Of a stretch of DNA of 63,916 nt, positions 1-63,916 are shown piece by piece. The translations under genes and the position numbers were made by a program. Source of the stretch: Ilyobacter polytropus (lineage in GTDB: Bacteria; Fusobacteriota; Fusobacteriia; Fusobacteriales; Fusobacteriaceae); assembly GCA_003246855.1 (NCBI GenBank), contig QKCP01000058.1, positions 1 to 63,916 on the forward strand. The letters are read 5' to 3'. Every line of letters begins with the position of its first letter. Positions within the stretch are counted from its first letter, which is position 1. The notes beneath the pieces were generated by a model, which was not told where the DNA came from, made no database searches, and saw only the letters and a program-made list of their open reading frames with translations.

Positions 1-35
1 TTGGTAAAGTAATAAAGGTTATAAACGACATATAA
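1..35 (+). CDS. possible 3' end of an upstream gene (partial)
   Basis: Reading from base 3, the frame gives GKVIKVINDI and then a TAA at 33-35. The residue pattern is protein-like, and a plus-strand terminator hairpin follows about 90 bases later, as expected for the end of a gene whose body lies outside the window. Too little is present to name a product. It could also be chance in AT-rich DNA. Confidence 0.35.
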   Translation, partial: GKVIKVINDI

Positions 36-121
36 AAACTTAAAAATAATAAAAATCTAACAATTAAATCGCTACAATTATAGAATTTGTTTATTTTATT
101 TATAATATCCTCTTCTATATC

Positions 122-163
122 AAAAATGAATCTGAAGATTAAATTTTCAGATTCATTTTTTTT
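122..163 (+). terminator. intrinsic terminator
   Basis: A perfect 13-bp inverted repeat (124-136 with 146-158, 9-base loop) is followed on the plus strand by a run of eight T. It would end transcription of the gene that closes at about base 35. The A-run on the left side means it could also work weakly in the other direction. Confidence 0.75.
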
Positions 164-194
164 ATGATAACTTTTTAAAATCTTCTTTTACTAC

Positions 195-221
195 AAAACG
201 AGGGGATTATTCCCCTCGTTT
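195..221 (-). terminator. terminator of the butyryl-CoA operon
   Basis: A perfect 11-bp stem (196-206 with 211-221) has a GC-rich core and a four-base loop. It lies about 55 bases past the stop of the acyl-CoA dehydrogenase gene and ends in TTTT on the minus strand. It is the natural end of the minus-strand operon that starts near 5165. Confidence 0.75.
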
Positions 222-276
222 GAAAATACCATTACTTAATTCCAGATCCTTGCATACAATTAATTTACTTAAAAAT

Positions 277-1416
277 TTATTTTAAAAGAGCTGAAGCTAT
301 TACCATTTTTTGAACTTCTGAAGTCCCTTCATAGATTTCGGTTATTTTAGCATCTCTCATCATTCTTTCTACAGGATATTCTCTTGTATAACCGTACCCG
401 CCATGTAATTGAACAGCCATTCTTGTTACTTCTCCTGCAATATCTGCCGAAACCAATTTTGCCCGAGCTGCCTCCACTGTATATGGAAGTTTATTTTGTT
501 TTTTCCAAGCAGCATTATATACTAATAGTCTAGCTGATTCTGTTTTAACATCCATATCAGCTATTTTAAATTGTGTATTTTGAAATTTTGAAAGTGCTCT
601 CCCAAACTGCTTTCTCTCTTTTACATATTTAATAGTTTCATCTAGGGCTCCTTGAGCTATACCTAATGCCTGAGCAGCAATTCCTATTCTTCCGCCATCT
701 AAAGTCATCATAGCTACTTTAAATCCTTTGCCTTCTGCACCTAACAAGTTTTCCTTAGGTATTCTGCAATCTTCAAAAATAAGTTCACAAGTTGCAGATC
801 CTTTTATTCCCATTTTTTTCTCTTTTTTACCTATACTGAAACCAGGGGTGTCTTTTTCAACAATAAAAGCGGTTATCCCTTTAATACCCTTAGATTTATC
901 TGTCATTGCGAAGACAATATAAATTTCTGCCGGCCCTGCATTTGTTATGAAAATTTTAGAACCATTTAACACCCATTTATCACCTTCAAGTTTTGCTACC
1001 GTCTGTTGTCCGCCAGCATCTGTGCCTGCATTTGGTTCAGTAAGGCCAAATGCTCCTAATTTCTCGCCTTTAGCTAACGGAACAAGATATTTTTTCTTTT
1101 GCTCCTCTGTCCCAAATTCATATATAGGATTAGCACATAAAGAAGTATGTGCCGATACTATTACTCCTGTCGTTGCGCATGCTTTTGACAGTTCTTCTAC
1201 AGCCATTGCATACATCAACATATCTCCGCCTGCACCTCCGTATTCTTTTGGAAAAGGAATCCCCAGAAGACCTATTTTAGACATTTTTTCAACTGTCTCA
1301 TATGGAAATCTTTCCGTTTCATCAACTTCTCCAGCAATTGGTCTGACTTCCTTTTCAACAAATTCTACAATCATTTCTTTGAACATTTCATGTTCTTTTG
1401 CTAATCCAAAATTCAT
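277..1416 (-). CDS. acyl-CoA dehydrogenase (probably short-chain/butyryl-CoA)
   Basis: A flavoprotein of 379 residues, the normal length for soluble short-chain acyl-CoA dehydrogenases. Seen: AFGLTEPNAGTDA in the middle domain, a C-terminal EQLHGGYG-like segment (QLHGGYGYTREYP) and KITEIYEGTSEVQ, where the Glu matches the catalytic base of butyryl-CoA dehydrogenases. The ATG at 1416 is chosen because GGAGGT sits seven bases upstream; an ATG further up lacks such a site. It is the last gene of an operon with a hydratase, thiolase and reductase, so the likely step is crotonyl-CoA to butyryl-CoA. No electron-transfer flavoprotein genes are in the window, so its electron partner must be encoded elsewhere. 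Confidence 0.88.
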   Translation of the reverse strand: MNFGLAKEHEMFKEMIVEFVEKEVRPIAGEVDETERFPYETVEKMSKIGLLGIPFPKEYGGAGGDMLMYAMAVEELSKACATTGVIVSAHTSLCANPIYEFGTEEQKKKYLVPLAKGEKLGAFGLTEPNAGTDAGGQQTVAKLEGDKWVLNGSKIFITNAGPAEIYIVFAMTDKSKGIKGITAFIVEKDTPGFSIGKKEKKMGIKGSATCELIFEDCRIPKENLLGAEGKGFKVAMMTLDGGRIGIAAQALGIAQGALDETIKYVKERKQFGRALSKFQNTQFKIADMDVKTESARLLVYNAAWKKQNKLPYTVEAARAKLVSADIAGEVTRMAVQLHGGYGYTREYPVERMMRDAKITEIYEGTSEVQKMVIASALLK

Positions 1417-1639
1417 AAAAATACCTCCATATATTTTTATTTTATTCATGTAATTTTTTTAAATTAACAATACTTAACTCTAAAACACAAAATACTTTCA
1501 GCTCAATTTTACTTAGCCAGTCTTCAATTTCTCAAAATTAAAATTATGTAAACTAAAATTTTTGTAAAATTACTCTCATAGCCATCGTGAAAATTTTAAC
1601 TTTTTAATTTAAATATATTTCTATTCTCTAATATCTATA

Positions 1640-2047
1640 CTAATTTTTGAACATAACGGTAGCTGTACCTGATAAAACTACTTCTCCTTGCTGATTTGTA
1701 CAAATCGTTTTGAGTTTTAAGATATTTTTACCTTCAATCTTTTCATGCAATTCTACATTAGCTTTTATAGTATCTCCTATGTATACCGGACCCATAAATT
1801 TTAATTCTTGTCCTAAATATATAGTCCCTGGACCTGGAAATTTCGTGCCTAAAACTGCAGAAATAAGTCCAGCTGTAAGCATTCCATGGGCAATTCTTTT
1901 TTTAAACATTGTTTTTTTTGCATACTCTTCATTTAAGTGTATGGGATTGGTATCACAACTTATACCTGCATACAGATATACATCTGTTTCAGAAATTGTT
2001 TTCTCAATACTTTCATTCATACCCACTTCTAAATCTTCAAATTTCAT
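1640..2047 (-). CDS. phaJ: MaoC-family (R)-specific enoyl-CoA hydratase
   Basis: A 135-residue single hot-dog protein, the usual size of PhaJ. The hydratase motif is visible as DTNPIHLNEEYA (Asp and His dyad), followed by IAHGMLTAGLIS and a C-terminal GTIYLGQELKFMGPVYIGD segment. GGAGGG precedes the ATG. The enzyme interconverts (R)-3-hydroxyacyl-CoA and enoyl-CoA. Its position between thiolase/reductase and acyl-CoA dehydrogenase implies crotonyl-CoA formation from (R)-3-hydroxybutyryl-CoA. A role in hydroxybutyrate use rather than butyrate synthesis is equally possible from the sequence. Confidence 0.85.
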   Translation of the reverse strand: MKFEDLEVGMNESIEKTISETDVYLYAGISCDTNPIHLNEEYAKKTMFKKRIAHGMLTAGLISAVLGTKFPGPGTIYLGQELKFMGPVYIGDTIKANVELHEKIEGKNILKLKTICTNQQGEVVLSGTATVMFKN

Positions 2048-2083
2048 TACTTCCCTCCATTTATAGGTTTATTTTCAAAATAA

Positions 2084-2390
2084 AACCACTCAAAGCTCCC
2101 TAAAATTGTGCCAATAGTTTTGATGTCTCACAACGCTACCAAAGCTGTTGCTAAATCACTTTCTCTTCACCTAATTTAACAAAAATTCGTTTTTGAAATT
2201 TTGGAATCCAATATCAACTTGGAAAATATAGATTCTATAAAAAAAACAGTAAAATATTGTGTTAGAAATTCCCTGACAGCTTTCATAAATATTGCAGTGT
2301 AAGGGACTAATCACAGAAGATTTGGCAGACAGCGGAGCAATAATGGGAACTTCAATTACAGATATCCCCATCTTCGTAATTTTAATTAAA
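2084..2390 (+). pseudogene. decayed coding remnants, possibly a phosphate butyryltransferase C-terminus
   Basis: In one plus-strand frame 2084-2179 reads NHSKLPKIVPIVLMSH and continues ATKAVAKSLSLHLI before TAA. The order PIVLxS...S(L)SL resembles the C-terminal end of phosphate butyryltransferases (PVVLTSR...SIALA). The same frame continues after the stop with a protein-like stretch (2180-2299, including SIKKTVKYCVRNSLTAF); a one-base shift then opens GLITEDLADSGAIMGTSITD up to TAA at 2388-2390. The second part was not identified. An antisense open frame over the same bases looks like a shadow. The butyrate context supports the reading, but the match is short and from memory. Confidence 0.38.
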
Positions 2391-2435
2391 TAAACTTGAA
2401 TTTTTAATAAATTCAAGTTTATGGGAGTTTTAAAT

Positions 2436-2651
2436 TTAGTTGTGGCAAGGCTGAATATGCTCTAGTTTAGATTTGATTTCTAAAAGTTTGGAGCATTTTC
2501 TAATTAAATACGCCCCTTTTAAAAAAGATCTCTTTATTAAAAATTCATTTTCTTCTTTAAAAGCTTTTTCCAATATTTTTTCAGATTCAAGTATCTCTTT
2601 TAAACAATGCTCGATTTCACTCTTTACTTTATTTAATGAAGTTTTTTTCAT
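2436..2651 (-). CDS. small helical protein of unknown function
   Basis: A 71-residue, charged, almost wholly alpha-helical protein (KSEIEHCLKEILESEKILEK in the first half), with three Cys and a C-terminal QPCHN. GGAGGG lies six bases before the ATG, so translation is credible. It sits between the hydratase and thiolase genes in the same direction. No family was recognised. The amphipathic helical character would fit a small granule-associated or regulatory protein, but nothing in the window shows polyhydroxyalkanoate synthase, so this is only a suggestion. Confidence 0.65.
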   Translation of the reverse strand: MKKTSLNKVKSEIEHCLKEILESEKILEKAFKEENEFLIKRSFLKGAYLIRKCSKLLEIKSKLEHIQPCHN

Positions 2652-2742
2652 TCACCCTCCATAATTAAAAAGTCTAAAGCAACTAGAATTATAAAAAAAC
2701 AAGTGATAATTTCAAAAATATTCTTTCATTTTTAATAGTTTC

Positions 2743-3951
2743 CTACCCAATATTTTTAACAATTATAGCCGTCCCCATACCTCCACCTATACAAAGAGAA
2801 GCAAGACCATAATCAATTTCTCTTTTTTTCATTTCATGCAAGAGGGTAACCGTTATACGATTCCCGGACGCTCCTACCGGATGACCTAAAGCAATTGCTC
2901 CACCATTTGTATTAGTCTTATCTTCAAACCACTCTACATCTAAGTTATTATTCTCAGCCAGTTGCTTCATAACCCCAATAGCTTGAGCTGCAAATGCTTC
3001 ATTTAATTCTATGAGACCTATATCTGTCAGATTAAGATTTGCTTTCTTTAAGGCACTTTCAATAGCAGATACTGGGCCCATCCCCATAATTGAAGGGTCT
3101 ACACCGGCTTGCCCCACTGATATTATCTCAGCCATTGGAGTTAATCCATATTTATTGATTGCGCTTTCAGATGCTACCAACATGACACTAGCACCGTCAT
3201 TTATTCCAGAAGCATTTCCTGCTGTGACTGTCCCATTATTTTTAAATACCGGTTTAAGTTTTCCAAGTTTCTCGATAGAGCTATTTTTATTTGGATATTC
3301 ATCTGTATCAAATATGAAACTTTCTTTTCTGTTTTTTATTTCGATAGGAACAATCTCATCTTTAAAACGCCCACATTCTACCGCTGCAATAGCTTTTTTC
3401 TGCGATTTAAAAGCTAACAGATCTTGCTCCTCTCTTGAGATGTTATATTTTTCAGAAACATTCTCAGCAGTTATCCCCATATGGTAATCATTGAATGCAT
3501 CTGTTAGCGCATCATTGACCATATGATCTATAGTTACAAAATTACTCATTTTACGTCCTGTCCTAACATCTTGCGGTATTAAATATGGAGCCTGTGACAT
3601 CGATTCCGTCCCGCCTGCAATTATTAAATCCGCTTCTCCAGCTTTAATACTGTTATACGCCATCATAACACTCTTCATACCGCTTCCACATATAATATTA
3701 ACAGTGTAAGCCGGAACCTCCACCGGAATCCCTGCCAATATAGAAGCCTGCCTACCAACACCCTGTTTATGACCAGCCGGTAAAACATTTCCCAAAACTA
3801 CCTCATCAATTCTTGATGGATCTACCTCAGTTTCTTTAAGAATATCTTTTATTACTGCAGCTCCTAATTGTGCAGGAGACAGATTTTTTAAGGAACCTAA
3901 AAAACTTCCTATAGCTGTTCTTTTCGCTTTTATTATATAAACTTTATTCAT
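2743..3951 (-). CDS. acetyl-CoA C-acetyltransferase (thiolase)
   Basis: A 402-residue biosynthetic-type thiolase. The acyl-accepting Cys is in NIICGSGMKS (about residue 89), the His in GGAIALGHPVGASGNR, and the second Cys in ASLCIGGGMGTA. AGGAGGT precedes the ATG. It condenses two acetyl-CoA to acetoacetyl-CoA or runs the reverse. It lies 13 bases after the SDR gene in one operon, so it feeds the reductase directly. Length is about ten residues above the common 391-393. Confidence 0.93.
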   Translation of the reverse strand: MNKVYIIKAKRTAIGSFLGSLKNLSPAQLGAAVIKDILKETEVDPSRIDEVVLGNVLPAGHKQGVGRQASILAGIPVEVPAYTVNIICGSGMKSVMMAYNSIKAGEADLIIAGGTESMSQAPYLIPQDVRTGRKMSNFVTIDHMVNDALTDAFNDYHMGITAENVSEKYNISREEQDLLAFKSQKKAIAAVECGRFKDEIVPIEIKNRKESFIFDTDEYPNKNSSIEKLGKLKPVFKNNGTVTAGNASGINDGASVMLVASESAINKYGLTPMAEIISVGQAGVDPSIMGMGPVSAIESALKKANLNLTDIGLIELNEAFAAQAIGVMKQLAENNNLDVEWFEDKTNTNGGAIALGHPVGASGNRITVTLLHEMKKREIDYGLASLCIGGGMGTAIIVKNIG

Positions 3952-3964
3952 TAAAACCTCCTAA

Positions 3965-4687
3965 TTATATTACTAGTCCACCTGTAACGGCTATTGTTTG
4001 TCCTGTAATAAATTCAGATTCATCACTTGCCAAGAAAAGCACAGCATTTGCAATGTCTTCTGCTTTACCTAATCTTCCAAGAGGTGTTTTCCCCCTCATC
4101 ATTTCTAATACCTTTTCCGGCAAATTTTCGGTCATAGGAGTTTCTATAAATCCAGGTGCGATACAATTAGATCTTATTTTAGCACCTTTTCTTGTTAATT
4201 CTTTTGCCCAAGTTTGAGACATAGTTATAACTCCACCTTTTGTTGCCGCGTAATTTGTCTGTCCAACATTTCCATATAATCCAACAACTGACGAAAGCGT
4301 GATTATAGACCCTTTATTATTTTCAATCATTACAGGAGAAACTGCCTGGGTAACATTAAAAACACCTTTTAAGTTAACATCTACAACCAAATCCCATTGT
4401 TCTTCAGTCATTTTGTTTAATAAAGCATCTTTTGTAATTCCGGCATTATTCACTAAAACATCAATATTTCCGTATTCTTCTTTTATTTTAGCAACTAAAT
4501 TTTTAACAGCTGTTCTATCAGTTACATTTAATACCTCGTGCTTAATATTTGGGTCAGAATAATTTTTTTCTACCATATCACAAGAAATTACAACTTTAGC
4601 TCCCTCACTTGCCAATTTTTTTACAATAGCCTCACCTATACCTCTAGCACCACCTGTAACCAGGCAAACTTTCCCTTTAACTCTCAT
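3965..4687 (-). CDS. SDR-family 3-oxoacyl/acetoacetyl-CoA reductase
   Basis: A 240-residue short-chain dehydrogenase of the FabG/PhaB type: TGGARGIGEA nucleotide loop, NNAGITKD, catalytic Ser in TLSSVVG and YAATKGG with Tyr and Lys. An Asp ends the second strand (VVISCDM), which usually favours NADH over NADPH. By context it makes (R)-3-hydroxybutyryl-CoA for the PhaJ-type hydratase. FabG function in fatty-acid synthesis cannot be excluded from sequence, but no fab genes are near. It is the first intact gene of the operon promoted near 5170-5199. Confidence 0.85.
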   Translation of the reverse strand: MRVKGKVCLVTGGARGIGEAIVKKLASEGAKVVISCDMVEKNYSDPNIKHEVLNVTDRTAVKNLVAKIKEEYGNIDVLVNNAGITKDALLNKMTEEQWDLVVDVNLKGVFNVTQAVSPVMIENNKGSIITLSSVVGLYGNVGQTNYAATKGGVITMSQTWAKELTRKGAKIRSNCIAPGFIETPMTENLPEKVLEMMRGKTPLGRLGKAEDIANAVLFLASDESEFITGQTIAVTGGLVI

Positions 4688-4787
4688 TAAATACTCTCCT
4701 CCTTTAAAAGACTGAATTCATAGATTTACCCAAAAAAAATTACTTCATTCATTAATTTTAAATTTTCAAAGATAACCAATTCGAAAT

Positions 4788-4920
4788 TCATATAATTAGA
4801 GAACATCTTTTCAAGTCTATTCCAGGCGCAATTTCTGTTAGATTTATTCCTTGTGATGGCTTCAAATCTCAATACCATTCAAAAATTAAACTCACTCTAC
4901 CTTTGTGTCCAAGTAGATTC
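4788..4920 (-). pseudogene. remnant of a CoA-transferase C-terminus
   Basis: On the minus strand 4865-4788 reads LKPSQGINLTEIAPGIDLKR followed by five residues and TGA. The G-x-LTEIAPGIDLE pattern is the C-terminal signature of YdiF/propionate CoA-transferase-type enzymes. Upstream bases give only broken pieces in shifting frames, with stops. The remnant lies between the operon promoter and the reductase gene, so it was probably once the first gene of the operon. The name rests on one short motif. Confidence 0.55.
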
Positions 4921-5150
4921 AAATAAATCTTTTTAATTTTCCTGGTCCGAACTATAGATCAAACTTAAATTCTTGTGCAACTTATTTTTCGAGCATCCTC
5001 TTTTTAACTCTACAACTATCTTCCATAGAGCTTAAGCTCTTTAAAAACTAAGATTTACAATGTTCGACTACCTTCAATCAGCGTAACTGCTATTTCAGAA
5101 AATATAATTTTAAGAGTTCCAATACAAAAGGAAAACTTTTTATAAAAAGT
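4921..5150. other. long leader without an intact gene
   Basis: Together with the remnant before it, this stretch fills the 875-base gap between the SDR gene and the TetR-type gene. It contains no open frame with a ribosome site. Short protein-like pieces on the minus strand (for example AVTLIEGSRT) may be further debris of the same CoA-transferase, but cannot be assigned. Confidence 0.4.
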
Positions 5151-5154
5151 GAGA

Positions 5155-5172
5155 ACTGATTCTGTTATCAGT
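5155..5172. promoter_or_regulatory. inverted repeat, putative TetR-type operator
   Basis: ACTGAT, six bases, ATCAGT: a perfect 6-bp inverted repeat overlapping the -10 of the minus-strand operon promoter. Its position between a TetR-type regulator gene and the operon it faces makes it a candidate operator. No second copy was found by eye near the regulator's own promoter. Confidence 0.4.
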
Positions 5173-5199
5173 ATAGCTTGCTGCTTTTATCTTTGTCAA
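5170..5199 (-). promoter_or_regulatory. promoter of the butyryl-CoA operon
   Basis: Minus-strand TTGACA and TATACT separated by 18 bases. It is the only near-consensus promoter between the TetR-type gene and the SDR gene, and it would give a leader of about 475 bases that contains the CoA-transferase remnant. Confidence 0.6.
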
Positions 5200-5460
5200 G
5201 TTTTTGATATCATAAAAATATTTATGTTCATTTTTTTTGATTTTATCCCTGTAAAAATCCTGTCAAAGCACAAGATTATACACCTTACCCACAAATTCAA
5301 ATTCTTGAAGCAATGCTTGTTATAATTTTAATAACACTCTACTAAAGTAGTGAGATTTGATTCTAAAACACTTGATATTAACTAAAAAAATTCCAATATA
5401 TAGTAAAGCAAATCCATTTCAAAATAACAAAATGATATTCTTACCTTAATTTGTTTGTTG

Positions 5461-5489
5461 TTGAAAATGCGAAGACTTTTATGTATAAT
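5461..5489 (+). promoter_or_regulatory. promoter of the tandem TetR gene
   Basis: TTGAAA, 17 bases, TATAAT on the plus strand, about 70 bases before the start codon at 5563. Confidence 0.65.
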
Positions 5490-5562
5490 TTAGCTATAGA
5501 TTTAAATTTTTAAAAGATAATACGTAGAATTAATTCACCTATCTTTATAAAGGAGTTGTTAG

Positions 5563-6684
5563 ATGTCTAATGGTCATGATAAAATTATAAGAACAGCTAT
5601 TGAACTTTTTGCCCAGAATACTTTTGATGAAGTTTCTGTTTCTCAAATTTGTAAACAAGCAAAAGTTTCCAATGGTTTATTTTATAAATACTTTAAAAAT
5701 AAAGAAGAAATTTTTAAGCATTTATTAGAAGAAACTAGCAAAAGGATACGAAACTATTTTCAAAATATCAACGGAAAAACTCCCGAAGAAAAGCTTATAG
5801 ATTTTATTGAGATAAATTTCGAATTAACAAAAAAAGAATTGTCTTTGGTAAAAGTTTATAGGGAAGGGCAATACAAATTTATAGAATTTGAACAAAAACT
5901 AAGAATTGTATACTTAGAAGCTTTAAAAAAAATTTTTAATCGTGAACTTAATGAATTAGAGTATATTTTTGTTATGTCAGGAATTAGATTTATAAATGTT
6001 AACTACGTAGTTAGGGGTATTGAAAACAACTCTAAATTTTTAGCTAAAACTATATTAAACGGCTTATCTGATAAATCGGAATTAAATTTAGATAAGCTTA
6101 AAGATAAAGATTTTTATCTAAGAGTTCCCTTTAATAGCGATAATTTAAAAAATAAATTACTGGAAAGAGGAGAAATTTTATTTGGAACGAAAGGTGTCTA
6201 TGAAACTAAAATTTATGATATAACTTCTGACAGTAGTGTAGGTATAGGCAGTTTTTATTATTACTTTAAAAATAAAGAAGATTTTTTGGTAGAAATAATT
6301 ATGAATACAAAAAACACTTTAATGTATTTTTTAAAGGATAATTATGATGAAAATCTTTCTCCTATAGATAACCATTTAATGTTCTTATATTTGATGCAAG
6401 AATATTTTCAAAAATCTATATACAAATATAAACTTTTAAGAGAAGTGGAGTTTATAAAAAGCTATATCTCTTTAGATTTCTATATAAGTTTAGAAAATTT
6501 TTACATAGAAACCTTAAAAACTTATAATCTTTCAATTGAAGAAAAAAGAATAATAAGTTCAATTTTAATAGGTTTATCTCATTATATGGGAATCGAATTC
6601 TTTTTCACAAAAAATTTAAATGATAAAATGGAATTTTTAAAGAGCATGAAATCATTTCTTCTTAACGGCATTCATGTAGAGTAG
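5563..6684 (+). CDS. tandem-duplicated TetR-type regulator (two TetR units in one chain)
   Basis: A 373-residue protein, about twice the normal TetR length. The first DNA-binding domain spans about residues 6-56 (VSVSQICKQAKVSNGLFYKY, then FKNKEEIF); a second, more diverged one spans about 194-246 (DSSVGIGSFYYYFKNKEDFL). Each is followed by a helical ligand/dimer domain. The layout suggests a covalent dimer, or one half that has lost DNA binding. AAGGAG precedes the ATG. It is transcribed away from the butyryl-CoA operon and is the natural candidate for its regulator. Codons are AT-richer than in the rest of the window. Confidence 0.82.
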   Translation: MSNGHDKIIRTAIELFAQNTFDEVSVSQICKQAKVSNGLFYKYFKNKEEIFKHLLEETSKRIRNYFQNINGKTPEEKLIDFIEINFELTKKELSLVKVYREGQYKFIEFEQKLRIVYLEALKKIFNRELNELEYIFVMSGIRFINVNYVVRGIENNSKFLAKTILNGLSDKSELNLDKLKDKDFYLRVPFNSDNLKNKLLERGEILFGTKGVYETKIYDITSDSSVGIGSFYYYFKNKEDFLVEIIMNTKNTLMYFLKDNYDENLSPIDNHLMFLYLMQEYFQKSIYKYKLLREVEFIKSYISLDFYISLENFYIETLKTYNLSIEEKRIISSILIGLSHYMGIEFFFTKNLNDKMEFLKSMKSFLLNGIHVE

Positions 6685-7082
6685 CTCAAATTTGTGTCTA
6701 TGAAAGCACTTCTCACTATTATAAAATTATTCTAAATTTTTTTTGCATAAATTCAAGAACAACTTTAAATTTTAAATATGCTTATTTTAATTTTTTGAAA
6801 AAAATTATCCCCTAATAAAAAGACTTAAATGCATCGCACTAAAATCCGAACTTAAACAAACATCTGCTAAATATAACTATTTTACAGTCGCTTCCTCTTA
6901 TTTGTAGACTATTTTATAGATTAAATTTCTCCATTCAAGTTCTATAAAGTATTTTATTGTTTTCCAAGCAAAATTTACACCTAAATGTTCTAATTAAAAT
7001 AAGTCTTGAAAAAATTTCCTGTAAAATATAAGGATTTTTGAAAAATTTGTATAAAGTTACTTTATAGAGAGGGGAGGATTGT
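6685..7082. other. AT-rich intergenic stretch
   Basis: Nearly 400 bases without a convincing gene, repeat or terminator hairpin. An open minus-strand frame crossing into the next gene is a shadow. A TTGAAA close upstream of 7083 could belong to that gene's promoter, but no -10 at proper distance gives a plausible start. Confidence 0.4.
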
Positions 7083-8078
7083 ATGAAAAAAATAATACTG
7101 GCTTTTATGATTTTATTTTCGTCCGTATACACAATGCCGCTTACAGGTAAAAGAGTTGAAGTAAGTGAGCCTGTGGAAGGCAGCCTGGTATCCGCTTCTG
7201 AGAGGCTCGTCGTTAATGAACAGGTGGAAAAATCCATAGTATCCGCCTCTAGGTTTCTAGAGGTTAACAAAAGTTCAAAAAATATCGTGGCTGCATCCAG
7301 AGATATAACGGTTTCAGGAGATGTTGAAAACATCCTGGTATCTGCTTCAAAGACGCTTTTCATTAACGGGAATGTCGGAGATTCTATAGTAGCCGCGTGT
7401 GAATTTTTCAACCTGACTGGCAATTCTGGAGATGTAGTTGTGGCAGCTAAAGAGGTAGATATAAACGGGGAGATAGACAACCTTTTTGCGGCAGCTGAGT
7501 CCGTATACATAAGCGGAACTGTAAAGGGGGATGTCTACGCTAGCACTGACAGGGTTGAGCTTGTAGGAGATGGCAAGATTTTGGGAAACATCTATTATCC
7601 GGAAGAAAAACCCAAGGTTCACGGAAGGGAGCTTGCTAAAAAAGGTTTTATCTTTATCCGGATCATCTCCCTGGTACACTCATTGCTAGGAATCTTAATA
7701 TTGAGTGCACTGCTTAAAAAGTCATCTCCAAGAATGGCAGAAAAACTATCTGAAAACCTGTTTAAAAAAGGGATAGTTTCATTTTTCATAGGGCTTATTT
7801 TTATGATTATAGCTCCAATATTTATATTCGTAACTATCCCAATTTTCGGTATGTACAGCTTTGGTCTTATGCTCGGCTACTTTTTTATAATGATTTTGTC
7901 AAAGGTATTCTTGGTGTTGGCAGCTTCTGCCCGTTACAACTACCTGACCTCAATTGTAGTAGTGGTAGCTCTTAGCTTTTTCTACCCTATAAGCTTTCTT
8001 TTCTCAATAATAGGGCTTGGACTCTTCGTAATATTCATAAAAGATCTACTTATAAAAAATCCAGAATTAAGGCCGTAA
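7083..8078 (+). CDS. beta-solenoid (bactofilin-like) envelope protein with C-terminal membrane domain
   Basis: 331 residues. An N-terminal signal peptide (about 1-17) is followed to about residue 175 by short repeats of the type V-(S/A)AS-x4-V-x-G-x-V-x-(D/N), with hydrophobic ladders typical of a right-handed beta-helix as in bactofilins. About residues 190-320 hold four strongly hydrophobic segments. The repeat part would therefore sit outside the membrane domain. GGGGAGG precedes the ATG. No enzyme motif is visible; a scaffolding role is an inference. It stands alone, with its own terminator. Confidence 0.7.
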   Translation: MKKIILAFMILFSSVYTMPLTGKRVEVSEPVEGSLVSASERLVVNEQVEKSIVSASRFLEVNKSSKNIVAASRDITVSGDVENILVSASKTLFINGNVGDSIVAACEFFNLTGNSGDVVVAAKEVDINGEIDNLFAAAESVYISGTVKGDVYASTDRVELVGDGKILGNIYYPEEKPKVHGRELAKKGFIFIRIISLVHSLLGILILSALLKKSSPRMAEKLSENLFKKGIVSFFIGLIFMIIAPIFIFVTIPIFGMYSFGLMLGYFFIMILSKVFLVLAASARYNYLTSIVVVVALSFFYPISFLFSIIGLGLFVIFIKDLLIKNPELRP

Positions 8079-8086
8079 GACATCTC

Positions 8087-8131
8087 AAAAACTTTTCTGT
8101 AGAATATATTTTGCAGAAAAGTTTCTTTTTT
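8087..8131 (+). terminator. intrinsic terminator
   Basis: Eleven-bp stem (8089-8099 with 8114-8124) and a T-run directly after the beta-solenoid gene. Confidence 0.75.
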
Positions 8132-8273
8132 GGCATATAAATTTTGATATATTCAAATGTACTTTCCGCCTTTTATATGTTAAAATATACGATACATAAA
8201 TGGGATGATTTTTTGCAGCTTCAAAAACTATCCTAAATTTTAACTAAAAATAAAATGATTTAATAAAGCCATA

Positions 8274-8302
8274 CTTAAATTTTCATCAAAACATGATATA
8301 AT
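8274..8302 (+). promoter_or_regulatory. probable promoter of the malate/tartrate dehydrogenase gene
   Basis: Perfect TATAAT at 8297-8302 preceded by TGA (extended -10). The matching -35 position holds only CTTAAA, a weak element. The start codon is about 90 bases further on. Confidence 0.45.
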
Positions 8303-8393
8303 ATTCAAGTTCAAAACAACTAAGTTTTATCAGCTTTTCAAGATAGTTAACTTAAAAATTAATAAATAAACCTAGAAAGGAGCATTTTAAAAA

Positions 8394-9455
8394 GTGAAAA
8401 CACACAAAATAGCTGTAATAGCAGGAGACGGAATCGGTCCAGAAGTATTAGACGAGGGAATTAAGGTATTAAATAAAGTTGCAGAACTAAAAGGGGATGT
8501 AAAGTTTGAATTCGTTCATTTCCCATGGGGTTGTGAATACTACCTAAAACATGGAAAAATGATGGATGACGATGGTATGGAAAAATTAAAAGAGTTTGAC
8601 GCTATATTCTTGGGGGCAGTTGGGTTCCCTGGGGTTCCTGACCATATATCTCTTTGGGATCTACTTCTTAGAATAAGAAAAGGATTTGACCAATATTTAA
8701 ACTTAAGACCTGTTCAACTTCTAGAAGGCGCTCCATGCCCTTTAAAAGATGTTAAAAAAGAGGACATCGACATGATAGTTGTAAGGGAAAACAGCGAAGG
8801 GGAATATGCTGGAGCTGGAGACTGGCTTTTCAAAGGAAAGCCTGAAGAGGTTGTATTGCAAACTGGAGTATTCTCTAGAAAAGGTACAGAGAGAATAATA
8901 AGACATGCTTATGAGCTTGCCAGAAAAGAGAAAAAAACTCTTACAAGTATCAGTAAGGCCAACGCTCTTAACTACTCAATGGTATTCTGGGATGAGGTAT
9001 TCGAAGAGGTTGGTAAAGAATACCCTGACGTAAAGACTTACTCTTACCTTGTTGATGCAGCAGCGATGTTCTTCGTAAAAGAGCCTCAAAGATTCCAAAT
9101 TGTAGTTACTTCCAACTTATTCGGTGATATAATAACAGACCTTGGCGCAGCAATAGCTGGAGGTATGGGTCTTGCAGCAGGGGCAAATATAAACCCTGAG
9201 AGAAAATACCCTTCTATGTTTGAGCCTATCCACGGGTCAGCTCCAGACATAGCTGGAAAAGGAATTGCAAACCCACTGGCTTCTGTATGGTCGGTAAGTC
9301 AAATGCTTGACTTCTTCGGATATGAAGACTGGGGGAAAAAGGTGTTGGATGCCATAGAAGCTGTACTGGTAGAAGCTAAAACTTTAACTCCTGACTTGGG
9401 TGGAACTGCAAAAACTAATGAAGTAGGAGATGCTGTAGTAGCAAAACTGCAATAA
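8394..9455 (+). CDS. tartrate dehydrogenase / D-malate dehydrogenase (decarboxylating)
   Basis: A 353-residue member of the isopropylmalate/isocitrate dehydrogenase family. Start: AVIAGDGIGPEV; substrate loop RIRKGFDQYLNLRPVQLL; cofactor and metal region SNLFGDIITDLGAAIAGGMG and EPIHGSAPDIAGKGIANP. The sequence GAVGFPGVPDHISLWDLLL is typical of the TtuC/DmlA branch rather than LeuB, and no leucine genes are near. GTG start, with AGAAAGGAG 11 bases upstream. The enzyme would oxidise tartrate or D-malate with NAD. It stands alone between two terminators. Confidence 0.85.
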   Translation: MKTHKIAVIAGDGIGPEVLDEGIKVLNKVAELKGDVKFEFVHFPWGCEYYLKHGKMMDDDGMEKLKEFDAIFLGAVGFPGVPDHISLWDLLLRIRKGFDQYLNLRPVQLLEGAPCPLKDVKKEDIDMIVVRENSEGEYAGAGDWLFKGKPEEVVLQTGVFSRKGTERIIRHAYELARKEKKTLTSISKANALNYSMVFWDEVFEEVGKEYPDVKTYSYLVDAAAMFFVKEPQRFQIVVTSNLFGDIITDLGAAIAGGMGLAAGANINPERKYPSMFEPIHGSAPDIAGKGIANPLASVWSVSQMLDFFGYEDWGKKVLDAIEAVLVEAKTLTPDLGGTAKTNEVGDAVVAKLQ

Positions 9456-9490
9456 ATCTCGTTAGCGCAAATTCTATATCTTCTATATAA

Positions 9491-9519
9491 AAAATAGTGT
9501 GGCTTAGCCACACTATTTT
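9491..9519. terminator. bidirectional terminator between convergent genes
   Basis: A perfect 13-bp stem (9491-9503 with 9507-9519) with a three-base loop and A/T tracts on both sides. The stop codon of the minus-strand radical SAM gene lies in the right arm, so the hairpin serves both convergent units. Confidence 0.85.
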
Positions 9520-11282
9520 AATTTATCAGAGACAAAGTCCCCACACTTTGCTATTCTTGTTTTCATCCCGCAGCCTGCACAAGTTTCGCGGCAGTCAGGC
9601 GTAAGTGCCTCTATTTCAGCTTTTTCCAACTCTCTTAAAAAAAACTCCTTTGTTACACCTACATCCACTACCTCCCATGGTAGCTTATCATCAAAGCTCC
9701 TCTGTCCTAGGTATTCTTTAGGGTCGATGCCTAGCTCCTCCATGCACCTCATCCAAACGTCAAATTTAAAGTGTTTTTTCCAGCCATCGAACTTTGCACC
9801 GTTTTCATAAGCTAGCTTTATAAGTTTCCCTATTTTTTCGTCCCCTCTAGAAATTATACCTTCCAAATAAGATGTCTTCATATCATGTATCTTAAGTGTA
9901 GTATACTTAGTCTTTTGGAATATTTCACGAAGCAGAGCATGCTTCCTTCTCATCTCATCGAAATCCATCTGGGCTTCCCATTGGAATGGAGTATGCGGTT
10001 TTGGCACGAAATTTGAAACGCTCACTGTTATATTAAGCCTTTTAGTATGTTTTCTGCAAGCATTTACAACCTTTACAACTAGGTCGCGCATCCCCTTTAT
10101 ATCTTCGTCAGTTTCAAATGGCAGCCCGATCATAAAATAAAATTTCAGGTTTTGCCAGCCTGCAACTATCGCAGCTTCTGCTGTCTCTATTATCTCTTCC
10201 TCATTTACACCCTTGTTTATTACATCCCTCAGCCTTTGGCTTCCTGCTTCAGGAGCAAATGTAAATCCAGTCTTTCTCCCAGATTGTATACTCTCAGCTA
10301 CCTTTACAGATTGCGGGTTCATTCTGAGGGAAGGAAGTGAAACTCCTATGAAGTCATCGCCGAACCTCTCTTGCAGTTTTTCCAGCAGCTCCCCAATTTT
10401 TGTATAATCACTGCTACTCAATGATGAAAGTGAAATTTCTGAGTATCCTGTGGAGTTCATAGTTTCTTCTATTAACTTAAGATTATTTTCCAGGGTTCTT
10501 TCTCTTACTGGTCTATAAATTATCCCAGCCTGACAGAATCTGCAGCCCCTAGTGCAGCCCCTCTGTATCTCGGCTACCGCCCTATCATGCACTATATCTA
10601 TGTATGGAACCAGCTGCTCAGAATAAAATTCCGTCTTATTCAGGTCTTCTACCACAGCCTTTTTCACCCTTCCTTCTTTATGAAGGCTAGGGATATATAC
10701 CCCGTCTATATCCTTTATCAATTCAAGCTTTTCCAGCTTACTCTTAGAAGAGTTCTCTACAAATATTCTGGCTATCTCCGGCATTACATCTTCCCCGTCT
10801 CCTATAACAAAAAAATCCAGGAAATCCTGCATGGGAGCCGGATTCATGGTGCATGTCCCTCCAGCCATCACAAGTGGGTGCGACTCATCCCTGTCCTCTC
10901 TTAATATAGGTATTTTAGCCAGCTCCAATACGTTTAGAACATTCGTATAGCTCAGCTCATATGATAGAGAAAATCCCACAATATCAAACTCAAAAAGCGG
11001 CGTTTTAGACTCTAGGGAAAACATCGGGATGTCTTCTTCTCTAAGAAGCTGCTCCATGTCCTCCATTGGACAAAATGCCCTTTCAAGCGAAAAATCTTCA
11101 ACCCTGTTAATTATATTATAAAGTATTCTAAGACCTACACTAGACATTCCTATTTCATATAGATCCGGGAATACCAGGCACATCCTAGCTTTGAATTTAT
11201 CCTTGTGGACGCTGTTCAGCTCATTTCCCAGATATTGAGCAGGCCTCTCCACAGATAAAAGATGGTTCTTGATGTTTACCAT
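9513..11282 (-). CDS. B12-binding-type radical SAM protein (TIGR03960-like)
   Basis: 589 residues. The N-terminal third resembles the B12-binding-like part of these proteins (CLVFPDLYEIGMSSVGLRIL). The cluster-binding motif CTRGCRFCQAG gives Cys at about 243, 247 and 250. The C-terminus has a Cys-rich tail (PDCRETCAGCG). Its substrate is not established; the family is commonly found beside RNA-modification or RNase genes. Here it closes an operon with a TruA-like protein, which fits RNA modification. The usual DUF2344 partner is not in the window. GGGAGG precedes the ATG. Confidence 0.82.
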   Translation of the reverse strand: MVNIKNHLLSVERPAQYLGNELNSVHKDKFKARMCLVFPDLYEIGMSSVGLRILYNIINRVEDFSLERAFCPMEDMEQLLREEDIPMFSLESKTPLFEFDIVGFSLSYELSYTNVLNVLELAKIPILREDRDESHPLVMAGGTCTMNPAPMQDFLDFFVIGDGEDVMPEIARIFVENSSKSKLEKLELIKDIDGVYIPSLHKEGRVKKAVVEDLNKTEFYSEQLVPYIDIVHDRAVAEIQRGCTRGCRFCQAGIIYRPVRERTLENNLKLIEETMNSTGYSEISLSSLSSSDYTKIGELLEKLQERFGDDFIGVSLPSLRMNPQSVKVAESIQSGRKTGFTFAPEAGSQRLRDVINKGVNEEEIIETAEAAIVAGWQNLKFYFMIGLPFETDEDIKGMRDLVVKVVNACRKHTKRLNITVSVSNFVPKPHTPFQWEAQMDFDEMRRKHALLREIFQKTKYTTLKIHDMKTSYLEGIISRGDEKIGKLIKLAYENGAKFDGWKKHFKFDVWMRCMEELGIDPKEYLGQRSFDDKLPWEVVDVGVTKEFFLRELEKAEIEALTPDCRETCAGCGMKTRIAKCGDFVSDKLK

Positions 11283-11297
11283 TTTTCCCTCCCTGAT

Positions 11298-11726
11298 TTA
11301 GTTGTTGCTATCTATCTTTTGAAACTCTCTAAGTTTCATATTGTCTGTACTTTTGTTATGGTGTTCCTTCGCAAGTTTTGCAAGGTCCATGTCTATATCT
11401 TTAAGCAATTCAAACGCATCTCCATGGTGCTTGCCAAGTTTATCACTGCTGCCATAGATTACATACTTAGCCCTCTCTATAAAGCCAATATCGTTTTTCC
11501 CACAGTCGTGTAGTAATGCCAGCTTCCTGTAGGTAAGGTTATTTTTCAACACCTCATTTTGCATGACTTCCTTGAGAACATTTATTGAATGAAATTTATC
11601 GTACTTACTCATGTTGTTAAATATTTCATACTCCTTATTGTTCAAGGTAGCTTTCGCCAGCTCGATATCCTTGTCTTCTATCTTTGGGAAAAAATAGTTT
11701 ATTCCCTGTTTTATCCTATTCAACAT
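11298..11726 (-). CDS. HD-domain protein
   Basis: 142 residues with the metal-binding order of HD phosphohydrolases: FHSINVL, ALLHDCGK (His-Asp) and KEHHNK. It is shorter than most HD-GYP or RelA-like proteins and has no extra domain. Substrate unknown; a nucleotide or RNA-end phosphoesterase would be typical. GGAGATGGA precedes the ATG. It lies between the TruA-like gene and the radical SAM gene with gaps of 9-15 bases, so they are translated from one message. Confidence 0.78.
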   Translation of the reverse strand: MLNRIKQGINYFFPKIEDKDIELAKATLNNKEYEIFNNMSKYDKFHSINVLKEVMQNEVLKNNLTYRKLALLHDCGKNDIGFIERAKYVIYGSSDKLGKHHGDAFELLKDIDMDLAKLAKEHHNKSTDNMKLREFQKIDSNN

Positions 11727-11735
11727 TCCATCTCC

Positions 11736-12581
11736 TTAGTCTATTGTTCTAACGACGATATCCCCATACTCTTTTCTCAGTTTTTTTATATTCTTACCTC
11801 TTTTTCCTATAAACTCGCCTTTTTTTTCCTTTAGAACATAAAATATATGTATATCTCCAACCTTCTCTATCTTGACCACGTTTTCAATGTCTATGCCGGA
11901 AACCCTTTCAAATATCGAGTTCTCAAGTTCATCTGACAAAACCACCTTGTGTAGTACCAGGTATTTGGCTGGAAATATCTTCTTCTCTCCGCTGAATACA
12001 TATCCCGACATTATCCTAACCTGTTTCGGCATAAAAGAGTTCCCTTTGAAAATAAGCTTCTCACCTTCGTAGCCTACCTCGACACTCCTAACTTTTTCCT
12101 TAAGGAGTTTCCCTTTGTAATCAGTAAACTCGCTTACATCATAGGTCCCACTTATCTCTATGCAAACCTGCTCAAGCTCATCTTTGCTCCTGTTTGTCTT
12201 GCTTTTAGGGTAAAAATAGTGGTATTCGCGTCCCTTTATAAGGTCGGGTATTACCAAATCGCTCAATGTTTTCTCTATTTTTAACACCTTCACCCCTTGG
12301 GAAACCTTATTAAAGTCATCCCTTAGTTTTTCAAGATCCCCATTAAAGTTGCTGCTTATATAAAATAGATTCTCGTCTGCACTTACGCCGGCATCTGTCC
12401 TTCCAGCCTGTTGTATCCCCTTGCTCCACGTTATCCCCAGTCCTAGTAGTGTGTCCTTAAAGCTTCCCTTTACGCTTTTTTTCCCCTTCATCTCGTCAAA
12501 GCAATCAAAACTCTTCCCAGAATAAGATACAAAAAATAGGTAGCCAAATTTCTTGCTTTTTTCAAGACTTCTTATATCCAT
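11736..12581 (-). CDS. TruA-like pseudouridine synthase with C-terminal KH domain
   Basis: 281 residues. GIQQAGRTDAGVSADENL contains the TruA catalytic motif, with the Asp at about residue 63; GREYHYFYP matches the TruA R-x-Y-x-Y segment. The C-terminal 30 residues (GEFIGKRGKNIKKLRKEYG) form a KH-type GxxG RNA-binding motif not found in ordinary TruA. The enzyme is shorter and more diverged than canonical TruA, so a different RNA site is possible. GAGGGG precedes the ATG. Confidence 0.75.
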   Translation of the reverse strand: MDIRSLEKSKKFGYLFFVSYSGKSFDCFDEMKGKKSVKGSFKDTLLGLGITWSKGIQQAGRTDAGVSADENLFYISSNFNGDLEKLRDDFNKVSQGVKVLKIEKTLSDLVIPDLIKGREYHYFYPKSKTNRSKDELEQVCIEISGTYDVSEFTDYKGKLLKEKVRSVEVGYEGEKLIFKGNSFMPKQVRIMSGYVFSGEKKIFPAKYLVLHKVVLSDELENSIFERVSGIDIENVVKIEKVGDIHIFYVLKEKKGEFIGKRGKNIKKLRKEYGDIVVRTID

Positions 12582-12593
12582 AGCTTCCCCTCT

Positions 12594-13172
12594 CTAGTCT
12601 GCACTCATGTTTAATGTGAGCGGCTCCACCCTTATTGTTTTATCCGGGTTATTCATATTAGGTGACACATTTTTTAGTACTATCTCTAGGTACTCCCAGT
12701 CATTATTACTATCACTGTCTTCATTGTCATAATCAGGCTCTGCTGCTCTGCTGTCCTCAAATATTGAAAGGCCACCGTATTTGTTGTATTCTACTTTGCT
12801 AACGCTTTCACTTTTATTCTTACTGTGCACCAAAACACTCAATAGCTCTATGTTCTTAAAGTTCTTCTCATCCTCTCTACTCAAAAATTGGTAATCCATA
12901 ACCTTTCTTGTAAGTGGGTCTTTAAGTACCTCCCCATCCCCATCGTAGCAGGTGTACCCATCGTCATTGAACTCTATATACGGGAGGCTCGTCCCACCAT
13001 AGTTTATGGCTCTATTCTGAAGGTAGCCTATATCCGTCATGATTTTACCACAGGCATTTTCAAACCTCATCTCCTCAAGATAGGATGAGTTGTACTTAAA
13101 AAGCATGAATAAAAGAGAGATTATTGCTACCGTAATCATAAGCTCTATTACCGTATAGGCAGACCTTTTCAT
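12594..13172 (-). CDS. type IV pilin-like / pseudopilin protein
   Basis: 192 residues. The start at 13172 is chosen because GGGGAG lies just upstream; this gives MKRSAYTVIELMITVAIISL, a prepilin N-terminus with Glu at +5 if cleavage is after Ala-5. Ala replaces the usual Gly and Tyr the usual Phe. The rest is an acidic globular domain with an Asp/Glu/Asn stretch near residue 155-165. It starts one base after the Tdk-BioD stop codon. No other pilus gene is in the window, so it is either a minor pseudopilin or a competence-type protein. Confidence 0.72.
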   Translation of the reverse strand: MKRSAYTVIELMITVAIISLLFMLFKYNSSYLEEMRFENACGKIMTDIGYLQNRAINYGGTSLPYIEFNDDGYTCYDGDGEVLKDPLTRKVMDYQFLSREDEKNFKNIELLSVLVHSKNKSESVSKVEYNKYGGLSIFEDSRAAEPDYDNEDSDSNNDWEYLEIVLKNVSPNMNNPDKTIRVEPLTLNMSAD

Positions 13173-13173
13173 C

Positions 13174-14409
13174 TTACTCCCCTTTATAATCAAAACAGCC
13201 CAAAATATTCACACCGCTAAACTTCGCTATGGCCTCCGTGTTTTCTTTCAAAAAATCCTGGTCATTTATGTTATCCCTATTGTTCAAGATTATCCCATTT
13301 ATTTTTATGCTGTTTTTTTCAAGGGCATACACAGTCAGCAAAGTATGGTTTATAGTGCCTAAAGTATTGTTCGACACTACTATAGCTTCGCAAGTTTCTC
13401 TGTACTCTACTAGCAGGTCTAAATAGGTGTAGTCATCCGTGTATGGAACCATAAGTCCGCCTGCACCCTCTATATAGACCACATCATTTTCTTCCAGCAG
13501 CTCTTCTATCCTAGCTTTTACTCTATCTACTTCGACTACCTCCCCGTCTACCCTTGCAGCAACGTGTGGCGAAAGTGGCTTGGTAAAAAAATATATATTT
13601 ACCTGGTCAACACTTTTCCCCATAAGTTCGGCATATGAGTGGGAATCCGATCCCTCCAGGTTTTCCCCGAAAGTTTCCGATCCAGTCTCAACAGGTTTCA
13701 AAATAGCCACCTTTTTCCCACTTGCAATCTCTTTTTTCAAAAGCTCCTTTGTAACGTAAGTTTTCCCAACCTCTGTATCCGTGCCGACTATGAAATAAAG
13801 TCTCCCTTTTTTAACCTGTTTTCTGCTTACTGAGTGGCACTTCCTGCACCTCGGCTCATAGTCCTCATCGGCCCCAACCAACACTAGTGGGTCGTTTTCT
13901 GACGCAGGAGTTCCATTTACCAACCTTTGCGACCTAGAAGCCGGGTTGCCGCAAACTACGCAGATGGCGTTGAATTTATCCACGTGTTCCGCTTTTGACA
14001 TTAGTACGTCCATAGGTTTGAAAGGCTCGCCCTTGAAATCCTGGTCAAGTCCGGCGATTATTACCCTTTTACCCATATCGGCAAGCTTATCCACAAATCC
14101 TACCAAAGCTTTTCCAAAAAACTGAGCCTCGTCTATGCCGATCACCTTGCTATCCCCGTAGAATTCAAAAAATATACTCTCCATCTCTTCTACGCTAGAA
14201 GCGGGTATACCCTCTATAAAGCTTCTGCTGTGCGAAGCCAGCCTACTCTCATCATATCTATTATCACTGGAATGCTTAAACGCAACGACTGTTTGGTTTG
14301 CATACTTAGCCCTTCTGAGCCTCCTTATGAGTTCCTCACTCTTCCCTGAAAACATCCCCCCAGTCACTACCTCTATCCACCCTGTTCCTTCTGTGACAAA
14401 CAAGTGCAT
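13174..14409 (-). CDS. thymidine kinase-dethiobiotin synthetase fusion
   Basis: 411 residues in two parts. Residues 1-195 are a type II thymidine kinase: GGMFSGKSEEL P-loop, GIDEAQF, and four zinc-site Cys (ICVVC about 150-153, CRKC 188-191). Residues 203-411 are a whole BioD: GTDTEVGKT P-loop at about 209-217, KPVETG, EGAGGLMVP and LGTINHTLL. No frameshift separates them. The ATG at 14409 has AGAGG eight bases upstream. The protein joins dTMP salvage to biotin synthesis, which have no known shared step beyond ATP use. No other bio gene is in the window. Confidence 0.9.
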   Translation of the reverse strand: MHLFVTEGTGWIEVVTGGMFSGKSEELIRRLRRAKYANQTVVAFKHSSDNRYDESRLASHSRSFIEGIPASSVEEMESIFFEFYGDSKVIGIDEAQFFGKALVGFVDKLADMGKRVIIAGLDQDFKGEPFKPMDVLMSKAEHVDKFNAICVVCGNPASRSQRLVNGTPASENDPLVLVGADEDYEPRCRKCHSVSRKQVKKGRLYFIVGTDTEVGKTYVTKELLKKEIASGKKVAILKPVETGSETFGENLEGSDSHSYAELMGKSVDQVNIYFFTKPLSPHVAARVDGEVVEVDRVKARIEELLEENDVVYIEGAGGLMVPYTDDYTYLDLLVEYRETCEAIVVSNNTLGTINHTLLTVYALEKNSIKINGIILNNRDNINDQDFLKENTEAIAKFSGVNILGCFDYKGE

Positions 14410-14440
14410 CCATACCACCTCTTAATTTTTTCAATTTTAA

Positions 14441-14469
14441 ATTATATCACAGCTGAAGATTAATTTCAA
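14441..14469 (-). promoter_or_regulatory. promoter of the tdk-bioD operon
   Basis: Minus-strand TTGAAA, 17 bases, TATAAT, with TGA ahead of the -10. It lies about 30 bases before the Tdk-BioD start and would drive the run down to the terminator at 9491. Confidence 0.75.
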
Positions 14470-14581
14470 TCTTTATACGGGCTTATAAAAGCCTACCTAT
14501 TTTTTACAGGAGCTTTATTCTAGTTAAACAGTTATAGTTTAAAATAAGTGCATAGCAAGCATAATAGGGGGTGAAAAAATA

Positions 14582-14689
14582 ATGCAAAGAATAAACACTG
14601 TTGCTACCGAGCAGCTTCTGAAATGGGAGCACCTGCTCCAAGATGGTTTTATGGACATATTAATAGAGGCCCTTGACTTTATCTTCTAA
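14582..14689 (+). CDS. 35-residue ORF ending inside a terminator
   Basis: AGGGGGTG is followed ten bases later by an ATG and an open frame encoding MQRINTVATEQLLKWEHLLQ plus 15 more residues, rich in Leu and Ile toward the end. The stop codon lies in the loop of a strong plus-strand terminator. It is transcribed towards the uspA-like gene, so its RNA would meet that message. It could be a small protein or the coding part of a small RNA. No family recognised. Confidence 0.45.
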   Translation: MQRINTVATEQLLKWEHLLQDGFMDILIEALDFIF

Positions 14690-14717
14690 AAAAGTTTAAG
14701 GGCCTCTATTTTTTATG
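14663..14717 (+). terminator. terminator overlapping the small ORF
   Basis: Twelve-bp stem (14663-14674 with 14698-14709), extended inside by ACTTT/AAAGT, then a seven-T run on the plus strand. On the minus strand the T-run is weak, but it may also help end the uspA-like message. Confidence 0.75.
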
Positions 14718-15471
14718 CTATAAAAATCGGTTTTTCTGCCTTTTCTATCAGCGTTATCCCAGTCTTTTTGGTTATCTTCTCGTATATTAGCGAATGTTTC
14801 AGATTCCCCATTACAAGTAAATCCCTAGACTTCAGGGCCTTTAATATCTCATCAGGAATTTCACCCCGACTGCTAGTGTAGGTAAAACTCCCAACGACCT
14901 TGTCTGTATATTTTTTTAGCTCTAGGTCAGGATCTATGTTTACCGTGAGTATCTCATATTCCTCAAATTTTTCAAAAATATTCATAAACCTGAAAAAACT
15001 CTTATTAGATTTTAAATCCATGTCATTCGCAAAAAGTACACCTTCAAATCTGTACTCCTCTAATTTCGGGATAAGCAGAATCGGTTTATTGTGTTTTTTC
15101 AGTATCTCCTTAAATTCACTGTCTATCATATCTTTTTTATCCAGAATCAGGAGGTCGAAATACTTTAACTTCTCTAGTAACTTGTCGACCCCACCTTCTT
15201 CGGAATAAAACTCCACTTCTCCAAATTTTTCAACAAATTTTTCTTTTATCTTTTTAGACAAGGCTTCAGACTCTAATCTTTCCTCCTCTATTATCTCCGA
15301 TACCTCTGTGCCTATAGCCAGTTCTCCGTCAATTATAGTTGGAATTATTGCAGGTTTTAGATGTATCCCTGCCAGCTCCATCCCATAAGTTCCTTTGAGC
15401 AGTTTCCCAAAGCTCAAAAGGTGATCCACATCCTCTGCCCCTTTAAAATATATTAGAACTCTTCTAAGCAT
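14713..15471 (-). CDS. universal stress protein (UspA)-like
   Basis: 252 residues, two UspA-like folds in a row. The first begins LRRVLIYFKGAED, contains an acidic helical stretch and ends FDLLILDKKDMIDSEF...NKPILLIPK. The second ends in LLVMGNLKHSLIYEKITKK followed by PIFIA, reminiscent of the G-x2-G-x9-G(S/T) ATP loop but degenerate. The ATG at 15471 follows AGGGGGTG. Function in stress signalling is only a family-level guess. It is a single-gene unit. Confidence 0.65.
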   Translation of the reverse strand: MLRRVLIYFKGAEDVDHLLSFGKLLKGTYGMELAGIHLKPAIIPTIIDGELAIGTEVSEIIEEERLESEALSKKIKEKFVEKFGEVEFYSEEGGVDKLLEKLKYFDLLILDKKDMIDSEFKEILKKHNKPILLIPKLEEYRFEGVLFANDMDLKSNKSFFRFMNIFEKFEEYEILTVNIDPDLELKKYTDKVVGSFTYTSSRGEIPDEILKALKSRDLLVMGNLKHSLIYEKITKKTGITLIEKAEKPIFIA

Positions 15472-15477
15472 ACTCAC

Positions 15478-15856
15478 ACCCCCTATTTAACATTTACTTC
15501 TTTACATAATCTTTTTTTGTCACAAATTATTCAAAAAATCTAATACCTAGACTTTTTTTATTACTCTTTAAAAACTCTTCATTTTCCTCCGTGCAGCTCT
15601 ATCTCCAAAATATTTTTATTTATCTTTTGATTCGTGCTAATTCTTGCGATTCATGGCTAAAACTAATATTTTTTCGTTATTTCTCTGGATGAATTCAATC
15701 TTTTATCCTGAATTCTATAGCAAAAAACATGCTACCTTATGTACACTTATATTAATATTTTCGGATTTTTACCTAAAATACCTCTATCTTTCAAACAAAT
15801 TATCTTATGTCCTATAAAAATTATATCCATATTAACTTATATAAAAATAGCACCTG
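15478..15856. other. intergenic stretch with a degenerate ATTCGTG-type repeat
   Basis: About 380 bases without a gene. The segment 15632-15668 has three rough copies of a ten-base unit, ATTCGTGCTA, ATTCTTGCG and ATTCATGGCTA. A similar arrangement, in the same orientation on the reverse strand, occurs at about 45633-45670. Otherwise nothing recognisable is seen. Confidence 0.4.
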
Positions 15857-15886
15857 CTTATAAAATAAATCCACTTATTTTATAAG
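15857..15886. repeat. AT-rich inverted repeat
   Basis: A perfect 12-bp inverted repeat (15857-15868 with 15875-15886, six-base spacer) just beyond the terminator of the glgC-glucokinase unit. There is no T-run after it in either direction. It could be a second-stage terminator, an operator without a gene, or a relic. Confidence 0.45.
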
Positions 15887-15891
15887 TCATG

Positions 15892-15920
15892 GGTAAAAAA
15901 AAGATAGGCCTTTGCCTATC
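15892..15920 (-). terminator. terminator of the che-glg operon
   Basis: Seven-bp stem GATAGGC/GCCTATC (15903-15909 with 15914-15920) followed on the minus strand by eight T. It is the first clear terminator downstream of the run that begins at cheA. Confidence 0.75.
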
Positions 15921-16878
15921 CTGCGAATAACAGTGCCGCTGCACCATATATCCCTCCATCGTTTCCAAGTTGTGCCGGAACTACCTTCACACCTTCTAAA
16001 ACTTCTTCAAGAGCATATTTTTTAATTTTTTTCATAAGTGGCTCGAAAAGTATATCCCCTGCCATGGCTATACCTCCGCCTATAACTACGACCTCCGGAT
16101 TAAGTATATTCAGTAGGTTTGCTATTCCTAGGGCAAGATACTTTACCTCAAAGTCCACTAGCTCCATGGAGAACTTGTCTCCACTCTTAGCGGCGTCAAA
16201 TATATGCTTGGCCTCAAGCTTCTCTAAATCCCCTTCTATAAGCTCCCACAGGAGGTTGTTTTTGTTTACCGTAAGCCTAGATTTGGCTTCCCTCATAAGT
16301 CCGGTTGCAGATGCATATGTCTCCCAACACCCTTTTTTACCACAGCCACATAAATTACCATTTTCAACTACCTTCATGTGCCCGATTTCTCCAGCAGCAC
16401 CAGTAATTCCAGATAAGAGCTTGCCTTCTATTATTATTCCTCCACCTATGCCAGTCCCCAAAGCTATCCCAAGGACATTTCTATTGTATCCTTTGGCAGC
16501 ACCCTGCCATGCCTCACCTAAGGTTATAACGTTCACGTCATTTCCTATTCTTGCCGGCACTCCGAGTTTTTCCTCAAGAATTTTCCCAACCTCTAGGTTC
16601 TCCCACCCTATTAGGTTAGGGCAGCTTTTTACGATCCCAGTGTTGGTGTCAGTAGGCCCGGGCACACCCATTCCTATACCTTTAACATCTGATTTTGATA
16701 TTTTATTTTCATCTAAGAGTCTCTCCACCTCTTCTACTACTCTCTTAAGCACATCATGAGCCCCTCTATCAGACCTTGTCTTTATGGAGTTTACCCCAAC
16801 TAACTCGCCTAGTTCCGTCAAGACCCCTATCTTTGTATTTGTTCCACCCAAGTCAACCCCGACTACATACTTGCTCAT
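15916..16878 (-). CDS. glcK: ROK-family glucokinase
   Basis: 320 residues. GVDLGGTNTKIGV at the N-terminus is the phosphate loop; GIGMGVPGP and GTGIGGGIIIEGKLLSG follow; the ROK zinc motif is CGCGKKGCWETYASA. The start at 16878 has AAGGAGG at proper distance; an earlier Met does not. It phosphorylates glucose, giving glucose 6-phosphate, which fits the glgC gene directly upstream. ROK repressors have an N-terminal helix-turn-helix, absent here. Confidence 0.88.
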   Translation of the reverse strand: MSKYVVGVDLGGTNTKIGVLTELGELVGVNSIKTRSDRGAHDVLKRVVEEVERLLDENKISKSDVKGIGMGVPGPTDTNTGIVKSCPNLIGWENLEVGKILEEKLGVPARIGNDVNVITLGEAWQGAAKGYNRNVLGIALGTGIGGGIIIEGKLLSGITGAAGEIGHMKVVENGNLCGCGKKGCWETYASATGLMREAKSRLTVNKNNLLWELIEGDLEKLEAKHIFDAAKSGDKFSMELVDFEVKYLALGIANLLNILNPEVVVIGGGIAMAGDILFEPLMKKIKKYALEEVLEGVKVVPAQLGNDGGIYGAAALLFAG

Positions 16879-16929
16879 TTTTACCTCCTTGCTGTCCACT
16901 ATTCCACACAATTATAACCTGTAATCATT

Positions 16930-18222
16930 CTAATGTATTATGTCGAATACTCCGCCCTCTTTATCAGAGTGCACAGTTTCCCCGCTAGATATGTGTTTCC
17001 TCCCCTTAAAGTCACTTTCAGAAACCCGTGACATTATCCTGCAGTTCCTCTCTATTATCACAGATGAAGGTATGTGCGCGAATTTAGCTATAAGGTTTAG
17101 TCCAGAAAAAAGTTTTTCCGGTTCCTCCTTGTTTGGCGTATAATCCCTCCCCACACCTATTATGCAGTTTTCTCCCACAACGACCTTTTTATCGATTATA
17201 GCCCTGTCGATTACGCTGCCTTTTTTTATAATTGTATCGTTGAATATTACGGAGTTTTTAACCACTGCACCGTCCTCTATTACCACCCCAGGTGATATCA
17301 CCGAGTTTTCCACCACACCCTTTATTGTACATCCGTTGGAAACAAGGGAATCCTTAGCGCTTCCGGCATTCCTAAACTTTACCGGAGGCAGTGACTCACT
17401 TTTTGTATATATTTTAAAGTTTTCCTCGTGCAGGTCTGCCGGAGCATTTTCCAATGTGAGTTCTATATTGGACTTCCAGTACTCATCCAAGGTTCCCACA
17501 TCCCTCCAATATCCGTCAAATTTATATGCGTACACATTGGACTTACCTATAAGCTTCGGTATTATATCATTTCCAAAATCAGAATCCCCCTGTGGGCCGC
17601 AGTTTTCTATAAGTATATTTTTTAAAAACTCCGTATTAAATATATAGATCCCCATAGAAGCAAGGTTACTCTTTGGATTTTGTGGCTTCTCTTCAAAATC
17701 TACTATCTCATTTTTATCATTTACTGACAGTATCCCAAAGTTGTGAGCTATTGAGTAATCCACCTCTTTCACTGCTATCGTTACGTCTGCATTATTTTTT
17801 TCATGTTCAAGTATCATATAACGGTAGTTCATTTTGTATATGTGATCCCCAGCCAATACAAGAACATAGTCGGAATTCTGATCCACAACATAGCTTAGGT
17901 TTTGGTACACTGCGTTGGCTGTTCCCTTGTACCATCCGGTTTCACCCCTTTGATAAGGCGGGAGCATAGTCAACCCTCCACGTCCCCTGTCCAAATCCCA
18001 AGGCCTACCTATCCCTACATGATCGCTCAGAGACCTCGGCAGATACTGGGTAAGTATCCCCGTGGTGTATATCCCTGAATTTACGCAGTTACTCAGAACA
18101 AAATCTATTATTCTATACTTTCCAGCGAATGGAACCGCCGGTTTTGCCCGGTGCTTAGAGAGTATATCTAGCCTAGTGCCCGCACCACCAGCTAAAATCA
18201 AAGCTATTGTTTTTTTTGCCAT
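16930..18222 (-). CDS. glgC: glucose-1-phosphate adenylyltransferase
   Basis: 430 residues. The N-terminal [20 protein letters not shown] nucleotide motif, [12 protein letters not shown], a central [12 protein letters not shown] and a C-terminal left-handed beta-helix ([20 protein letters not shown]) are visible. AAGG lies before the ATG at 18222. It makes ADP-glucose for glycogen. glgA and glgB are not in the window. It starts 18 bases after the cheW stop, so it probably shares the chemotaxis message. Confidence 0.93.
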
Positions 18223-18240
18223 TCGTTGCACCTTCTCTTT

Positions 18241-18708
18241 CTATGATTGCCCCATAAGTTTATTTATATCTAGTATTCTAATAATACCCTCATCTACGGC
18301 TACCTGTCCAGTCAAATAATTATCTAAGTAGTCGCCACCCTCTACTTCTTTCACCTCATCATCCTTTATCCCATAAAGGCCCTTCACTTCATCAGTCGTT
18401 ATTCCAAACTGGGTATCCTCTACATCGACGACAACTATTACGCTGAATTTATTGTATTCTACAGGATCTAAATTAAGCCTTAGCCTAGTATCTATTATCT
18501 GTACTATGTCTCCCCTCAGGTTTATCACCCCTTTTATATAGTTGGGGACATTGGGGATCTTTGTTATAGACTGCATTCTTATTATCTCTTTTATGTTCGA
18601 CACCAATAAGGCATAATTTTTTTTGTCCAGAGTAAACACCAAGTACTGCTTACCCTCTTTTACTATACCAAGGACGTCCTCCATAAAATCATCTTTTTTC
18701 TCTTTCAT
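18241..18708 (-). CDS. cheW: chemotaxis coupling protein CheW
   Basis: 155 residues with a single CheW domain: [20 protein letters not shown], then [20 protein letters not shown], the most conserved part, and [12 protein letters not shown]. It links receptors to CheA. It lies 13 bases after the second chemoreceptor gene. A G-rich ribosome site precedes the ATG. Confidence 0.93.
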
Positions 18709-18721
18709 CTAACCCCCCCAC

Positions 18722-20578
18722 CTATCTACCTTCGAAATAATCTATCATCTCTAAAAATCTTCCGGTCTCTTTAAATAGTTGGTCTACAAGTTTCGAGTTG
18801 CTTTCTGCAATCTGCACCGTTAACCTGCTGACTTTTTCTATCTCATCTATAGAATTTTTTATACGCTCTATCTCTATGTTTTGGTCACAAGACTTATTTT
18901 TCATAGACTCGATTATCTCTTCCACCTTTTTTATACCCAACAGCATATCTTCAAGCTTTAGAAGGGTGTCGTTTAGCGCACTTCTCTCCTCTTGTACCAC
19001 TCCTATATTATAGTTAATCTGAGATTTTATCTCTCTAGAAGCCTCGCTACTCTTAGCTGCCAAATTTCGTATCTCTGATGCTACAACAGCAAAACCCTTG
19101 CTCTGTTGTCCGGACTTAGCTGCTTCCACAGTGGCGTTCAGCGACAGCAGGTTGGTCTGAAAGGCTAGCTCGTCAATTATATCTAAAATGGTGTTTATCT
19201 TTTTAGAGCTCAAGCTTATTCCATCAATTGTATTTTTCAATCCGTGCGACATAGTTTCTATTTCGCTTATCATGTCCCCGGTGTTTTTAGTAACCTCTTT
19301 CAGCTTACCTATCTTTTCCGTATTCATTTTGTTTATACCTTTTATTCCATCACTTATCCTATAGGCATTTCTTATGGCGTTGGACTGTTCCAAAGTCTTA
19401 CTCTCAAATTTTTTGTTGGAAAAAAGTATATCCCTGGAAAAATCCGAGATGTAGTTGGTGGTATTTTTTATATTGTTTAATGTCTCCTCAAATTTTTCTA
19501 AGAACTTGTTCAAATTGGTTGCCAGCCCCCTAACATCAGGGCTACCTTTCACCTGAGTCCTTATTCTGAGGTTTCCTTTAGCCACACCTTCTAAATCCTC
19601 AACTATTTCCGATACCGGCTGTACCACCTCGTGCGCCACAGAAAAAGAAACTATTATCAAAAATAACACTATAACAATGAGCACTATCCCCAGAATTATA
19701 ACTGCCCTGTTGAGCAAAGTCAAAAATTTGTATGTATCCAAAATTCCTACTATAACCCAGCCATTTCTTAGCTTATGTATTATCATCCTTCCCTCGTCAC
19801 CGTAAAATTTATAATTTTCTATGATGTGCGAGTCCCCGGGTGCTATTTCTCTCATAGTTCTAATTAAAAGTGGGTCTTCCAAATCCAAGAAGTATTGTTC
19901 AGTTTCGCTCCTAGACATATATACGTAATCATAATCTTGGTTTAGCAGGAATATCCTTCCCTCTTTATAAAAACTCTGATTTTCCAAATCATTCCTTAGT
20001 CTTTCAAAGTCAAATGCTATCCCGTATGCTCCTACGAGCTCTTCTTCTATGTATAACTTTTCTAAACAGTATATTACAGACCTGTTCAAAATTTCTATGT
20101 ACTCTGGTTTTGTCCAGTAATTTATGGTTTTTATTGCAGGATCATTTAAAAACTTTTTTACTAAGGTGTCAGTTCTATCTCCACCGCCAAGTCTGGAATA
20201 TACCCCCAAACTCTTTTCATAGTTGAAGACGTGCTCCTTGCCAAAATACTCTGGCTTTAAGTAGAGGTATGCGGCCTCTAAATTATACTCCTTTGTAAGC
20301 AACTCCAGTTTATTTTTTATTAACGTATCGCCCTCGGATATTTTCCTGTCAAGGTCAAATTTCAAGAGCATGTTAAGCGCATCTAGATAATTCTGGATTC
20401 CCTGTATATCTTTCTCTATAGTATTTGAATAGTATTCAACAGAACTCAATACTTTCTCATTCATTGCCGTATTCAAATTATCCTTTGTAGTTCTAAACGA
20501 AATCAACACCAGTATTATCAAGGATATCACCGATACCCCTAAGAATCCAAACAATATCTTATAAGATACTTTTTTCAT
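18722..20578 (-). CDS. methyl-accepting chemotaxis protein (Cache-type)
   Basis: About 618 residues: transmembrane segment near 10-30, a periplasmic double-Cache-like domain to about 280, second membrane segment about 290-315, HAMP, then a cytoplasmic signalling hairpin with ELAFQTNLLSLNATVEAA and GFAVVASEIRNLAAKSS. The tip departs from consensus (LSLNATVEAAKSGQQSK). No C-terminal CheR-tethering pentapeptide. AGGAG precedes the ATG at 20578 by nine bases. It is about as long as, and clearly related to, the next receptor gene. Confidence 0.9.
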   Translation of the reverse strand: MKKVSYKILFGFLGVSVISLIILVLISFRTTKDNLNTAMNEKVLSSVEYYSNTIEKDIQGIQNYLDALNMLLKFDLDRKISEGDTLIKNKLELLTKEYNLEAAYLYLKPEYFGKEHVFNYEKSLGVYSRLGGGDRTDTLVKKFLNDPAIKTINYWTKPEYIEILNRSVIYCLEKLYIEEELVGAYGIAFDFERLRNDLENQSFYKEGRIFLLNQDYDYVYMSRSETEQYFLDLEDPLLIRTMREIAPGDSHIIENYKFYGDEGRMIIHKLRNGWVIVGILDTYKFLTLLNRAVIILGIVLIVIVLFLIIVSFSVAHEVVQPVSEIVEDLEGVAKGNLRIRTQVKGSPDVRGLATNLNKFLEKFEETLNNIKNTTNYISDFSRDILFSNKKFESKTLEQSNAIRNAYRISDGIKGINKMNTEKIGKLKEVTKNTGDMISEIETMSHGLKNTIDGISLSSKKINTILDIIDELAFQTNLLSLNATVEAAKSGQQSKGFAVVASEIRNLAAKSSEASREIKSQINYNIGVVQEERSALNDTLLKLEDMLLGIKKVEEIIESMKNKSCDQNIEIERIKNSIDEIEKVSRLTVQIAESNSKLVDQLFKETGRFLEMIDYFEGR

Positions 20579-20595
20579 GAACTCCAACTCCTAAC

Positions 20596-22476
20596 CTATT
20601 TTTCGGGATTCCTTTTTTCCGTTATCTTAAAGTAACTCACCATTTTCAAGAAGCTTTTTATCCTCTTATACAGTAGATGCATCGATGCAGATGTTTCTTC
20701 AGCTATGCTAGCATTTATCTGCGTTACTTCCTCTAAATCATTTACATTCTGATTGATTTGAGATATGCTCTTTTTCTGTGCCTCGGCACTTGCATTTATG
20801 TCATACACAACGTTGTTTATCTTCTCTATATCCTCAAATATTATTTCTAGATACCTTATGGTATCTTCTACTCTTCTTCTACCATCCTCTATGTTAGAAA
20901 CACTGTCCCTTATGAGATTTTTTATCTCCTTGGATGACCTGCTACTTATCCTTGATAGCTTCCTTATTTCCCCGGCAACCACGGCAAACCCTTTCCCCTT
21001 TTCACCGGCTCTGGCTGCTTCAACCGCAGCGTTTACAGCCAGCAAATTTGTTTGGAAAGCTATCCCGTCAATTATATCTATTACTGTTTTTATCCTGCTA
21101 GAATCGGTTATTATAGAATCTATGGACAACCTGAGTTCATTCGAGTACTTCGCTATGTTCTGTGCATTTCTCATGGTAGCCTTGACCATCTCTTTGGCCT
21201 CTTCCGTCTTGGCTGCGTTTTCAGTCACAGATAAGTTCATCTCTCTCATGCTTTCTGATGTTTCCTCCAGCGAAGCCGCTTGGAAACTTGTCTTTTTTGC
21301 AAGGTTCTGGTTGGAACTGTTTATCTCCTCTGCCGCAACCTCCATATTCCTTGCACCCTTTTCTATTTCAGATATCAGCTCCTCTAATCTTAACATAAAC
21401 TTATTAAAGCTATTTCCAAGTACCATCATCTCGTCCTTGCTTTTTACATCCGCCCTGATTCTGAGATCCCCTTCAGCAGCATGCTTAAGTTTATCTACGA
21501 AATCTTTTATCGGCCTGGCTATAGATACAGCTACTAAATTTGAGACAAAAATAGTTAATACTATCATAAAAAGAATGATTAGCAGTATATCCAACTGCAA
21601 GTTTCCCACCTTTTTACTGATGTCCCATTTTGTTGATATACCGAAAAGCATCCACCCGTTCCCAAGCTTATAGTATACCAAATTCTGGTCTTTCTCTGGC
21701 TTCAAAACATCTGATTTGATGGAGTTTTTTATAATGTTGCTAAAGTAATCCGCATCCCCATCCTGCACATCCTTCATATTTTCAGAAATATAAAAAGCAT
21801 TGGGATGATAAAGATAAAAAAGCTTCGAATCGATAAGACTTATATATGAGTCCTCTCCCAAATTTATAGCATCGAGCCTGCTTTTAATCCTACTGTAGTC
21901 TAGGTCACTACCTATAACGCCTAAAAAGTTCCCTTTTTTATCAAACAGGCTCCTTGAATAGGTTACTATTTTTTCTCCGAAATTTGGTGAATATACAGGT
22001 TCTGACCAATATTCTCCTGATTTTTCAGCATTTTCCCACCAATTTTGAGATTTTATATCCTTGAGATTTATGCTCAAATATTCTTTTCTATCCTTTGAGT
22101 AATAATAGCTAAATCCATTCGTATCTTTAGTGTCAAAATACACAAAAATATTGAAAATATCTCCGTCATCAGCCAGGTTTATCGCTATGTCAGAAAGTTC
22201 TTCTAAATAGGAAGATATCCCTCTTTCATTTTTTAAGTCTTCTACTGTGACTTTTTCCTCTATCATTTTTTTCAAAAATCTCAGTTTAGCTTCTACGCCT
22301 TTTATATTTTCTTCCATGCTTTCCCCCTCGCTGGAAACCATGGAAAACATTTTTTCCCTATACTCCTTTTCTATTGCCTGCCCGCTCTTCAAAAATAACA
22401 AAAAACCAACTAGCAGAGAAACCAGCAAAGAACTTATGATTATTCCGTAGCTTATCTTATAAGATATCTTTTTCAT
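20596..22476 (-). CDS. methyl-accepting chemotaxis protein (Cache-type)
   Basis: 626 residues with the same plan as its neighbour: membrane segment 8-30, periplasmic sensor with YWSEPVYSPNFGEKIVTYSR (Cache motif), second membrane segment about 285-310, HAMP, and signalling tip IAFQTNLLAVNAAVEAARAG with GFAVVAGEIRKLSRISS. The Cache segment suggests a small organic ligand such as an amino or carboxylic acid. GGGAGG precedes the ATG. Confidence 0.92.
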   Translation of the reverse strand: MKKISYKISYGIIISSLLVSLLVGFLLFLKSGQAIEKEYREKMFSMVSSEGESMEENIKGVEAKLRFLKKMIEEKVTVEDLKNERGISSYLEELSDIAINLADDGDIFNIFVYFDTKDTNGFSYYYSKDRKEYLSINLKDIKSQNWWENAEKSGEYWSEPVYSPNFGEKIVTYSRSLFDKKGNFLGVIGSDLDYSRIKSRLDAINLGEDSYISLIDSKLFYLYHPNAFYISENMKDVQDGDADYFSNIIKNSIKSDVLKPEKDQNLVYYKLGNGWMLFGISTKWDISKKVGNLQLDILLIILFMIVLTIFVSNLVAVSIARPIKDFVDKLKHAAEGDLRIRADVKSKDEMMVLGNSFNKFMLRLEELISEIEKGARNMEVAAEEINSSNQNLAKKTSFQAASLEETSESMREMNLSVTENAAKTEEAKEMVKATMRNAQNIAKYSNELRLSIDSIITDSSRIKTVIDIIDGIAFQTNLLAVNAAVEAARAGEKGKGFAVVAGEIRKLSRISSRSSKEIKNLIRDSVSNIEDGRRRVEDTIRYLEIIFEDIEKINNVVYDINASAEAQKKSISQINQNVNDLEEVTQINASIAEETSASMHLLYKRIKSFLKMVSYFKITEKRNPEK

Positions 22477-22485
22477 TGTGCCTCC

Positions 22486-23277
22486 CTAGCTTTTAAAGCT
22501 CTCCAAAAGTTGTACCGCATATATATCACTGTTTTTGAAATTGTCTATGATTTTATAATCCTTGACAACGTTTCTTATCTCAAAAAGCTCTTGATAAACC
22601 TCTCTTACATTCTCCCTGTGTATCTCTAAATTTATGTAAAATTCGTTCATTGTCTCATACTGCCCTTCACTAAAAACCCCTTTTAGGGTGAAATATGGTA
22701 TGCTTATGTTGGAGAAAAGGTTCAATATCTCGTTCTTGTTGAGTTTGGAAGAATAGTTTAGTATAATTCTACCATCTTTTTCCAAAAATTCCACCTTTCC
22801 GCTTAACTCTAGAACTTTAAGGACCTTATCCCTGACCTTAAAGTTGTAGAGCTCAAAGTCGTAGTTGTTCTCCATGACCTTTTCCAATTCCATTTGCAAC
22901 TCTGTCAATACTCTGCCCTTCTCTTGCAGTTCTTCACTGTTACCCTCTTCTATATCCAAACCGCCTTCGTACTTTTCCTTTTGAATTTTTAGGTACTTTT
23001 CGATTGTATCCAGGGCTTTAACTGTTTTTTCTCTCAACTTGTCGTTTATCTCCATACCTTTGCTGTTTACGTCTATAAAAATATCTTTTATCCCCATAAC
23101 AAAATCAGAGTTCGACTTTATGCCCAGCATCGAACTGGCCACCTCCAGATTCTTCAGCTTTTTTATAAACTCGTACAGGTCGTCTCCAGCACTGCTTATC
23201 TTTTCAAATAAGGATTGGGCTTCAGCTATCTCTTTTATTGTATCCTCAAAGTAAAGTTCTAAAAGTTCATTTTGCAT
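22486..23277 (-). CDS. CheA-adjacent protein with a phosphotransfer-like domain lacking the histidine
   Basis: 263 residues. The first 70 (FEDTIKEIAEAQSLFEKI, then FIKKLKNLEVASSMLGIKSN) line up with the HPt domain of the neighbouring CheA. Where CheA has YLHTLKG, this protein has FIKKLKN, so the phosphorylated His is Lys and the Gly is Asn. The remainder is a coiled helix and a mixed alpha/beta part of unknown type. The first 19 bases overlap the cheA 3' end, which implies translational coupling. The alignment is by eye; it may instead be an unrelated helical adaptor. Confidence 0.55.
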   Translation of the reverse strand: MQNELLELYFEDTIKEIAEAQSLFEKISSAGDDLYEFIKKLKNLEVASSMLGIKSNSDFVMGIKDIFIDVNSKGMEINDKLREKTVKALDTIEKYLKIQKEKYEGGLDIEEGNSEELQEKGRVLTELQMELEKVMENNYDFELYNFKVRDKVLKVLELSGKVEFLEKDGRIILNYSSKLNKNEILNLFSNISIPYFTLKGVFSEGQYETMNEFYINLEIHRENVREVYQELFEIRNVVKDYKIIDNFKNSDIYAVQLLESFKS

Positions 23278-25088
23278 AGCGCTCCCCCTTTCCCCTGTTC
23301 GACTAAGTATTCATAGAGTTTTCTCGGATCCATTATAAATGCTATGTCGCCGTTACCCAAGATCGTTGCACCTATGAATTTTCTTGCCTGCTCATAACTC
23401 AGATCCATTTTCTTTATTACAACCTGTTCTATATCCACTATCTCATCTATCAATATGCCAAACTCAATACCTGCAGCCTGCACTATTACGGTTATCGCTT
23501 TAAACGGATCCTCAACAGCGTTTTCAACGTTGAATATTTCATGCAGCCTGACCAAGGGATAATGCTCACCCCTATGTACTACGTACTCGTCTTTGTGACT
23601 AAGCAGCAGGTTTTCACTCTCGAGCTGCATGGTCTCAGATACAGATAGTATGGGCAGTACGTACATGTACGACCCAACTTTTACTGTTAGCCCGTCTAGT
23701 ATTGATATGGTGAGAGGCATTATTAGCTTTATAGAAGTATACTTGTCCTTTTCACTTTTTATCTCTATCCTTCCGGAAAGGTCCTGCACCTGCTTGCTAA
23801 CTATATCTAAGCCTACACCTCTCCCCGAAACTTCAGTGGCCTCTTCCTTGGTACTAAATCCCATGCTGAATATATAGGAAAAAAGCTCCTCCTCGCTCAA
23901 AATCTGCCAGTCCTCAACCAGATTTTCTTTTTTTATCTTCTGCAATATCTTTTCAGTATCTATACCTTTGCCGTCGTCATACACCTCGATTACCACTTCC
24001 CCCTCCTCATAGTAAGCTGAGATACTTATTTTCCCCTTCTCGCTCTTACCTTTGTTTTTTCTCTCTTCATGGTCCTCTATCCCGTGGTCTATTGAGTTTC
24101 TTATCATGTGACTTATCGGGTCCATTAACTTTTCCAATATAGACTTATCTATCTCAGTTTTTTCTCCCCTTATCTCAAAATCAACTTTTTTCCCTAAATT
24201 TCTGCTGACGTTTCTAACTAGTCTTTCAAATTGAAAAAACATGGCATTTACAGGCAGCATCCTTATTGAGAATATATCCGTTTGCAGCTTCTTTATTACT
24301 TTTTGGAGCTGACCAACCAGCTCTTCGAAATCATCCTGCCTGTCTTGCGAAAGTTCGTTTTTAAAAAACTTAAGGCTAGAATGGGTGCTTATGAGCTCCC
24401 CTATATTGCCGAGCAAACTGTCCAACCTCTTGGTTTTTACCTTTATGCTCTCTAAGCCTTTGAACTCAACGTCAGCTTGGGGCTTTTTTTGGCTTTCGGC
24501 CTCCTTTTCCCCCACGGCTTTAAGCTCAAAATATTTGCTAGGAAGGTAGTTTTCTATATTCTTTTCAAACTCTGCCCTGTCACTTATCTCAATTAAAAAA
24601 CTGAGCTTTATGGAGAGGCTTTCAGGCTCTAGATCGTTGAAGTCAGGAATGTATAAAAATTCCTGCCCTTTTAATTTTGAAAGCATGGATAAAGCCTGAT
24701 TAAACTCCTCTAGATCCATAGACGCACTGGTACTATTTTTGAAGTCCACTATAAGCTCAAACACATTTGGTTCAGACTTTTCAGCAAGTGGCTGGAAGAG
24801 GTTATCCTCGTTAATGTTCTCCACCACTTCCAGTATCTCCGATATCAAGGATAGTTTGTCTGCCTCGTTTAGCCACCTCTGCTCTAATGAATGGAAAAGC
24901 TCCGATTTGTCCTTCATGTTGTACGTCAAAAAATCCCCCTTTAGAGTGTGGAGGTATCTTTTGATATTTTTTTCCAGTTCCTCGTTCTGTTTCTTCTCGT
25001 AGCTTATAAGATCTACTTCCAGTTTGTTTTTTATCTCTTTTACCTCTTCGATAAAAATCTCCCTGAATTCACTTTTATTTATATCCAT
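23259..25088 (-). CDS. cheA: chemotaxis histidine kinase CheA
   Basis: 609 residues. HPt domain with RYLHTLKGDF, His at about 47; a diverged P2-like part to about 200; dimerisation P3 from about 215; kinase P4 with MIRNSIDHGIEDHEERKNKG, DDGKGID and GRGVGLDIV; CheW-like P5 to the end. AAGGAG lies before the ATG. First gene of the chemotaxis run. No cheY, cheR, cheB or cheD is in the window. Confidence 0.95.
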   Translation of the reverse strand: MDINKSEFREIFIEEVKEIKNKLEVDLISYEKKQNEELEKNIKRYLHTLKGDFLTYNMKDKSELFHSLEQRWLNEADKLSLISEILEVVENINEDNLFQPLAEKSEPNVFELIVDFKNSTSASMDLEEFNQALSMLSKLKGQEFLYIPDFNDLEPESLSIKLSFLIEISDRAEFEKNIENYLPSKYFELKAVGEKEAESQKKPQADVEFKGLESIKVKTKRLDSLLGNIGELISTHSSLKFFKNELSQDRQDDFEELVGQLQKVIKKLQTDIFSIRMLPVNAMFFQFERLVRNVSRNLGKKVDFEIRGEKTEIDKSILEKLMDPISHMIRNSIDHGIEDHEERKNKGKSEKGKISISAYYEEGEVVIEVYDDGKGIDTEKILQKIKKENLVEDWQILSEEELFSYIFSMGFSTKEEATEVSGRGVGLDIVSKQVQDLSGRIEIKSEKDKYTSIKLIMPLTISILDGLTVKVGSYMYVLPILSVSETMQLESENLLLSHKDEYVVHRGEHYPLVRLHEIFNVENAVEDPFKAITVIVQAAGIEFGILIDEIVDIEQVVIKKMDLSYEQARKFIGATILGNGDIAFIMDPRKLYEYLVEQGKGGALCKMNF

Positions 25089-25171
25089 ATGCCTGCTTCT
25101 CCTTATAACAGTCTATACTTCATGTTCCTAATTAATTTATACCCGTAGCCCCTTTTTTTCCTCTTAGGTTG

Positions 25172-25200
25172 TTGTAAATTTAAACATTTAATGATAAAAT
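25172..25200 (+). promoter_or_regulatory. promoter of trpS
   Basis: TTGTAA, 17 bases, TAAAAT with TGA before the -10. Base for base it is much like the promoter at 27790-27818. Confidence 0.65.
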
Positions 25201-25231
25201 GAATAAAACTTTACTTGGAGGGGAAAAAATA

Positions 25232-26209
25232 ATGAAAAGAAGCTTATCGGGAATTCAACCGAGCGGTATTTTACATCTGGGCAACTATTTCGGTGCTATA
25301 AAACAGTTCATAGAAACTCAACATGAATTTGAAGGATTCTATTTTATTGCCGACTATCATTCCCTTACATCTTCACCAAACCCTGAAGATCTGAAAAAAA
25401 ATTCATATAATATAGTTTTGGACTACCTTGCCCTGGGTCTAGACCCGGAAAAGTCAACCATATTTTTGCAGTCGGACGTCCCTGAGCACACGGAGTTAGC
25501 TTGGATTTTAATGAACGTAACCCCTGTGGCTCTCCTTGAAAGGGCTCATTCCTACAAGGACAAAGTGGCTAAGGGTATTGCTCCTAACCAAGGACTTTTT
25601 ACCTATCCCGTGTTAATGGCCGCAGACATCCTTATGTACGATGCCGATGTGGTGCCTGTCGGAAAAGATCAAAAACAGCACCTCGAGATGACTAGAGATA
25701 TCGCTATAAAATTCAACCAGACCTACGGAAAAGAGTTTTTTAAGCTGCCTGATCCGGTAATAAGGGAGTCACTTGCGGTTGTACCTGGTACAGACGGACA
25801 AAAGATGAGCAAGTCATATAACAATACGATTGAGATGTTCGCTTCCAAGAAAATCTTGAAAAAACAGGTCATGAGCGTAGTCACCGACTCCACCCCACTT
25901 GAGGAACCAAAGGATCCGAACAACAATATAATGCAACTGTACAAACTCTTCGCTTCTGCTGAAAAGGCGGAAGAAATGAAGCAAAACTTCCTGAACGGCG
26001 GATACGGATACGGCCACGCAAAAAAAGAATTGCTGGAGGTCATCCTAGAATACTTCGCCGAAGCCAGAGCAAAAAGAGAAGAGCTGGAAAAACATCCTGA
26101 GTACGTTGAAAAAATATTAAAGCAAGGCGCTGAAAAGGCTAGGTCGATCGCCATTGAAAAAATGAAGGAGATCAAAAAAGCTGTTGGACTTTTGGGTAAT
26201 ATCTATTAA
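25232..26209 (+). CDS. trpS: tryptophanyl-tRNA synthetase
   Basis: 325 residues. SGIQPSGILHLGNYFGAI contains the HIGH-equivalent motif, QSDVPEHTELAWIL and GKDQKQHLEMTRDIA are typical of TrpRS, and GQKMSKSYNN is the KMSKS loop. The ATG at 25232 follows GGAGGGG; the ATG 33 bases upstream overlaps the promoter. Charges tRNA-Trp. It has its own promoter and terminator and no leader-peptide attenuator of its own. Confidence 0.95.
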   Translation: MKRSLSGIQPSGILHLGNYFGAIKQFIETQHEFEGFYFIADYHSLTSSPNPEDLKKNSYNIVLDYLALGLDPEKSTIFLQSDVPEHTELAWILMNVTPVALLERAHSYKDKVAKGIAPNQGLFTYPVLMAADILMYDADVVPVGKDQKQHLEMTRDIAIKFNQTYGKEFFKLPDPVIRESLAVVPGTDGQKMSKSYNNTIEMFASKKILKKQVMSVVTDSTPLEEPKDPNNNIMQLYKLFASAEKAEEMKQNFLNGGYGYGHAKKELLEVILEYFAEARAKREELEKHPEYVEKILKQGAEKARSIAIEKMKEIKKAVGLLGNIY

Positions 26210-26215
26210 AATAAC

Positions 26216-26248
26216 CTTCGGGGGGCATAGGCTCCCCGATTATTTTTT
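26216..26248 (+). terminator. terminator of trpS
   Basis: Six-bp stem TCGGGG/CCCCGA with a ten-base loop, followed by TTATTTTTT, right after the trpS stop. Confidence 0.7.
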
Positions 26249-26385
26249 ATAAGAGTAAATTTTATGTCGGCTACACTTATCACCGGGCATTCTTGGCTAA
26301 GTGTAAAGTTCCTCACTACCTATTATATACTTTTTCACCAGATATTCAACCTCCAATAGAAATTTTCACCATATTCCCCCTATAT

Positions 26386-26416
26386 TTTTCAAATTTTAGG
26401 CTAAAATTTGAAAAAG
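26386..26416. repeat. 15-bp palindrome overlapping a terminator
   Basis: Two 15-base arms (26386-26400 and 26402-26416) pair perfectly around one central base. The last five A are also the first arm of the next hairpin, so the two structures exclude each other. Possibly a tandem terminator for trpS read-through. Confidence 0.55.
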
Positions 26417-26439
26417 CTGCCATTTTTGGCAGCTTTTTA
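26412..26439. terminator. bidirectional terminator
   Basis: Twelve-bp stem AAAAAGCTGCCA/TGGCAGCTTTTT with a four-base loop. It ends the minus-strand lipoprotein unit at 26440 and has T-runs on both strands. Confidence 0.8.
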
Positions 26440-27027
26440 TCAGTCGAAATTCACTTCGACAAGTTCGTCCGAGTATATAAAATCATAAGGCAGTACTAAG
26501 AGTCCTCTGTCTGAATCCAAATCAAGTTTTCCTCCAAGCTCCTGGGCGGTTCTGTAAAAACTATACCAGACAAACTGTGAACAATAAAGGTGTTCCTCAT
26601 TTTTCTTATTCAGGCTAACAAGATATTTTTTCCACTTTAACTCATCCATGTTTTTCAAAAATGCATCCTCGAAATCTTTGTCAAACCCCTTGTACCTCAA
26701 TACCATTATGTTTCTCTCTTCAGCCAGCCAGTATTTTGTGCCCACCTCATAGTATCCTACTCCTATTTTTGGATAGTCTCCTATCACACCGTCTTCTACA
26801 ACAAGAGCCGCATGCCCAAACCAGGCCCTGACGTCATTGAACATTTTATCCTTTACAACTATATCTCCAACCCTAAGTTTATCTAGGTTTTTCAATACCA
26901 CTTCAACACTGTACCATTTTCTGTTTGGCGGGAGTTTTGTGCAACCCATAAGCAGGAGAACTAAAAAAACTGCTATGAAATTTATTTTCCTATTTAAAAT
27001 AGATAAATGCCCCATTTCTTCCCGCAT
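26440..27027 (-). CDS. lipoprotein with YiiX/NlpC-P60-like cysteine hydrolase fold
   Basis: 195 residues. A hydrophobic N-terminus ends in the lipobox LLMGC, so the protein is lipid-anchored. LRVGDIVVKD, WFGHAALVVEDG (His) and LYCSQFVWYSF (Cys) match permuted papain-like YiiX/DUF830 proteins, which cleave amide bonds in the envelope. It overlaps pgeF by 38 bases; AAGGA precedes the chosen ATG, though the Met four codons on is possible. The neighbour also concerns peptidoglycan, which supports a cell-wall role. Confidence 0.68.
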   Translation of the reverse strand: MREEMGHLSILNRKINFIAVFLVLLLMGCTKLPPNRKWYSVEVVLKNLDKLRVGDIVVKDKMFNDVRAWFGHAALVVEDGVIGDYPKIGVGYYEVGTKYWLAEERNIMVLRYKGFDKDFEDAFLKNMDELKWKKYLVSLNKKNEEHLYCSQFVWYSFYRTAQELGGKLDLDSDRGLLVLPYDFIYSDELVEVNFD

Positions 27028-27733
27028 CCTTTCCTTGTCTTCTATAGGAATAAAATCCGCCGCTACAGTAAGTGCATAGGCCGGATCTAGTTATATTTTC
27101 GCTCTTTATCCCCGCTTCTAATAAAAGCAGATAATTGAACTTCTCATTGTCATAATATATCTTTCCGTCTCTTATTTCAAAAACCTCTTTTGATATAATG
27201 GGATACCTATTCTGGTACTCCATGTAAAACTCCTCCTGCACTTCATAACAGCACGCACCTATACCTATACCGAGAGCCACTATTATGTCCTCCTTTAGGC
27301 TGCCGTAATTTTTCCCCATGAGTTCCAGCAGCTTAATCTGTATACCGTCAAAGCTGCCCCTCCATCCGGCGTGGCAGCCCCCTATTACATTTTTCTTCGT
27401 GTCATAATAGTATACTGGTAGGCAGTCTGCGTACTGGGTAAAGATGACAATATCTCTTCTACTGCTTATAAAGCCGTCTACACCTTCATAAAAATAGTTG
27501 TTTTCGTTATTTGAGATGTCCACCACATTGGTGGAATGAGTTTGCCTAGAATGAACAAGATGTCTATCGCTTATTCCAAGTTTCTTCAGAAACTCTTGCC
27601 TGTTCTTTTTGGCAGCCTCTCCATCAAGTACGAACTCGGATATGTTTCCTAACTCCTCTCCGGTAAACAAAGCAGCTATACCATACCTTTCAAATTCTTC
27701 AATTTCATAGTAATAATTCTTTTTAACAAACAT
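26990..27733 (-). CDS. pgeF: peptidoglycan editing factor PgeF / YfiH family (laccase domain)
   Basis: 247 residues. VHSRQTHSTNVV, FTQYADCLPVYYYD, GGCHAGWRGSFDGI and GIGIGACCYEV are the metal- and substrate-site motifs of the family once called polyphenol oxidases, now seen as purine nucleoside phosphorylases or peptidoglycan editing factors. GGGGGG precedes the start. First gene of a two-gene unit with the YiiX-like lipoprotein. Confidence 0.9.
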   Translation of the reverse strand: MFVKKNYYYEIEEFERYGIAALFTGEELGNISEFVLDGEAAKKNRQEFLKKLGISDRHLVHSRQTHSTNVVDISNNENNYFYEGVDGFISSRRDIVIFTQYADCLPVYYYDTKKNVIGGCHAGWRGSFDGIQIKLLELMGKNYGSLKEDIIVALGIGIGACCYEVQEEFYMEYQNRYPIISKEVFEIRDGKIYYDNEKFNYLLLLEAGIKSENITRSGLCTYCSGGFYSYRRQGKDAGRNGAFIYFK

Positions 27734-27753
27734 ATCAAGCCCCCCTTAAATAA

Positions 27754-27782
27754 ATAATATCGCTTAGTCAAAAGATTGTCAA
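27754..27782 (-). promoter_or_regulatory. promoter of pgeF
   Basis: Minus-strand TTGACA, 17 bases, TATTAT, about 25 bases before the start. Its -35 lies only seven bases from the -35 of the divergent plus-strand promoter. Confidence 0.65.
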
Positions 27783-27789
27783 TTTTACT

Positions 27790-27818
27790 TTGTAAATTTT
27801 ACCATTTTACGATATAAT
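27790..27818 (+). promoter_or_regulatory. promoter of the DUF2491-like gene
   Basis: TTGTAA, 17 bases, TATAAT, 40 bases before the start at 27858. Confidence 0.7.
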
Positions 27819-27857
27819 TAGAGTAAAAAAACAAACAATAAATAATAAGGAGGAGAG

Positions 27858-28790
27858 ATGGGCTTATTGAGTTTTCTCAAGGGTAACAAAGAGAATGTGG
27901 AGGAGTATCTGCCCTATAACTTAAAAATAGGTTCTTCACTGGAATTTGACCCAATTTTATTTTCTAAGCTTGGTAGCGAGAGTAGGTTCAGTTACAGAAA
28001 CACCATCAACGTGGTAAAAAAAATAGGTATATACGACGTGGACGACACTAAGTACACGAACATTTACCTGGAATCTGTAGGGAATTTGAAATCCTATGTA
28101 CAAGTCGGTCTAAAAGATGATGACATTGTTGAATGCAGGCTATTTTTGCAGTATGACGAAGTGTTCCCCGAAAAAAAAGAAGAGTGGAAAAAATGGGTAG
28201 GCAACCATTCTGTAGAGGGGATAATAGGAAAGGATACATTTGTCATAGAAGAGGACTCCTATGAAAAGATAAAGGAGATTCTGATAAACATAAGCAAAAA
28301 CAGCTATCCAGACTTCAAAAAGTTCGGCAAACTAAATTTTTCAATTACTGGGTGCATTTTTAAAACCAACATAATGAAGTCTATATCAAATTCAACCGGA
28401 CTTTCTCATACTGAAGTTTTAGAAAATTTTGAGAAAAAATTGCAAAACGAAAAGTGGCTGGATGAAATTCGAATAGAAGGTGACAACGAACTTTTCATTC
28501 TTAACGACAGCTTTTTAGGCAGCCTCACAAGTATAGTCTACAGAAATGAACTCGATCTCACAAAATTTTTAGATATAAACGAAAAAATCTACAGCAATAA
28601 CTCTTTTTTTAAGCCTGACTCCGTTCTCAAGAAGAGGTACTCTGTATACTCCAGAAAAATAAGAGACGAGTTCTACAAAAAAGAGTTTTTGGAGCTAAGC
28701 TTCATAAAAAACGAAAAGGCTCCGCATATATCCATAGACATAGGTATAGACATCCCGGTTTCTCAGCTGAATAGAATCCAGTTAATATAA
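27858..28790 (+). CDS. DUF2491-like cytoplasmic protein
   Basis: 310 residues, no signal peptide or membrane segment. The opening LPYNLKIGSSLEFDP, the later IYDVDDTKYTNIYLES and the VQVGLKDDDIVECRLFLQYD/EGIIGKDTF region follow the order of conserved parts in DUF2491 (YjfK-like) proteins, but the last 100 residues are extra. The family has no known activity. AAGGAGG precedes the ATG. Recognition is tentative. Confidence 0.5.
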   Translation: MGLLSFLKGNKENVEEYLPYNLKIGSSLEFDPILFSKLGSESRFSYRNTINVVKKIGIYDVDDTKYTNIYLESVGNLKSYVQVGLKDDDIVECRLFLQYDEVFPEKKEEWKKWVGNHSVEGIIGKDTFVIEEDSYEKIKEILINISKNSYPDFKKFGKLNFSITGCIFKTNIMKSISNSTGLSHTEVLENFEKKLQNEKWLDEIRIEGDNELFILNDSFLGSLTSIVYRNELDLTKFLDINEKIYSNNSFFKPDSVLKKRYSVYSRKIRDEFYKKEFLELSFIKNEKAPHISIDIGIDIPVSQLNRIQLI

Positions 28791-28822
28791 AGAAGACACC
28801 CTAGGGTGTCTTCTTTTATTTT
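28789..28822 (+). terminator. intrinsic terminator
   Basis: Twelve-bp stem AAGAAGACACCC/GGGTGTCTTCTT with a two-base centre and a T-rich tail, just after the DUF2491-like gene. Confidence 0.8.
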
Positions 28823-28823
28823 G

Positions 28824-28857
28824 GATAAAAAAAAGAGGAAGTAAAAACTTCCTCTTT
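28824..28857 (-). terminator. terminator of the ferredoxin gene
   Basis: Ten-bp stem AAAGAGGAAG/CTTCCTCTTT with a six-base loop and eight T on the minus strand, directly after the ferredoxin stop. Confidence 0.82.
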
Positions 28858-28860
28858 GCA

Positions 28861-29034
28861 TTACGCTCCTGCTGATATTGCAGATACTGGACAAGTTCCT
28901 TCGCAAGCTCCACAGTCTACACATGAATCTTTGATTTCGAATTTTCCTGTTCCATCTTCTACGATTGCAGATACTGGACATGCTCCTGCGCAAGCTCCAC
29001 ATCCGATACAAGTTTCTTTATCAATTACGTACAT
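28861..29034 (-). CDS. 2[4Fe-4S] clostridial-type ferredoxin
   Basis: 57 residues beginning MYVIDKETCIGCGACAGACP. Two CxxCxxCxxxCP clusters are complete (CIGCGACAGACP and CVDCGACEGTCP), 29 residues apart. AGGAGG lies eight bases before the ATG. A low-potential electron carrier for hydrogenase, pyruvate oxidoreductase or butyryl-CoA dehydrogenase. Monocistronic: own strong promoter and terminator. The codon choice (GCA, GGA, GTA only) looks like that of a highly expressed gene. Confidence 0.96.
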   Translation of the reverse strand: MYVIDKETCIGCGACAGACPVSAIVEDGTGKFEIKDSCVDCGACEGTCPVSAISAGA

Positions 29035-29196
29035 TCTAAAATTACCTCCTTTTATATTTTTGCTTATTTGATTGCTTAACTAACTTAATATAAGTTTAAA
29101 AATACAAACAGATTTGATCTGATATAAACCTATCTGCACTTATAAAAAACAAATGCGCAAATTTTACAGCATTTTATTTGCAAGCATTATAATAAT

Positions 29197-29225
29197 AATA
29201 TACCTTCTTTGATATATTTTGTCAA
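29197..29225 (-). promoter_or_regulatory. strong promoter of the ferredoxin gene
   Basis: Minus-strand TTGACA, 17 bases, TATATT. The leader is about 155 bases long and contains only a small hairpin (CAGAT/ATCTG). The same pair of elements and spacing occurs upstream of the second feoA-like gene. Confidence 0.75.
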
Positions 29226-29333
29226 GAATTTTTTAACAAAGATTAACATAGTTTGACTCAGTTAAACTTAGATAGTCAAATTTTATAAAATTTAAAGTTT
29301 TTTTGCTACCTTAATTCACTTGTGTTTTCCGCC

Positions 29334-31181
29334 TCAGTCCTCCTCGTAAAAGATTATGGAGTTGTAGTCTACCACTTCATTTGAAGGGTAAACCTCGCCA
29401 GAGTTTCCTCGCCTCAACACCTCAGACTTGGCCTTGCCTTTAAGCAATTTCGAATACTCAATAAGGGTCATTATAGGGCCGTATCCACATACGGATATGT
29501 TGTAGTTTCTTATCTTGTTATACAGTTCTTTAGAATCAAAAGTGAGTATTTTTTCTATCACGAGGTCGTCCAAATTCTTTCCTAATTCTGGGTCGACATA
29601 GTGGGAAAAATCCGAGGATGCTATTATGAGTATCTTTCTCTCTAGTTTTTTTGAAGCCTGGTATATCTTTTTTGCCAGTTGTACTGCATTTTCATAGTTT
29701 TGTTCCAAGAAGCAGATGGGCACTATCTTATAATCATAATCAAAAAAATACTTAAGGAATGGTATCATCACCTCTCCAGAATGCTCTTCGCTCTGCGCTA
29801 CTGAAGACACCGGTATGCCCAAAGCCTCTACCATTTCTTTGTCCAGTTCCAGATTACCCAACGGGCTTGACCAGTACCTGTGGCTGTCAACCTCTACAGA
29901 ATTACCCATACCGGTATGGTTTGGATTGACTATCACCACAGTATCATACCTTTGATTTTTTGCTATCTCAAAAAAATGTACTGCCTCATAGCCAGAAAAA
30001 ATATAACCTGCGTGCGGCACGACCCCACCGATTATATTTTTTTCAGATAATTTATACCTTATCTCCTTCTTTTCTTTGGCCAGAAGCTCTCCTATCAACT
30101 TTTCCAGCTCACTCTTGCTATCTGGATAAAATCTTCCCTCTGCACTGTTTTTCCTGACATCAAAACTTGCATACTTCATAACCCTCTCCTTACAGTATAC
30201 ACAGTTACCGACACTATTGAGCCCTTTCACATCCACTTCACGATTTTCTCTTCTAAGTGATTCCCCCTTGCAGTTTGGACAGTACGTATTTTCTATCCCA
30301 TCTATGCCACCGACGTTCCCAACGTACACGTAGTCTAGATATTTTTTTGCGGTTTCGTAAAATTTCAGTAGAAGTTTAACGTCGGTTGGCGGTTCGTTAA
30401 ATTTGTATGCCGGATAGTACCTGTTTATGTGTAGCGGTGTATCCCGCCCAACCTCATCCCTTATCCAGAGGAGCATTTTTTTAAAATCCTCCATACTGTC
30501 ATTTTTAGTCGGTATGACTAAAAAATCCAGCTCTATATGTTTGCCCCTTTTCTTCAGAAATTTTATGTTTCTGAGAACCGGCTCCAAATTCGCAGCTGTC
30601 ATCCCCTTGTAAAACTCCTGAGTGAACCCCTTTAGATCTATGCTGAAGGCGTCTATGTAAGGCATAAGCTTTTCCAGGGGTTCCTCCTCTATATAAATAT
30701 TGGTCACCATGACATTCTTCAGGTTGTGCTCTCTGGCCTCCTTGGCTATATCCAGCATATATTCATACCATATGGACGGCTCATTGTACGTGTAGGCTAT
30801 CCCGATGTTCCCCTTAGTTTTAAGCTCTAGGGCCATTTTAACTATATCCTCCGGGCTGGCCTCGCTGAGAAACTTAAATTCATCGATAGAAAATTGGGAT
30901 ATCTCCCAATTTTGGCAAAATTTACACCTCATATTACAGCCCAAAGTGCCCACAGACAGGAGCTTCGATCCCGGAAAAAAATTAAAAAGTGGTTTCTTCT
31001 CCGTGGCGTCTAGGTGCATAGAAGACACCTTTCCATAGACCTCTGAGTAGAGCTCACCCCCTATATTTTTTCTAACCCTACAAAATCCCCTGGCTTCCTC
31101 TGCTATTACACAGTGAAACGGGCAAAGATTACATTTAACCCGGTTGTCAGGGAGTTTTTCATAAAAAAGTGCCCTCTTCAT
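29334..31181 (-). CDS. AmmeMemoRadiSam radical SAM enzyme fused to MEMO-like protein
   Basis: 615 residues. The first about 340 form the radical SAM enzyme of this system: N-terminal CNLCPFHC with a further Cys near 34, then CNMRCKFCQNW with cluster Cys at about 82, 86 and 89, and a Cys-rich zinc-like part (YCPNCKGES, CVYCKERV). From about 360 a full MEMO domain follows: GGVVPHAGYIFSG, NPNHTG, ASSDFSHYVD and VCGYGPI, with the three metal-binding His and the conserved Cys. The two are usually separate genes. ATG at 31181 has AGGTGAGG upstream. Biochemical role unknown. Confidence 0.88.
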   Translation of the reverse strand: MKRALFYEKLPDNRVKCNLCPFHCVIAEEARGFCRVRKNIGGELYSEVYGKVSSMHLDATEKKPLFNFFPGSKLLSVGTLGCNMRCKFCQNWEISQFSIDEFKFLSEASPEDIVKMALELKTKGNIGIAYTYNEPSIWYEYMLDIAKEAREHNLKNVMVTNIYIEEEPLEKLMPYIDAFSIDLKGFTQEFYKGMTAANLEPVLRNIKFLKKRGKHIELDFLVIPTKNDSMEDFKKMLLWIRDEVGRDTPLHINRYYPAYKFNEPPTDVKLLLKFYETAKKYLDYVYVGNVGGIDGIENTYCPNCKGESLRRENREVDVKGLNSVGNCVYCKERVMKYASFDVRKNSAEGRFYPDSKSELEKLIGELLAKEKKEIRYKLSEKNIIGGVVPHAGYIFSGYEAVHFFEIAKNQRYDTVVIVNPNHTGMGNSVEVDSHRYWSSPLGNLELDKEMVEALGIPVSSVAQSEEHSGEVMIPFLKYFFDYDYKIVPICFLEQNYENAVQLAKKIYQASKKLERKILIIASSDFSHYVDPELGKNLDDLVIEKILTFDSKELYNKIRNYNISVCGYGPIMTLIEYSKLLKGKAKSEVLRRGNSGEVYPSNEVVDYNSIIFYEED

Positions 31182-31191
31182 ACCCCTCACC

Positions 31192-31704
31192 TCAATAATG
31201 TCTCTCTACTTGAAACCTATATATGACAAACTCCTCTCCCTCTCCTATTCCACCCTTCATTTTTGCAATTTTTACCTGTTCTTCCACGCTGTCTACCCCT
31301 TCAAGGTCCGGCAGCAATACCCCCCTCTTATAAGCTCCTGCCTCCACCAAAACTCCATATTTTTTTTGGTCTAGCTGTTCATATCCATCCACCTTTTCCA
31401 ATTCTGAAAGAACATCTACAGATATTTTGAGATGTTCTAGCTCCACCTTGTTTATAGGTTTAAAACGTGGGTCCCTGGTAGCTGCGGATATAGCGTTATT
31501 TATTATTTCTTCACATAAATTTTCCTGCACTGGGAGTATGGTTCCTATGCAGCCCCTTAGGTCACCGTTTAGAAGATGTATTGACACAAAGCAAGCTTTT
31601 TTTCTTTCCAGTTCATCGATCAATTTACAGCAACTTATTTTTTTCCCGTTAACCAAATACTCCTCTATGGCCTTTTTGGCTAATTTAACGTATACTGACT
31701 CCAT
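31192..31704 (-). CDS. AMMECR1-domain protein (AmmeMemoRadiSam protein A)
   Basis: 170 residues with the AMMECR1 hallmark NGDLRGCIGTILPVQ, then AATRDPRFKPI and VLLPDLEGVDSVEEQ. GGAGGTG precedes the ATG at 31704. It lies ten bases ahead of the fused radical SAM-MEMO gene, completing the three-part system in two genes. Function of the family is not known. Confidence 0.92.
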   Translation of the reverse strand: MESVYVKLAKKAIEEYLVNGKKISCCKLIDELERKKACFVSIHLLNGDLRGCIGTILPVQENLCEEIINNAISAATRDPRFKPINKVELEHLKISVDVLSELEKVDGYEQLDQKKYGVLVEAGAYKRGVLLPDLEGVDSVEEQVKIAKMKGGIGEGEEFVIYRFQVERHY

Positions 31705-31767
31705 TTTCACACCTCCATTATCTAATTCTATACAATTTTATACAATTCCATTTTCGCTTTCCTTTAA

Positions 31768-31797
31768 ATAAAAATGGGAGCTATCGAGCTCCCATTT
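31768..31797 (-). terminator. terminator of the DUF2325-DUF2023 unit
   Basis: Eleven-bp stem AAATGGGAGCT/AGCTCCCATTT with a four-base loop and TTTTATTT on the minus strand, overlapping the stop of the DUF2023-like gene. Confidence 0.75.
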
Positions 31798-32113
31798 AAC
31801 CAACTTTCATCTTCAAATACCTTTCGCACTGCTTCTTCCTGTCATATCCCAACATTATCCCCAAGATAAAGTCCTCTTCTGGACTGTAGTCCACCAGACT
31901 CTTTTTATTAATTTTCTTTATCACCTCTACACACTCATCGGCTCCAAAAAATATATTTATTTTTTTATCATCCACACTGTAAATTACATAATCTATATTC
32001 TCTCTGCTCAACCTGCTCTCAACAATATCCATCTTAGACTTTTCCAGTGTGTGCAGAATAAGATTTCTTACCCCTTTTTTATACTCATAAATATGATGAC
32101 AAAATACCTGCAT
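31796..32113 (-). CDS. DUF2023-family protein
   Basis: 105 residues. MQVFCHHIYEYKKGVRNLIL, INIFFGADECVEVI and SPEEDFILGIMLGYDRKKQC match the conserved parts of DUF2023, which is often encoded beside flavodoxin or iron-uptake genes. GGGGGATAAA precedes the ATG. It follows the DUF2325 gene and sits between the AMMECR1 unit and feoB. No activity known. Confidence 0.75.
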   Translation of the reverse strand: MQVFCHHIYEYKKGVRNLILHTLEKSKMDIVESRLSRENIDYVIYSVDDKKINIFFGADECVEVIKKINKKSLVDYSPEEDFILGIMLGYDRKKQCERYLKMKVG

Positions 32114-32137
32114 TTTATCCCCCTTAATAAAATCATT

Positions 32138-32422
32138 CTACCCATTCTTAAGTTCTAGCACAGCCTCTTTCAACTTATTCAAACTGCTTGAGTGTACTCT
32201 TATGAATTTTATATCATTTTTCTTACAGACCTTTAAGCTCTCCTTAGACAACTTGTGGCTTACAGTATTAGTAAATATTATACACGCATCGCAATTTTTT
32301 ATTTTTTTATCAAACTGTGGACATTTGGTATTAAAAACTTTACATTTCAAATCTTCACTCATGAAGACCTCTTTATATTCCCTTTCTATACCTTTTACCC
32401 CGCCTACCAAAGCTACTTGCAT
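32138..32422 (-). CDS. DUF2325-family protein
   Basis: 94 residues. MQVALVGGVKGIEREYKEVF, DACIIFTNTVSHKLS and FIRVHSSSLNKLKEAV are the family pattern, a small Rossmann-like fold (glycine loop, then SH/N motif). AGGTG precedes the ATG at 32422. DUF2325 proteins occur beside metal or oxygen-response genes. Upstream lies the Feo operon, so a metal-related role is a reasonable guess only. Confidence 0.75.
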   Translation of the reverse strand: MQVALVGGVKGIEREYKEVFMSEDLKCKVFNTKCPQFDKKIKNCDACIIFTNTVSHKLSKESLKVCKKNDIKFIRVHSSSLNKLKEAVLELKNG

Positions 32423-32561
32423 ACTACACCTCATTTCTATTTCTTAATTCATCCGACTGAATTTTTTTAAACCAGTAAATTTCTGTTAAATTATATGATA
32501 AAAAAATACACATACTTCTACATGCTTTTATTTTGAATTTCAAAGTAAAAAGTTCAAATAT

Positions 32562-32584
32562 ATGCAGTAGCATCGCTACTGCAT
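32562..32584 (-). terminator. hairpin after the feo operon
   Basis: Ten-bp stem ATGCAGTAGC/GCTACTGCAT with a three-base loop just past the last gene of the feo operon. The T-run beyond it is broken, so termination may be partial. Confidence 0.55.
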
Positions 32585-32591
32585 ACAACAA

Positions 32592-32762
32592 CTATTTTTT
32601 TAATTTTTTATCAGAACAACAGCTTTTATCAGAATGGTCATGGTCTCCACCACAAGATCCAGAGCAACTGCAACCTCCTTCTCCCTTAAACGACTTTATA
32701 ACGCTTCTTATGGAAAGTACTGCAATAACTGCAACAATCAATATAACTATTATAGTCTTCAT
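32592..32762 (-). CDS. FeoB-associated Cys-rich membrane protein
   Basis: 56 residues: a membrane segment (TIIVILIVAVIAVLSI) followed by a Cys-rich tail with CSCSGSCGGDHDH and a CC pair. This is the pattern of FeoB-associated small proteins in anaerobes. AGGGATG lies before the ATG. It begins 25 bases after the feoB stop. Probably an inner-membrane helper that handles ferrous iron. Confidence 0.88.
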   Translation of the reverse strand: MKTIIVILIVAVIAVLSIRSVIKSFKGEGGCSCSGSCGGDHDHSDKSCCSDKKLKK

Positions 32763-32787
32763 ATTTCATCCCTCATTATATAAAAAT

Positions 32788-34992
32788 TTAATAAAATAAC
32801 AAACTTCCTAACTGATAAACTAGAGTAGACACTATATAGGGAACTATAGTCATAACCGCTATTACGAAAAACATAAACCTAGTCCCAAATTCATGCTGTA
32901 TAGATGCCAGTGTTACCACGCATGGAACCACTAAAAGTATAAATATCATAAATGAAAATGCCTTCAAGCTGGCTCTAGGATCCCCTTCCCAAAGTTTTGC
33001 TGTTGCTGCAACGACTCCTCCAGCCTGTTCTTCTAATTCTTCCTCACTAGGTGGGGTAAACAAACCTGCCATATTAAAGCTTAGCATCTCGTAGACAGAA
33101 TCTTTAACAGCTACCCCAAAACCTTTTATTTGATTCAGTGTATCGTCCATAAAAGTAGTTTTCTCCTCTTCAGTTGTTTCAATTTTTTCCGCTTCATCCA
33201 CAAGAACTTGCCCCATAAACCCTACTACGACTTCTTTTGCAACTATACTCGGTGGTATGGCTGCTACAGTTTCCCACCTATCTCCAAAACCTGTGGGCTT
33301 CATTATAGGTTGTATCACTTTTGCTATTTTCCCCAAGTAAGAACTTTTTGTATCTCCGCTATTAGGAAAATACATAAGCCCCCAAAGTATTATCATTACA
33401 CCCATTATTATAGTCACAGCTTTTTTTATGTATCCAGAAGTTCTTTCCCACATGGAGTGCCATATCATTTTCATAGTCGGTATTCTATAAGGAGGTAGTT
33501 CTATGAGCAGAGCCCTTTCATCGATCTTGAAGTTAGGGAATCTTTTTAAAATAAGTGCTAAAAGTATCGCGACTATTATCCCTGTCATGTAAAGGCTCAA
33601 TACAACCAAGCCGGCTGTTCTGCTGAAAAAAGCAGCTGTAAACAGGGCATACACTGGAAGTCTTGCGCCGCAAGACATAAAAGGAGCCATCACAGCTGTA
33701 AGCTTTCTAGATTTTTCATCCTCCAATGTCCTGGTGGCGTATATAGCGGGAACCGAGCACCCAAACCCTAGTACCATAGGTACAAAAGCTTTTCCGTTAA
33801 GTCCTAGGTTTTTCATTATCTTATCCATCAAGAACGCAACCCTAGACATGTAGCCGCTTTCTTCTAAAATTGCAAGGAAAAAGTACAAGAAAAGTAGCAG
33901 CGGTACGAATACCAGCACTCCACCGACCCCGGCTATTATCCCGTCCATTACAAGCGAATTCAGCCAATCCGGCGTCCCCTCCATAAATATCCCAACGTAT
34001 TTCCCTATATAGTCCGCTATAAATCCATCCACCCAATCTATTAGTGGTCCACTACCATTAAATGTAAACATAAAAACCAAGCTCATCATCCCGAAAAATG
34101 CAAAAAGTCCTAAATACTTATTCAAAAGGAATTTGTCGATTTTATCTGTAAACTCCAGCCTGGTCTTCATAGAAGTTTTCAAAGTACGGGCTAGGACACC
34201 TTTTACAGCTCCATACCTGGCTTCTGCGAATATAGTCTCCGCATCTTCATCAAATTTATCCTCTAAAACCTCTATCCCCTTCTGTGCAAAATCTTCTGCA
34301 TCTATAGAATATTCGTTCTGAAGTTTTTCTAAAAAATAAGAATCCTGTTCCAATAGCTTTATGGTTATGAAATCCTGTGAATATTTTTCTCTTACCTTTT
34401 CAAATCTAGGTTCTGCCTTTACTTTTTCTTTTATTTTATTTATCTCTTCTTCTACATACTTATCAAATCTAAGCTCGTATTTCAAATGTGTCTGCTCTTT
34501 ATGCCTTTTGGCAACCTCTATGGCCTTTTCTAAAAGTTCCTGTATTCCCTTGTTTTTAATGGCACTGGTAGGAATTGCATCCATCTCTAAATGCTTCTCA
34601 AAGTTTAATCTATCCAGTGTATAGTTAAGCTTTTCAAATTCATCTAAAAAGTTAAGAGCCATAATCATTGGTTTACCTAATTCCTTTAAAAGCATTGTCA
34701 GGTATAGGTTTCTCTCTAAGTTCGTTGAATCTACAACGTTTATTATGACATCAGGGTTCTCTTCTATTATAAAATCTCTGGTAACCTTCTCCTCAATCGT
34801 ATAAGGGCTCAAACTGTATACGCCTGGAAGATCTACTAAGTTTACCTTCTCCCCTTTAAATTCGAATTCTGCTTCCTTTTTTTCAACTGTAACACCTGGC
34901 CAGTTTCCTACTTTTAGCTTAGATCCGGCTATGGCATTTATTAGTGCTGTTTTCCCCACGTTAGGGTTTCCTGCAAATGCAATCTTTATCAC
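32788..34992 (-). CDS. feoB: ferrous iron transporter FeoB
   Basis: 734 residues. N-terminal GTPase with AFAGNPNVGKTALIN (G1), DLPGVYSL (G3) and NFLDE (G4), then a GDI-like helical part. The membrane part has FGCSVPAIYATRTL and APFMSCGARLPVY gate motifs. A GTG at 34992 is chosen: AAGGGAG lies eight bases upstream, while the earlier TTG overlaps this site. Imports Fe2+ across the inner membrane. feoA immediately upstream. Confidence 0.95.
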   Translation of the reverse strand: MIKIAFAGNPNVGKTALINAIAGSKLKVGNWPGVTVEKKEAEFEFKGEKVNLVDLPGVYSLSPYTIEEKVTRDFIIEENPDVIINVVDSTNLERNLYLTMLLKELGKPMIMALNFLDEFEKLNYTLDRLNFEKHLEMDAIPTSAIKNKGIQELLEKAIEVAKRHKEQTHLKYELRFDKYVEEEINKIKEKVKAEPRFEKVREKYSQDFITIKLLEQDSYFLEKLQNEYSIDAEDFAQKGIEVLEDKFDEDAETIFAEARYGAVKGVLARTLKTSMKTRLEFTDKIDKFLLNKYLGLFAFFGMMSLVFMFTFNGSGPLIDWVDGFIADYIGKYVGIFMEGTPDWLNSLVMDGIIAGVGGVLVFVPLLLFLYFFLAILEESGYMSRVAFLMDKIMKNLGLNGKAFVPMVLGFGCSVPAIYATRTLEDEKSRKLTAVMAPFMSCGARLPVYALFTAAFFSRTAGLVVLSLYMTGIIVAILLALILKRFPNFKIDERALLIELPPYRIPTMKMIWHSMWERTSGYIKKAVTIIMGVMIILWGLMYFPNSGDTKSSYLGKIAKVIQPIMKPTGFGDRWETVAAIPPSIVAKEVVVGFMGQVLVDEAEKIETTEEEKTTFMDDTLNQIKGFGVAVKDSVYEMLSFNMAGLFTPPSEEELEEQAGGVVAATAKLWEGDPRASLKAFSFMIFILLVVPCVVTLASIQHEFGTRFMFFVIAVMTIVPYIVSTLVYQLGSLLFY

Positions 34993-35010
34993 TGTTCTTA
35001 CTCCCTTCAA

Positions 35011-35247
35011 CTAATTGTTTTTTTCTATACTCTCAATCTCTATATTTTGGGCATCCTGCTTTCTTATAGCTACTCCAGTCCCTTTCACTATATATTGTTG
35101 CGGATCCCCAAGCGGAGCATTTCTTTCAAACTTTATGTCTTCTCCTGCAGTTACCCCCATGGCAACCAATCTTTTTTTTAATTCCCCTACTTTACCTATT
35201 TTTACGATTTTAGCTTTTTGTCCTCTTTTCAAATCTGTGAGCTTCAT
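35011..35247 (-). CDS. feoA: iron transport protein FeoA
   Basis: 78 residues, an SH3-like FeoA domain: MKLTDLKRGQKAKIVKI, RLVAMGVTAGEDIKF and a C-terminal VAIRKQDAQNIEIE. The ATG at 35247 follows AGGGGG. It is thought to act on the FeoB GTPase domain. Ends 18 bases before feoB. Confidence 0.92.
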   Translation of the reverse strand: MKLTDLKRGQKAKIVKIGKVGELKKRLVAMGVTAGEDIKFERNAPLGDPQQYIVKGTGVAIRKQDAQNIEIESIEKNN

Positions 35248-35321
35248 AACATCCCCCTGTAAAATGTTTAATAAAAAATTTGAGTGCATCTATAAAATAT
35301 TTTGTTAATCAAAGTTTGTTT

Positions 35322-35360
35322 TTAAACAAAACTACAATCCGCAATAGATTGTAGTTTTTT
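35322..35360. terminator. terminator between the two feoA-like genes
   Basis: Eleven-bp stem AAACTACAATC/GATTGTAGTTT with T-runs on both strands. It separates the second feoA-like gene from the feoAB unit, so the latter needs its own promoter. Confidence 0.75.
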
Positions 35361-35361
35361 A

Positions 35362-35586
35362 CTAAATCTCTTTTACTATTATTTTGCTTGCAAGTCCAAA
35401 TCCCAGAAGAAACCTGCTGCTGTCTGTCTTTATCAAAAGAGTTGAATCTCCATCCCTTAATATGCATACGTGGCTCCCTATACAAAAGCCTCTCTCTATC
35501 AACTTTTTCTTGACTCCAATTCCACCTCTTATCTCTTCTATAACGAGGTCTCGATTCTTATCAGCATAAACTATTGGTTGAGTCAC
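35362..35586 (-). CDS. FeoA-domain protein (second copy)
   Basis: 74 residues from a GTG that follows GGAAGGTG by six bases. GIGVKKKLIERGFCIGSHVCI and RFLLGFGLASKIIVKE show the FeoA fold, but identity to the neighbouring FeoA is low. It lies upstream of feoA on the same strand, separated by a terminator. It may partner FeoB under different conditions or serve as a free regulator. Confidence 0.8.
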   Translation of the reverse strand: MTQPIVYADKNRDLVIEEIRGGIGVKKKLIERGFCIGSHVCILRDGDSTLLIKTDSSRFLLGFGLASKIIVKEI

Positions 35587-35646
35587 AAAAATCACCTTCC
35601 AAAATTTATATTATGGTAAATATTACCTAATAAATTCTATACTAAT

Positions 35647-35675
35647 AATATAACAGACATAACAATAATTGTCAA
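35647..35675 (-). promoter_or_regulatory. promoter of the second feoA-like gene
   Basis: Minus-strand TTGACA, 17 bases, TATATT. The motif AACTTTGATT lies just upstream on the plus strand, and an identical ten-mer lies ahead of feoA on the minus strand; this may mark an iron-response site. Confidence 0.65.
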
Positions 35676-35719
35676 GAAATAAACTTTGATTGTTAAAGTT
35701 TTTTTTTATAAAAATATAA

Positions 35720-37384
35720 CTAAATCTTCATTACTGTAAACTTAAATTCGCTTCCTTCGCCCTCTTTGGAGATAAGCTCTATCTCTCCACCGCACAACTT
35801 AACCAGTTCATATACTATAGATAGTCCTAGTCCTGTCCCGGCTACATTGCTGGTTCTGGCTTTGTCCACTCTATAAAAACGGTTGAAAATGTTTTTTTGT
35901 TCCTCTACTGGTATTCCCAATCCATTATCTTTTACGCTTATCTCGTATTTATCATCTTTTTCTACAAAATCGATATTTATGATAGGTTTATCTTTATCGT
36001 TATATACTATGGCGTTTTCAACGAGGTTTTTAAGTATACTACTGAGCTTCTCGAAATCAACGTTTATGTACTCCTGTTTATTTTGTAAGCTTACTTTGTA
36101 TATTAGCTCTGCATTCTTCTTTTCTATCTTGCTGTTTAATATTTTTTCAAGTTCCTCTTTCAACTTACTAAACTGTACATGATCTACGTTTAGAAGTTTT
36201 GTACTCTCTATCTTAGATATATTCAAAAAATCCATTATTATGTTTTCAAGTTTTTCGATATTGCTGTGAACTATCTTGAAAAACTGTTTTTTCATAAACT
36301 CATCTTTTTCCCCTTCTATGGCTATCAGATACCCTTTCACATTAGAAAGCGGGGTCTTTAATTCATGACTTACATTGCTTATGAAATTTCTTTGTATTTC
36401 CATTATTTCCCTGCTCTTACTTACATCTTTTAAGGTCACAAGGTAATGCTCCCTTAAACCGAGGTATTTCCCCTCCATGATATAGTGCTTGTTAATTTTA
36501 TTGAAATATATTTCTTCTTTTAGAGCGGTCTTTTTTTCCAGAAGCTTGTCTATGAAGTGTATTAGCTCTATATACTTTATTTTGTTATAATAGTGCCGAT
36601 CCTCTCCTTCAATAGACATAAGACCCAACATACTGTTATTGAGTATTATCTCTTTTCTCTTATTTATTACAAGTATCCCCATGTCAACTATGGATATTAT
36701 CTCCCTTAGTTTCTGCCTCTCATTTTCAAGCTTCACCATGTTTTTAAGGTTTTTGTTCTGCCAGTTTTTTACGACATCCCAAAATTCCTTTAAGAACTTA
36801 TCCCCCTCAACATCAATCCCGGTGGGTTTTACCTCATTGATTAGTATCTTCTTTATCTGCCCTAGCCTCTTATAAAGATAGTTCTTTAAATAAAACCTGT
36901 AGCTTATTACCACGAAGCTATTCAACACAGCAAAAAAGACTATATATATAAGTATGAGCTTGTACAGCTCTTTGTCAACATAAGCATAATCAGTGGCCAC
37001 CCGTATTATGAACTCGTCATTATACGGCACGGCGTAGTATGCCAGCTTTCTGCCGACTGACTCGCTCATCCTGATGTCGAAGCCCTCCTCTCCGGAGTAG
37101 GCTGCCCGCACTTCATCCCTGTATTTATGGGTTGCCAGTTCCTCTTCAAATCCCCTTTTTTCACTGTCATACAGCACGTCACCGTTTTTAGCTATCAGGG
37201 TAAATCTTCTTTGTACATTTTCCGCCACTATTTGGAAGTTTTCAGTACCGTTTTCGTCTATTACATTTCTTATTAAAAGTGCATCCCCTTTTAGTCCCTG
37301 CTTCACCAGTTGTGCGTTTAGATCTGATATTTTATTAATATTTCCGTAGATAAAAAGACACTCTAAAAAGAGTATCAAAATCAT
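35720..37384 (-). CDS. phoR: phosphate sensor histidine kinase
   Basis: 554 residues: membrane segment at 1-14, an extracytoplasmic domain of about 130 residues, second membrane segment about 143-163, PAS-like part, HisKA with NFISNVSHELKTPLSNVKGY, then N box NLVENAIVYNDKDKP, KDNGLGIPVEEQ and GTGLGLSIV. The 3' neighbour on the message is the end of the operon; phoB ends five bases before its start. Ribosome site weak, so translational coupling to phoB is likely. Many PhoR lack a large periplasmic loop; this one has one, so direct sensing is possible. Confidence 0.9.
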   Translation of the reverse strand: MILILFLECLFIYGNINKISDLNAQLVKQGLKGDALLIRNVIDENGTENFQIVAENVQRRFTLIAKNGDVLYDSEKRGFEEELATHKYRDEVRAAYSGEEGFDIRMSESVGRKLAYYAVPYNDEFIIRVATDYAYVDKELYKLILIYIVFFAVLNSFVVISYRFYLKNYLYKRLGQIKKILINEVKPTGIDVEGDKFLKEFWDVVKNWQNKNLKNMVKLENERQKLREIISIVDMGILVINKRKEIILNNSMLGLMSIEGEDRHYYNKIKYIELIHFIDKLLEKKTALKEEIYFNKINKHYIMEGKYLGLREHYLVTLKDVSKSREIMEIQRNFISNVSHELKTPLSNVKGYLIAIEGEKDEFMKKQFFKIVHSNIEKLENIIMDFLNISKIESTKLLNVDHVQFSKLKEELEKILNSKIEKKNAELIYKVSLQNKQEYINVDFEKLSSILKNLVENAIVYNDKDKPIINIDFVEKDDKYEISVKDNGLGIPVEEQKNIFNRFYRVDKARTSNVAGTGLGLSIVYELVKLCGGEIELISKEGEGSEFKFTVMKI

Positions 37385-37389
37385 AATGA

Positions 37390-38064
37390 CTATTTCTTTT
37401 CTTCTAATCTATACCCAACTCCTTTTACAGTCCGGATATCCTTCGCTATGGTTTTCAGCTTTTCCCTAAGCTTGGCTATGTAGATGTCAACGGACCTGTC
37501 TCCAGAATAATAATTAGACTGCCACACTAAGTCTAATATCCTCTCCCTCGTCATAACGAGCCCCTCGTTTTTCATTAAGCACTTCAAGAGGTCATACTCT
37601 TTTTTAGAGAGTTCCACTTCCTTCCCATCTTCATGTACTTCATGCTTGCTATCGTCTAGTACAACCGACTTGAACTTGTACTTTTTAGACTTATCTGTAT
37701 TTGTCTCCAAAAGTTTTTTCGAGCGTAGTACCAGCTCTCTTGGGTCAAAAGGTTTTCTCATATAATCATTTGCCCCTAAAGAAAGTCCGTCTAGCACATC
37801 GTCTATTTCAGTTTTGGCTGTGAGCATCACTATTTTTGGTTCGCCGTATTGTTGGGGCATATCCCTTATTATTTTAGTAAAATTTTTACCGTCAAGACTT
37901 GGAAGCATTATATCCAAGACAATCATTTCTGGCTTTAAATTTTTTACCTTTTTAAGGCCGTCAAGACCGTCAGAAGCAGAATAAACTTCGTATCCTTCTT
38001 TTTGAAAAAAATATACGATTAACTGCTGTATTTCCAGATCGTCTTCTACCACTAGTATTTTCAA
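37390..38064 (-). CDS. phoB: phosphate response regulator
   Basis: 224 residues. Receiver with VVEDDLEIQQ, phospho-acceptor Asp in VLDIMLPSLDG, MLTAKTE and RKPFDPRELVLR; C-terminal OmpR-type winged helix with DLVWQSNYYSGDRSVDIYIA and TVKGVGYRLE. TTG start after GGGGGAT. By position with pst and phoU it is PhoB, and should bind the 11-bp repeats in front of pstS2, pstS1 and pstC. Confidence 0.93.
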   Translation of the reverse strand: MKILVVEDDLEIQQLIVYFFQKEGYEVYSASDGLDGLKKVKNLKPEMIVLDIMLPSLDGKNFTKIIRDMPQQYGEPKIVMLTAKTEIDDVLDGLSLGANDYMRKPFDPRELVLRSKKLLETNTDKSKKYKFKSVVLDDSKHEVHEDGKEVELSKKEYDLLKCLMKNEGLVMTRERILDLVWQSNYYSGDRSVDIYIAKLREKLKTIAKDIRTVKGVGYRLEEKK

Positions 38065-38081
38065 AACTTATCCCCCTTTAA

Positions 38082-38106
38082 AAACAGGAGCAGTGAAACA
38101 CTGCTC
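38082..38106 (-). terminator. hairpin between phoU and phoB
   Basis: Eight-bp stem GAGCAGTG/CACTGCTC with a three-base loop, then CTGTTTTT on the minus strand, ending just before the phoB ribosome site. Likely a partial terminator that lowers phoBR expression relative to pst. Confidence 0.6.
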
Positions 38107-38152
38107 TTATAATTAGCTTATTACATTTTCCTTCTATTTACAAGTATTACAA

Positions 38153-38833
38153 CTATTTTTTAAGAGACACTATCTCTTTTTGCCTCATATTTTCTCCCTT
38201 GTATATATACACAAGTGATTTTGCGAGGTTCATTATTTTATCTGATATCCTTTCAACCTTGTATGAAATAAGTAGTATCTCCACAGCTAAGTCTAGGTAG
38301 CTCTCGTCTTTTCTAATTTTTTCCTTTACCTCTTCGATTATCTTAACCCTGTATTCATCTATCTCTTCATCTAGCCCGAACAGCATGTACACAGAACTCA
38401 AGTCCCTGCTGCTGAAAGCGTCTAGGTAGATATTGTATATCGAGTACACCTTGTCCGACATGGCTATTACAGATTTTATGTTGCTGTCTAATTTTATGTG
38501 TTGTGTATAGATTCTCTTTAAAAGTTTCAGGTTCCCCTTTAAGAGGTCGGCTATCCTCTCCAAAAACTTTGCTATATCCATGAACCCTACAAGTGATCTT
38601 AGGTCTGAGGCTGCAGGCTGGAACATTGCTATAGTCTGGATGCACTCTTCTCTTATCTCCACTTCAAGCAGGTTTATCTCCTCCTCAATAACCATGGTTT
38701 CTCCGTAAAGCTTGGTGTCAAACTCCTCTTTTTCGTAGATCTCCTTGCTTATTCTCATGACTCTTTCTATACTTTTAGACATATCCATAGTCTTTTTATC
38801 TATATTTTCTAAATGTTCCCTCAGGTTTTTCAT
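38153..38833 (-). CDS. phoU: phosphate uptake regulator PhoU
   Basis: 226 residues, all helical, with the repeated PhoU pattern: the first half has EEEINLLEVEIREECIQTIA and SDLRSLVGFMDIAKFLERIAD, the second EEIDEYRVKIIEEVK and LLISYKVERISDKIMNLAKS. It damps PhoR signalling and Pst uptake when phosphate is ample. GGGGGAAG precedes the ATG. Confidence 0.93.
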   Translation of the reverse strand: MKNLREHLENIDKKTMDMSKSIERVMRISKEIYEKEEFDTKLYGETMVIEEEINLLEVEIREECIQTIAMFQPAASDLRSLVGFMDIAKFLERIADLLKGNLKLLKRIYTQHIKLDSNIKSVIAMSDKVYSIYNIYLDAFSSRDLSSVYMLFGLDEEIDEYRVKIIEEVKEKIRKDESYLDLAVEILLISYKVERISDKIMNLAKSLVYIYKGENMRQKEIVSLKK

Positions 38834-38854
38834 TTCTTCCCCCTATCTGAAATT

Positions 38855-39619
38855 TTATCCAAATTTACCAGTTATGTAATCTTCTGTTTTCTTGTTATTT
38901 GGCTTGGTGAATATGGTCTCGGTCTTGTCAAACTCTTCTACTACTCCTTGGTAAAAGAAAGCTGTGTAGTCCGATATTCTAGCCGCCTGCTGCATGTTAT
39001 GCGTAACTATTAATATTGTGTAGTCTTTTTCCAGTTCTCTTATAAGTTCTTCTATTTTGGCAGTAGAGATAGGGTCGAGTGCCGAGGTCGGCTCATCCAT
39101 CAAAAGTATCTCTGGTTCTACAGCTATAGCTCTTGCTATGCAGAGCCTCTGCTGCTGTCCCCCTGAAAGTCCCAATGCAGATTGATGCAGTTTATCCTTT
39201 ACCTCGTCCCAAAGTGCAACGGCCTTAAGCGAATTTTCCACTATTTCCATAAGTCTGTTTTTATCTTTTTCCCCGTGCAGCTTAGGTCCATATACTATAT
39301 TTTCATATATTGTTTTAGGAAATGGGTTAGGCCTTTGAAAAACCATTCCTATTTTTTTTCTTAACTCAACTATATCGTATTTTTTATCAAATATATTATT
39401 ACCATCCAATTTTATATTTCCTTCGTACACAGATGTATCTATAAGGTCGTTCATCCTGTTTATAGACCTTAAAAATGTTGACTTACCACAGCCAGATGGC
39501 CCAATTAATGCTGTGACCTTGTTTTTTTCTATTCCCATATTTATATTTTTCAAAGCTTGAAATTTTCCGTAATAAAAACTAAAGTTGTCAATCTCTAACC
39601 TTATATTGTTATTTTCCAT
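38855..39619 (-). CDS. pstB: phosphate ABC transporter ATPase
   Basis: 254 residues. Walker [21 protein letters not shown], signature [19 protein letters not shown], Walker [14 protein letters not shown] and switch His in LIVTHNMQQ. The asparagine-rich loop after Walker A is typical of PstB. GGGAGG precedes the ATG. Confidence 0.97.
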
Positions 39620-39636
39620 TATATCCTCCCAAAATT

Positions 39637-40554
39637 TTATCTGCTCTTGCTAAACTTATTCCTTATAAACGCCCCGACCAAGTTAAATCCTACAGTTATA
39701 CTTACCAAAACCAAAACCGTCCCGTTCATATACTCAACAGGCATATTAGGTACCTGGGTTGCTATTACATAAAGGTGGTAAGGTAGTGCCATTACCTGGT
39801 CCCATATTCCTTCAGGAAGGAATGGCAGATAAAATGCTGCTACTGTGAATAGTATTGGTGCCGTCTCTCCGGCAGCTCTACTTATACTCAAGATTATTCC
39901 TGTAAGTATTCCAGGTAAAGCTGCTGGGAGTACCACTCTCCATGTAGTTTCCCATCTTGTAGCACCAAGAGCAAGCGATGCCTGTCTTAGGTCTTTTGGT
40001 ATGGCAAGCAGTGCCTCTCTTGTAGCTGTTATTATTACAGGTAGACACATTATTCCAAGTGTCAGTGACCCTGATACTATAGATGACCCCAACCCAAGGA
40101 ATATTACGAATAAAGCGAGTCCGAACAAACCGTAAACTATACTAGGTATCCCAGCAAGGTTCACTATGGTGAGGTTTATTATTCTCCTAAACATGTTATC
40201 TTTGGAGTACTCCACCAGGTAGACACCTGTGAGCACTCCAAAAGGTACCGCCACAAATATCGTTCCCATTGTCAATATGAGGGTTCCTACTATTGTAGGG
40301 AAAATCCCCCCAGCCCTCATTCCGTCTTCTGGCATTTTGGTTAAAAATTCCCAGGATATAGCTGGCAAGCCTTTTATAAGAATATAGGAAAGTATAAACA
40401 CTACAGGTAGTATTGCAAGTAAGCCTATAGTTTTTATAAGGCCCTCTATTATTTTTTCTCCATTTCCTTTAAGTATGCTAAATGGTTTTTTCTCTTTAAC
40501 CGTTTCTTTTTTTTCTTCTATTTTCATTTCCACTCTCTCCACCAACTCTTTCAT
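39637..40554 (-). CDS. pstA: phosphate ABC transporter permease
   Basis: 305 residues: a charged, Lys/Glu-rich N-terminus of about 35 residues, then six membrane segments with the permease coupling motif [20 protein letters not shown] and [15 protein letters not shown]. Its start lies eight bases after the pstC stop. Membrane channel half of the Pst system. Confidence 0.95.
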
Positions 40555-40562
40555 CTTTCACC

Positions 40563-41441
40563 CTACCCCTTTGCAACTTTTCTGGATCTGTGTATAAAGT
40601 AATCCGCCAAAGTATTCGTTAAGAAACTTATCGCAAACAACACAAGCCCAATAGCGAAAAGTGCATAATAATGTGAGCTACCTTGCACAACTTCTCCCAT
40701 TTCCGCAGCTATGGTGGCCGTCATCGTTCTAACCGGCGTCAAAGGTCCAGCCTTAAATATAGGAGCATTTCCAGTAACCATAAGCACCGTCATCGTTTCA
40801 CCCATTATCCTTCCGAAACCAAGCATTATACCTGCAAATATTCCGGGAAATGCTGCCGGCAGGATAACATTGACTACAGTCTCTAGTTTATTCGCACCAA
40901 GAGCCAGTGAGGCTTGTTTATATGATTTGTCGAGAGCCCTTATGGCGTCGTCAGAGATGCTGACCATCGTAGGTATCGACATGAAAGCTAGCATTATTCC
41001 TCCTGTAAGCGCCGTAAGTCCTGTATCCAATCCAAAAATTTGCTTTATCGGACCTGATAGCACATAAAGTCCTATGTATCCTAGCACAACTGAAGGAAGG
41101 GCTGCCATTACCTCGATTATTACTTTTAAAGTCTCTCTTATTTTCGGGTTTGCATATTCTGCTATGTAAACTGCCGTTATTAAGCTAAGAGGCACTGATA
41201 TCAAAAGGGCTATTACAGTCACCCATATGCTCCCCATAAGAAGAGGTAGTAATCCGAATATTTCAGAAAGAGATATCCAAGATTTTCCAAAGAAAAATTC
41301 GATTCCTGAATGATGGCCGAAAAACTTCATGCTGTTTGTAAAGACAAACATAAATATCAGAAACACCATTAAAATGTTGAAACTCGCTATACCAAATATG
41401 GTATGCCTCATAAAATTATCCTTTAGTTTTCTAATATCCAT
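40563..41441 (-). CDS. pstC: phosphate ABC transporter permease
   Basis: 292 residues with six membrane segments, coupling motif [20 protein letters not shown] and GRIMGETMTVLMVTGNAP. AAGGAG precedes the ATG. It has its own Pho-type promoter (41489-41542) and is separated from pstS1 by a terminator, so its level can be set apart from the binding proteins. Confidence 0.95.
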   Translation of the reverse strand: MDIRKLKDNFMRHTIFGIASFNILMVFLIFMFVFTNSMKFFGHHSGIEFFFGKSWISLSEIFGLLPLLMGSIWVTVIALLISVPLSLITAVYIAEYANPKIRETLKVIIEVMAALPSVVLGYIGLYVLSGPIKQIFGLDTGLTALTGGIMLAFMSIPTMVSISDDAIRALDKSYKQASLALGANKLETVVNVILPAAFPGIFAGIMLGFGRIMGETMTVLMVTGNAPIFKAGPLTPVRTMTATIAAEMGEVVQGSSHYYALFAIGLVLFAISFLTNTLADYFIHRSRKVAKG

Positions 41442-41488
41442 ACCTTAACTCCTTTTGACATTTTTTTTACTAATATTTTACAGTTTTA

Positions 41489-41542
41489 ATTATATCCGTC
41501 TTTTGTTTACTCATTATTTATTCTATGTAAAAATTGTGTAAA
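41489..41542 (-). promoter_or_regulatory. Pho-type promoter of pstCAB
   Basis: On the minus strand, hexamers TTTACA, TTTACA, TAAATA and TAAACA follow each other with exactly five bases between, then five bases and NNNNTATAAT. No consensus -35 is present, as in activator-dependent Pho promoters. Span and -10 position are identical to the two other copies in the window. Confidence 0.8.
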
Positions 41543-41555
41543 CACCAAAGACGAG

Positions 41556-41583
41556 CAAAATAAAAAGGCCTCTTAGAGGCCCA
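41556..41583 (-). terminator. terminator between pstS1 and pstC
   Basis: Six-bp GC-only stem GGCCTC/GAGGCC with a three-base loop, followed on the minus strand by TTTTTATTTT. Confidence 0.75.
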
Positions 41584-41599
41584 CTTTTATTTTAACTTA

Positions 41600-42433
41600 T
41601 TATTTTACAGGTACGAATCCTTCTTTTGCAACTATAGCTTGTCCACTGTCCGAAAGCATGAATTCAACTAGTTCTTTTACTGTTCCCTCAAGATTTGTGT
41701 CTGCGTACCAGTAAACTCCTCTTGCGATCGGGTAAGTTTTGTTGGCTACATTTTCAGGAGTTGCTGTTATTCCATCTACAGAAACTGATTTTACTGTGTC
41801 ATCCATATACCCCATACCGATGTAAGCTATTGCTCCTTTAGATGATTTGATTTCTTGCTTTAGAGCTTCGTTTGAAGGTAGGTATAGAGTTCCTTCTCCG
41901 TACTCTTCAGTACCTTTCGAGTCTCCTTTTCTTAGCACGTCTTCTTTGAAGTAAGCGTGTGTTCCAGAAGATGAATCCCTAGATAAAACTACGATTTTTT
42001 CGTCATTTCCTCCAAGCTCTTTCCAGTTTGTAGTTTTCCCCATGAAGATATCTCTCAACTGGTCTTTTGAAAGGTTTGCCACTGGATTTTCAGAGTTTAC
42101 AATTACTGTTATCCCGTCGAATCCTATTGTTATCTCTTGTATATCGAGCCCTTCCTCTTTTGCCTGATCCCACTCTTTATCCTTCATCTGTCTAGATGCC
42201 ATAGCTACATCAACCGTTTTGTTTAGTTTACCCGCTATTCCTGTACCAGAACCTCCTCCAGTTACTGCTACTCTAGCTCCTTTGTTTTGCTTCATGAACT
42301 CTTCTGCCACCGCTTGGGATACGTTTAGTATTGTATCTGACCCTTTTAGTTGAACTACCTTGCTCTCTTTTTTAGGTCCACCACAAGCCATTAAAAATGC
42401 CGATATAACTACTGCCAATAAAATTTTTTTCAC
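41600..42433 (-). CDS. pstS: phosphate-binding lipoprotein PstS (copy 1)
   Basis: 277 residues. Signal ends in the lipobox LMACGG, so the mature protein is lipid-anchored. LKGSDTILNVSQAVAEEF, VTGGGSGTGIAGKLN, RDSSSGTHAYFKEDVLR and KGAIAYIGMGYMDD line the phosphate site. GTG start after GGAGGAG. Nearly the same sequence as the next copy after the signal peptide. Confidence 0.95.
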   Translation of the reverse strand: MKKILLAVVISAFLMACGGPKKESKVVQLKGSDTILNVSQAVAEEFMKQNKGARVAVTGGGSGTGIAGKLNKTVDVAMASRQMKDKEWDQAKEEGLDIQEITIGFDGITVIVNSENPVANLSKDQLRDIFMGKTTNWKELGGNDEKIVVLSRDSSSGTHAYFKEDVLRKGDSKGTEEYGEGTLYLPSNEALKQEIKSSKGAIAYIGMGYMDDTVKSVSVDGITATPENVANKTYPIARGVYWYADTNLEGTVKELVEFMLSDSGQAIVAKEGFVPVK

Positions 42434-42563
42434 TCGTACTCCTCCTTATAACATCTTATAAATTTTGCTTTTAGATAAATTTGCTGTATTTAGGGTTTTA
42501 TCGATACCCTTTTGTCACTTATTAGTATTATCTTTACTCAATTTTTACTGTTCTTACAAAGTT

Positions 42564-42617
42564 ATTATATAAACTCTCTGTTTACTAGTTATTTATTTTG
42601 TGTAAAAGTATTGTAAA
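42564..42617 (-). promoter_or_regulatory. Pho-type promoter of pstS1
   Basis: Minus-strand hexamers TTTACA, TTTACA, TAAATA, TAAACA and TTTATA, each five bases apart, the last overlapping TATAAT with the same offset as in the pstC copy. Length 54 bases, as in the other two. Confidence 0.8.
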
Positions 42618-42636
42618 TTTCTAAATGAACTTAAAT

Positions 42637-42668
42637 ATCAAAGGGATCGCCGCGGCGATCCCTTTGAT
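42637..42668 (-). terminator. 32-base palindrome after pstS2
   Basis: A perfect palindrome with 16-base arms and a GC-rich core (GGGATCGCCG and its complement). It is placed like a terminator between pstS2 and the pstS1 promoter, but the T-run beyond it is poor; it could serve as an RNA 3' end stabiliser. Confidence 0.65.
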
Positions 42669-42706
42669 TGAGATAGGATATTATTTATTTAAAGGAATTT
42701 TATGAA

Positions 42707-43591
42707 TTACTTTACAGGTACGAAACCTTCTTTTGCAACTAAAGCTTGTCCGTCTTTTGAAAGCATGTACTCAACTAGTTCTTTTACAGTTCCGTTAAGG
42801 TTTTTATCTGTGTACCAGTAAACTCCTCTTGCAATAGGATAAGTTTTGTTTGCTACGTTTTTAGGTGTTGCCGCTATTCCGTTTACAGAAACTGATTTTA
42901 CTGTATCATCCATATACCCCATACCAATATAAGCTATGGCCCCTTTAGACGCTTTTACCTCTTGCTTTAAAGCTTCGTTTGAAGGCAGGTATAAAGCGTT
43001 TCCACTGTACTCTTCAGTACCTTTTGAGTTACCTTTTCTAAGCACGTCTTCTTTGAAATAAGCATGTGTTCCAGAAGATGAATCCCTAGATAAAACTATG
43101 ATTTTTTCGTCATGTCCGCCAAACTCTTTCCAGTTTGTAGCTTTCCCCATGAAGATATCTCTTAATTGGTCTTTTGAAAGATTTTTAACAGGGTTATCTT
43201 TGTTTACAACTACTGTTATCCCGTCGAATCCTATTGTTATCTCTTGAATGTCAAGTCCTACTTCTTTAGACTTGGCCCACTCTTTAGACTTCATCTGTCT
43301 AGACGCCATGGCTATATCCACTGTTTTGTTTAGTTTAGCTGCTATTCCTGTACCAGAACCTCCTCCAGTTACTGCTACTCTAGCTCCTTTGTTTTGTTTC
43401 ATGAAATTTTCTGCCACTGCTTGAGATACGTTTAATATCGTATCCGATCCCTTTAATTGTATTACCTCTGTTTTTTTCTTACCGAACAAACTTTTAAAAG
43501 AAATCGCTGACGCTTCCTGAGTCGAGATAGCAAACCCAGCTGCTAAAATCAATGCTGATGACAATACTTTTTTAAATTTCGTTTTTAACAT
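42707..43591 (-). CDS. pstS: phosphate-binding protein PstS (copy 2, soluble)
   Basis: 294 residues. The N-terminus is a Sec signal with an Ala-x-Ala end (about TQEASA at 25-30) and no lipobox Cys, so the mature protein should be free in the periplasm. After that it carries LKGSDTILNVSQAVAENF, VTGGGSGTGIAAKLN and RDSSSGTHAYFKEDVLR, close to copy 1. Cargo site residues are the same. First gene of the regulon, with GGAGG upstream. Confidence 0.95.
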   Translation of the reverse strand: MLKTKFKKVLSSALILAAGFAISTQEASAISFKSLFGKKKTEVIQLKGSDTILNVSQAVAENFMKQNKGARVAVTGGGSGTGIAAKLNKTVDIAMASRQMKSKEWAKSKEVGLDIQEITIGFDGITVVVNKDNPVKNLSKDQLRDIFMGKATNWKEFGGHDEKIIVLSRDSSSGTHAYFKEDVLRKGNSKGTEEYSGNALYLPSNEALKQEVKASKGAIAYIGMGYMDDTVKSVSVNGIAATPKNVANKTYPIARGVYWYTDKNLNGTVKELVEYMLSKDGQALVAKEGFVPVK

Positions 43592-43633
43592 GTTTCTTGA
43601 TTCCTCCTTGTTTTCTTTATTGTTTACAAGGAG

Positions 43634-43687
43634 ATTATACAGAACACTTGTAAATCAGATATTTAGAGCTGGTAAAAAAAAGGTAAA
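43634..43687 (-). promoter_or_regulatory. Pho-type promoter of pstS2
   Basis: Minus-strand hexamers TTTACC, TTTACC, TAAATA, TTTACA and TCTGTA, each five bases apart, the last overlapping TATAAT. The array begins one base after the stop codon of the TtcA-like gene upstream. Confidence 0.8.
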
Positions 43688-44635
43688 CTAATCAAGTAGA
43701 TCTTTTATGCTCTTAAAAATTACACTCCTGATCTCTGGGTTTTCTTCGGCAAGTCCTTTTACCAGGTTCTTTACCTTAAGCCTTCTCGAGTTTTTATCTG
43801 TCTCGTATGGACAGCTAGACTTCAATATCGGCAGCCTGAGTTTTCTCGCATATCTGATTATGGTATCCTCTTCTACGTAAGCAAGCGGCCTTATGACCCT
43901 CAAGTCGTAGTCGTCTGAGTGGTATGACGGTTTCATCACATTTCTGTTCCCCTGATAAAACACATTCATAAGGAAGGTCTCCACTATGTCATCCTTATGA
44001 TGTCCAAGGGCAAGCTTATTTATATTTTTTTCCTTCATAATCCTGTAGAGTACGCCTCTTCTCATCCTGGCACACATAAAGCACGGATTCTTTGCCTTTT
44101 TCTCCTCAAACACTACCTCTTTTATGTTGGTCTCTTCTACATAAAGTTCAAGCCCGAGTCTTTTGACGTATTCCCTTACGTATTCCAGTTCCCCTTCCAT
44201 TTTTTTATAGTGTACATGCACCGGGATTATGTCAAAATCAAAGTTCACTATATTTTTTATTCTCACCAGAGAATTCAGGGTGCTCAGACTATCCTTGCCG
44301 CCGGAGATCCCAACAGCTATCCTGTCACCGGGCTCTACCATGTTGTGTGCGTGCATCGCCTTCCCTATAGGATTCCACAGTGACTTGTTAAACCCCTTGC
44401 TCTCTATATAGGAGAGTATCTCCCTCTTGTCCATATTTTTGAACTCAACTCTTATCCCTGTTAGTTTTTCTATGCTTTTTGCCATTTTCAGTCTCTTGCT
44501 GCTACCAATGTCAAAGCATATTTCAAAACCTTCTTTTTTGTTGCTTATTTTTAAGCTATCATCTTCCACAATAAAAGAGTACCCTTCCGCCTCTTTTCCA
44601 TCTAATTCATAGATATCTTCTATATCAAAAACCAT
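43688..44635 (-). CDS. TtcA-like PP-loop tRNA thiolation protein with extra N-terminal domain
   Basis: 315 residues. PP-loop GISGGKDSLSTL at about 110-121, the CxxC of CFMCARMRRGVLY and KLALGHHKDDIVETFLMN match TtcA, which makes 2-thiocytidine in tRNA with an Fe-S cluster; a third Cys is in SSCPYETD. The first 85 residues have no counterpart in TtcA and were not recognised. AGGGGAT precedes the ATG. Lies six bases from its paralogue. Confidence 0.82.
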   Translation of the reverse strand: MVFDIEDIYELDGKEAEGYSFIVEDDSLKISNKKEGFEICFDIGSSKRLKMAKSIEKLTGIRVEFKNMDKREILSYIESKGFNKSLWNPIGKAMHAHNMVEPGDRIAVGISGGKDSLSTLNSLVRIKNIVNFDFDIIPVHVHYKKMEGELEYVREYVKRLGLELYVEETNIKEVVFEEKKAKNPCFMCARMRRGVLYRIMKEKNINKLALGHHKDDIVETFLMNVFYQGNRNVMKPSYHSDDYDLRVIRPLAYVEEDTIIRYARKLRLPILKSSCPYETDKNSRRLKVKNLVKGLAEENPEIRSVIFKSIKDLLD

Positions 44636-44640
44636 CTTAA

Positions 44641-45453
44641 CTATCCCCTGTCTTTATCGTTTTTATTTCCCCTGGTGTACCCTAAAATGTAATCCAGGTT
44701 TATATTTTTCATCGAGTTGAATATACTCTGCTTTATGTTCGGATTTTTTTCCTCTAGGCTCTTCAAAAGAAGCTTTATTTCTTTTCTTTTGGAATCGGTC
44801 TTATTCCCTTCCACCGGGCACCCGCAGCTCATCGGCTTTATGCCGTTGTTCTTGGTATAGTTTATTATATCACTCTCTTTGATGTACACAAGTGGCCTTA
44901 TCAATTCTAGCTGCCCGCTGGTTGAGCCAACTTTGGGCTTCATGGTCTTTACTGTACCTGCATAAAACATGTTTATAAGCACAGTTTCCACAATATCATC
45001 AAAATGATGCCCTAGGGCGAGTTTATTGCAACCTAACTCCTCAACCTTCTTATAAAGTACTCCTCTTCTCATCTTAGCACATAAAAAACAAGGGCTATCC
45101 GGGTCCTCGTTGAAGGCTATCTCCCACACATTGGAGTCAAACACCTCGCATGGTATCTCCAACTCCTCTAGGTTTTTTTTGAATTGATCCAAGTCTGTAT
45201 CGTCAAACCCTGGGTTCATTGATATAAAAACCAGCTCAAAATTCCTAGTTTTATCCCTTTTCAGTTCTTGAAAAAGTTTGCACAAAAGCAGGCTGTCCTT
45301 GCCTCCAGATACCCCAACCGCAATCTTGTCACCCTCCTGCACCAGGTCAAAATCCTTGACAGCTTTCACGAATTTTGTCCATATTTTTTTTCTATATGTC
45401 GTCCTAAGGCTCTCTTGAACCAGTTCTCCCTTTTTTTTCTCAATATTTCCCAT
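44641..45453 (-). CDS. TtcA-family tRNA 2-thiocytidine synthase-like
   Basis: 270 residues. GVSGGKDSLLLCKL P-loop, CFLCAKMRRGVLYKKV, KLALGHHFDDIVETVLINMF and a later MSCGCPVEGN, giving the three cluster Cys of TtcA. Of the tandem pair this is the nearer to canonical TtcA in length. Two ATG codons follow GGAGGT; the second (45453) has the better distance. Confidence 0.85.
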   Translation of the reverse strand: MGNIEKKKGELVQESLRTTYRKKIWTKFVKAVKDFDLVQEGDKIAVGVSGGKDSLLLCKLFQELKRDKTRNFELVFISMNPGFDDTDLDQFKKNLEELEIPCEVFDSNVWEIAFNEDPDSPCFLCAKMRRGVLYKKVEELGCNKLALGHHFDDIVETVLINMFYAGTVKTMKPKVGSTSGQLELIRPLVYIKESDIINYTKNNGIKPMSCGCPVEGNKTDSKRKEIKLLLKSLEEKNPNIKQSIFNSMKNINLDYILGYTRGNKNDKDRG

Positions 45454-45562
45454 GAACATGCTACCTCCATATACTTATAAAAATCATATAATTTTATCAT
45501 ATAATTTTAAAAATATGAAGTATTTTCTATCTTGCAACTCAAGAATCTTTTCAAGCTATCTC

Positions 45563-45591
45563 TTGACCTTTTGCCGATTAAGAGATAATAT
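45563..45591 (+). promoter_or_regulatory. promoter of the Cys winged-helix gene
   Basis: TTGACC, 17 bases, TAATAT on the plus strand, leaving a leader of about 140 bases. Confidence 0.6.
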
Positions 45592-45606
45592 TAATAGGAA
45601 TCTAAA

Positions 45607-45671
45607 TTTGCTCGATTTAATGGTATGAATATCTATTCATGTCGATTAGCGAAGGAATAAACACGAGCAAA
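45607..45671 (+). promoter_or_regulatory. structured leader element
   Basis: An outer stem TTTGCTCG/CGAGCAAA (45607-45614 with 45664-45671) encloses an inner stem ATGAATA/TATTCAT (45625-45631 with 45634-45640) and a small TCG/CGA hairpin, a three-way-junction layout. It matches no riboswitch class I know, and its inner part resembles the ATTCGTG-type repeat near 15640 on the opposite strand. Confidence 0.45.
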
Positions 45672-45739
45672 AAAGATTTTATTAATAAATTAAATAATCT
45701 ACAAATAAAAAAATTTAAATATAACAAGAGGGGGTTTCA

Positions 45740-46024
45740 GTGAATAAAATTGAACAAAAAGTGCTAAAACTCATTTTAAATTCCGACGTTTTGAGTGAGG
45801 ATATGATAATAGATGAACTTGGAATAGATGAAGAAACACTAGAACTGGCATTCCAGGGTCTAGAAGACAAAGGGTATTTGAGAACCGACAACCAGTACTT
45901 TGAAAACACCTGTGATGTATGTCAAAAAGATGGCACCTGCGAGAGCCCACAATATCATCCAGATAAGAAAGTTAAAAAGATAAGAGTGTTAACATTAAAA
46001 GCCATGGAAGAATTTAAAAACTAG
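45740..46024 (+). CDS. small winged-helix protein with Cys cluster
   Basis: 94 residues, GTG start after AAGAGGGGG. Residues 1-50 look like a winged helix (IEQKVLKLILNSDVLSEDMI, then LELAFQGLEDKGYLRTDN). Then C-x2-C-x5-C (CDVCQKDGTC, Cys 58, 61, 67). The plan recalls FeoC or other Fe-S-sensing small regulators. It has a promoter and structured leader of its own. Target unknown. Confidence 0.6.
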   Translation: MNKIEQKVLKLILNSDVLSEDMIIDELGIDEETLELAFQGLEDKGYLRTDNQYFENTCDVCQKDGTCESPQYHPDKKVKKIRVLTLKAMEEFKN

Positions 46025-46085
46025 TCTAGCAGGATTTTTACCTATACAGAGTAAATCTTAAATATGAAATTTTGGAGGATTTAGA

Positions 46086-47054
46086 ATGACTAAAAAATTG
46101 CTACTATTTTTTATTATTTCCCTAAGTGTGTTCTCTGCTCCATATAAAATACTCCATGTATCTTCATACAGTAGAGAATATTCCTGGGTAAGGGAGATCG
46201 AAGAGGGCATCCACCAGAGGTTCTCCTCAAAAAAGCTAGACTACGATTATAGTATCTTTCAGATGGACACCAAGAGGAACAGCTCAAAGGATAGTGTCCT
46301 GGCAGCCGCTAAGCTGGCAAAAGAGACTATTTTAAGATTAGACCCTGACCTGATAATAGTTTCAGACGACAACGCCACAAAGTACGTGGCAGCGGAGATG
46401 TTGGATACAAAATACAATTTTGTGTTCTGCGGCGTAAACAATGACCCCTCTGAATATGGCCTCCCGAAAAAAAATATAACCGGTGTGTTGGAGAGACCGC
46501 ATTTCAAAAGCTCGATAAATCTGATGAAATTAATCAATAAAAATATCAACGATATAATAATCTTGTCCGATGACTCTGTGACCTCAAATATAATAATCCC
46601 ACAGATTTTAGGACTGGCTGATAAAAATATCAACATCCTGGGCACCTTCAAAACAAACTCCTTTTCTGAATGGAAGTACATAGTCAGAAAATACCAGGAT
46701 AAAGCTGACGCGATATTCATACTCACCTACTCCACAATAAAGCAGTCAGATGGGAAAATAGTCTCAGAAGCTGAGGTCATGAGGTGGACTACTGAAAATT
46801 CAAAACTCCCAGAATTTGGTAGTTGGGAGTTCTTTGTAGAAGATGGTGGTCTGATGAGCGTAGCAATAAACGGACATGAACAAGGGAGGCTAGCTGCTGA
46901 AAAAGCTTTAGAAATACTCCGCGGTAAGAGCCCCGCAGAAATACCAGTAGAACAAACCCAAAACGGGGATTTGTACTTAAATGCGAAGAGGGCATTTGAA
47001 CTGAATCTCTCTATCCCTTTGTCCATCTTAAAAATGTCTAAGATTATAGAATAA
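46086..47054 (+). CDS. periplasmic ABC-type substrate-binding protein (COG2984-like)
   Basis: 322 residues with a signal peptide cut near residue 17 (VFSAPYK). [54 protein letters not shown] and [18 protein letters not shown] mark the two-lobed ABC sugar/amino-acid-like sensor fold. No transporter genes are near. The chemoreceptor gene starts 13 bases later, so this protein probably hands its ligand to that receptor. GGAGG precedes the ATG. Confidence 0.8.
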
Positions 47055-47067
47055 GGCGGTGCAATTC

Positions 47068-48831
47068 ATGAAGCTCAAAAATAAATTTGCGATTATCATG
47101 GTTTTCAACATAATAATTCCTCTTTTTCTATTAGGGACCATCTCGATAATCATGTTTTCTAAAAATCTGCTTGAACAAAACAAGAACGTAGTACAAATGA
47201 TAAATTTTAATTTCTACAGACAATTTTTGGAATTTGAAAAGAATTCTGAAACTATATTGCACAGTTTTTCCGAATCCAAAACTCTGGAGTCTTCAATGGA
47301 AGGCGAAGGTTATCTTGGCAAGCTCTCTCTAGAGGCCGTGAAAAATGAAGCAATAGATATCATGAAGAATTACCCGCATATAAAAAACGTGGTGATAGAA
47401 AACGACCAAGGTAAAATTCTGCTAAACTCCTTTGCCAATCTAGACAAAAACGTGCTGGAATTGGATTACTTCTATCACACAAATACAGAAACCTATTTAA
47501 GGCTACTGAAAAGCAGTTTTAAAGGTGGCAGGGTTATATTTTTCTTAGACATAAGCTCTTTTGTCAACGACACCCTTGTAGACCTCCAGCTAAATGAAGG
47601 CACCCACCTCTTTATAGTAGATACCGAATCCAAGAACATCGTGCTGCACAATAAATTTGTAAAAGTCAGAGCCGACGAGCTTAAAAACGAACCCTTTTTT
47701 GCTGATATGCTTAGCTTAAAAACTGGATTTTTAGAGTATGACTACAAAAATGAACCAAGGATAGCATATGTAAAAGAGTACAACGGGCAACTGTTCGGTG
47801 TGTCCTTGTCCAAGGTACACATATTCTCGGTAATTCAGAATATAAAAAATATCATATGGGCTTTTATAGTTATATTCACGATAATAGCCATAATAATCTC
47901 GTTTTCATTTTCAAAATACCTGACAACACCTATGCTGAAGTTCAGCAATAACCTGAGAAAGCTCAGCGAGGGGATAGTCTCGGAGAACCTTTATATAGAT
48001 ACAAAGGACGAGATAGAAGATATAGCCAGAAACTATAATAAATTTATAGACAAGTTCAAGGATATGATAAGAGAGATAAAAGATGGCGCCACAATGATAG
48101 CCACATCTACAAACAATATGAAGGGGGCCCATAAAAAACTGGTTGCAAAGAGCTCAGATCAGACTACAGAAATAAAGCATACAACCGAAAATATAAGAGA
48201 GATAAGCTCCATCGTCTTACACAATACCGAAAAAACAATGGAAGCAAATAAAATAACCGAATCTACAAAAAAAAGAACCGAGAAGGTCGGAGATATGTCT
48301 GTAAACCTTAAGATGTCCATAGACAAAATTAACGAAAGTTCTAAAAAAATAGAAAAAATAGTCGAAGTTATAGATGAGATATCCTTTCAAACGAACCTTT
48401 TGGCACTGAATGCAGCGGTAGAAGCTGCAAACACAGGAGAAGAAGGGAGAGGTTTTGCCGTTGTAGCCACTGAAGTAAGAAATTTATCTAAAAGAAGTAG
48501 CAAAGCCGCTAATGAAATAAAAAGCCTTATAAAAGAAAACGTTAATCTGGTTTCTGATGGTTCTCAGATTGTCGAAACAACTATACATGAAATACACGAT
48601 ATAGTTGACGATGTAAAAAAAGTCAATGAGGTTATATCTAATCTAGCTAACTCTGTGAAAGACCAACAGGAAGGTATAGAGCATATAAATAACACAATAG
48701 AGAAATTGAACGAGGTTACAAGAATGAATGCCTGGATAGCTGAGGAAACCTCAACTTCAACAGATATACTATATGAAAAATCAAATAAATTTTTAAATCT
48801 TGTAAATTTTTTCCAAGTTTCAAAAAAATAA
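47068..48831 (+). CDS. methyl-accepting chemotaxis protein
   Basis: 587 residues: membrane segment about 10-30, periplasmic domain to about 260, second membrane segment about 262-285, HAMP, and signalling hairpin with [20 protein letters not shown] and [17 protein letters not shown]. The tip is more canonical than in the first receptor of the che cluster. ATG at 47068 is preferred (AAGGCGGTG upstream). Coupled to the binding-protein gene before it. Confidence 0.92.
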
Positions 48832-48861
48832 AAACAGGCAGCTTATAAGCTGCCTGTTTTT
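48830..48861. terminator. bidirectional terminator between convergent genes
   Basis: A perfect 32-base palindrome (AAAAACAGGCAGCTTA and its complement) between the receptor and the convergent PP-loop gene. Confidence 0.85.
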
Positions 48862-48862
48862 A

Positions 48863-49849
48863 TTATATTTGGTATTCTTTTATTTTTTCATTTAGCTCTT
48901 CCTCATTTACAATGCCAATTTCTTCTATAACCCCATTTACAAGCATTTTTACAGGCGCCTTCCCCTTTTCCTTAGAGTACCTAGAAAAAAGCTCCATGGC
49001 AAACTTCCTGTCATCATCACTTAATTCTCCGTATCCAAGTATAGCCGGACCAGGAACTCCAGCACCTTTTATGTGTACAGTGCCTATGCCTGCATATTCT
49101 GATATCTTATAGTTCGTTTCCTCTTCTCTCCCAACGAAAAGGTATTTCCCTTCCCCTAGTCTAAAAAAACGACCGTATCTTATAAGATAAAAAAGATCAG
49201 AATACTTTTCATCTAGGTATCCATCCTCTTCAAGAACTCTCAACCTGCTGGAGTAATTAGGCTCAGTAAGCATGCACCCACCGCCAGGACTAGGGTACTC
49301 CTCTATGCCGTACTCCTCCGCCAGCTCCATCTGTCTTTTCCTGCTTCTCCCATTTATATCAAGAAGTTTCTCTCTGTCTACCCAGCCTTCCCTTTCGGCC
49401 TTGCTAGGTTGCAACAGTTTTGCAGAAAGCGGCCTCACAATAAGGTCCTCTATGCCGGAAAGTTTCTTTACCCTATCCAAAGCGTTCTTGTTTTGTGACA
49501 TAGGTCTCTGTCCAAGCACTTCCCCGCTTATTATAAATTGAGCGTCATACTTTTCCAGCAAATTCTCTGCGATATATCTGAACATAAGCGCATGACAATC
49601 TATGCACGGATTCATATTTTTCCCCCTTCCGCTTGGAGGATTTTTGACTATCTCCGTATGCACTGCTTTAAAATCGATATACTCTACCTTCACTCCCAGC
49701 TGCTCGGCCATTTTTTCAATTTTGTCATTTTTACCCCCAAAAAAATGCGATACGAAATTCAGCGCTATTACCTCTATCCCCTGTTGCTGAATTACTTTAA
49801 TGGCAAGCGAACTGTCCAAACCTCCAGAAAAAAGTGCTAATGCTCTCAA
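48863..49849 (-). CDS. PP-loop tRNA thiouridylase-like protein
   Basis: 328 residues from a TTG with GGAAGGTG six bases upstream. LALFSGGLDSSLAIKV is the PP-loop; NPCIDCHALMFRY and SPGGGCMLTEPNYSSRL supply Cys suited to sulfur transfer. The C-terminal half (YLFVGREEETNYKI, GTVHIKGAGVPGPAI) resembles an NFACT-like RNA-binding part. It probably thiolates a tRNA base; the exact family name is uncertain, with ThiI- or MnmA-related proteins the nearest. Confidence 0.68.
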   Translation of the reverse strand: MRALALFSGGLDSSLAIKVIQQQGIEVIALNFVSHFFGGKNDKIEKMAEQLGVKVEYIDFKAVHTEIVKNPPSGRGKNMNPCIDCHALMFRYIAENLLEKYDAQFIISGEVLGQRPMSQNKNALDRVKKLSGIEDLIVRPLSAKLLQPSKAEREGWVDREKLLDINGRSRKRQMELAEEYGIEEYPSPGGGCMLTEPNYSSRLRVLEEDGYLDEKYSDLFYLIRYGRFFRLGEGKYLFVGREEETNYKISEYAGIGTVHIKGAGVPGPAILGYGELSDDDRKFAMELFSRYSKEKGKAPVKMLVNGVIEEIGIVNEEELNEKIKEYQI

Positions 49850-49878
49850 TACTTTCACCTTCCTTAATTAAAAATGTT

Positions 49879-49914
49879 AGGGGGCCATCTGCCATACTCC
49901 ACAGCTGTCCCCCA
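49879..49914 (-). terminator. probable terminator of cysK
   Basis: An imperfect stem starting GGGGG/CCCCC (49880-49884 with 49909-49913) and continuing CA/TG and CTG/CAG, with TTTTT a few bases on along the minus strand. Confidence 0.5.
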
Positions 49915-49938
49915 CAGTTCAAAAAAATATTATATCAT

Positions 49939-50859
49939 CTAGTCTGTAAAAATTCCAGTAGAAAGATATCTTTCCCCTGTATCAGGCAGTATAACAACTA
50001 TCTTCTTCCCTGCGTTTTCAGGTTTTTTAGCTACCTCAAAAGCTGCTGCAAGGGCTGCTCCTGAAGAGATACCGGCAAGTATGCCCTCCTCTTTTGCAAG
50101 TCTTCTCACCATTTCAAATGCCTCTTCATTCCCCACCTTAACTACCTCATCTATGACTTCAGTTTTCAAAACCTTAGGTATAAATCCGGCACCTATTCCT
50201 TGTATCTTATGAGGCCCAGGTTTCTCCCCAGACATAACAGCCGAATCCTTAGGCTCAACCGCTACAATCTTTATGCCCGGTATTTTTTCCTTGAGCGCCT
50301 CTCCGGTCCCAGTTAGTGTCCCTCCAGTACCTACTCCAGAAACAAATATGTCTACTTCGCCATTGGTATCATTGTATATCTCTATGGCAGTGTGCTTTCT
50401 GTGGGCATCAGGGTTTGCTAGATTTTCAAATTGTTGAAGTATTATTGCATTATCGTTTTCCTGGACAATCTCGTTAGCCTTATCTATGGCACCTTTCATA
50501 CCAAGCGAACCCTCGGTTAAAACAAGCTGTGCCCCATAAGCCTGTAGTATAGACCTTCTCTCCATACTCATGGTCTCAGGCATAACCAACACAACCTTAT
50601 ACCCCTTTGCAGCTGCAACCATAGCTATTCCTATACCGGTATTCCCGCTTGTAGGTTCAACTAATATAGAGTCCTTATTTATTAAATTATTTTTTTCTGC
50701 GTTTTCTATCATATTTTTGGCAATCCTGTCTTTTACGCTTCCTCCAGGATTAAACGATTCCAGTTTTACCAGAATCTCAGCCCCCGTATTGTTCAGTTTA
50801 CCCAACCTAACCATAGGGGTATTCCCAATTAGTTCCAATACACTGTTTTTTATGGCCAT
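49939..50859 (-). CDS. cysK: cysteine synthase A
   Basis: 306 residues. [15 protein letters not shown] lysine in [43 protein letters not shown] phosphate cradle and [11 protein letters not shown]. It makes cysteine from O-acetylserine and sulfide. GGAGGT lies before the ATG. It follows an Rrf2 regulator gene by 43 bases. Confidence 0.95.
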
Positions 50860-50902
50860 TTCTACATACCTCCAAACTTTTTTATTTATTTTTAGGTTAT
50901 AG

Positions 50903-51322
50903 TTATATATAATACATGTTTACACTTCTTTCATAATACTTGTTTCTAAGTTTGTCTAGAGTGATCCCACCTAGGACCTCTTCTATTCTCTCTTCCACCT
51001 TATCCCAGACTTCCTTTTGGATTACAACGTTTAAATTTTGATTATCATATTTATCAATTATGGAGGTTTCTTTATCTTCTACAGCTTTCAATATATCCCC
51101 CACAGTTATCTTGCTGTCATTTCTAGCCAGGGAATAGCCCCCATTCGGACCCTTTTTGCTTTTTACAAGACCGGATTTTTTCAAAGAAAAAAATATCTGT
51201 TCCAGGTACCTGCTGGATAATTCCTCATCTTTCGCCACCTCTTTTACTGATACAAGGTGGTTGCTACAAGCTATGTAAAGCATAGCCCTCACTGCATATT
51301 TACCTTTATTAGTTATTTTCAT
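50903..51322 (-). CDS. Rrf2-family regulator (CymR-like)
   Basis: 139 residues. [38 protein letters not shown] and [20 protein letters not shown] are the Rrf2 winged helix. The three Fe-S Cys of IscR are missing, as in the cysteine regulator CymR. Its place directly ahead of cysK supports control of sulfur genes together with CysK. GAGGTG precedes the ATG. Confidence 0.88.
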
Positions 51323-51349
51323 AAAATCACCTCAATAACCTAATTAACA

Positions 51350-51404
51350 CGTAGGAATATGGTATTATTAAATTAATGATACCATACTAGGCTACGTCAG
51401 TCAA
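51350..51404 (-). promoter_or_regulatory. promoter and operator of the rrf2-cysK unit
   Basis: Minus-strand TTGACT (51399-51404), 17 bases, TATCAT (51376-51381). TATGGTAT (51379-51386 on the minus strand) and ATACCATA (51358-51365) form a near dyad flanking the -10, nested in CGTAG/CTACG. This looks like an autoregulatory site for the Rrf2 protein. Confidence 0.7.
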
Positions 51405-51433
51405 GATTTTTTATCTTTTTTGTCAACAATGGT

Positions 51434-51465
51434 TTAAAAAAAATTGGGCAATTGCATGCCCAATT
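51434..51465 (-). terminator. terminator of sepF
   Basis: Nine-bp stem AATTGGGCA/TGCCCAATT with a six-base loop and eight T on the minus strand. Confidence 0.78.
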
Positions 51466-52006
51466 ACTCCCCAAGTCCTAAGCTTAGGCTTATATCTTCT
51501 TTTGTATCACTAGCCTTGCTACCCTCTACCAATACGTTTATCTTTTTCGGTATAGAAACATATATCCTCTTACTTACTTCTACAAACTGAGCCTCTTTTA
51601 CACTCATTGCCCCGCTTAAAAAATCTATTATTCTTTGGGCAATCGCATTATTTACATCTTCTAGGTTTACAGTTACTATTTTGTTTTGGTTTATGTAATT
51701 TGCCACTTTCTTGCTTTCTTCAAATCTAGTTGGTTTGACAAAAATAGTCTGATAGTTCATAAGGCTCTCTATCCTTTTTTTGTCCTCTTCATCCTCTACT
51801 ATGCTTTTTTTTATAGTCCCAAAATCTAGAATCTTTTCCTCGTTCTTGACCTTATCTACAGTTACGAAATCCGCCTTTATAGGGGCTTCTTCAATTTTAT
51901 TCTCCAACTCATCCAATATCTCGTCCGTATCTTGATCCATAAAATCTTCATCTTCTAAGCTAAAAACCTCTTTTATGGTACTTATTTTACTTAACAAACT
52001 TTTCAT
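51464..52006 (-). CDS. sepF: cell division protein SepF
   Basis: 180 residues. An acidic linker of about 80 residues follows an N-terminal amphipathic segment (SLLSKISTIKEVFSL); the conserved C-terminal domain has TIFVKPTRFEESKKVANYIN, VTVNLEDVNNAIAQRIIDFL and SGAM. SepF ties FtsZ to the membrane. GGGGGG precedes the ATG. It lies 15 bases after the PLP-binding protein gene. Confidence 0.85.
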   Translation of the reverse strand: MKSLLSKISTIKEVFSLEDEDFMDQDTDEILDELENKIEEAPIKADFVTVDKVKNEEKILDFGTIKKSIVEDEEDKKRIESLMNYQTIFVKPTRFEESKKVANYINQNKIVTVNLEDVNNAIAQRIIDFLSGAMSVKEAQFVEVSKRIYVSIPKKINVLVEGSKASDTKEDISLSLGLGE

Positions 52007-52021
52007 ATATACCCCCCTTTC

Positions 52022-52708
52022 TTACGAAAAAATCTTGCTGCCTACTCTTATTATGGTTGCTCCTTCTTCCAAGGCTATTTTATAATCATTTGTCATACCC
52101 ATGGAAAGCTCCGTCAATTTACCATCAAAATAGTCCTCATTCAATCTGTCTTTTAATTTTCTAAGGTTCCTAAAACATTCCCTTACGACTTCTTCGTTCT
52201 CTGTAAATGGAGCCATCGTCATAAGCCCCTTTATATTCAGGTTCTCCATTTTTTTAAGTTCTTCTAGTTCGGCCAAAAGTTCCTGAACCGTATATCCTTC
52301 CTTGCTCTCTTCTCCTCCGACATTAACCTCAAGAAGTACGTCTACTACTCTGCTGACAGCAGCGGCCCTCTTGTTTATCTCTTTTGCAAGGGAAAGTTTA
52401 TTCACAGAGTGTATCATATCTATGTAGTCAATTATGTATTTCACCTTATTTTTTTGAAGATTCCCTATAAAATGCCAAGAAACCCCATTATACTTTTCTT
52501 CCAAAGATAGATTTTCCTTTTTTTCTTTCAAAGATTGTATACGGTTTTCCCCCATTATCTTATGCCCGGCGTCAAATATTTTCTTTACACCATCGCTGTC
52601 TACATATTTGCTAGCCACAACAAGCTTTACATCCTCTGGTTTTTTGGAGTATTTTTCTATATCTTCCTGTATTTCAGCCAAATTTTTTGCAATATTTTCC
52701 AGGTTCAT
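52022..52708 (-). CDS. PLP homeostasis protein (YggS family)
   Basis: 228 residues, single alanine-racemase-like barrel. PLP lysine in LVVASKYVD, GENRIQSLKEK, WHFIGNLQKNKVKYI, LEVNVGGEESKEGY, GLMTMAPFTEN and LSMGMTNDYKIALEEGATII. Binds PLP without known catalysis. The order yggS-sepF is common in many bacteria. GGAGG precedes the ATG. Confidence 0.92.
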   Translation of the reverse strand: MNLENIAKNLAEIQEDIEKYSKKPEDVKLVVASKYVDSDGVKKIFDAGHKIMGENRIQSLKEKKENLSLEEKYNGVSWHFIGNLQKNKVKYIIDYIDMIHSVNKLSLAKEINKRAAAVSRVVDVLLEVNVGGEESKEGYTVQELLAELEELKKMENLNIKGLMTMAPFTENEEVVRECFRNLRKLKDRLNEDYFDGKLTELSMGMTNDYKIALEEGATIIRVGSKIFS

Positions 52709-52717
52709 ATTTTCCTC

Positions 52718-53806
52718 CTAATCTATAAATTGTTCAAAAACATCATTTGCAAAAAACAGGCCTTTTCTGCTTAAAATGTATTCCCCGCCTGCTTTTTTTT
52801 CTAAATATCCCTGTTCTGCAAGCTCAGCACACTTCTCCGATTGTTTTTTCTCTTTGGGCATTATTCCTGTATTTAGTAGCCTCAGCCCTAAAATGCAGCT
52901 ATACTCTGCTACCATTTTTTCGTCCAGGCACTCCATTTCCATTACCGGAGGTTTACCCGAATCTATTCTACCATAGTAGGCCTCTAGCTCATCAAAGTTT
53001 CTGTACCTAACCCCGTCAATATATCCAGAAGCACCCACTCCCACACCTACATACTCTTCGTTAAGCCAGTACTTTGAATTATGCCTTGACTCCATTCCTG
53101 GCTTAGAAAAATTAGAGACTTCATAGTGTACATATCCAAAATCACTTAACTTTTCTATTATATAAGTGTACATTTTTTCTTCCAGCTCTTCATCACATAT
53201 ACTTAATTTTCGGTCTTCCAGCAGATCCCAAAATTTAGTCCCCTCTTCCCATATCAATGAATAAATGGATATATGCTCAGGCGAGAGCTCTTTCAAAACT
53301 TGTAAATCCGTATCAAGTTCATCCATGGTCTGGCCAGGTGTGGCGAAAATAAGATCTAAGCTTATATTATCAAAGCCCGCCATCCTTGCATCATTAAATG
53401 CCTGAATCGCCTCAAGGCTGCTATGTATTCTGCCCAAAACTTCAAGCCTTTCGTCATCAAAGCTTTGCACCCCGATACTCAACCTGTTCACGCCGACTTC
53501 TCTCAACGAGTGCAGCTTTTCGTAATCAACTGTTGCAGGGTTTATTTCCACGGTTACCTCTGCACCTTTAGAGAGCTTTATACTCCCTAGTATACTATAA
53601 AAATGTTCCACTTTCAAAATAGAAGGGGTCCCCCCGCCGAAGTAAACCGTATCATACTCTATGTCAGGATACAAATTAATCTCCCTTTTTAAGTATTCAA
53701 CATATTTCCCGATCTCTTCTTCGCTTTTGCCTGTAAAAGACAAAAAATCGCAATATCCACATTTTTTTCTGCAAAACGGAACATGGATATAAAGAGCATC
53801 TGTCAT
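52718..53806 (-). CDS. hemW: HemW-like radical SAM protein
   Basis: 362 residues. YIHVPFCRKKCGYCDF gives cluster Cys at about 12, 16 and 19; GGGTPSIL, EINPATVDYEKL, GVNRLSIGVQSFDD and DNISLDLIFATPGQT follow. HemW lacks the N-terminal substrate features of coproporphyrinogen oxidase HemN and acts as a heme chaperone. The ATG at 53806 has AAAGGGGG upstream; an earlier ATG at 53848 lies in a hairpin. Confidence 0.9.
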   Translation of the reverse strand: MTDALYIHVPFCRKKCGYCDFLSFTGKSEEEIGKYVEYLKREINLYPDIEYDTVYFGGGTPSILKVEHFYSILGSIKLSKGAEVTVEINPATVDYEKLHSLREVGVNRLSIGVQSFDDERLEVLGRIHSSLEAIQAFNDARMAGFDNISLDLIFATPGQTMDELDTDLQVLKELSPEHISIYSLIWEEGTKFWDLLEDRKLSICDEELEEKMYTYIIEKLSDFGYVHYEVSNFSKPGMESRHNSKYWLNEEYVGVGVGASGYIDGVRYRNFDELEAYYGRIDSGKPPVMEMECLDEKMVAEYSCILGLRLLNTGIMPKEKKQSEKCAELAEQGYLEKKAGGEYILSRKGLFFANDVFEQFID

Positions 53807-53822
53807 GGATTCCCCCTTTTGT

Positions 53823-53850
53823 AAAAAAAGCATGGCAACAACAGCCATAC
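53823..53850 (-). terminator. hairpin with T-run in the hemW leader
   Basis: A seven-bp stem (GTATGGC/GCCATGC, one G-T pair) with a seven-base loop, followed on the minus strand by seven T and then, ten bases on, the hemW ribosome site. An attenuator or the end of a short upstream RNA. Confidence 0.5.
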
Positions 53851-53965
53851 AGTCAAATTCAAAACACTAAAATACCTTAATAATCGAAGCCGGCCGCCAT
53901 TTAAAAGGCCTCTAGATTTCCGCCATAACGTTTTTCACTAGTTTGCCTATTATTTACAAATTTAT

Positions 53966-53996
53966 ATAAAAAAAGCCATAGACCTCAGTCTATGGC
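53966..53996 (-). terminator. terminator of the phosphoglucomutase gene
   Basis: Nine-bp stem GCCATAGAC/GTCTATGGC with a four-base loop, then seven T on the minus strand. Confidence 0.85.
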
Positions 53997-54061
53997 AACA
54001 TTATAAATTATTTTTGTATTTTTTACAAGTGATTGTAACTTTATTTTTACACAAAGTACCC

Positions 54062-55771
54062 TTAAGATAGTAGCTTTAAAAACTCTTGCATTGTTTGTTC
54101 TAATTTTGTATCTACTTCATCTTTTTCATTTCCGTTTACTCCGAAGTAGTATTTTATTTTTGGCTCAGTTCCAGAAGGCCTAGCAGTTATATGCGTACCA
54201 TCTTCTAATACAAGTTGCAGAACGTTTGACTCAGGAAGATCAATAGCCTTAGTCTCACCAGTCACTTTGTTGGTCTCCACCTGATTTTGATAGTCTCTTA
54301 CAAAAACTACCTTTTTCCCCATCATTGTTTCAGGTGCATTTTCTCTTAAGTCAGCCATAATTGATTTTATTTTTTCAGCACCTTCCATACCGCTCATAGT
54401 TACTGACTTTATTCCTTCTTTATAATAACCATATTTTTTATACATCTTTTCTATCTCTTCTTCTATAGAAGAACCTTTTTCATTGTAATAAGCTGCCATC
54501 TCAGCTATAAGCATTGTCGAAACAACTGCATCCTTGTCTCTGGCGTGTGTCCCTATAAGATATCCATAAGATTCCTCAAATCCGAATATGTAGCTTCCGT
54601 CTATATCGCCTTGCTCAAACTCTCTTATTTTTTCTCCTATATATTTAAATCCTGTTAGAGTTCTCATAATATTTACGTTGTGTGCCTTTGCTACAGCATC
54701 TAGCATCGGTGTTGAAACTATTGTTGATATTACTGCACCGTTGCTAGGTATATCCTTTCTGTTCTCTAGTATATAGTTCATTAAAAGTAGTCCCACCTGG
54801 TTACCGTTTGGGTAGATCCAAGCTCCAGTTTTACTTTTTACAGCTATACCTATTCTGTCGGCGTCAGGATCATTTGCCATTACTAGCTCCGCACCTTTTT
54901 CTTCCGCTAGCTTTACACCCAGTGCAAAAGCTGCTGGTTCTTCAGGATTTGCGTAGTTTACAGTTGGGAAAGTCCCGTCTGGCATCTCTTGTTCAGAAAC
55001 AGTGTATACATTTGTAAACCCTATCTCACTTAATATTCTCTGAACCGGTCTTTTTCCAGTTCCGTGAAGTGGTGTATATACAATTTTTATATCCTTTTTT
55101 ACATCAGTGTTTAGCTGTTGTTTTTTAACCTCTTCTATGTACTTGTCGTCAATTTCTCCACCTATTATCTCTAAAAGGCCTTTTTCTTTCGCCTCAGCTT
55201 CCTCCATTATCTTGATTTGCGAAAAATCAGTTATAGCATTTACTTCCCCGATAATTCCAGTATCATGAGGAGGTACAACCTGAGCACCGTCTTCCCAGTA
55301 AACCTTATACCCGTTGTATTCCACAGGATTGTGCGAAGCCGTTACAACTATCCCTGCCTGCGTTCCTAACTCTCTTACCGCAAAAGAAAGTTCCGGCGTT
55401 GACCTCAAAGATTCAAAAAGATATGCCTTTATCCCGTTTGCTGCAAGCACTAAAGCCGCATTCAGAGAATATTCCGTAGAACCTATTCTACAGTCATAAG
55501 CGATAGCCACTCCTTTTTTAGGGTCCCCATTTTTCAAGATATAATTCGCAAGCCCTTGTGTCGCCTTCCTTATAACATACTTATTTATCCTGTTAGTTCC
55601 TATCCCCCTTACACCTCTAAGCCCACCTGTTCCAAACTCTAAGTCTGTATAAAATCTTTCTGCTATCTCTTTTTCATCGTATTTTATACCTTTTAGTTCT
55701 TTTCTATCCTCAGCATCTATGTAAGGTGATTTCAACCAATCTTCATATTTTTGCTTAACTGCTGTTTCCAT
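54062..55771 (-). CDS. phosphoglucomutase / phosphomannomutase
   Basis: 569 residues, four-domain alpha-D-phosphohexomutase of the PgcA type. RGVRGIGTNRINKY, catalytic Ser loop in TASHNPVEYNGYKVYW, metal loop ANDPDADRIGIAV, sugar loop FGFEESYGYL and phosphate site RPSGTEPKIKYYF. Interconverts glucose 1- and 6-phosphate, linking the glucokinase and glgC products upstream in the window. GGGGGT before the ATG. Monocistronic. Confidence 0.93.
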   Translation of the reverse strand: METAVKQKYEDWLKSPYIDAEDRKELKGIKYDEKEIAERFYTDLEFGTGGLRGVRGIGTNRINKYVIRKATQGLANYILKNGDPKKGVAIAYDCRIGSTEYSLNAALVLAANGIKAYLFESLRSTPELSFAVRELGTQAGIVVTASHNPVEYNGYKVYWEDGAQVVPPHDTGIIGEVNAITDFSQIKIMEEAEAKEKGLLEIIGGEIDDKYIEEVKKQQLNTDVKKDIKIVYTPLHGTGKRPVQRILSEIGFTNVYTVSEQEMPDGTFPTVNYANPEEPAAFALGVKLAEEKGAELVMANDPDADRIGIAVKSKTGAWIYPNGNQVGLLLMNYILENRKDIPSNGAVISTIVSTPMLDAVAKAHNVNIMRTLTGFKYIGEKIREFEQGDIDGSYIFGFEESYGYLIGTHARDKDAVVSTMLIAEMAAYYNEKGSSIEEEIEKMYKKYGYYKEGIKSVTMSGMEGAEKIKSIMADLRENAPETMMGKKVVFVRDYQNQVETNKVTGETKAIDLPESNVLQLVLEDGTHITARPSGTEPKIKYYFGVNGNEKDEVDTKLEQTMQEFLKLLS

Positions 55772-55914
55772 ACTTTACCCCCCATTTATTTTATTGAAAT
55801 TTAACTCAACAGTGTATATATTAGTTTATTTAATAAAAAAAATCAAGGCTTCAAGCCCAATATTATTAGGAACTTGGAAATTTTAATTAACTCCTGATTT
55901 TTTGGCAGTAACCT

Positions 55915-55946
55915 AAAATATTAAAGGCGGGTAGTAGCCCGCCTGC
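55915..55946 (-). terminator. terminator of the TrpX-like gene
   Basis: Six-bp GC-only stem GGCGGG/CCCGCC with a six-base loop, TTTAATATTTT on the minus strand. Confidence 0.7.
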
Positions 55947-55966
55947 CTTAATCCCTTTATATAGGA

Positions 55967-56908
55967 CTATTTATTAACTATAACTGCTCTTTCCATAAGC
56001 TCTTCTGGTATAAGTATATCCAACTTCTCCGCCACACTTTTATTTATAAGCAAACTGGTTTCTTTTGCCAGCTCCATTCCCATATCGCTTATTTTTTCAC
56101 CTTTTAGGTATCTTACGACCATTTCCCCAGTCTGAACCCCTATTTTATATTGGTCTATTCCTTCTGTTGCAAGAGCACCCTGAGTGACATAGTCTTCTAC
56201 TCCTCCTATTATTGGCACCCCTAACTTATTAGCCCTTTGAACTACAACAGGGTATGTGGAAGCAATCAGATTATCTATATGGGTGTAAAGAACATCTACA
56301 TCGTCTAGTATGGAATCCAACGCCGTCGGTACCTCATTTACATTTGTTACTGAAACCACCTTTAGCTCAAGCCACATGTCCCCTGCAATTTCCATCGCTT
56401 TTTTTACCTGTATCTCAGAGTTCTGCTCACTGGAATTGTATACCATCCCTACTATTTCTGCTTTAGGCATCAATTTTTTCAGCAATTCAAACTGCTGCTT
56501 TATAGGTGTCATGTCGCTTATACCGGCTATGTTGTCACCTTCTAGACCTGCAGCCGCAGGGTCGGTTACAGCTGAATATATTATAGGTATTTTGTTTGTA
56601 GCATTCAAGGCAGCTTGTGCACTTGGAGTTGTTATAGCTATAATTAAGTCTTTTTTACCGTCCACAAAAGAGTTGGCTATAATCTGTGCATTAGACATCT
56701 CTCCCTGGGCATTTTGAAAGTCTATTTCTATGTTTTCTCCATCTACATACCCATTTGACTCCAAAGTGTCCAAAATCCCCTTTCTTATCTGGTCTAAAGA
56801 CGGATGCTGAACTATTTGGGTAAGTCCTATATTTACCTTTTCCTCTTTTTTACTACCGCAGGCTGCTAAAAATGCCACAGTTAATAGCAGCAAAATTATC
56901 TTTTTCAT
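55967..56908 (-). CDS. TrpX-like ABC substrate-binding lipoprotein
   Basis: 313 residues. Lipobox FLAACGS. The body is an ABC sugar-type binding fold of the COG2984 group: LTQIVQHPSLDQIRKGILD, TPSAQAALNATNKIPIIYSA, PIKQQFELLKKLMPKAEIV, YTHIDNLIASTYPVVVQRAN and GVQTGEMVVRYLKGE. The group includes TrpX of tryptophan transporters. The upstream attenuator with a Trp-Trp leader peptide supports tryptophan as ligand. No permease or ATPase gene is adjacent. GGGAGGG before the ATG. Confidence 0.8.
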   Translation of the reverse strand: MKKIILLLLTVAFLAACGSKKEEKVNIGLTQIVQHPSLDQIRKGILDTLESNGYVDGENIEIDFQNAQGEMSNAQIIANSFVDGKKDLIIAITTPSAQAALNATNKIPIIYSAVTDPAAAGLEGDNIAGISDMTPIKQQFELLKKLMPKAEIVGMVYNSSEQNSEIQVKKAMEIAGDMWLELKVVSVTNVNEVPTALDSILDDVDVLYTHIDNLIASTYPVVVQRANKLGVPIIGGVEDYVTQGALATEGIDQYKIGVQTGEMVVRYLKGEKISDMGMELAKETSLLINKSVAEKLDILIPEELMERAVIVNK

Positions 56909-56979
56909 GATTTCCCTCCCGTTATTGTATTTTTATATGCAGAACTTTCTCTAAAGACTACAGAAAAAAACTAAATAAT

Positions 56980-57012
56980 AAAGAAAAGGCCTGTATTTCT
57001 TAATCAGGCCTT
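56980..57012 (-). terminator. attenuator terminator (segments 3:4) of the TrpX-like gene
   Basis: Minus-strand stem AAGGCCTG/CAGGCCTT (57005-57012 with 56986-56993), 11-base loop, then TTTTCTTT. Its 5' arm continues as CCTGATT, which can instead pair with AATCAGG at the end of the leader peptide gene, so the terminator can be switched off. Confidence 0.75.
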
Positions 57013-57030
57013 CAAGTATCTTAAATATAA

Positions 57031-57059
57031 AGCCTGTCCAAAATTATTTTGAACAGGCT
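57031..57059 (-). repeat. extra hairpin in the attenuator leader
   Basis: Stem AGCCTGT/ACAGGCT with a C-A mismatch, then CAAAA/TTTTG and a three-base loop. It lies between the leader peptide and the terminator. The GCCTG/CAGGC bases are shared with the terminator, so cross-pairing is possible. Confidence 0.55.
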
Positions 57060-57091
57060 GTGAGATTATTTTTTATAATTTATAGTCCGGG

Positions 57092-57172
57092 TCAAGCAGA
57101 CAAACCTGATTCGCATATAGAATTTTTTTCAGTATTGAGTCTATCTTGCCACCATGCGAATACAAATGCCAT
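57092..57172 (-). CDS. tryptophan leader peptide
   Basis: 26 residues beginning MAFVFAWWQDRLNTEKNSIC, with two Trp codons in tandem at positions 7 and 8. AAAGGGG lies 11 bases before the ATG. The bases coding just before the Trp codons (ATTCGCAT) pair with ATGCGAAT near the end of the ORF, and the following AATCAGG can pair with the terminator arm. The plan matches trpL of enteric bacteria. Confidence 0.72.
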   Translation of the reverse strand: MAFVFAWWQDRLNTEKNSICESGLSA

Positions 57173-57217
57173 CTTTTTGCTATCCCCTTTCTAAAAATCA
57201 AATTAAATTTTCAAAAT

Positions 57218-57246
57218 ATTTTACCATAACTAGAAATAAATTACAA
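57218..57246 (-). promoter_or_regulatory. promoter of the trp leader and TrpX-like gene
   Basis: Minus-strand TTGTAA, 17 bases, TAAAAT with TGG before the -10. The transcript would start about 40 bases before the leader peptide and 300 before the TrpX-like gene. Confidence 0.7.
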
Positions 57247-57277
57247 TAAAATTAAGATTATATTTATATTAAAGTAC

Positions 57278-58480
57278 CTATTCGTTTACTGTCTGTACGT
57301 GCGCTGCTACTCTTATGGTTAAGTTGGCTATGATAATACCTAATAAACATATCACTATTAAGGGATAAAAAATATATTGGTAAGATCCAAACAGCTCCTT
57401 TACACCCCCGGAGATTATCCCCTGTAGAAATGCACCGGCACCGTACGCAGTAAATAGCACACCGTAGTTCTCAGCATAATTTTTAGGCCCAAAAATATTA
57501 GAAGTTGAAGCTGGGGCTATAGAAAGCCACCCACCTAAGTTCATCCATATAACTGAAAACGAGATTACGAATACAGCTATGTTGTCAGGGAAAATTATGC
57601 TTAAAAGCGCTCCAGATATTATAGAGGTATAAGACAGCATTATAGCTTTTTTGGTACCAAACTTATCTGTAAACGCCCCGAATATAGGCCTCCCTATCCC
57701 GTTGAATATTGCAAAGAATGAAGTGAAAAATGCAGCTTTGGTCGGGCTTATACCCATTACTTCTTGGGCATATGTACTAGACACACCTATTATCATAAGG
57801 CCTGACAAGGTTCCTATCGTATAAGTTGTCCATAGTCCGTAGAATTCCTTTGTTTTAAGCATCTCCCTCATAGAAAGCCCCCACTCGCTATCTCCCATAG
57901 AATCCGAGCTTAGTTCCGGAAACTTAAGTGTTAGCGAAAGTAGACAGAGAATAATCAAGAATACAAACCCCAAAATTTTAAATGTTTTGAACACTCCAAA
58001 CGCCATGATAAGTTTATTTGAGATAGGAGCTGTTATAAAAGGGGATAAACCAAAACCTAAAAGTGTCAGCCCAACTGCAAGCCCCTTTTTTTCAGGATAC
58101 CATTTTGCAGCAACTGCAAGGGGAACCCCGTATATAATCCCTACACCTATGCCTCCTAACACTCCATATGTAAACGCTAAAACCTGCATGCTTGGTGCAA
58201 AGCTTGATACTATATAGGCTGCTGCTACGAGCAGAGACCCAATGATAGATATAAATTTTGGATTAAATCTTGCTATCAGCCTCCCTGCAAAAGGCATGGA
58301 TAGTGCATAGGATAACAAGAAAAACATGTACGGCATATTTGCAGTTGTAGAACTCACCTCAACCCCATTCTTTAAAAATTCTGCGATCAATGGTTTTTGA
58401 AATACACTCCAAGAGTATATGCTCCCCAAACACAAAAACATTAATACACCGCTTACAATATACAGATATCTTTTCCTCAT
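57278..58480 (-). CDS. OFA-family major facilitator transporter
   Basis: 400 residues, twelve membrane segments. The N-terminus MRKRYLYIVSGVLMFLCLGS followed by IYSWSVF is typical of the oxalate/formate antiporter family; GIGVGIIYGVPLAVAAKWYP and GRPIFGAFTDKFGTKK are the usual loops. Substrate likely a small carboxylate, but not shown. ATG at 58480 chosen because AGGAG lies six bases before. Confidence 0.85.
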   Translation of the reverse strand: MRKRYLYIVSGVLMFLCLGSIYSWSVFQKPLIAEFLKNGVEVSSTTANMPYMFFLLSYALSMPFAGRLIARFNPKFISIIGSLLVAAAYIVSSFAPSMQVLAFTYGVLGGIGVGIIYGVPLAVAAKWYPEKKGLAVGLTLLGFGLSPFITAPISNKLIMAFGVFKTFKILGFVFLIILCLLSLTLKFPELSSDSMGDSEWGLSMREMLKTKEFYGLWTTYTIGTLSGLMIIGVSSTYAQEVMGISPTKAAFFTSFFAIFNGIGRPIFGAFTDKFGTKKAIMLSYTSIISGALLSIIFPDNIAVFVISFSVIWMNLGGWLSIAPASTSNIFGPKNYAENYGVLFTAYGAGAFLQGIISGGVKELFGSYQYIFYPLIVICLLGIIIANLTIRVAAHVQTVNE

Positions 58481-58529
58481 AACCATCTCCTTTCTTTTTT
58501 TAACATTTATGTTTATTTTACGAACACTT

Positions 58530-58566
58530 TAAAAAAATAAAAATGAGACCCCTAGGTCTCATTTTA
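58530..58566 (-). terminator. terminator of gltX
   Basis: Eleven-bp stem AAAATGAGACC/GGTCTCATTTT, four-base loop, T-rich on the minus strand, overlapping the gltX stop. Confidence 0.82.
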
Positions 58567-60078
58567 AAAAATATTGTACTTTTCTACTGTTTGTTTTATT
58601 CTTTTAAGGGTTCTGTCCCTTCCAATAACAGAGATTACGTTGTAAAGATCAGCTCCTCTAGCCTGTCCAGTCACAACAACCCTCAACGGCATCAGAACTT
58701 TTCCTGGTCCTTCTCCGATCTCTTCCATGACAGAGTTCAAGGTTTCTTTTGCTTCATCTTCAGTAATCTTTTCAGACAAAGCCTCTATTTTATTCTTAAA
58801 TAATTTTATAGCTTTTTTCCCAACTTCATCCTCTATGGCCGAGAAGATTCTCTCAACAGACTTCCTATCTTTTTTATTCATATCCTCAGTGGCTACTGGA
58901 AGTTCGAACTCGTCTTTAAAGAATATTCCCGACTGTCTAGGCAGATCTCTCAAAGTAACTGCTGGTTCCCTCGCTATCTCCACTACCTTTTTCAAACTCT
59001 CGAATTCATCTTCTGACAAATCCTCAGATTTTAAGAACCCGGCTTCAACATAGTATGGCACTGACATTTTTGTCAACTCCGCTATATCTTTTTGCCTCAT
59101 ATACATGTTATTCAACCATCCAAGCTTCTGAAGGTCAAAAACAGGCCCTCCGAGGGAGACTTTTGTGATATCAAAAGTTTCAATAAACTCTTTTAAAGTA
59201 AATACTTCCCTAGTATCACCTATAGAGTACCCCATAAGTCCTAAAAAGTTTATCATAGACTCTTTCAGATAACCTTCTTCCCTATAGTAATTAAGGGACA
59301 CAGGATTTTTCCTCTTTGATATCTTTGTTTTATCGCTATTTCTTAGAAGCGGCATGTGTATGAATTCTGGCTCATCCCAGCCAAAAGCTCTGTAAAGCTG
59401 TATGTGCTTTGGAGTAGAGGCTATCCACTCTTCAGCCCTTATAACGTGTGTTACTCCCATCAGGTAATCGTCTACTACGTTTGCAAGGTGATACGTTGGA
59501 AATCCGTCAGCTTTCAAAAGGATTTGGTCGTCTATCTTGTTGTTCTCAAACTTAACTTCTCCCCTTAAGACGTCTCTTATCACTGTTTCACCGTCATAAG
59601 GCATTTTAAGTCTTATAACATAAGGGACTTCCGCATCAAGCTTGGCTTGTATCTCTTCCGCAGAAAGAGCCCTGCAATGTCCGTCATATCCCGGAGCCTG
59701 TTTCATGGCTTTTTGTCTTTCCCTTAATTTGTCAAGTCTATCCTTGGTACAGAAACAGTAGTAAGCATGGCCTGTTTCCACCAGTTTTCTTGCATACTCT
59801 CCGTAAATGTGAAATCTCTCGGACTGTCTGTAAGGTCCATAGTCTCCACCGATATCCGGCCCTTCATCGTAGTCTAGTCCAAGCCATCTTAGAGTATCAA
59901 AAATTTGCTGTTCTGATTCTTTTGTCGACCTGGTTTGGTCAGTATCCTCTATTCTCAAAAAGAAATCTCCACCATTTTTTTTCGCAAAAGCAAGGTTAAA
60001 CAAAGCAATATAAGCCGTCCCAACATGTGGATCTCCTGTCGGAGAAGGGGCTATTCTAGTTCTCACTCTCTTCTTCAT
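58564..60078 (-). CDS. gltX: glutamyl-tRNA synthetase
   Basis: 504 residues. [20 protein letters not shown] holds the HIGH-equivalent motif, EDTDQTRS and [18 protein letters not shown] follow, and [11 protein letters not shown] is the KMSKS loop. GAGG precedes the ATG. Whether it also charges tRNA-Gln cannot be told. It begins ten bases after the DUF2993 gene. Confidence 0.96.
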
Positions 60079-60088
60079 GTTTCCTCCT

Positions 60089-60658
60089 CTATCTAATTAA
60101 TATTTTATCATCCTTAAATACCATTCTTGTTAATTTTAAGCCTATATCGAGTTCATCTATTTTGAAAAAAGGATTTAGCTTTTCTTTAAAGTTGTTTATT
60201 ATAAGCTGCGGAACTCTGAATACTCCAACTTTAGCCTTTCTAATGTCGTAGTATACGTTGTTCCCGTTTATGCTGAACACGCCTTCTAATACCACATCAA
60301 ATGTTCCGCCGAGCACATCCACCTCACCCTTTGCAACCAGGCTATCCTCTGTGGCGGTAATTGCTATTGTTCTTATATCCTTGTTTTTTTTCAAAAATGC
60401 AGCCTCAAGATCAGAAATCAGCATCACTACTTCATCCTTACCCTCATAATTACTTTTTACGTATATCGAGTCCAATCTTACACGATTGTAGACGAGCCCT
60501 CTTATAAGCACACCTTCTCCTCTAGGAGAAATGCTCTCAAGACTTTCAACGTCTTCATTTGAAACAAGCCTATTATGATAGTATTCTGCCAGCTCACCAT
60601 CAGCAAAGCAAAAATTTATAGCTATCAAAAACATAAGCAGTGTAAATATTTTTTTCAT
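60089..60658 (-). CDS. secreted DUF2993-family protein
   Basis: 189 residues with a signal peptide cut near residue 19 (NFCFADG). A central [36 protein letters not shown] and the C-terminal pattern of small beta strands resemble DUF2993, a lipid-binding fold of the periplasm (LmeA-like). GAGGAGG upstream. Co-transcribed with gltX; no functional link seen. Confidence 0.62.
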
Positions 60659-60739
60659 AGTCCAACGACCTCCTCTAATTTTATTGATTCATAACATTAG
60701 ACTACAAAAACTACTTAGTTTTCCATAATTTTTATTCTT

Positions 60740-61838
60740 TTATTGTTTCATCCACTTCAAATAAGCGTTTATAAAAGGATCTATATTTCCGTCCATAACT
60801 GAATCTACGCTCCCAACCTCAGTATTTGTCCTGTGATCCTTCACCATTGTATAAGGTTGGAAAACATAGGAACGTATCTGATTACCCCAGGATATCTCTG
60901 ATTGCTCACCCTGTATTTTTTTCAGCTCTTCCTCTTTTTTCTTAAGCTCAAGCTCGAATAGTTTAGACCTTAAGATTTTCATTGCTGTATCCCTGTTTTT
61001 CAACTGGGATCTCTCTTTTTGACAAGTAACCACTATACCTGTAGGTGTGTGGGTTATTCTAACAGCAGAATCCGTCATGTTAACGTGCTGCCCTCCGGCT
61101 CCACTGGCCCTGTAAGTATCTATCTTTAAATCGTTTGGATTTATATCTATCTCTATCGTGTCATCGACCTCTGGTACCACGTCTACCGAAGCAAATGAAG
61201 TATGTCTTCTCTTGTTGGAATCAAACGGGGATATCCTCACCAATCTGTGGATTCCCTTTTCACTTTTGAGGTATCCATAAGACTGTTTACCTTCCACTAA
61301 AAAAGTCACAGACTTTATCCCGGCTTCATCTCCGGCTAAACTGTCTAAAACCTCTATTTTATAGCCCTTAACATTGCACCACCTGCTGTACATCCTAAAA
61401 AGCATCTCAGCCCAATCACAAGCCTCGGTTCCACCAGCACCGGAGTGGACTGTCACTATAGCATTGTTATTGTCATACTCACCGTCTAAGAGTAATTTTG
61501 TATTGAAGGAATCAATGGCTTTCTTAAACTTTGCAAATTTCTCATCAAGTTCAATTTTAAAATCATCTTCTCCGGCTTCTACAAACTCCACCAGCATTTC
61601 TAAATCTTCGTCTAACAACTCTAGCTTTTTATATTCACCTACTACATCCTTTAGGTCATTCATCTCTTTTATGGTGTTCTGGCTTTCTTTTTTGTCATTC
61701 CAAAACCCTTCTTCCATGGTTTTAGCTTCTAGAGACTTTATTGCCTCTTCTTTAGCATCCAGGTCAAAGATGCCCCCTGATCTCAGCCAGTTTCTCTTTT
61801 AAGGCTTTTAGTTCTCTCTTTATATCCAAAATTTCCAT
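60740..61838 (-). CDS. prfB: peptide chain release factor 2, programmed +1 frameshift
   Basis: Two joined frames. The first, 61838-61767, encodes 24 residues (MEILDIKRELKALKEKLAEI and RGHL) and ends at CTT TGA C; AGGGGG stands three bases before CTT as in known prfB sites. After a +1 shift at 61766 the frame runs from 61765 to 60740. The full product is about 365 residues, the normal length, with GAGGQHVNMTDSAV (GGQ motif). Read without the shift, the gene would look N-terminally truncated. RF2 ends translation at UAA and UGA; the shift is autoregulatory. Confidence 0.93.
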
Positions 61839-61845
61839 GTGATTA

Positions 61846-62991
61846 TCACCTTTCCACTACCTCTATTTTATTCTCATAGAATCTCACAAGTTCATTCCCG
61901 AAATGCAAACTGCTCAAGTCCACTTTCTTGTACTTGGGATTCTCATATTTACCATTTTTTATGGCAAAGGCCAGGTCTGCACTATCTGTCACTGCAAAAA
62001 TATTGTCTTCCAGCTTTAAAAAATATTTCTTTACTCCTATAATAGGAAGCTCTACAAAGCTATATCCATCTTTTGAAATAATCTCAAGGTCCCTATAGAA
62101 AAACAGCGAAGAATAAAGTTCTTTTAATATCCCCTTCAGCTTCGCTACTCCTTTTGCATGAATCAAAAGGTAGGTCCCGCCATCAAAGCTAACCCAGTAG
62201 CTGGCCACCGGTTTCAATTCCTGCAGCTTCGTTTTTAAAAATTCAGGGTCCAACTCCAGACCATCCATCCCTCTAAATAAAGCTTTTTTCAAGAGTTCAT
62301 CTCCGGCCATACTCTCTACTTTTGCACGTTTTGGTATGTATCCGGAGAGGTTTATCTCCTCTTTAAGCGGTTCTTTTTTCTTCAAATAGTAGCAAGTCCT
62401 CTTCTCATTTCTATTCTTAAATGAAGATTTCCTATAGTACCCTTTTCCGTAAAACTCACCAACTATATTTTCATATGTAAAGTATTCGTACTCTCCCTTT
62501 TCAGGCGGATCCAGATGCCAATTTTTATCAAAGCTTTCCACCTGGCTTAAAAAATTTCCAAATTCATTGCTCACTATGAGTCTTCCTCCGCCCATTAATA
62601 TAAATCCTTTTCCAAGGTCATACCACATGGCGTACTCTTTACCGTCTATTTGCAAAGTGTCTTTTTTAAAATTTTCTCCTGAAAAATGCGGCATGTTCCC
62701 GTTTAGATAAATTACCAGAAAATTTTCTCCAGAGTCGAATACTCCAAAAACAACTTCTTTACCTTCACTTATCCTGAAAAAATCTACCCCAAAATCTTTA
62801 GTATAGTTTTTTACTATCTCAGTAAGAGGTTTTGTGTACTCGCCACCTTGGAAAAAATCTGTGTTCTTCACCCCAGCATAATAAGCCAACCCGTTTATGG
62901 TGCTTAAAGGCAGAGAAAAAACTCCGCTATGCCAGCAAAAAAACATTAGACAGAAAAAAACTTTTAATCTGAGGACATATTTTTGTACCAT
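61846..62991 (-). CDS. secreted protein of unknown function
   Basis: 381 residues. N-terminal signal segment (VFFCLMFFCWHSGVFSLP), no lipobox, then a largely beta protein with repeated VSFDGGTYLL and FLVIYLNGNM-like strands and many aromatic residues. No known motif recognised. GGGGTGGTGG precedes the ATG. It ends seven bases before the prfB start, so the two are likely co-transcribed. Its size and strand pattern would suit a periplasmic binding or assembly protein. Confidence 0.6.
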   Translation of the reverse strand: MVQKYVLRLKVFFCLMFFCWHSGVFSLPLSTINGLAYYAGVKNTDFFQGGEYTKPLTEIVKNYTKDFGVDFFRISEGKEVVFGVFDSGENFLVIYLNGNMPHFSGENFKKDTLQIDGKEYAMWYDLGKGFILMGGGRLIVSNEFGNFLSQVESFDKNWHLDPPEKGEYEYFTYENIVGEFYGKGYYRKSSFKNRNEKRTCYYLKKKEPLKEEINLSGYIPKRAKVESMAGDELLKKALFRGMDGLELDPEFLKTKLQELKPVASYWVSFDGGTYLLIHAKGVAKLKGILKELYSSLFFYRDLEIISKDGYSFVELPIIGVKKYFLKLEDNIFAVTDSADLAFAIKNGKYENPKYKKVDLSSLHFGNELVRFYENKIEVVER

Positions 62992-63092
62992 TCCACCACC
63001 CCAAGATAAAAGTCTCTAAAAATTTACAAAGAAAATTATAACACAGCCACATATTTTTTTCAATAATATTTACCCAGAGCGACACAGAGTTT

Positions 63093-63458
63093 TTAGGGTT
63101 TTTCAACTATAACAGTGGCAACAGCGTATTCCCTAGTGTGTGATATACTTAGGTAAAACTTGCTACTGCCATATTTTTCCTGCAACTGTCCCTTCAAAAA
63201 AAATATTGGCCTGCCGAATTCATCATTCATTATTTCTATATCTGTTAAGTTAAATCCCCTGACACCCGTACCTATGGCTTTTGCAAACGCCTCTTTTGCC
63301 GCAAATCTACCTGCGTATGAAGGGTACTTATCCCTTTTGCGCTCTATGTAGTTTATCTCCTTTTCTGTAAAAACCCTTTTTTTAAAGTTTTCGCTCTTTT
63401 CTATAGCTTTTTTTATCCTGCTTACTTCTATAATATCATTCCCTATACCAGTAATCAT
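63093..63458 (-). CDS. acpS: holo-[acyl-carrier-protein] synthase
   Basis: 121 residues. GIGNDIIEVSRIKKAIE (Asp for Mg) and AGRFAAKEAFAKAIGTGVRG (Glu and Lys) are the AcpS signatures; LSISHTREYAVATVI at the end is also conserved. It transfers phosphopantetheine from CoA to ACP. GGGG precedes the ATG two bases after the upstream gene's stop. Confidence 0.93.
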   Translation of the reverse strand: MITGIGNDIIEVSRIKKAIEKSENFKKRVFTEKEINYIERKRDKYPSYAGRFAAKEAFAKAIGTGVRGFNLTDIEIMNDEFGRPIFFLKGQLQEKYGSSKFYLSISHTREYAVATVIVEKP

Positions 63459-63460
63459 AA

Positions 63461-63916
63461 TTACCCCTTTTTAGCATAAAGACTTATTTTCACGTCTACA
63501 GTAAGCCCTTCTAAAGCATCTAATTTTTCTAAGCTTGCCACCCTTTCCTTTTTTGCCTTATAGTAGTAAGGGGTCATCCTGACAAGGTTCATAATTTCCT
63601 GCTTATTTCCCAGATTTATTTTATACGTGAGTTCCTCTGCTGCAATCAGGTCAAACTCTTCCCCTGTTTCCGCCTCAAGGTCTACCTCGTCCACCCAAAC
63701 ATCATCATACAAAAGTTCTCTCAATTCCAAAAGGTGGTGCTTGCCGCTGCTTACTACCAAGAGTTGACCTCCGTCCTTTAGCACCCTGCTGTACTCTTTG
63801 CTGAATATTTTGCTAAACATGCACAGCACGGCTTCAAAACTCCCGGATTTAAAAGGAAGATTGACTCCGCTCCCCACCAAAAACTGTACTTTTTTATTTT
63901 TTTTGGCGGCTATTTT
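63461..63916 (-). CDS. RlmA-like rRNA guanine-N1 methyltransferase (partial)
   Basis: The frame stays open to the window edge, so the N-terminus with zinc ribbon and SAM motif I is missing. About 151 residues remain: LPFKSGSFEAVLCMFSK, YSRVLKDGGQLLVVS, KHHLLELRELLYDDV and LVRMTPYYYKAK, which follow the order of RlmA(I), the 23S rRNA methylase (G745 in E. coli). Next to acpS. The product name is by pattern only. Confidence 0.75.
   Translation of the reverse strand, partial: KIAAKKNKKVQFLVGSGVNLPFKSGSFEAVLCMFSKIFSKEYSRVLKDGGQLLVVSSGKHHLLELRELLYDDVWVDEVDLEAETGEEFDLIAAEELTYKINLGNKQEIMNLVRMTPYYYKAKKERVASLEKLDALEGLTVDVKISLYAKKG

Follow-up and report, generated by a model that had tools for sequence, protein, structure and literature searches.

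A candidate Pho box at the pst promoters of Ilyobacter polytropus and other Fusobacteriaceae

We analyzed a 63,916-nt stretch of Ilyobacter polytropus DNA (contig QKCP01000058.1, referred to below as the window), the minus strand of which carries promoter arrays of one design before pstS1, pstS2 and pstC. These arrays very probably represent a PhoB/PhoP-type Pho box that is common to Fusobacteriaceae and that lies before phosphate-uptake and -scavenging genes. Pho boxes are already known in other bacteria, and what is new for elements of this kind is the fusobacterial lineage; a search of the open-access literature, with subscription papers and RegPrecise outside its scope, found no earlier report joining Fusobacteria with a Pho box. 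The analysis provides a computationally tested sequence definition of a phosphate-starvation operator for Fusobacteriaceae, and makes the Pho regulon predictable in many fusobacterial genomes. Likely members are pst and genes for a Na/Pi cotransporter, alkaline phosphatase, the uptake of phosphonate and of glycerol phosphate, GDPD and pyrophosphatase.

Arrays and genes of the pst-pho cluster

The three arrays are as follows, with ranks taken from the own-genome profile search described below.

43634-43687, minus strand: array before pstS1; half-sites 43687-43682, 43676-43671, 43665-43660 and 43654-43649; -10 TATAAT at 43639-43634; rank 3
42564-42617, minus strand: array before pstS2; half-sites 42617-42612, 42606-42601, 42595-42590 and 42584-42579; -10 TATAAT at 42569-42564; rank 2
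41489-41542, minus strand: array before pstC (pstCAB-phoU unit); half-sites 41542-41537, 41531-41526, 41520-41515 and 41509-41504; -10 TATAAT at 41494-41489; rank 1

The units in all three arrays read TTTAC(A/C), TTTAC(A/C), TAAATA and TWWACA at an 11-bp period (columns 1, 12, 23 and 34). A Pho box is recognized by at least two direct repeats at this period, and four are present in each of the three arrays as well as in relatives; it is also recognized by its location in place of the -35 element just 5' of the -10, which is where the pstC, pstS2 and pstS1 arrays are found. As the first-pass annotation had described, each span is exactly 54 bp with TATAAT at columns 49-54, beginning nine bases past the fourth unit, and its statement that a consensus -35 is lacking is confirmed by the absence of a TTGACA-like hexamer 16-18 bp from the three TATAAT sites. 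Its five-fold array, on the other hand, has to be reduced to a four-fold one. Specifically, column information from 25 training and own arrays and from 32 out-of-sample arrays amounts to 0.19-0.28 bits per column in columns 45-48, the supposed fifth repeat, versus 0.77-1.39 in the four units, and the fifth repeat was thus rejected as unconserved. The same two sets gave averages of 0.12-0.39 bits per column for the five-base spacers and about 0.9 for the -10, with no extra conserved unit 5' of the four. The -10 keeps the identical offset in 23 of the 25 arrays of the training-and-own set and in 27 of the 32 out-of-sample ones. Overall, the lineage exhibits two mild peculiarities: the third half-site consistently departs from the consensus (TTWATA), and the gap to the -10 is fixed at 9 nt.

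The genes follow each other on the minus strand in the order pstS1, pstS2, pstC, pstA, pstB, phoU, response regulator and sensor kinase.

42707-43591, minus strand: pstS1, phosphate-binding protein; TIGR02136 above cut-off; signal peptide without lipobox
42637-42668, minus strand: palindromic terminator-like stem between pstS1 and pstS2, before the pstS2 array; 14-bp stem, weak T tail
41600-42433, minus strand: pstS2, phosphate-binding protein; TIGR02136 above cut-off; lipobox LMAC
41566-41582, minus strand: terminator-like stem between pstS2 and the pstC array; good T tail
40563-41441, minus strand: pstC; TIGR02138 above cut-off
39637-40554, minus strand: pstA; TIGR00974 above cut-off
38855-39619, minus strand: pstB; TIGR00972 above cut-off
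38153-38833, minus strand: phoU; TIGR02135 best match, slightly below cut-off
38088-38106, minus strand: terminator-like stem between phoU and phoB
37390-38064, minus strand: PhoB/PhoP-type response regulator; best match TIGR02154 (PhoB), below the equivalog cut-off; receiver and Trans_reg_C domains
35720-37384, minus strand: PhoR/PnpS-type sensor kinase; best matches PnpS and PhoR, below cut-offs

We are highly confident that the arrays are Pho boxes, each a predicted binding site of the response regulator encoded downstream at 37390-38064. This assignment is made because of the sequence of the arrays, their spacing, conservation and genome-wide specificity, and their association with phosphate genes. 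The terminators between units may possibly give rise to a graded output, as was put forward in the first-pass annotation. Note that the two PstS proteins differ in their export signals (no lipobox in PstS1, a lipobox in PstS2) and that the second PstS of one relative (G013) is also lipoprotein-like. Two neighboring genes coding for PP-loop ATPases (PF01171; window 43688-45459, minus strand) are located directly 5' of the pstS1 array; the nearer of the two has its stop codon immediately next to the array.

Profile searches of the genome and its relatives

We searched the organism's own genome (2.49 Mb, 167 contigs) with a sequence-only profile built from 22 pstS promoters of relatives, with the own genome left out. 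As this profile derives only from other genomes, the search constitutes a non-circular test of the arrays. The three pst arrays occupy the first three ranks in the whole genome (pstC, E 4e-6; pstS2, E 1e-4; pstS1, E 4.6e-4; these and all other Infernal E-values here are rough), followed by window positions 14497-14545 on the plus strand (E 6.5e-4) and by position 3512 of contig C30, which is directly 5' of a gene coding for a Na+/Pi cotransporter (PF02690; E 0.004). There is a clear gap after rank 5, with rank 6 dropping to E 0.14, and when the window was searched with filters off four sites alone exceeded background. A control profile reversed end to end had no matches in the own genome, and none of its matches across 41 genomes fell below E 2.6e-3; the true profile had 55 matches at E ≤ 1e-3, about 20 of them training sites. 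In the own-genome search, where only the best candidates were scored and weak sites may be missed, no array was detected before phoB and no site before the second Na/Pi cotransporter gene (contig C63) was among the matches listed.

These ranks, together with the phosphate genes that follow the sites in the own genome and in relatives, strongly support the reading of a Pho operator, and the array is not found at many unrelated genes, there being five clear sites in 2.49 Mb. The first-pass annotation had also expected matches before phosphatase or other phosphate genes. This is what is observed in relatives; in the own genome it is true of the Na+/Pi cotransporter but not of a phosphatase, as an alkaline phosphatase gene (PF00245) is absent from it. 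Since the own genome has only five sites, the association with phosphate genes rests mostly on relatives. A further own-genome candidate before a histidine phosphatase ORF (locus L007, 1501-1554; contig C82, position 12051) matches the pattern with three mismatches, has no profile score and was set aside as a weak candidate only.

The fourth-ranking site lies before a small ORF.

14492-14545, plus strand: fourth array in the window; units CCTACC, TTTACA, TTTATT and TAAACA, -10 TAAAAT; profile match covers 14497-14545
14582-14689, plus strand: 35-aa ORF MQRINTVATEQLLKWEHLLQDGFMDILIEALDFIF with Shine-Dalgarno-like GGGGGTG; overlapped by a strong terminator hairpin at about 14662-14709

The 35-aa ORF exhibited no significant match in 40 relatives and no Pfam match. 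We tentatively propose that this array could drive a phosphate-starvation-induced transcript of ~160 nt, giving a 35-aa protein or a small RNA, which would be a Pho-regulon member without known relatives. Nearby, a 414-aa ORF (window 13174-14418, minus strand) combines thymidine kinase (PF00265) with an AAA_26 domain (PF13500) that resembles dethiobiotin synthetase.

When the family is considered, which includes Propionigenium maris and, among the close relatives, Cetobacterium MAGs, nearly every member that has a close PstS carries the same array 5' of pstS. Out-of-sample sites before pstC were HMM-verified in 11 loci, as a separate array either 3' of pstS or divergent from it. Other out-of-sample sites precede genes coding for alkaline phosphatase in six relatives (G003, G004, G006, G012, G016 and G024), Na/Pi cotransporter in four (G004, G011, G013 and G023) in addition to the own genome, UgpA-like permease in two (G016 and G021) and PhnS2 2-aminoethylphosphonate-binding proteins in two (G007 and G016), with single cases before GDPD (G023), a pyrophosphatase-like ORF (G012) and a His_Phos_2 protein (G018). 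Overall, in the own genome and in relatives, and with the reversed profile as control, the sites lie before phosphate-acquisition genes and not broadly elsewhere. Genomes of the sister family that are devoid of pst have 0-3 weak matches each (best E 6.7e-4), and there are no profile matches in the three family members that lack a PstS match. Four weaker matches in relatives had no phosphate gene directly 3' and are probably noise. Many relatives, represented by eight loci, have pstS and pstC in divergent orientation, and the intergenic region between the two genes holds a back-to-back pair of Pho arrays.

The exact triplication that the first-pass annotation had singled out amounts to one array per transcription unit, a rule followed family-wide with separate arrays for pstS and pstC, together with a lineage-specific duplication of pstS. 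G013 has the three-array arrangement of the window (pstS, pstS, pstC). In the PstS tree the own S1 and S2 are sisters, while the second PstS of G013 groups with P. maris, so that the two tandem pairs stand apart. These results indicate that one array per transcription unit is a family habit and that the pstS duplications are local.

Alternative explanations of the arrays

The arrays might instead be bound by a different OmpR-family regulator, such as a VicR- or ResD-like one, that also controls phosphate genes. Direct repeats are common targets of such regulators, and with the window's regulator and kinase both below their curated equivalog cut-offs, binding by another member of the family could in principle occur. 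However, the sites are mostly at phosphate genes and are weak or missing where pst is absent, and the phoBR-like pair, with its best matches to PhoB and PnpS/PhoR, shares the cluster with pst and the arrays. We consider this alternative quite improbable.

We give almost no credence to the idea that the similarity of the arrays is a mere by-product of tandem duplication of pstS along with its promoter, even with PstS2 being 82% identical to PstS1 and its sister in the tree. The repeat units are identical at 24/24 positions between pstC and pstS2 and at 20/24 between each of these and pstS1, and repeats plus -10 agree at 26-30 of 30 positions between array pairs, whereas spacer identity is 10/24, 4/24 and 6/24, which is near chance. 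Conservation of the repeats while the spacers diverged indicates that the units are under constraint, and is unlike recent copying. Furthermore, pstC is unrelated to pstS and yet has the most typical array, and other genera have this array in conserved form as well.

Finally, a chance pattern would be conceivable in intergenic DNA of about 74% A+T with AT-rich units, but it has a negligible probability as all three arrays score 28/28 against 20-23/28 in AT-rich random windows (best 23/28 in 40 of these and 22/28 in 40 third-order-Markov windows; a comparison that alone is partly circular, the pattern being derived from these very arrays), and as the relatives-only profile still placed them first to third with an empty reversed control.

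Proposed regulation and comparison with known Pho boxes

Regarding the arrays as Pho boxes, a mechanism can be proposed. It takes the binding of the protein, its dependence on phosphorylation, the recruitment of polymerase and the starts of transcripts by inference from the OmpR/PhoB family. Under phosphate shortage, the sensor kinase would phosphorylate the response regulator (37390-38064), two dimers of which would bind head-to-tail on the four 11-bp half-sites TTTACA, TTTACA, TTWATA and TTWACA that stand in for the -35 element. Once bound, the regulator would bring sigma-70-type RNA polymerase to the -10, which lies nine bases past the last half-site. An array of its own is present at each phosphate-uptake transcription unit found, namely pstS1, pstS2 and pstCAB-phoU and, elsewhere, one of the two Na+/Pi cotransporter genes.

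E. coli, B. subtilis and Streptomyces are among the bacteria with established Pho boxes of 11-nt direct repeats, and the definition of the PhoB/PhoP type by such repeats and its sigma contact have been reviewed (PMC4415409). The E. coli pstS Pho box, with half-sites CTGTCATAAAA CTGTCATATTC CTTACATATAA CTGTCACC, is like the window arrays in having four half-sites at an 11-bp period that replace the -35 element, with units 1, 2 and 4 strong and the third deviant (CTTACA). Thus, the four-half-site layout and a deviant third half-site are both seen again in a distant phylum. There are also several differences. For example, the E. coli PhoB half-site core is CTGTCA versus TTTACA in the window, and in E. 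coli phoA there are 11 nt from the last hexamer to TATAGT, which we take to be its -10, versus 9 in the window arrays. E. coli also has one pst operon, whereas the window has pstS1, pstS2 and pstC with one array each. The PhoP box of B. subtilis consists of TT(A/C/T)ACA repeats at an 11-bp period, so its half-site is near-identical to that of the window, and four core-region repeats are likewise located 5' of a sigma-A -10; it belongs to another phylum, and the third unit of the fusobacterial arrays is consistently TTWATA.

Arrays of TTTACA-type units at an 11-bp period are also present in an Omnitrophota MAG just 5' of pstS, and in a Bacteroidota MAG 5' of a response regulator gene that is followed by pstS, although in these two MAGs of other phyla a TATAAT at the fusobacterial offset is weaker or not clear. 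The sequence type is consequently not exclusive to Fusobacteriaceae. The first-pass annotation's operator for this lineage holds across the family, but is shared in type with these MAGs and in layout with E. coli pstS. Finally, in regards to the window regulator itself, it is 33% identical to E. coli PhoB, and its recognition-helix region reads DRSVDIYIAKLRE where E. coli has DRTVDVHIRRLRK, a difference that would be compatible with an altered base preference.

Follow-up and report, generated by a model that had tools for sequence, protein, structure and literature searches.

A probable tryptophan-sensing leader-peptide attenuator upstream of a TrpX-like binding protein gene in Ilyobacter polytropus, with counterparts across Fusobacteriota

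Ribosome-mediated trp attenuation is a textbook mechanism, described chiefly in Proteobacteria and Actinobacteria. In the trpL leader of E. coli and other enterobacteria (RF00513), a short peptide with tandem Trp codons is combined with alternative 1:2, 2:3 and 3:4 pairings and an intrinsic terminator, and starvation for charged tRNA-Trp opens the operon. Leader peptide systems had, to the knowledge of Naville and Gautheret, not been shown beyond these two phyla before their case in bacilli, where histidine leader peptides lie upstream of hisS paralogues (Naville and Gautheret, 2010; PMC2965389). In Streptococcus, the trpXYZ transporter genes are instead under the control of a Trp T-box, which binds uncharged tRNA directly, without a leader peptide, and attenuates transcription according to tRNA-Trp charging (PMC9382623).

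Here we describe a leader in a 63,916-nt contig of Ilyobacter polytropus, a member of the Fusobacteriaceae (QKCP01000058.1, the window hereafter), that resembles trpL in its short tandem-Trp peptide, its three alternative pairings and its intrinsic termination, and that should likewise open its gene on starvation for charged tRNA-Trp. However, it differs from trpL in that a single antiterminator segment is common to two tandem terminators, the ORF includes region 2, the target is a lone binding protein gene and the phylum is a different one. It also has no sequence match to known leaders: a search of Rfam with the leader gave nothing at gathering and no RF00513 (Trp_leader) match, a weak match to RF04312 (29 of 59 bits) being rejected, and seven leader peptides searched against Pfam and NCBIfam, including the leader-peptide families, had no match. 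With the streptococcal system it shares the gene family and, in all probability, transcription attenuation on tRNA-Trp charging, although it has no T-box. With the histidine leaders of bacilli it shares leader-peptide attenuation outside Proteobacteria and Actinobacteria, whereas those sense histidine, belong to Firmicutes and are unrelated in sequence. The features, all on the minus strand, are the following:

57218-57246, minus strand: sigma-70-like promoter (-35 TTGTAA at 57246-57241, 17-nt spacer, -10 TAAAAT at 57223-57218), read from the sequence
57184-57190, minus strand: SD-like AAAGGGG 5' of the leader ORF, read from the sequence
57092-57172, minus strand: leader peptide ORF of 26 aa, predicted translation MAFVFAWWQDRLNTEKNSICESGLSA, stop TGA at 57094-57092
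57149-57154, minus strand: tandem Trp codons (codons 7-8), read from the sequence and in frame in every compared Trp leader
57154-57161, minus strand: region 1, ATTCGCAT, overlapping the first Trp codon; its partner is region 2
57101-57116, minus strand: region 2, made of ATGCGAAT (57116-57109, partner of region 1) overlapping AATCAGGTTTG (57111-57101, antiterminator half)
57031-57059, minus strand: terminator T1, AGCCTGTTCAAAATAATTTTGGACAGGCT, arms AGCCTGTTC...GGACAGGCT, tail TTATATTTA, -16.4 kcal/mol, imperfect U-tract
56985-57013, minus strand: terminator T2, GAAGGCCTGATTAAGAAATACAGGCCTTT, tail TCTTTATTA, -13.5 kcal/mol
55967-56908, minus strand: TrpX-like substrate-binding lipoprotein of 313 aa (PF04392, 3e-80), pocket Val/Gln, predicted tryptophan binder

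The elements by which a ribosome-mediated trp attenuator is recognized are thus present: a short ORF carrying tandem Trp codons separates the promoter from the gene, region 1 lies at those codons, 1:2 and 2:3 pairings are alternatives, and a 3:4 intrinsic terminator has the antiterminator partner in its 5' arm. A preliminary description had proposed such a design, with a promoter, a 26-residue ORF, an 8-bp pairing around the Trp codons, an antiterminator and a terminator in this order, and we recovered all of them. Its 7-bp antiterminator is found between AATCAGG (57111-57105) and CCTGATT (57008-57002), the latter within the 5' arm of T2. It had recognized T2 correctly but taken it for the only terminator, overlooking T1 upstream. 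Region 2 can in fact partner the 5' arms of both terminators: AATCAGGTTT (57111-57102) pairs with that of T2 through CCTGATT and G-U neighbours over ~10 bp, and also with that of T1 with one bulge, a single antiterminator segment in the window thereby being able to pair with both tandem terminators. The leader stop codon lies ~10 nt 3' of AATCAGG, and starts 15 nt after the start of TCAGG. As had been proposed, this position would suit the masking of region 2 by a ribosome finishing translation, as expected of a member of this class.

We searched for counterparts among relatives. A protein search over 61 genomes of the order returned many PF04392 genes, and in Ilyobacter polytropus (G025) and other genera short ORFs with WW or WWW are located ~150-330 nt upstream of such genes. 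Most of these leaders have in common a peptide start [RK][FL]TWW(W), the RNA motif ATCAGGTTTTG towards the end of the ORF, and CCTG/CAGG arms in their terminators. Relatives display clear TTGACA/TATAAT-like promoters at the equivalent position, and AAAAAAGGGGAT or GGAGG as a comparable SD. A covariance model, R1, built from eight leaders of other genomes with the window excluded, recovers the window leader as its sole match in the window (E 0.007). R1 has matches in 27 of the 98 genomes of the phylum, a count that includes weak matches, some of them false. Six weak ones that we inspected (L131, L135, L136, L138-L140) lie inside ABC ATPase or other genes and were rejected as coding false positives.

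In the tabulated Trp leaders of Fusobacteriaceae, the Trp codons are in frame and begin at codon 6 or 7. In contrast, the antiterminator motif TCAGGTTTTG occurs in two reading frames across relatives, giving QVL or SGF/SGL, and it is therefore kept as RNA while the Trp codons stay in frame. The 1:2 stem is paired in 90% of the cells of the eight-leader alignment, against 21-44% when slid, with two-sided changes present. Moreover, tandem terminators were found in 12 of the 14 Fusobacteriaceae Trp leaders compared, the first one at the T1 position.

The leader region of the window folds better than 200 of 200 shuffles (z -3.7). The individual pairings, each taken alone, have shuffle p values of 0.07-0.20; since they are unremarkable in the single sequence, the case rests on the relatives. 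We therefore used a swap test, which compares native with permuted partners. In the 14 Trp leaders compared, regions 1 and 2 pair better in their native combination than after permutation (p=0.0005), and so do region 2 and T1 (p=0.02), while region 2 with T2 is not significant (p=0.12). Together with the compensatory changes in the 1:2 stem, this supplies the covariation across relatives that the preliminary description had called for. It had also named as refutation a lack of conservation of the Trp codons or pairings in related genomes; we found Trp codons, pairings and terminators all conserved, which upholds its reading as a trp-type attenuator. From these comparisons, we conclude that the window leader is neither a chance nor an isolated case, the strong evidence being the R1 match and the recurrence across the phylum.

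Alternatively, the leader ORF might have decayed or arisen by chance, T1 and T2 merely terminating the transcript of the upstream gene and the trpX promoter lying elsewhere. An MFS transporter gene does lie immediately upstream on the same strand (57278-58486), and the window leader, with just 23 bits against R1, is the most diverged of the set, the modest p values of its pairings in the single sequence pointing the same way. However, a promoter separates the leader from the MFS gene, the distance from the leader ORF to the hairpins 3' of it is the one observed in relatives, and the gene stays linked to its leader in the orthologous loci of G018 and G006. Furthermore, the 1:2 helix is perfect and shows a compensatory G-C to A-U exchange with respect to the genome's own trpE leader (ATTCGCAT/ATGCGAAT versus ATTCACAT/ATGTGAAT). 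We consequently regard this alternative as very unlikely.

Still less probable is that trpX is governed, as in Streptococcus (PMC9382623), by a T-box or by some other riboswitch that binds tRNA or a ligand, the small ORF being incidental. Fusobacteriota do have T-boxes, with 0-3 matches per genome. However, no T-box (RF00230) or other Rfam match appears in the leader even at E up to 5, the sole T-box match of the genome sits on another contig, and in-frame Trp codons are kept in SD-preceded peptides 14-31 residues long, for which a T-box has no need. That sole T-box-like match (G000:C54:11789-11980) scores 77.6 bits, whereas gathering would require 93.

TnaC, which operates through Rho sites, depends on a single Trp and on a Pro as the last residue ahead of the stop. 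A TnaC-like sensing of free tryptophan, in which the nascent peptide arrests the ribosome at high tryptophan and induces the gene as for tryptophanase, would also account for Trp codons in the leader, yet is scarcely credible here: the window leader has tandem Trp codons, no Pro in its peptide, and intrinsic terminators with a matched antiterminator, and its targets (trpE, trpS, uptake) would be expected to rise on starvation rather than on excess.

We therefore hold with high confidence that the window carries a transcription attenuator of the ribosome-mediated kind, which senses charged tRNA-Trp, controls a tryptophan-binding protein and forms one site of a Trp regulon in the phylum. Stalling, termination and dependence on tryptophan are here taken over from the established trp model, and applied to the conserved anatomy they would operate as follows. 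Transcription would start near 57211, and a ribosome would then translate the leader. With ample tryptophan, it would pass the Trp codons and sit at the stop, covering region 2, so that T1 and T2 fold and transcription stops; with no ribosome, the 1:2 hairpin would lead to the same outcome. When Trp-tRNA is scarce, a ribosome stalled at the Trp codons would cover region 1 and leave region 2 available for pairing, first with the 5' arm of T1 and next with that of T2, as each emerges, giving read-through into trpX.

Folding of the two states, a check proposed at the outset, showed the expected partners at the expected polymerase positions. With the RNA free from 57136, as in the stalled state, region 2 pairs with the 5' arm of T1 when the polymerase has only just completed it, and with that of T2 once this in turn is made; with the RNA free from 57080, as for a ribosome at the stop, T1 and T2 form and nothing else. 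In the full-length starved-state RNA the terminators are still thermodynamically favoured, and the switch must therefore be kinetic, timing being decisive as in known cases. One region 2 might oppose two terminators through successive pairing, or by a relay in which the freed 3' arm of T1 takes the 5' arm of T2. This last pairing (CAGGCTTT:AAGGCCTG) is strong in the window (-12.1 kcal/mol), and would turn both terminators off in one move; since it is not better than with swapped partners (p=0.21), we offer the relay only as a suggestion.

The gene behind the leader was proposed to be an orphan TrpX-like binding protein, which fits what we find. Its neighbours are the upstream MFS transporter and a downstream phosphoglucomutase/phosphomannomutase-like gene, the latter named from sequence only, making it a lone binding protein. 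The protein falls short of the TrpX equivalog cut-off (NCBIfam NF041285), with 305.7 against 390 bits; its structure matches are 6hni (3e-72), 3lkv and 3lft. It belongs to the same family as CD0873, VC_1101 and SP1069, which bind Tyr, Phe and Trp, respectively, and in the solved PF04392 proteins this preference is set by two positions: Glu263/Tyr279 in CD0873, Ala/Tyr in VC_1101 and Ala/Gln in SP1069 (PMC6816091). The Val/Gln pocket of the window protein, non-acidic at CD0873 Glu263 and with Gln at Tyr279, differs from those of the Tyr and Phe binders and is nearest to that of the Trp binder.

The same correspondence between leader and pocket is observed in relatives. Downstream of Trp leaders, the second pocket position is a non-aromatic Q/E/D in 20 of 21 binding proteins (window included), the single exception following the weak leader of G035; downstream of Tyr leaders, an acid is combined with Phe/Tyr in four of four. 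For Trp-leader proteins against all others the Fisher p is 2e-11, not corrected for kinship. The idea that the leader gives away the ligand of its protein gains support from this, and the pocket residues independently favour tryptophan as the predicted ligand of the window lipoprotein.

The genome of the window encodes two further PF04392 proteins, one of Tyr type (G000:C95) and one with Ile/Tyr (G000:C63). The former is accompanied by the only permease found in the genome, with an ATPase-like ORF following it, and as this is the sole permease found, the lone window protein may share it. The 5' region of the Tyr-type operon (L036 1-345) holds a terminator and a long leader in which GATAAATCC and GGTTTATC could form an antiterminator; neither an evident Tyr leader peptide nor any match in Rfam was found there.

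The preliminary description considered trp attenuation of a transporter lipoprotein unusual for a fusobacterium. On the contrary, the window leader is one of many such leaders in the phylum, its ORF design being homologous to that of 19 trpX leaders as well as of trpE and trpS leaders. Among inspected matches, trpX or trpX-trpX-permease-ATPase is preceded by a Trp leader in 19 genomes from seven genera of Fusobacteriaceae, trpE-led operons in eight genomes, including that of the window (G000:C97), and trpS in four genomes of one genus (g12). By contrast with this genus, a Trp leader was sought and not found before the genome's own trpS (window 25232-26194, plus strand). In Leptotrichiaceae, leaders of 14-16 residues with LWWW, WLWW, WTWW or WIWW precede trpE, trpX plus trpE, or trpB. 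The identities of TrpE, TrpS and TrpB among representatives were confirmed by HMM searches; the TrpE-like proteins of Leptotrichiaceae are below the TrpE equivalog cut-off, and in G087 the TrpE-like gene is followed by trpG-, trpD- and trpC-like ORFs. Because equivalent leaders precede trpE, trpS and trpB elsewhere, the attenuator on the transporter gene is best read as belonging to a Trp regulon in Fusobacteriota made up of the trpE operon, trpX/trpXYZ, trpS and trpB. A further Trp-type leader, MIRFLYWWQKNSKLNNQYESGFAIL, with tandem terminators, lies before an incomplete aldolase-like gene at a contig end in G015:C1 (L129).

We also found leaders with at least six tandem Tyr codons, located before tyrS in the genome of the window (G000:C4), before PF04392 genes in four genomes and before AGCS carriers in four genomes. 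Over six Tyr leaders, native 1:2 partners again pair better than swapped ones (p=0.0015). The tyrS leader (L157, L187) encodes 15 residues, MIEKLRRNYYYYYYL, with six tandem Tyr codons, is followed by a terminator, and is likely a tyrosine attenuator. Those before PF04392 genes (L062 2190-2280; L065 and L066, minus strand; L144) precede proteins with Tyr-type pockets (E/F or D/Y). In the three poly-Tyr leaders of g11, each of two tandem terminators has a matching antiterminator segment. The second terminator's 5' arm, CTGCTTATT, is the partner of AATAAGCAG, which is located close to the end of the ORF or beyond it, and region 1 (GCTTATT; CTTATT in one) can likewise pair with AATAAGCAG. The leaders of AGCS-family sodium:amino acid carriers (e.g. 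MKFKFNYYYYYYLLNLGHRV; L166, L181, L182, L183) suggest tyrosine as the substrate of these carriers. Some runs of TAY codons were at first taken for Thr/Ile leaders, but they fall within genes and were discarded.

The attenuation mechanism itself is classic, and the priority of describing it for Fusobacteriota is uncertain: in the open-licence literature, the part that we searched, we found neither Trp nor Tyr leader peptides reported for this phylum, and the tyrosine version is apparently undescribed there. The full trp attenuation design, with covariation across Fusobacteriota, would represent a regulon in a further phylum, one in which T-boxes are few. A broader proposal, whose chances we consider evenly balanced, is that Fusobacteriota use phylum-wide leader-peptide attenuators for aromatic amino acids. 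The Trp regulon and, distinct from it, a poly-Tyr regulon comprising tyrS, Tyr-type binding proteins and AGCS carriers would then largely fill the role that T-boxes have in Firmicutes. A six-segment chain, (1:2)(3:4)(5:6) against (2:3)(4:5), would allow one stalled ribosome to free both terminators, and the leader codons would report the ligand of each transporter. Such a match between leader codons and downstream pocket residues may offer a ligand assignment from sequence alone for many PF04392 paralogues.
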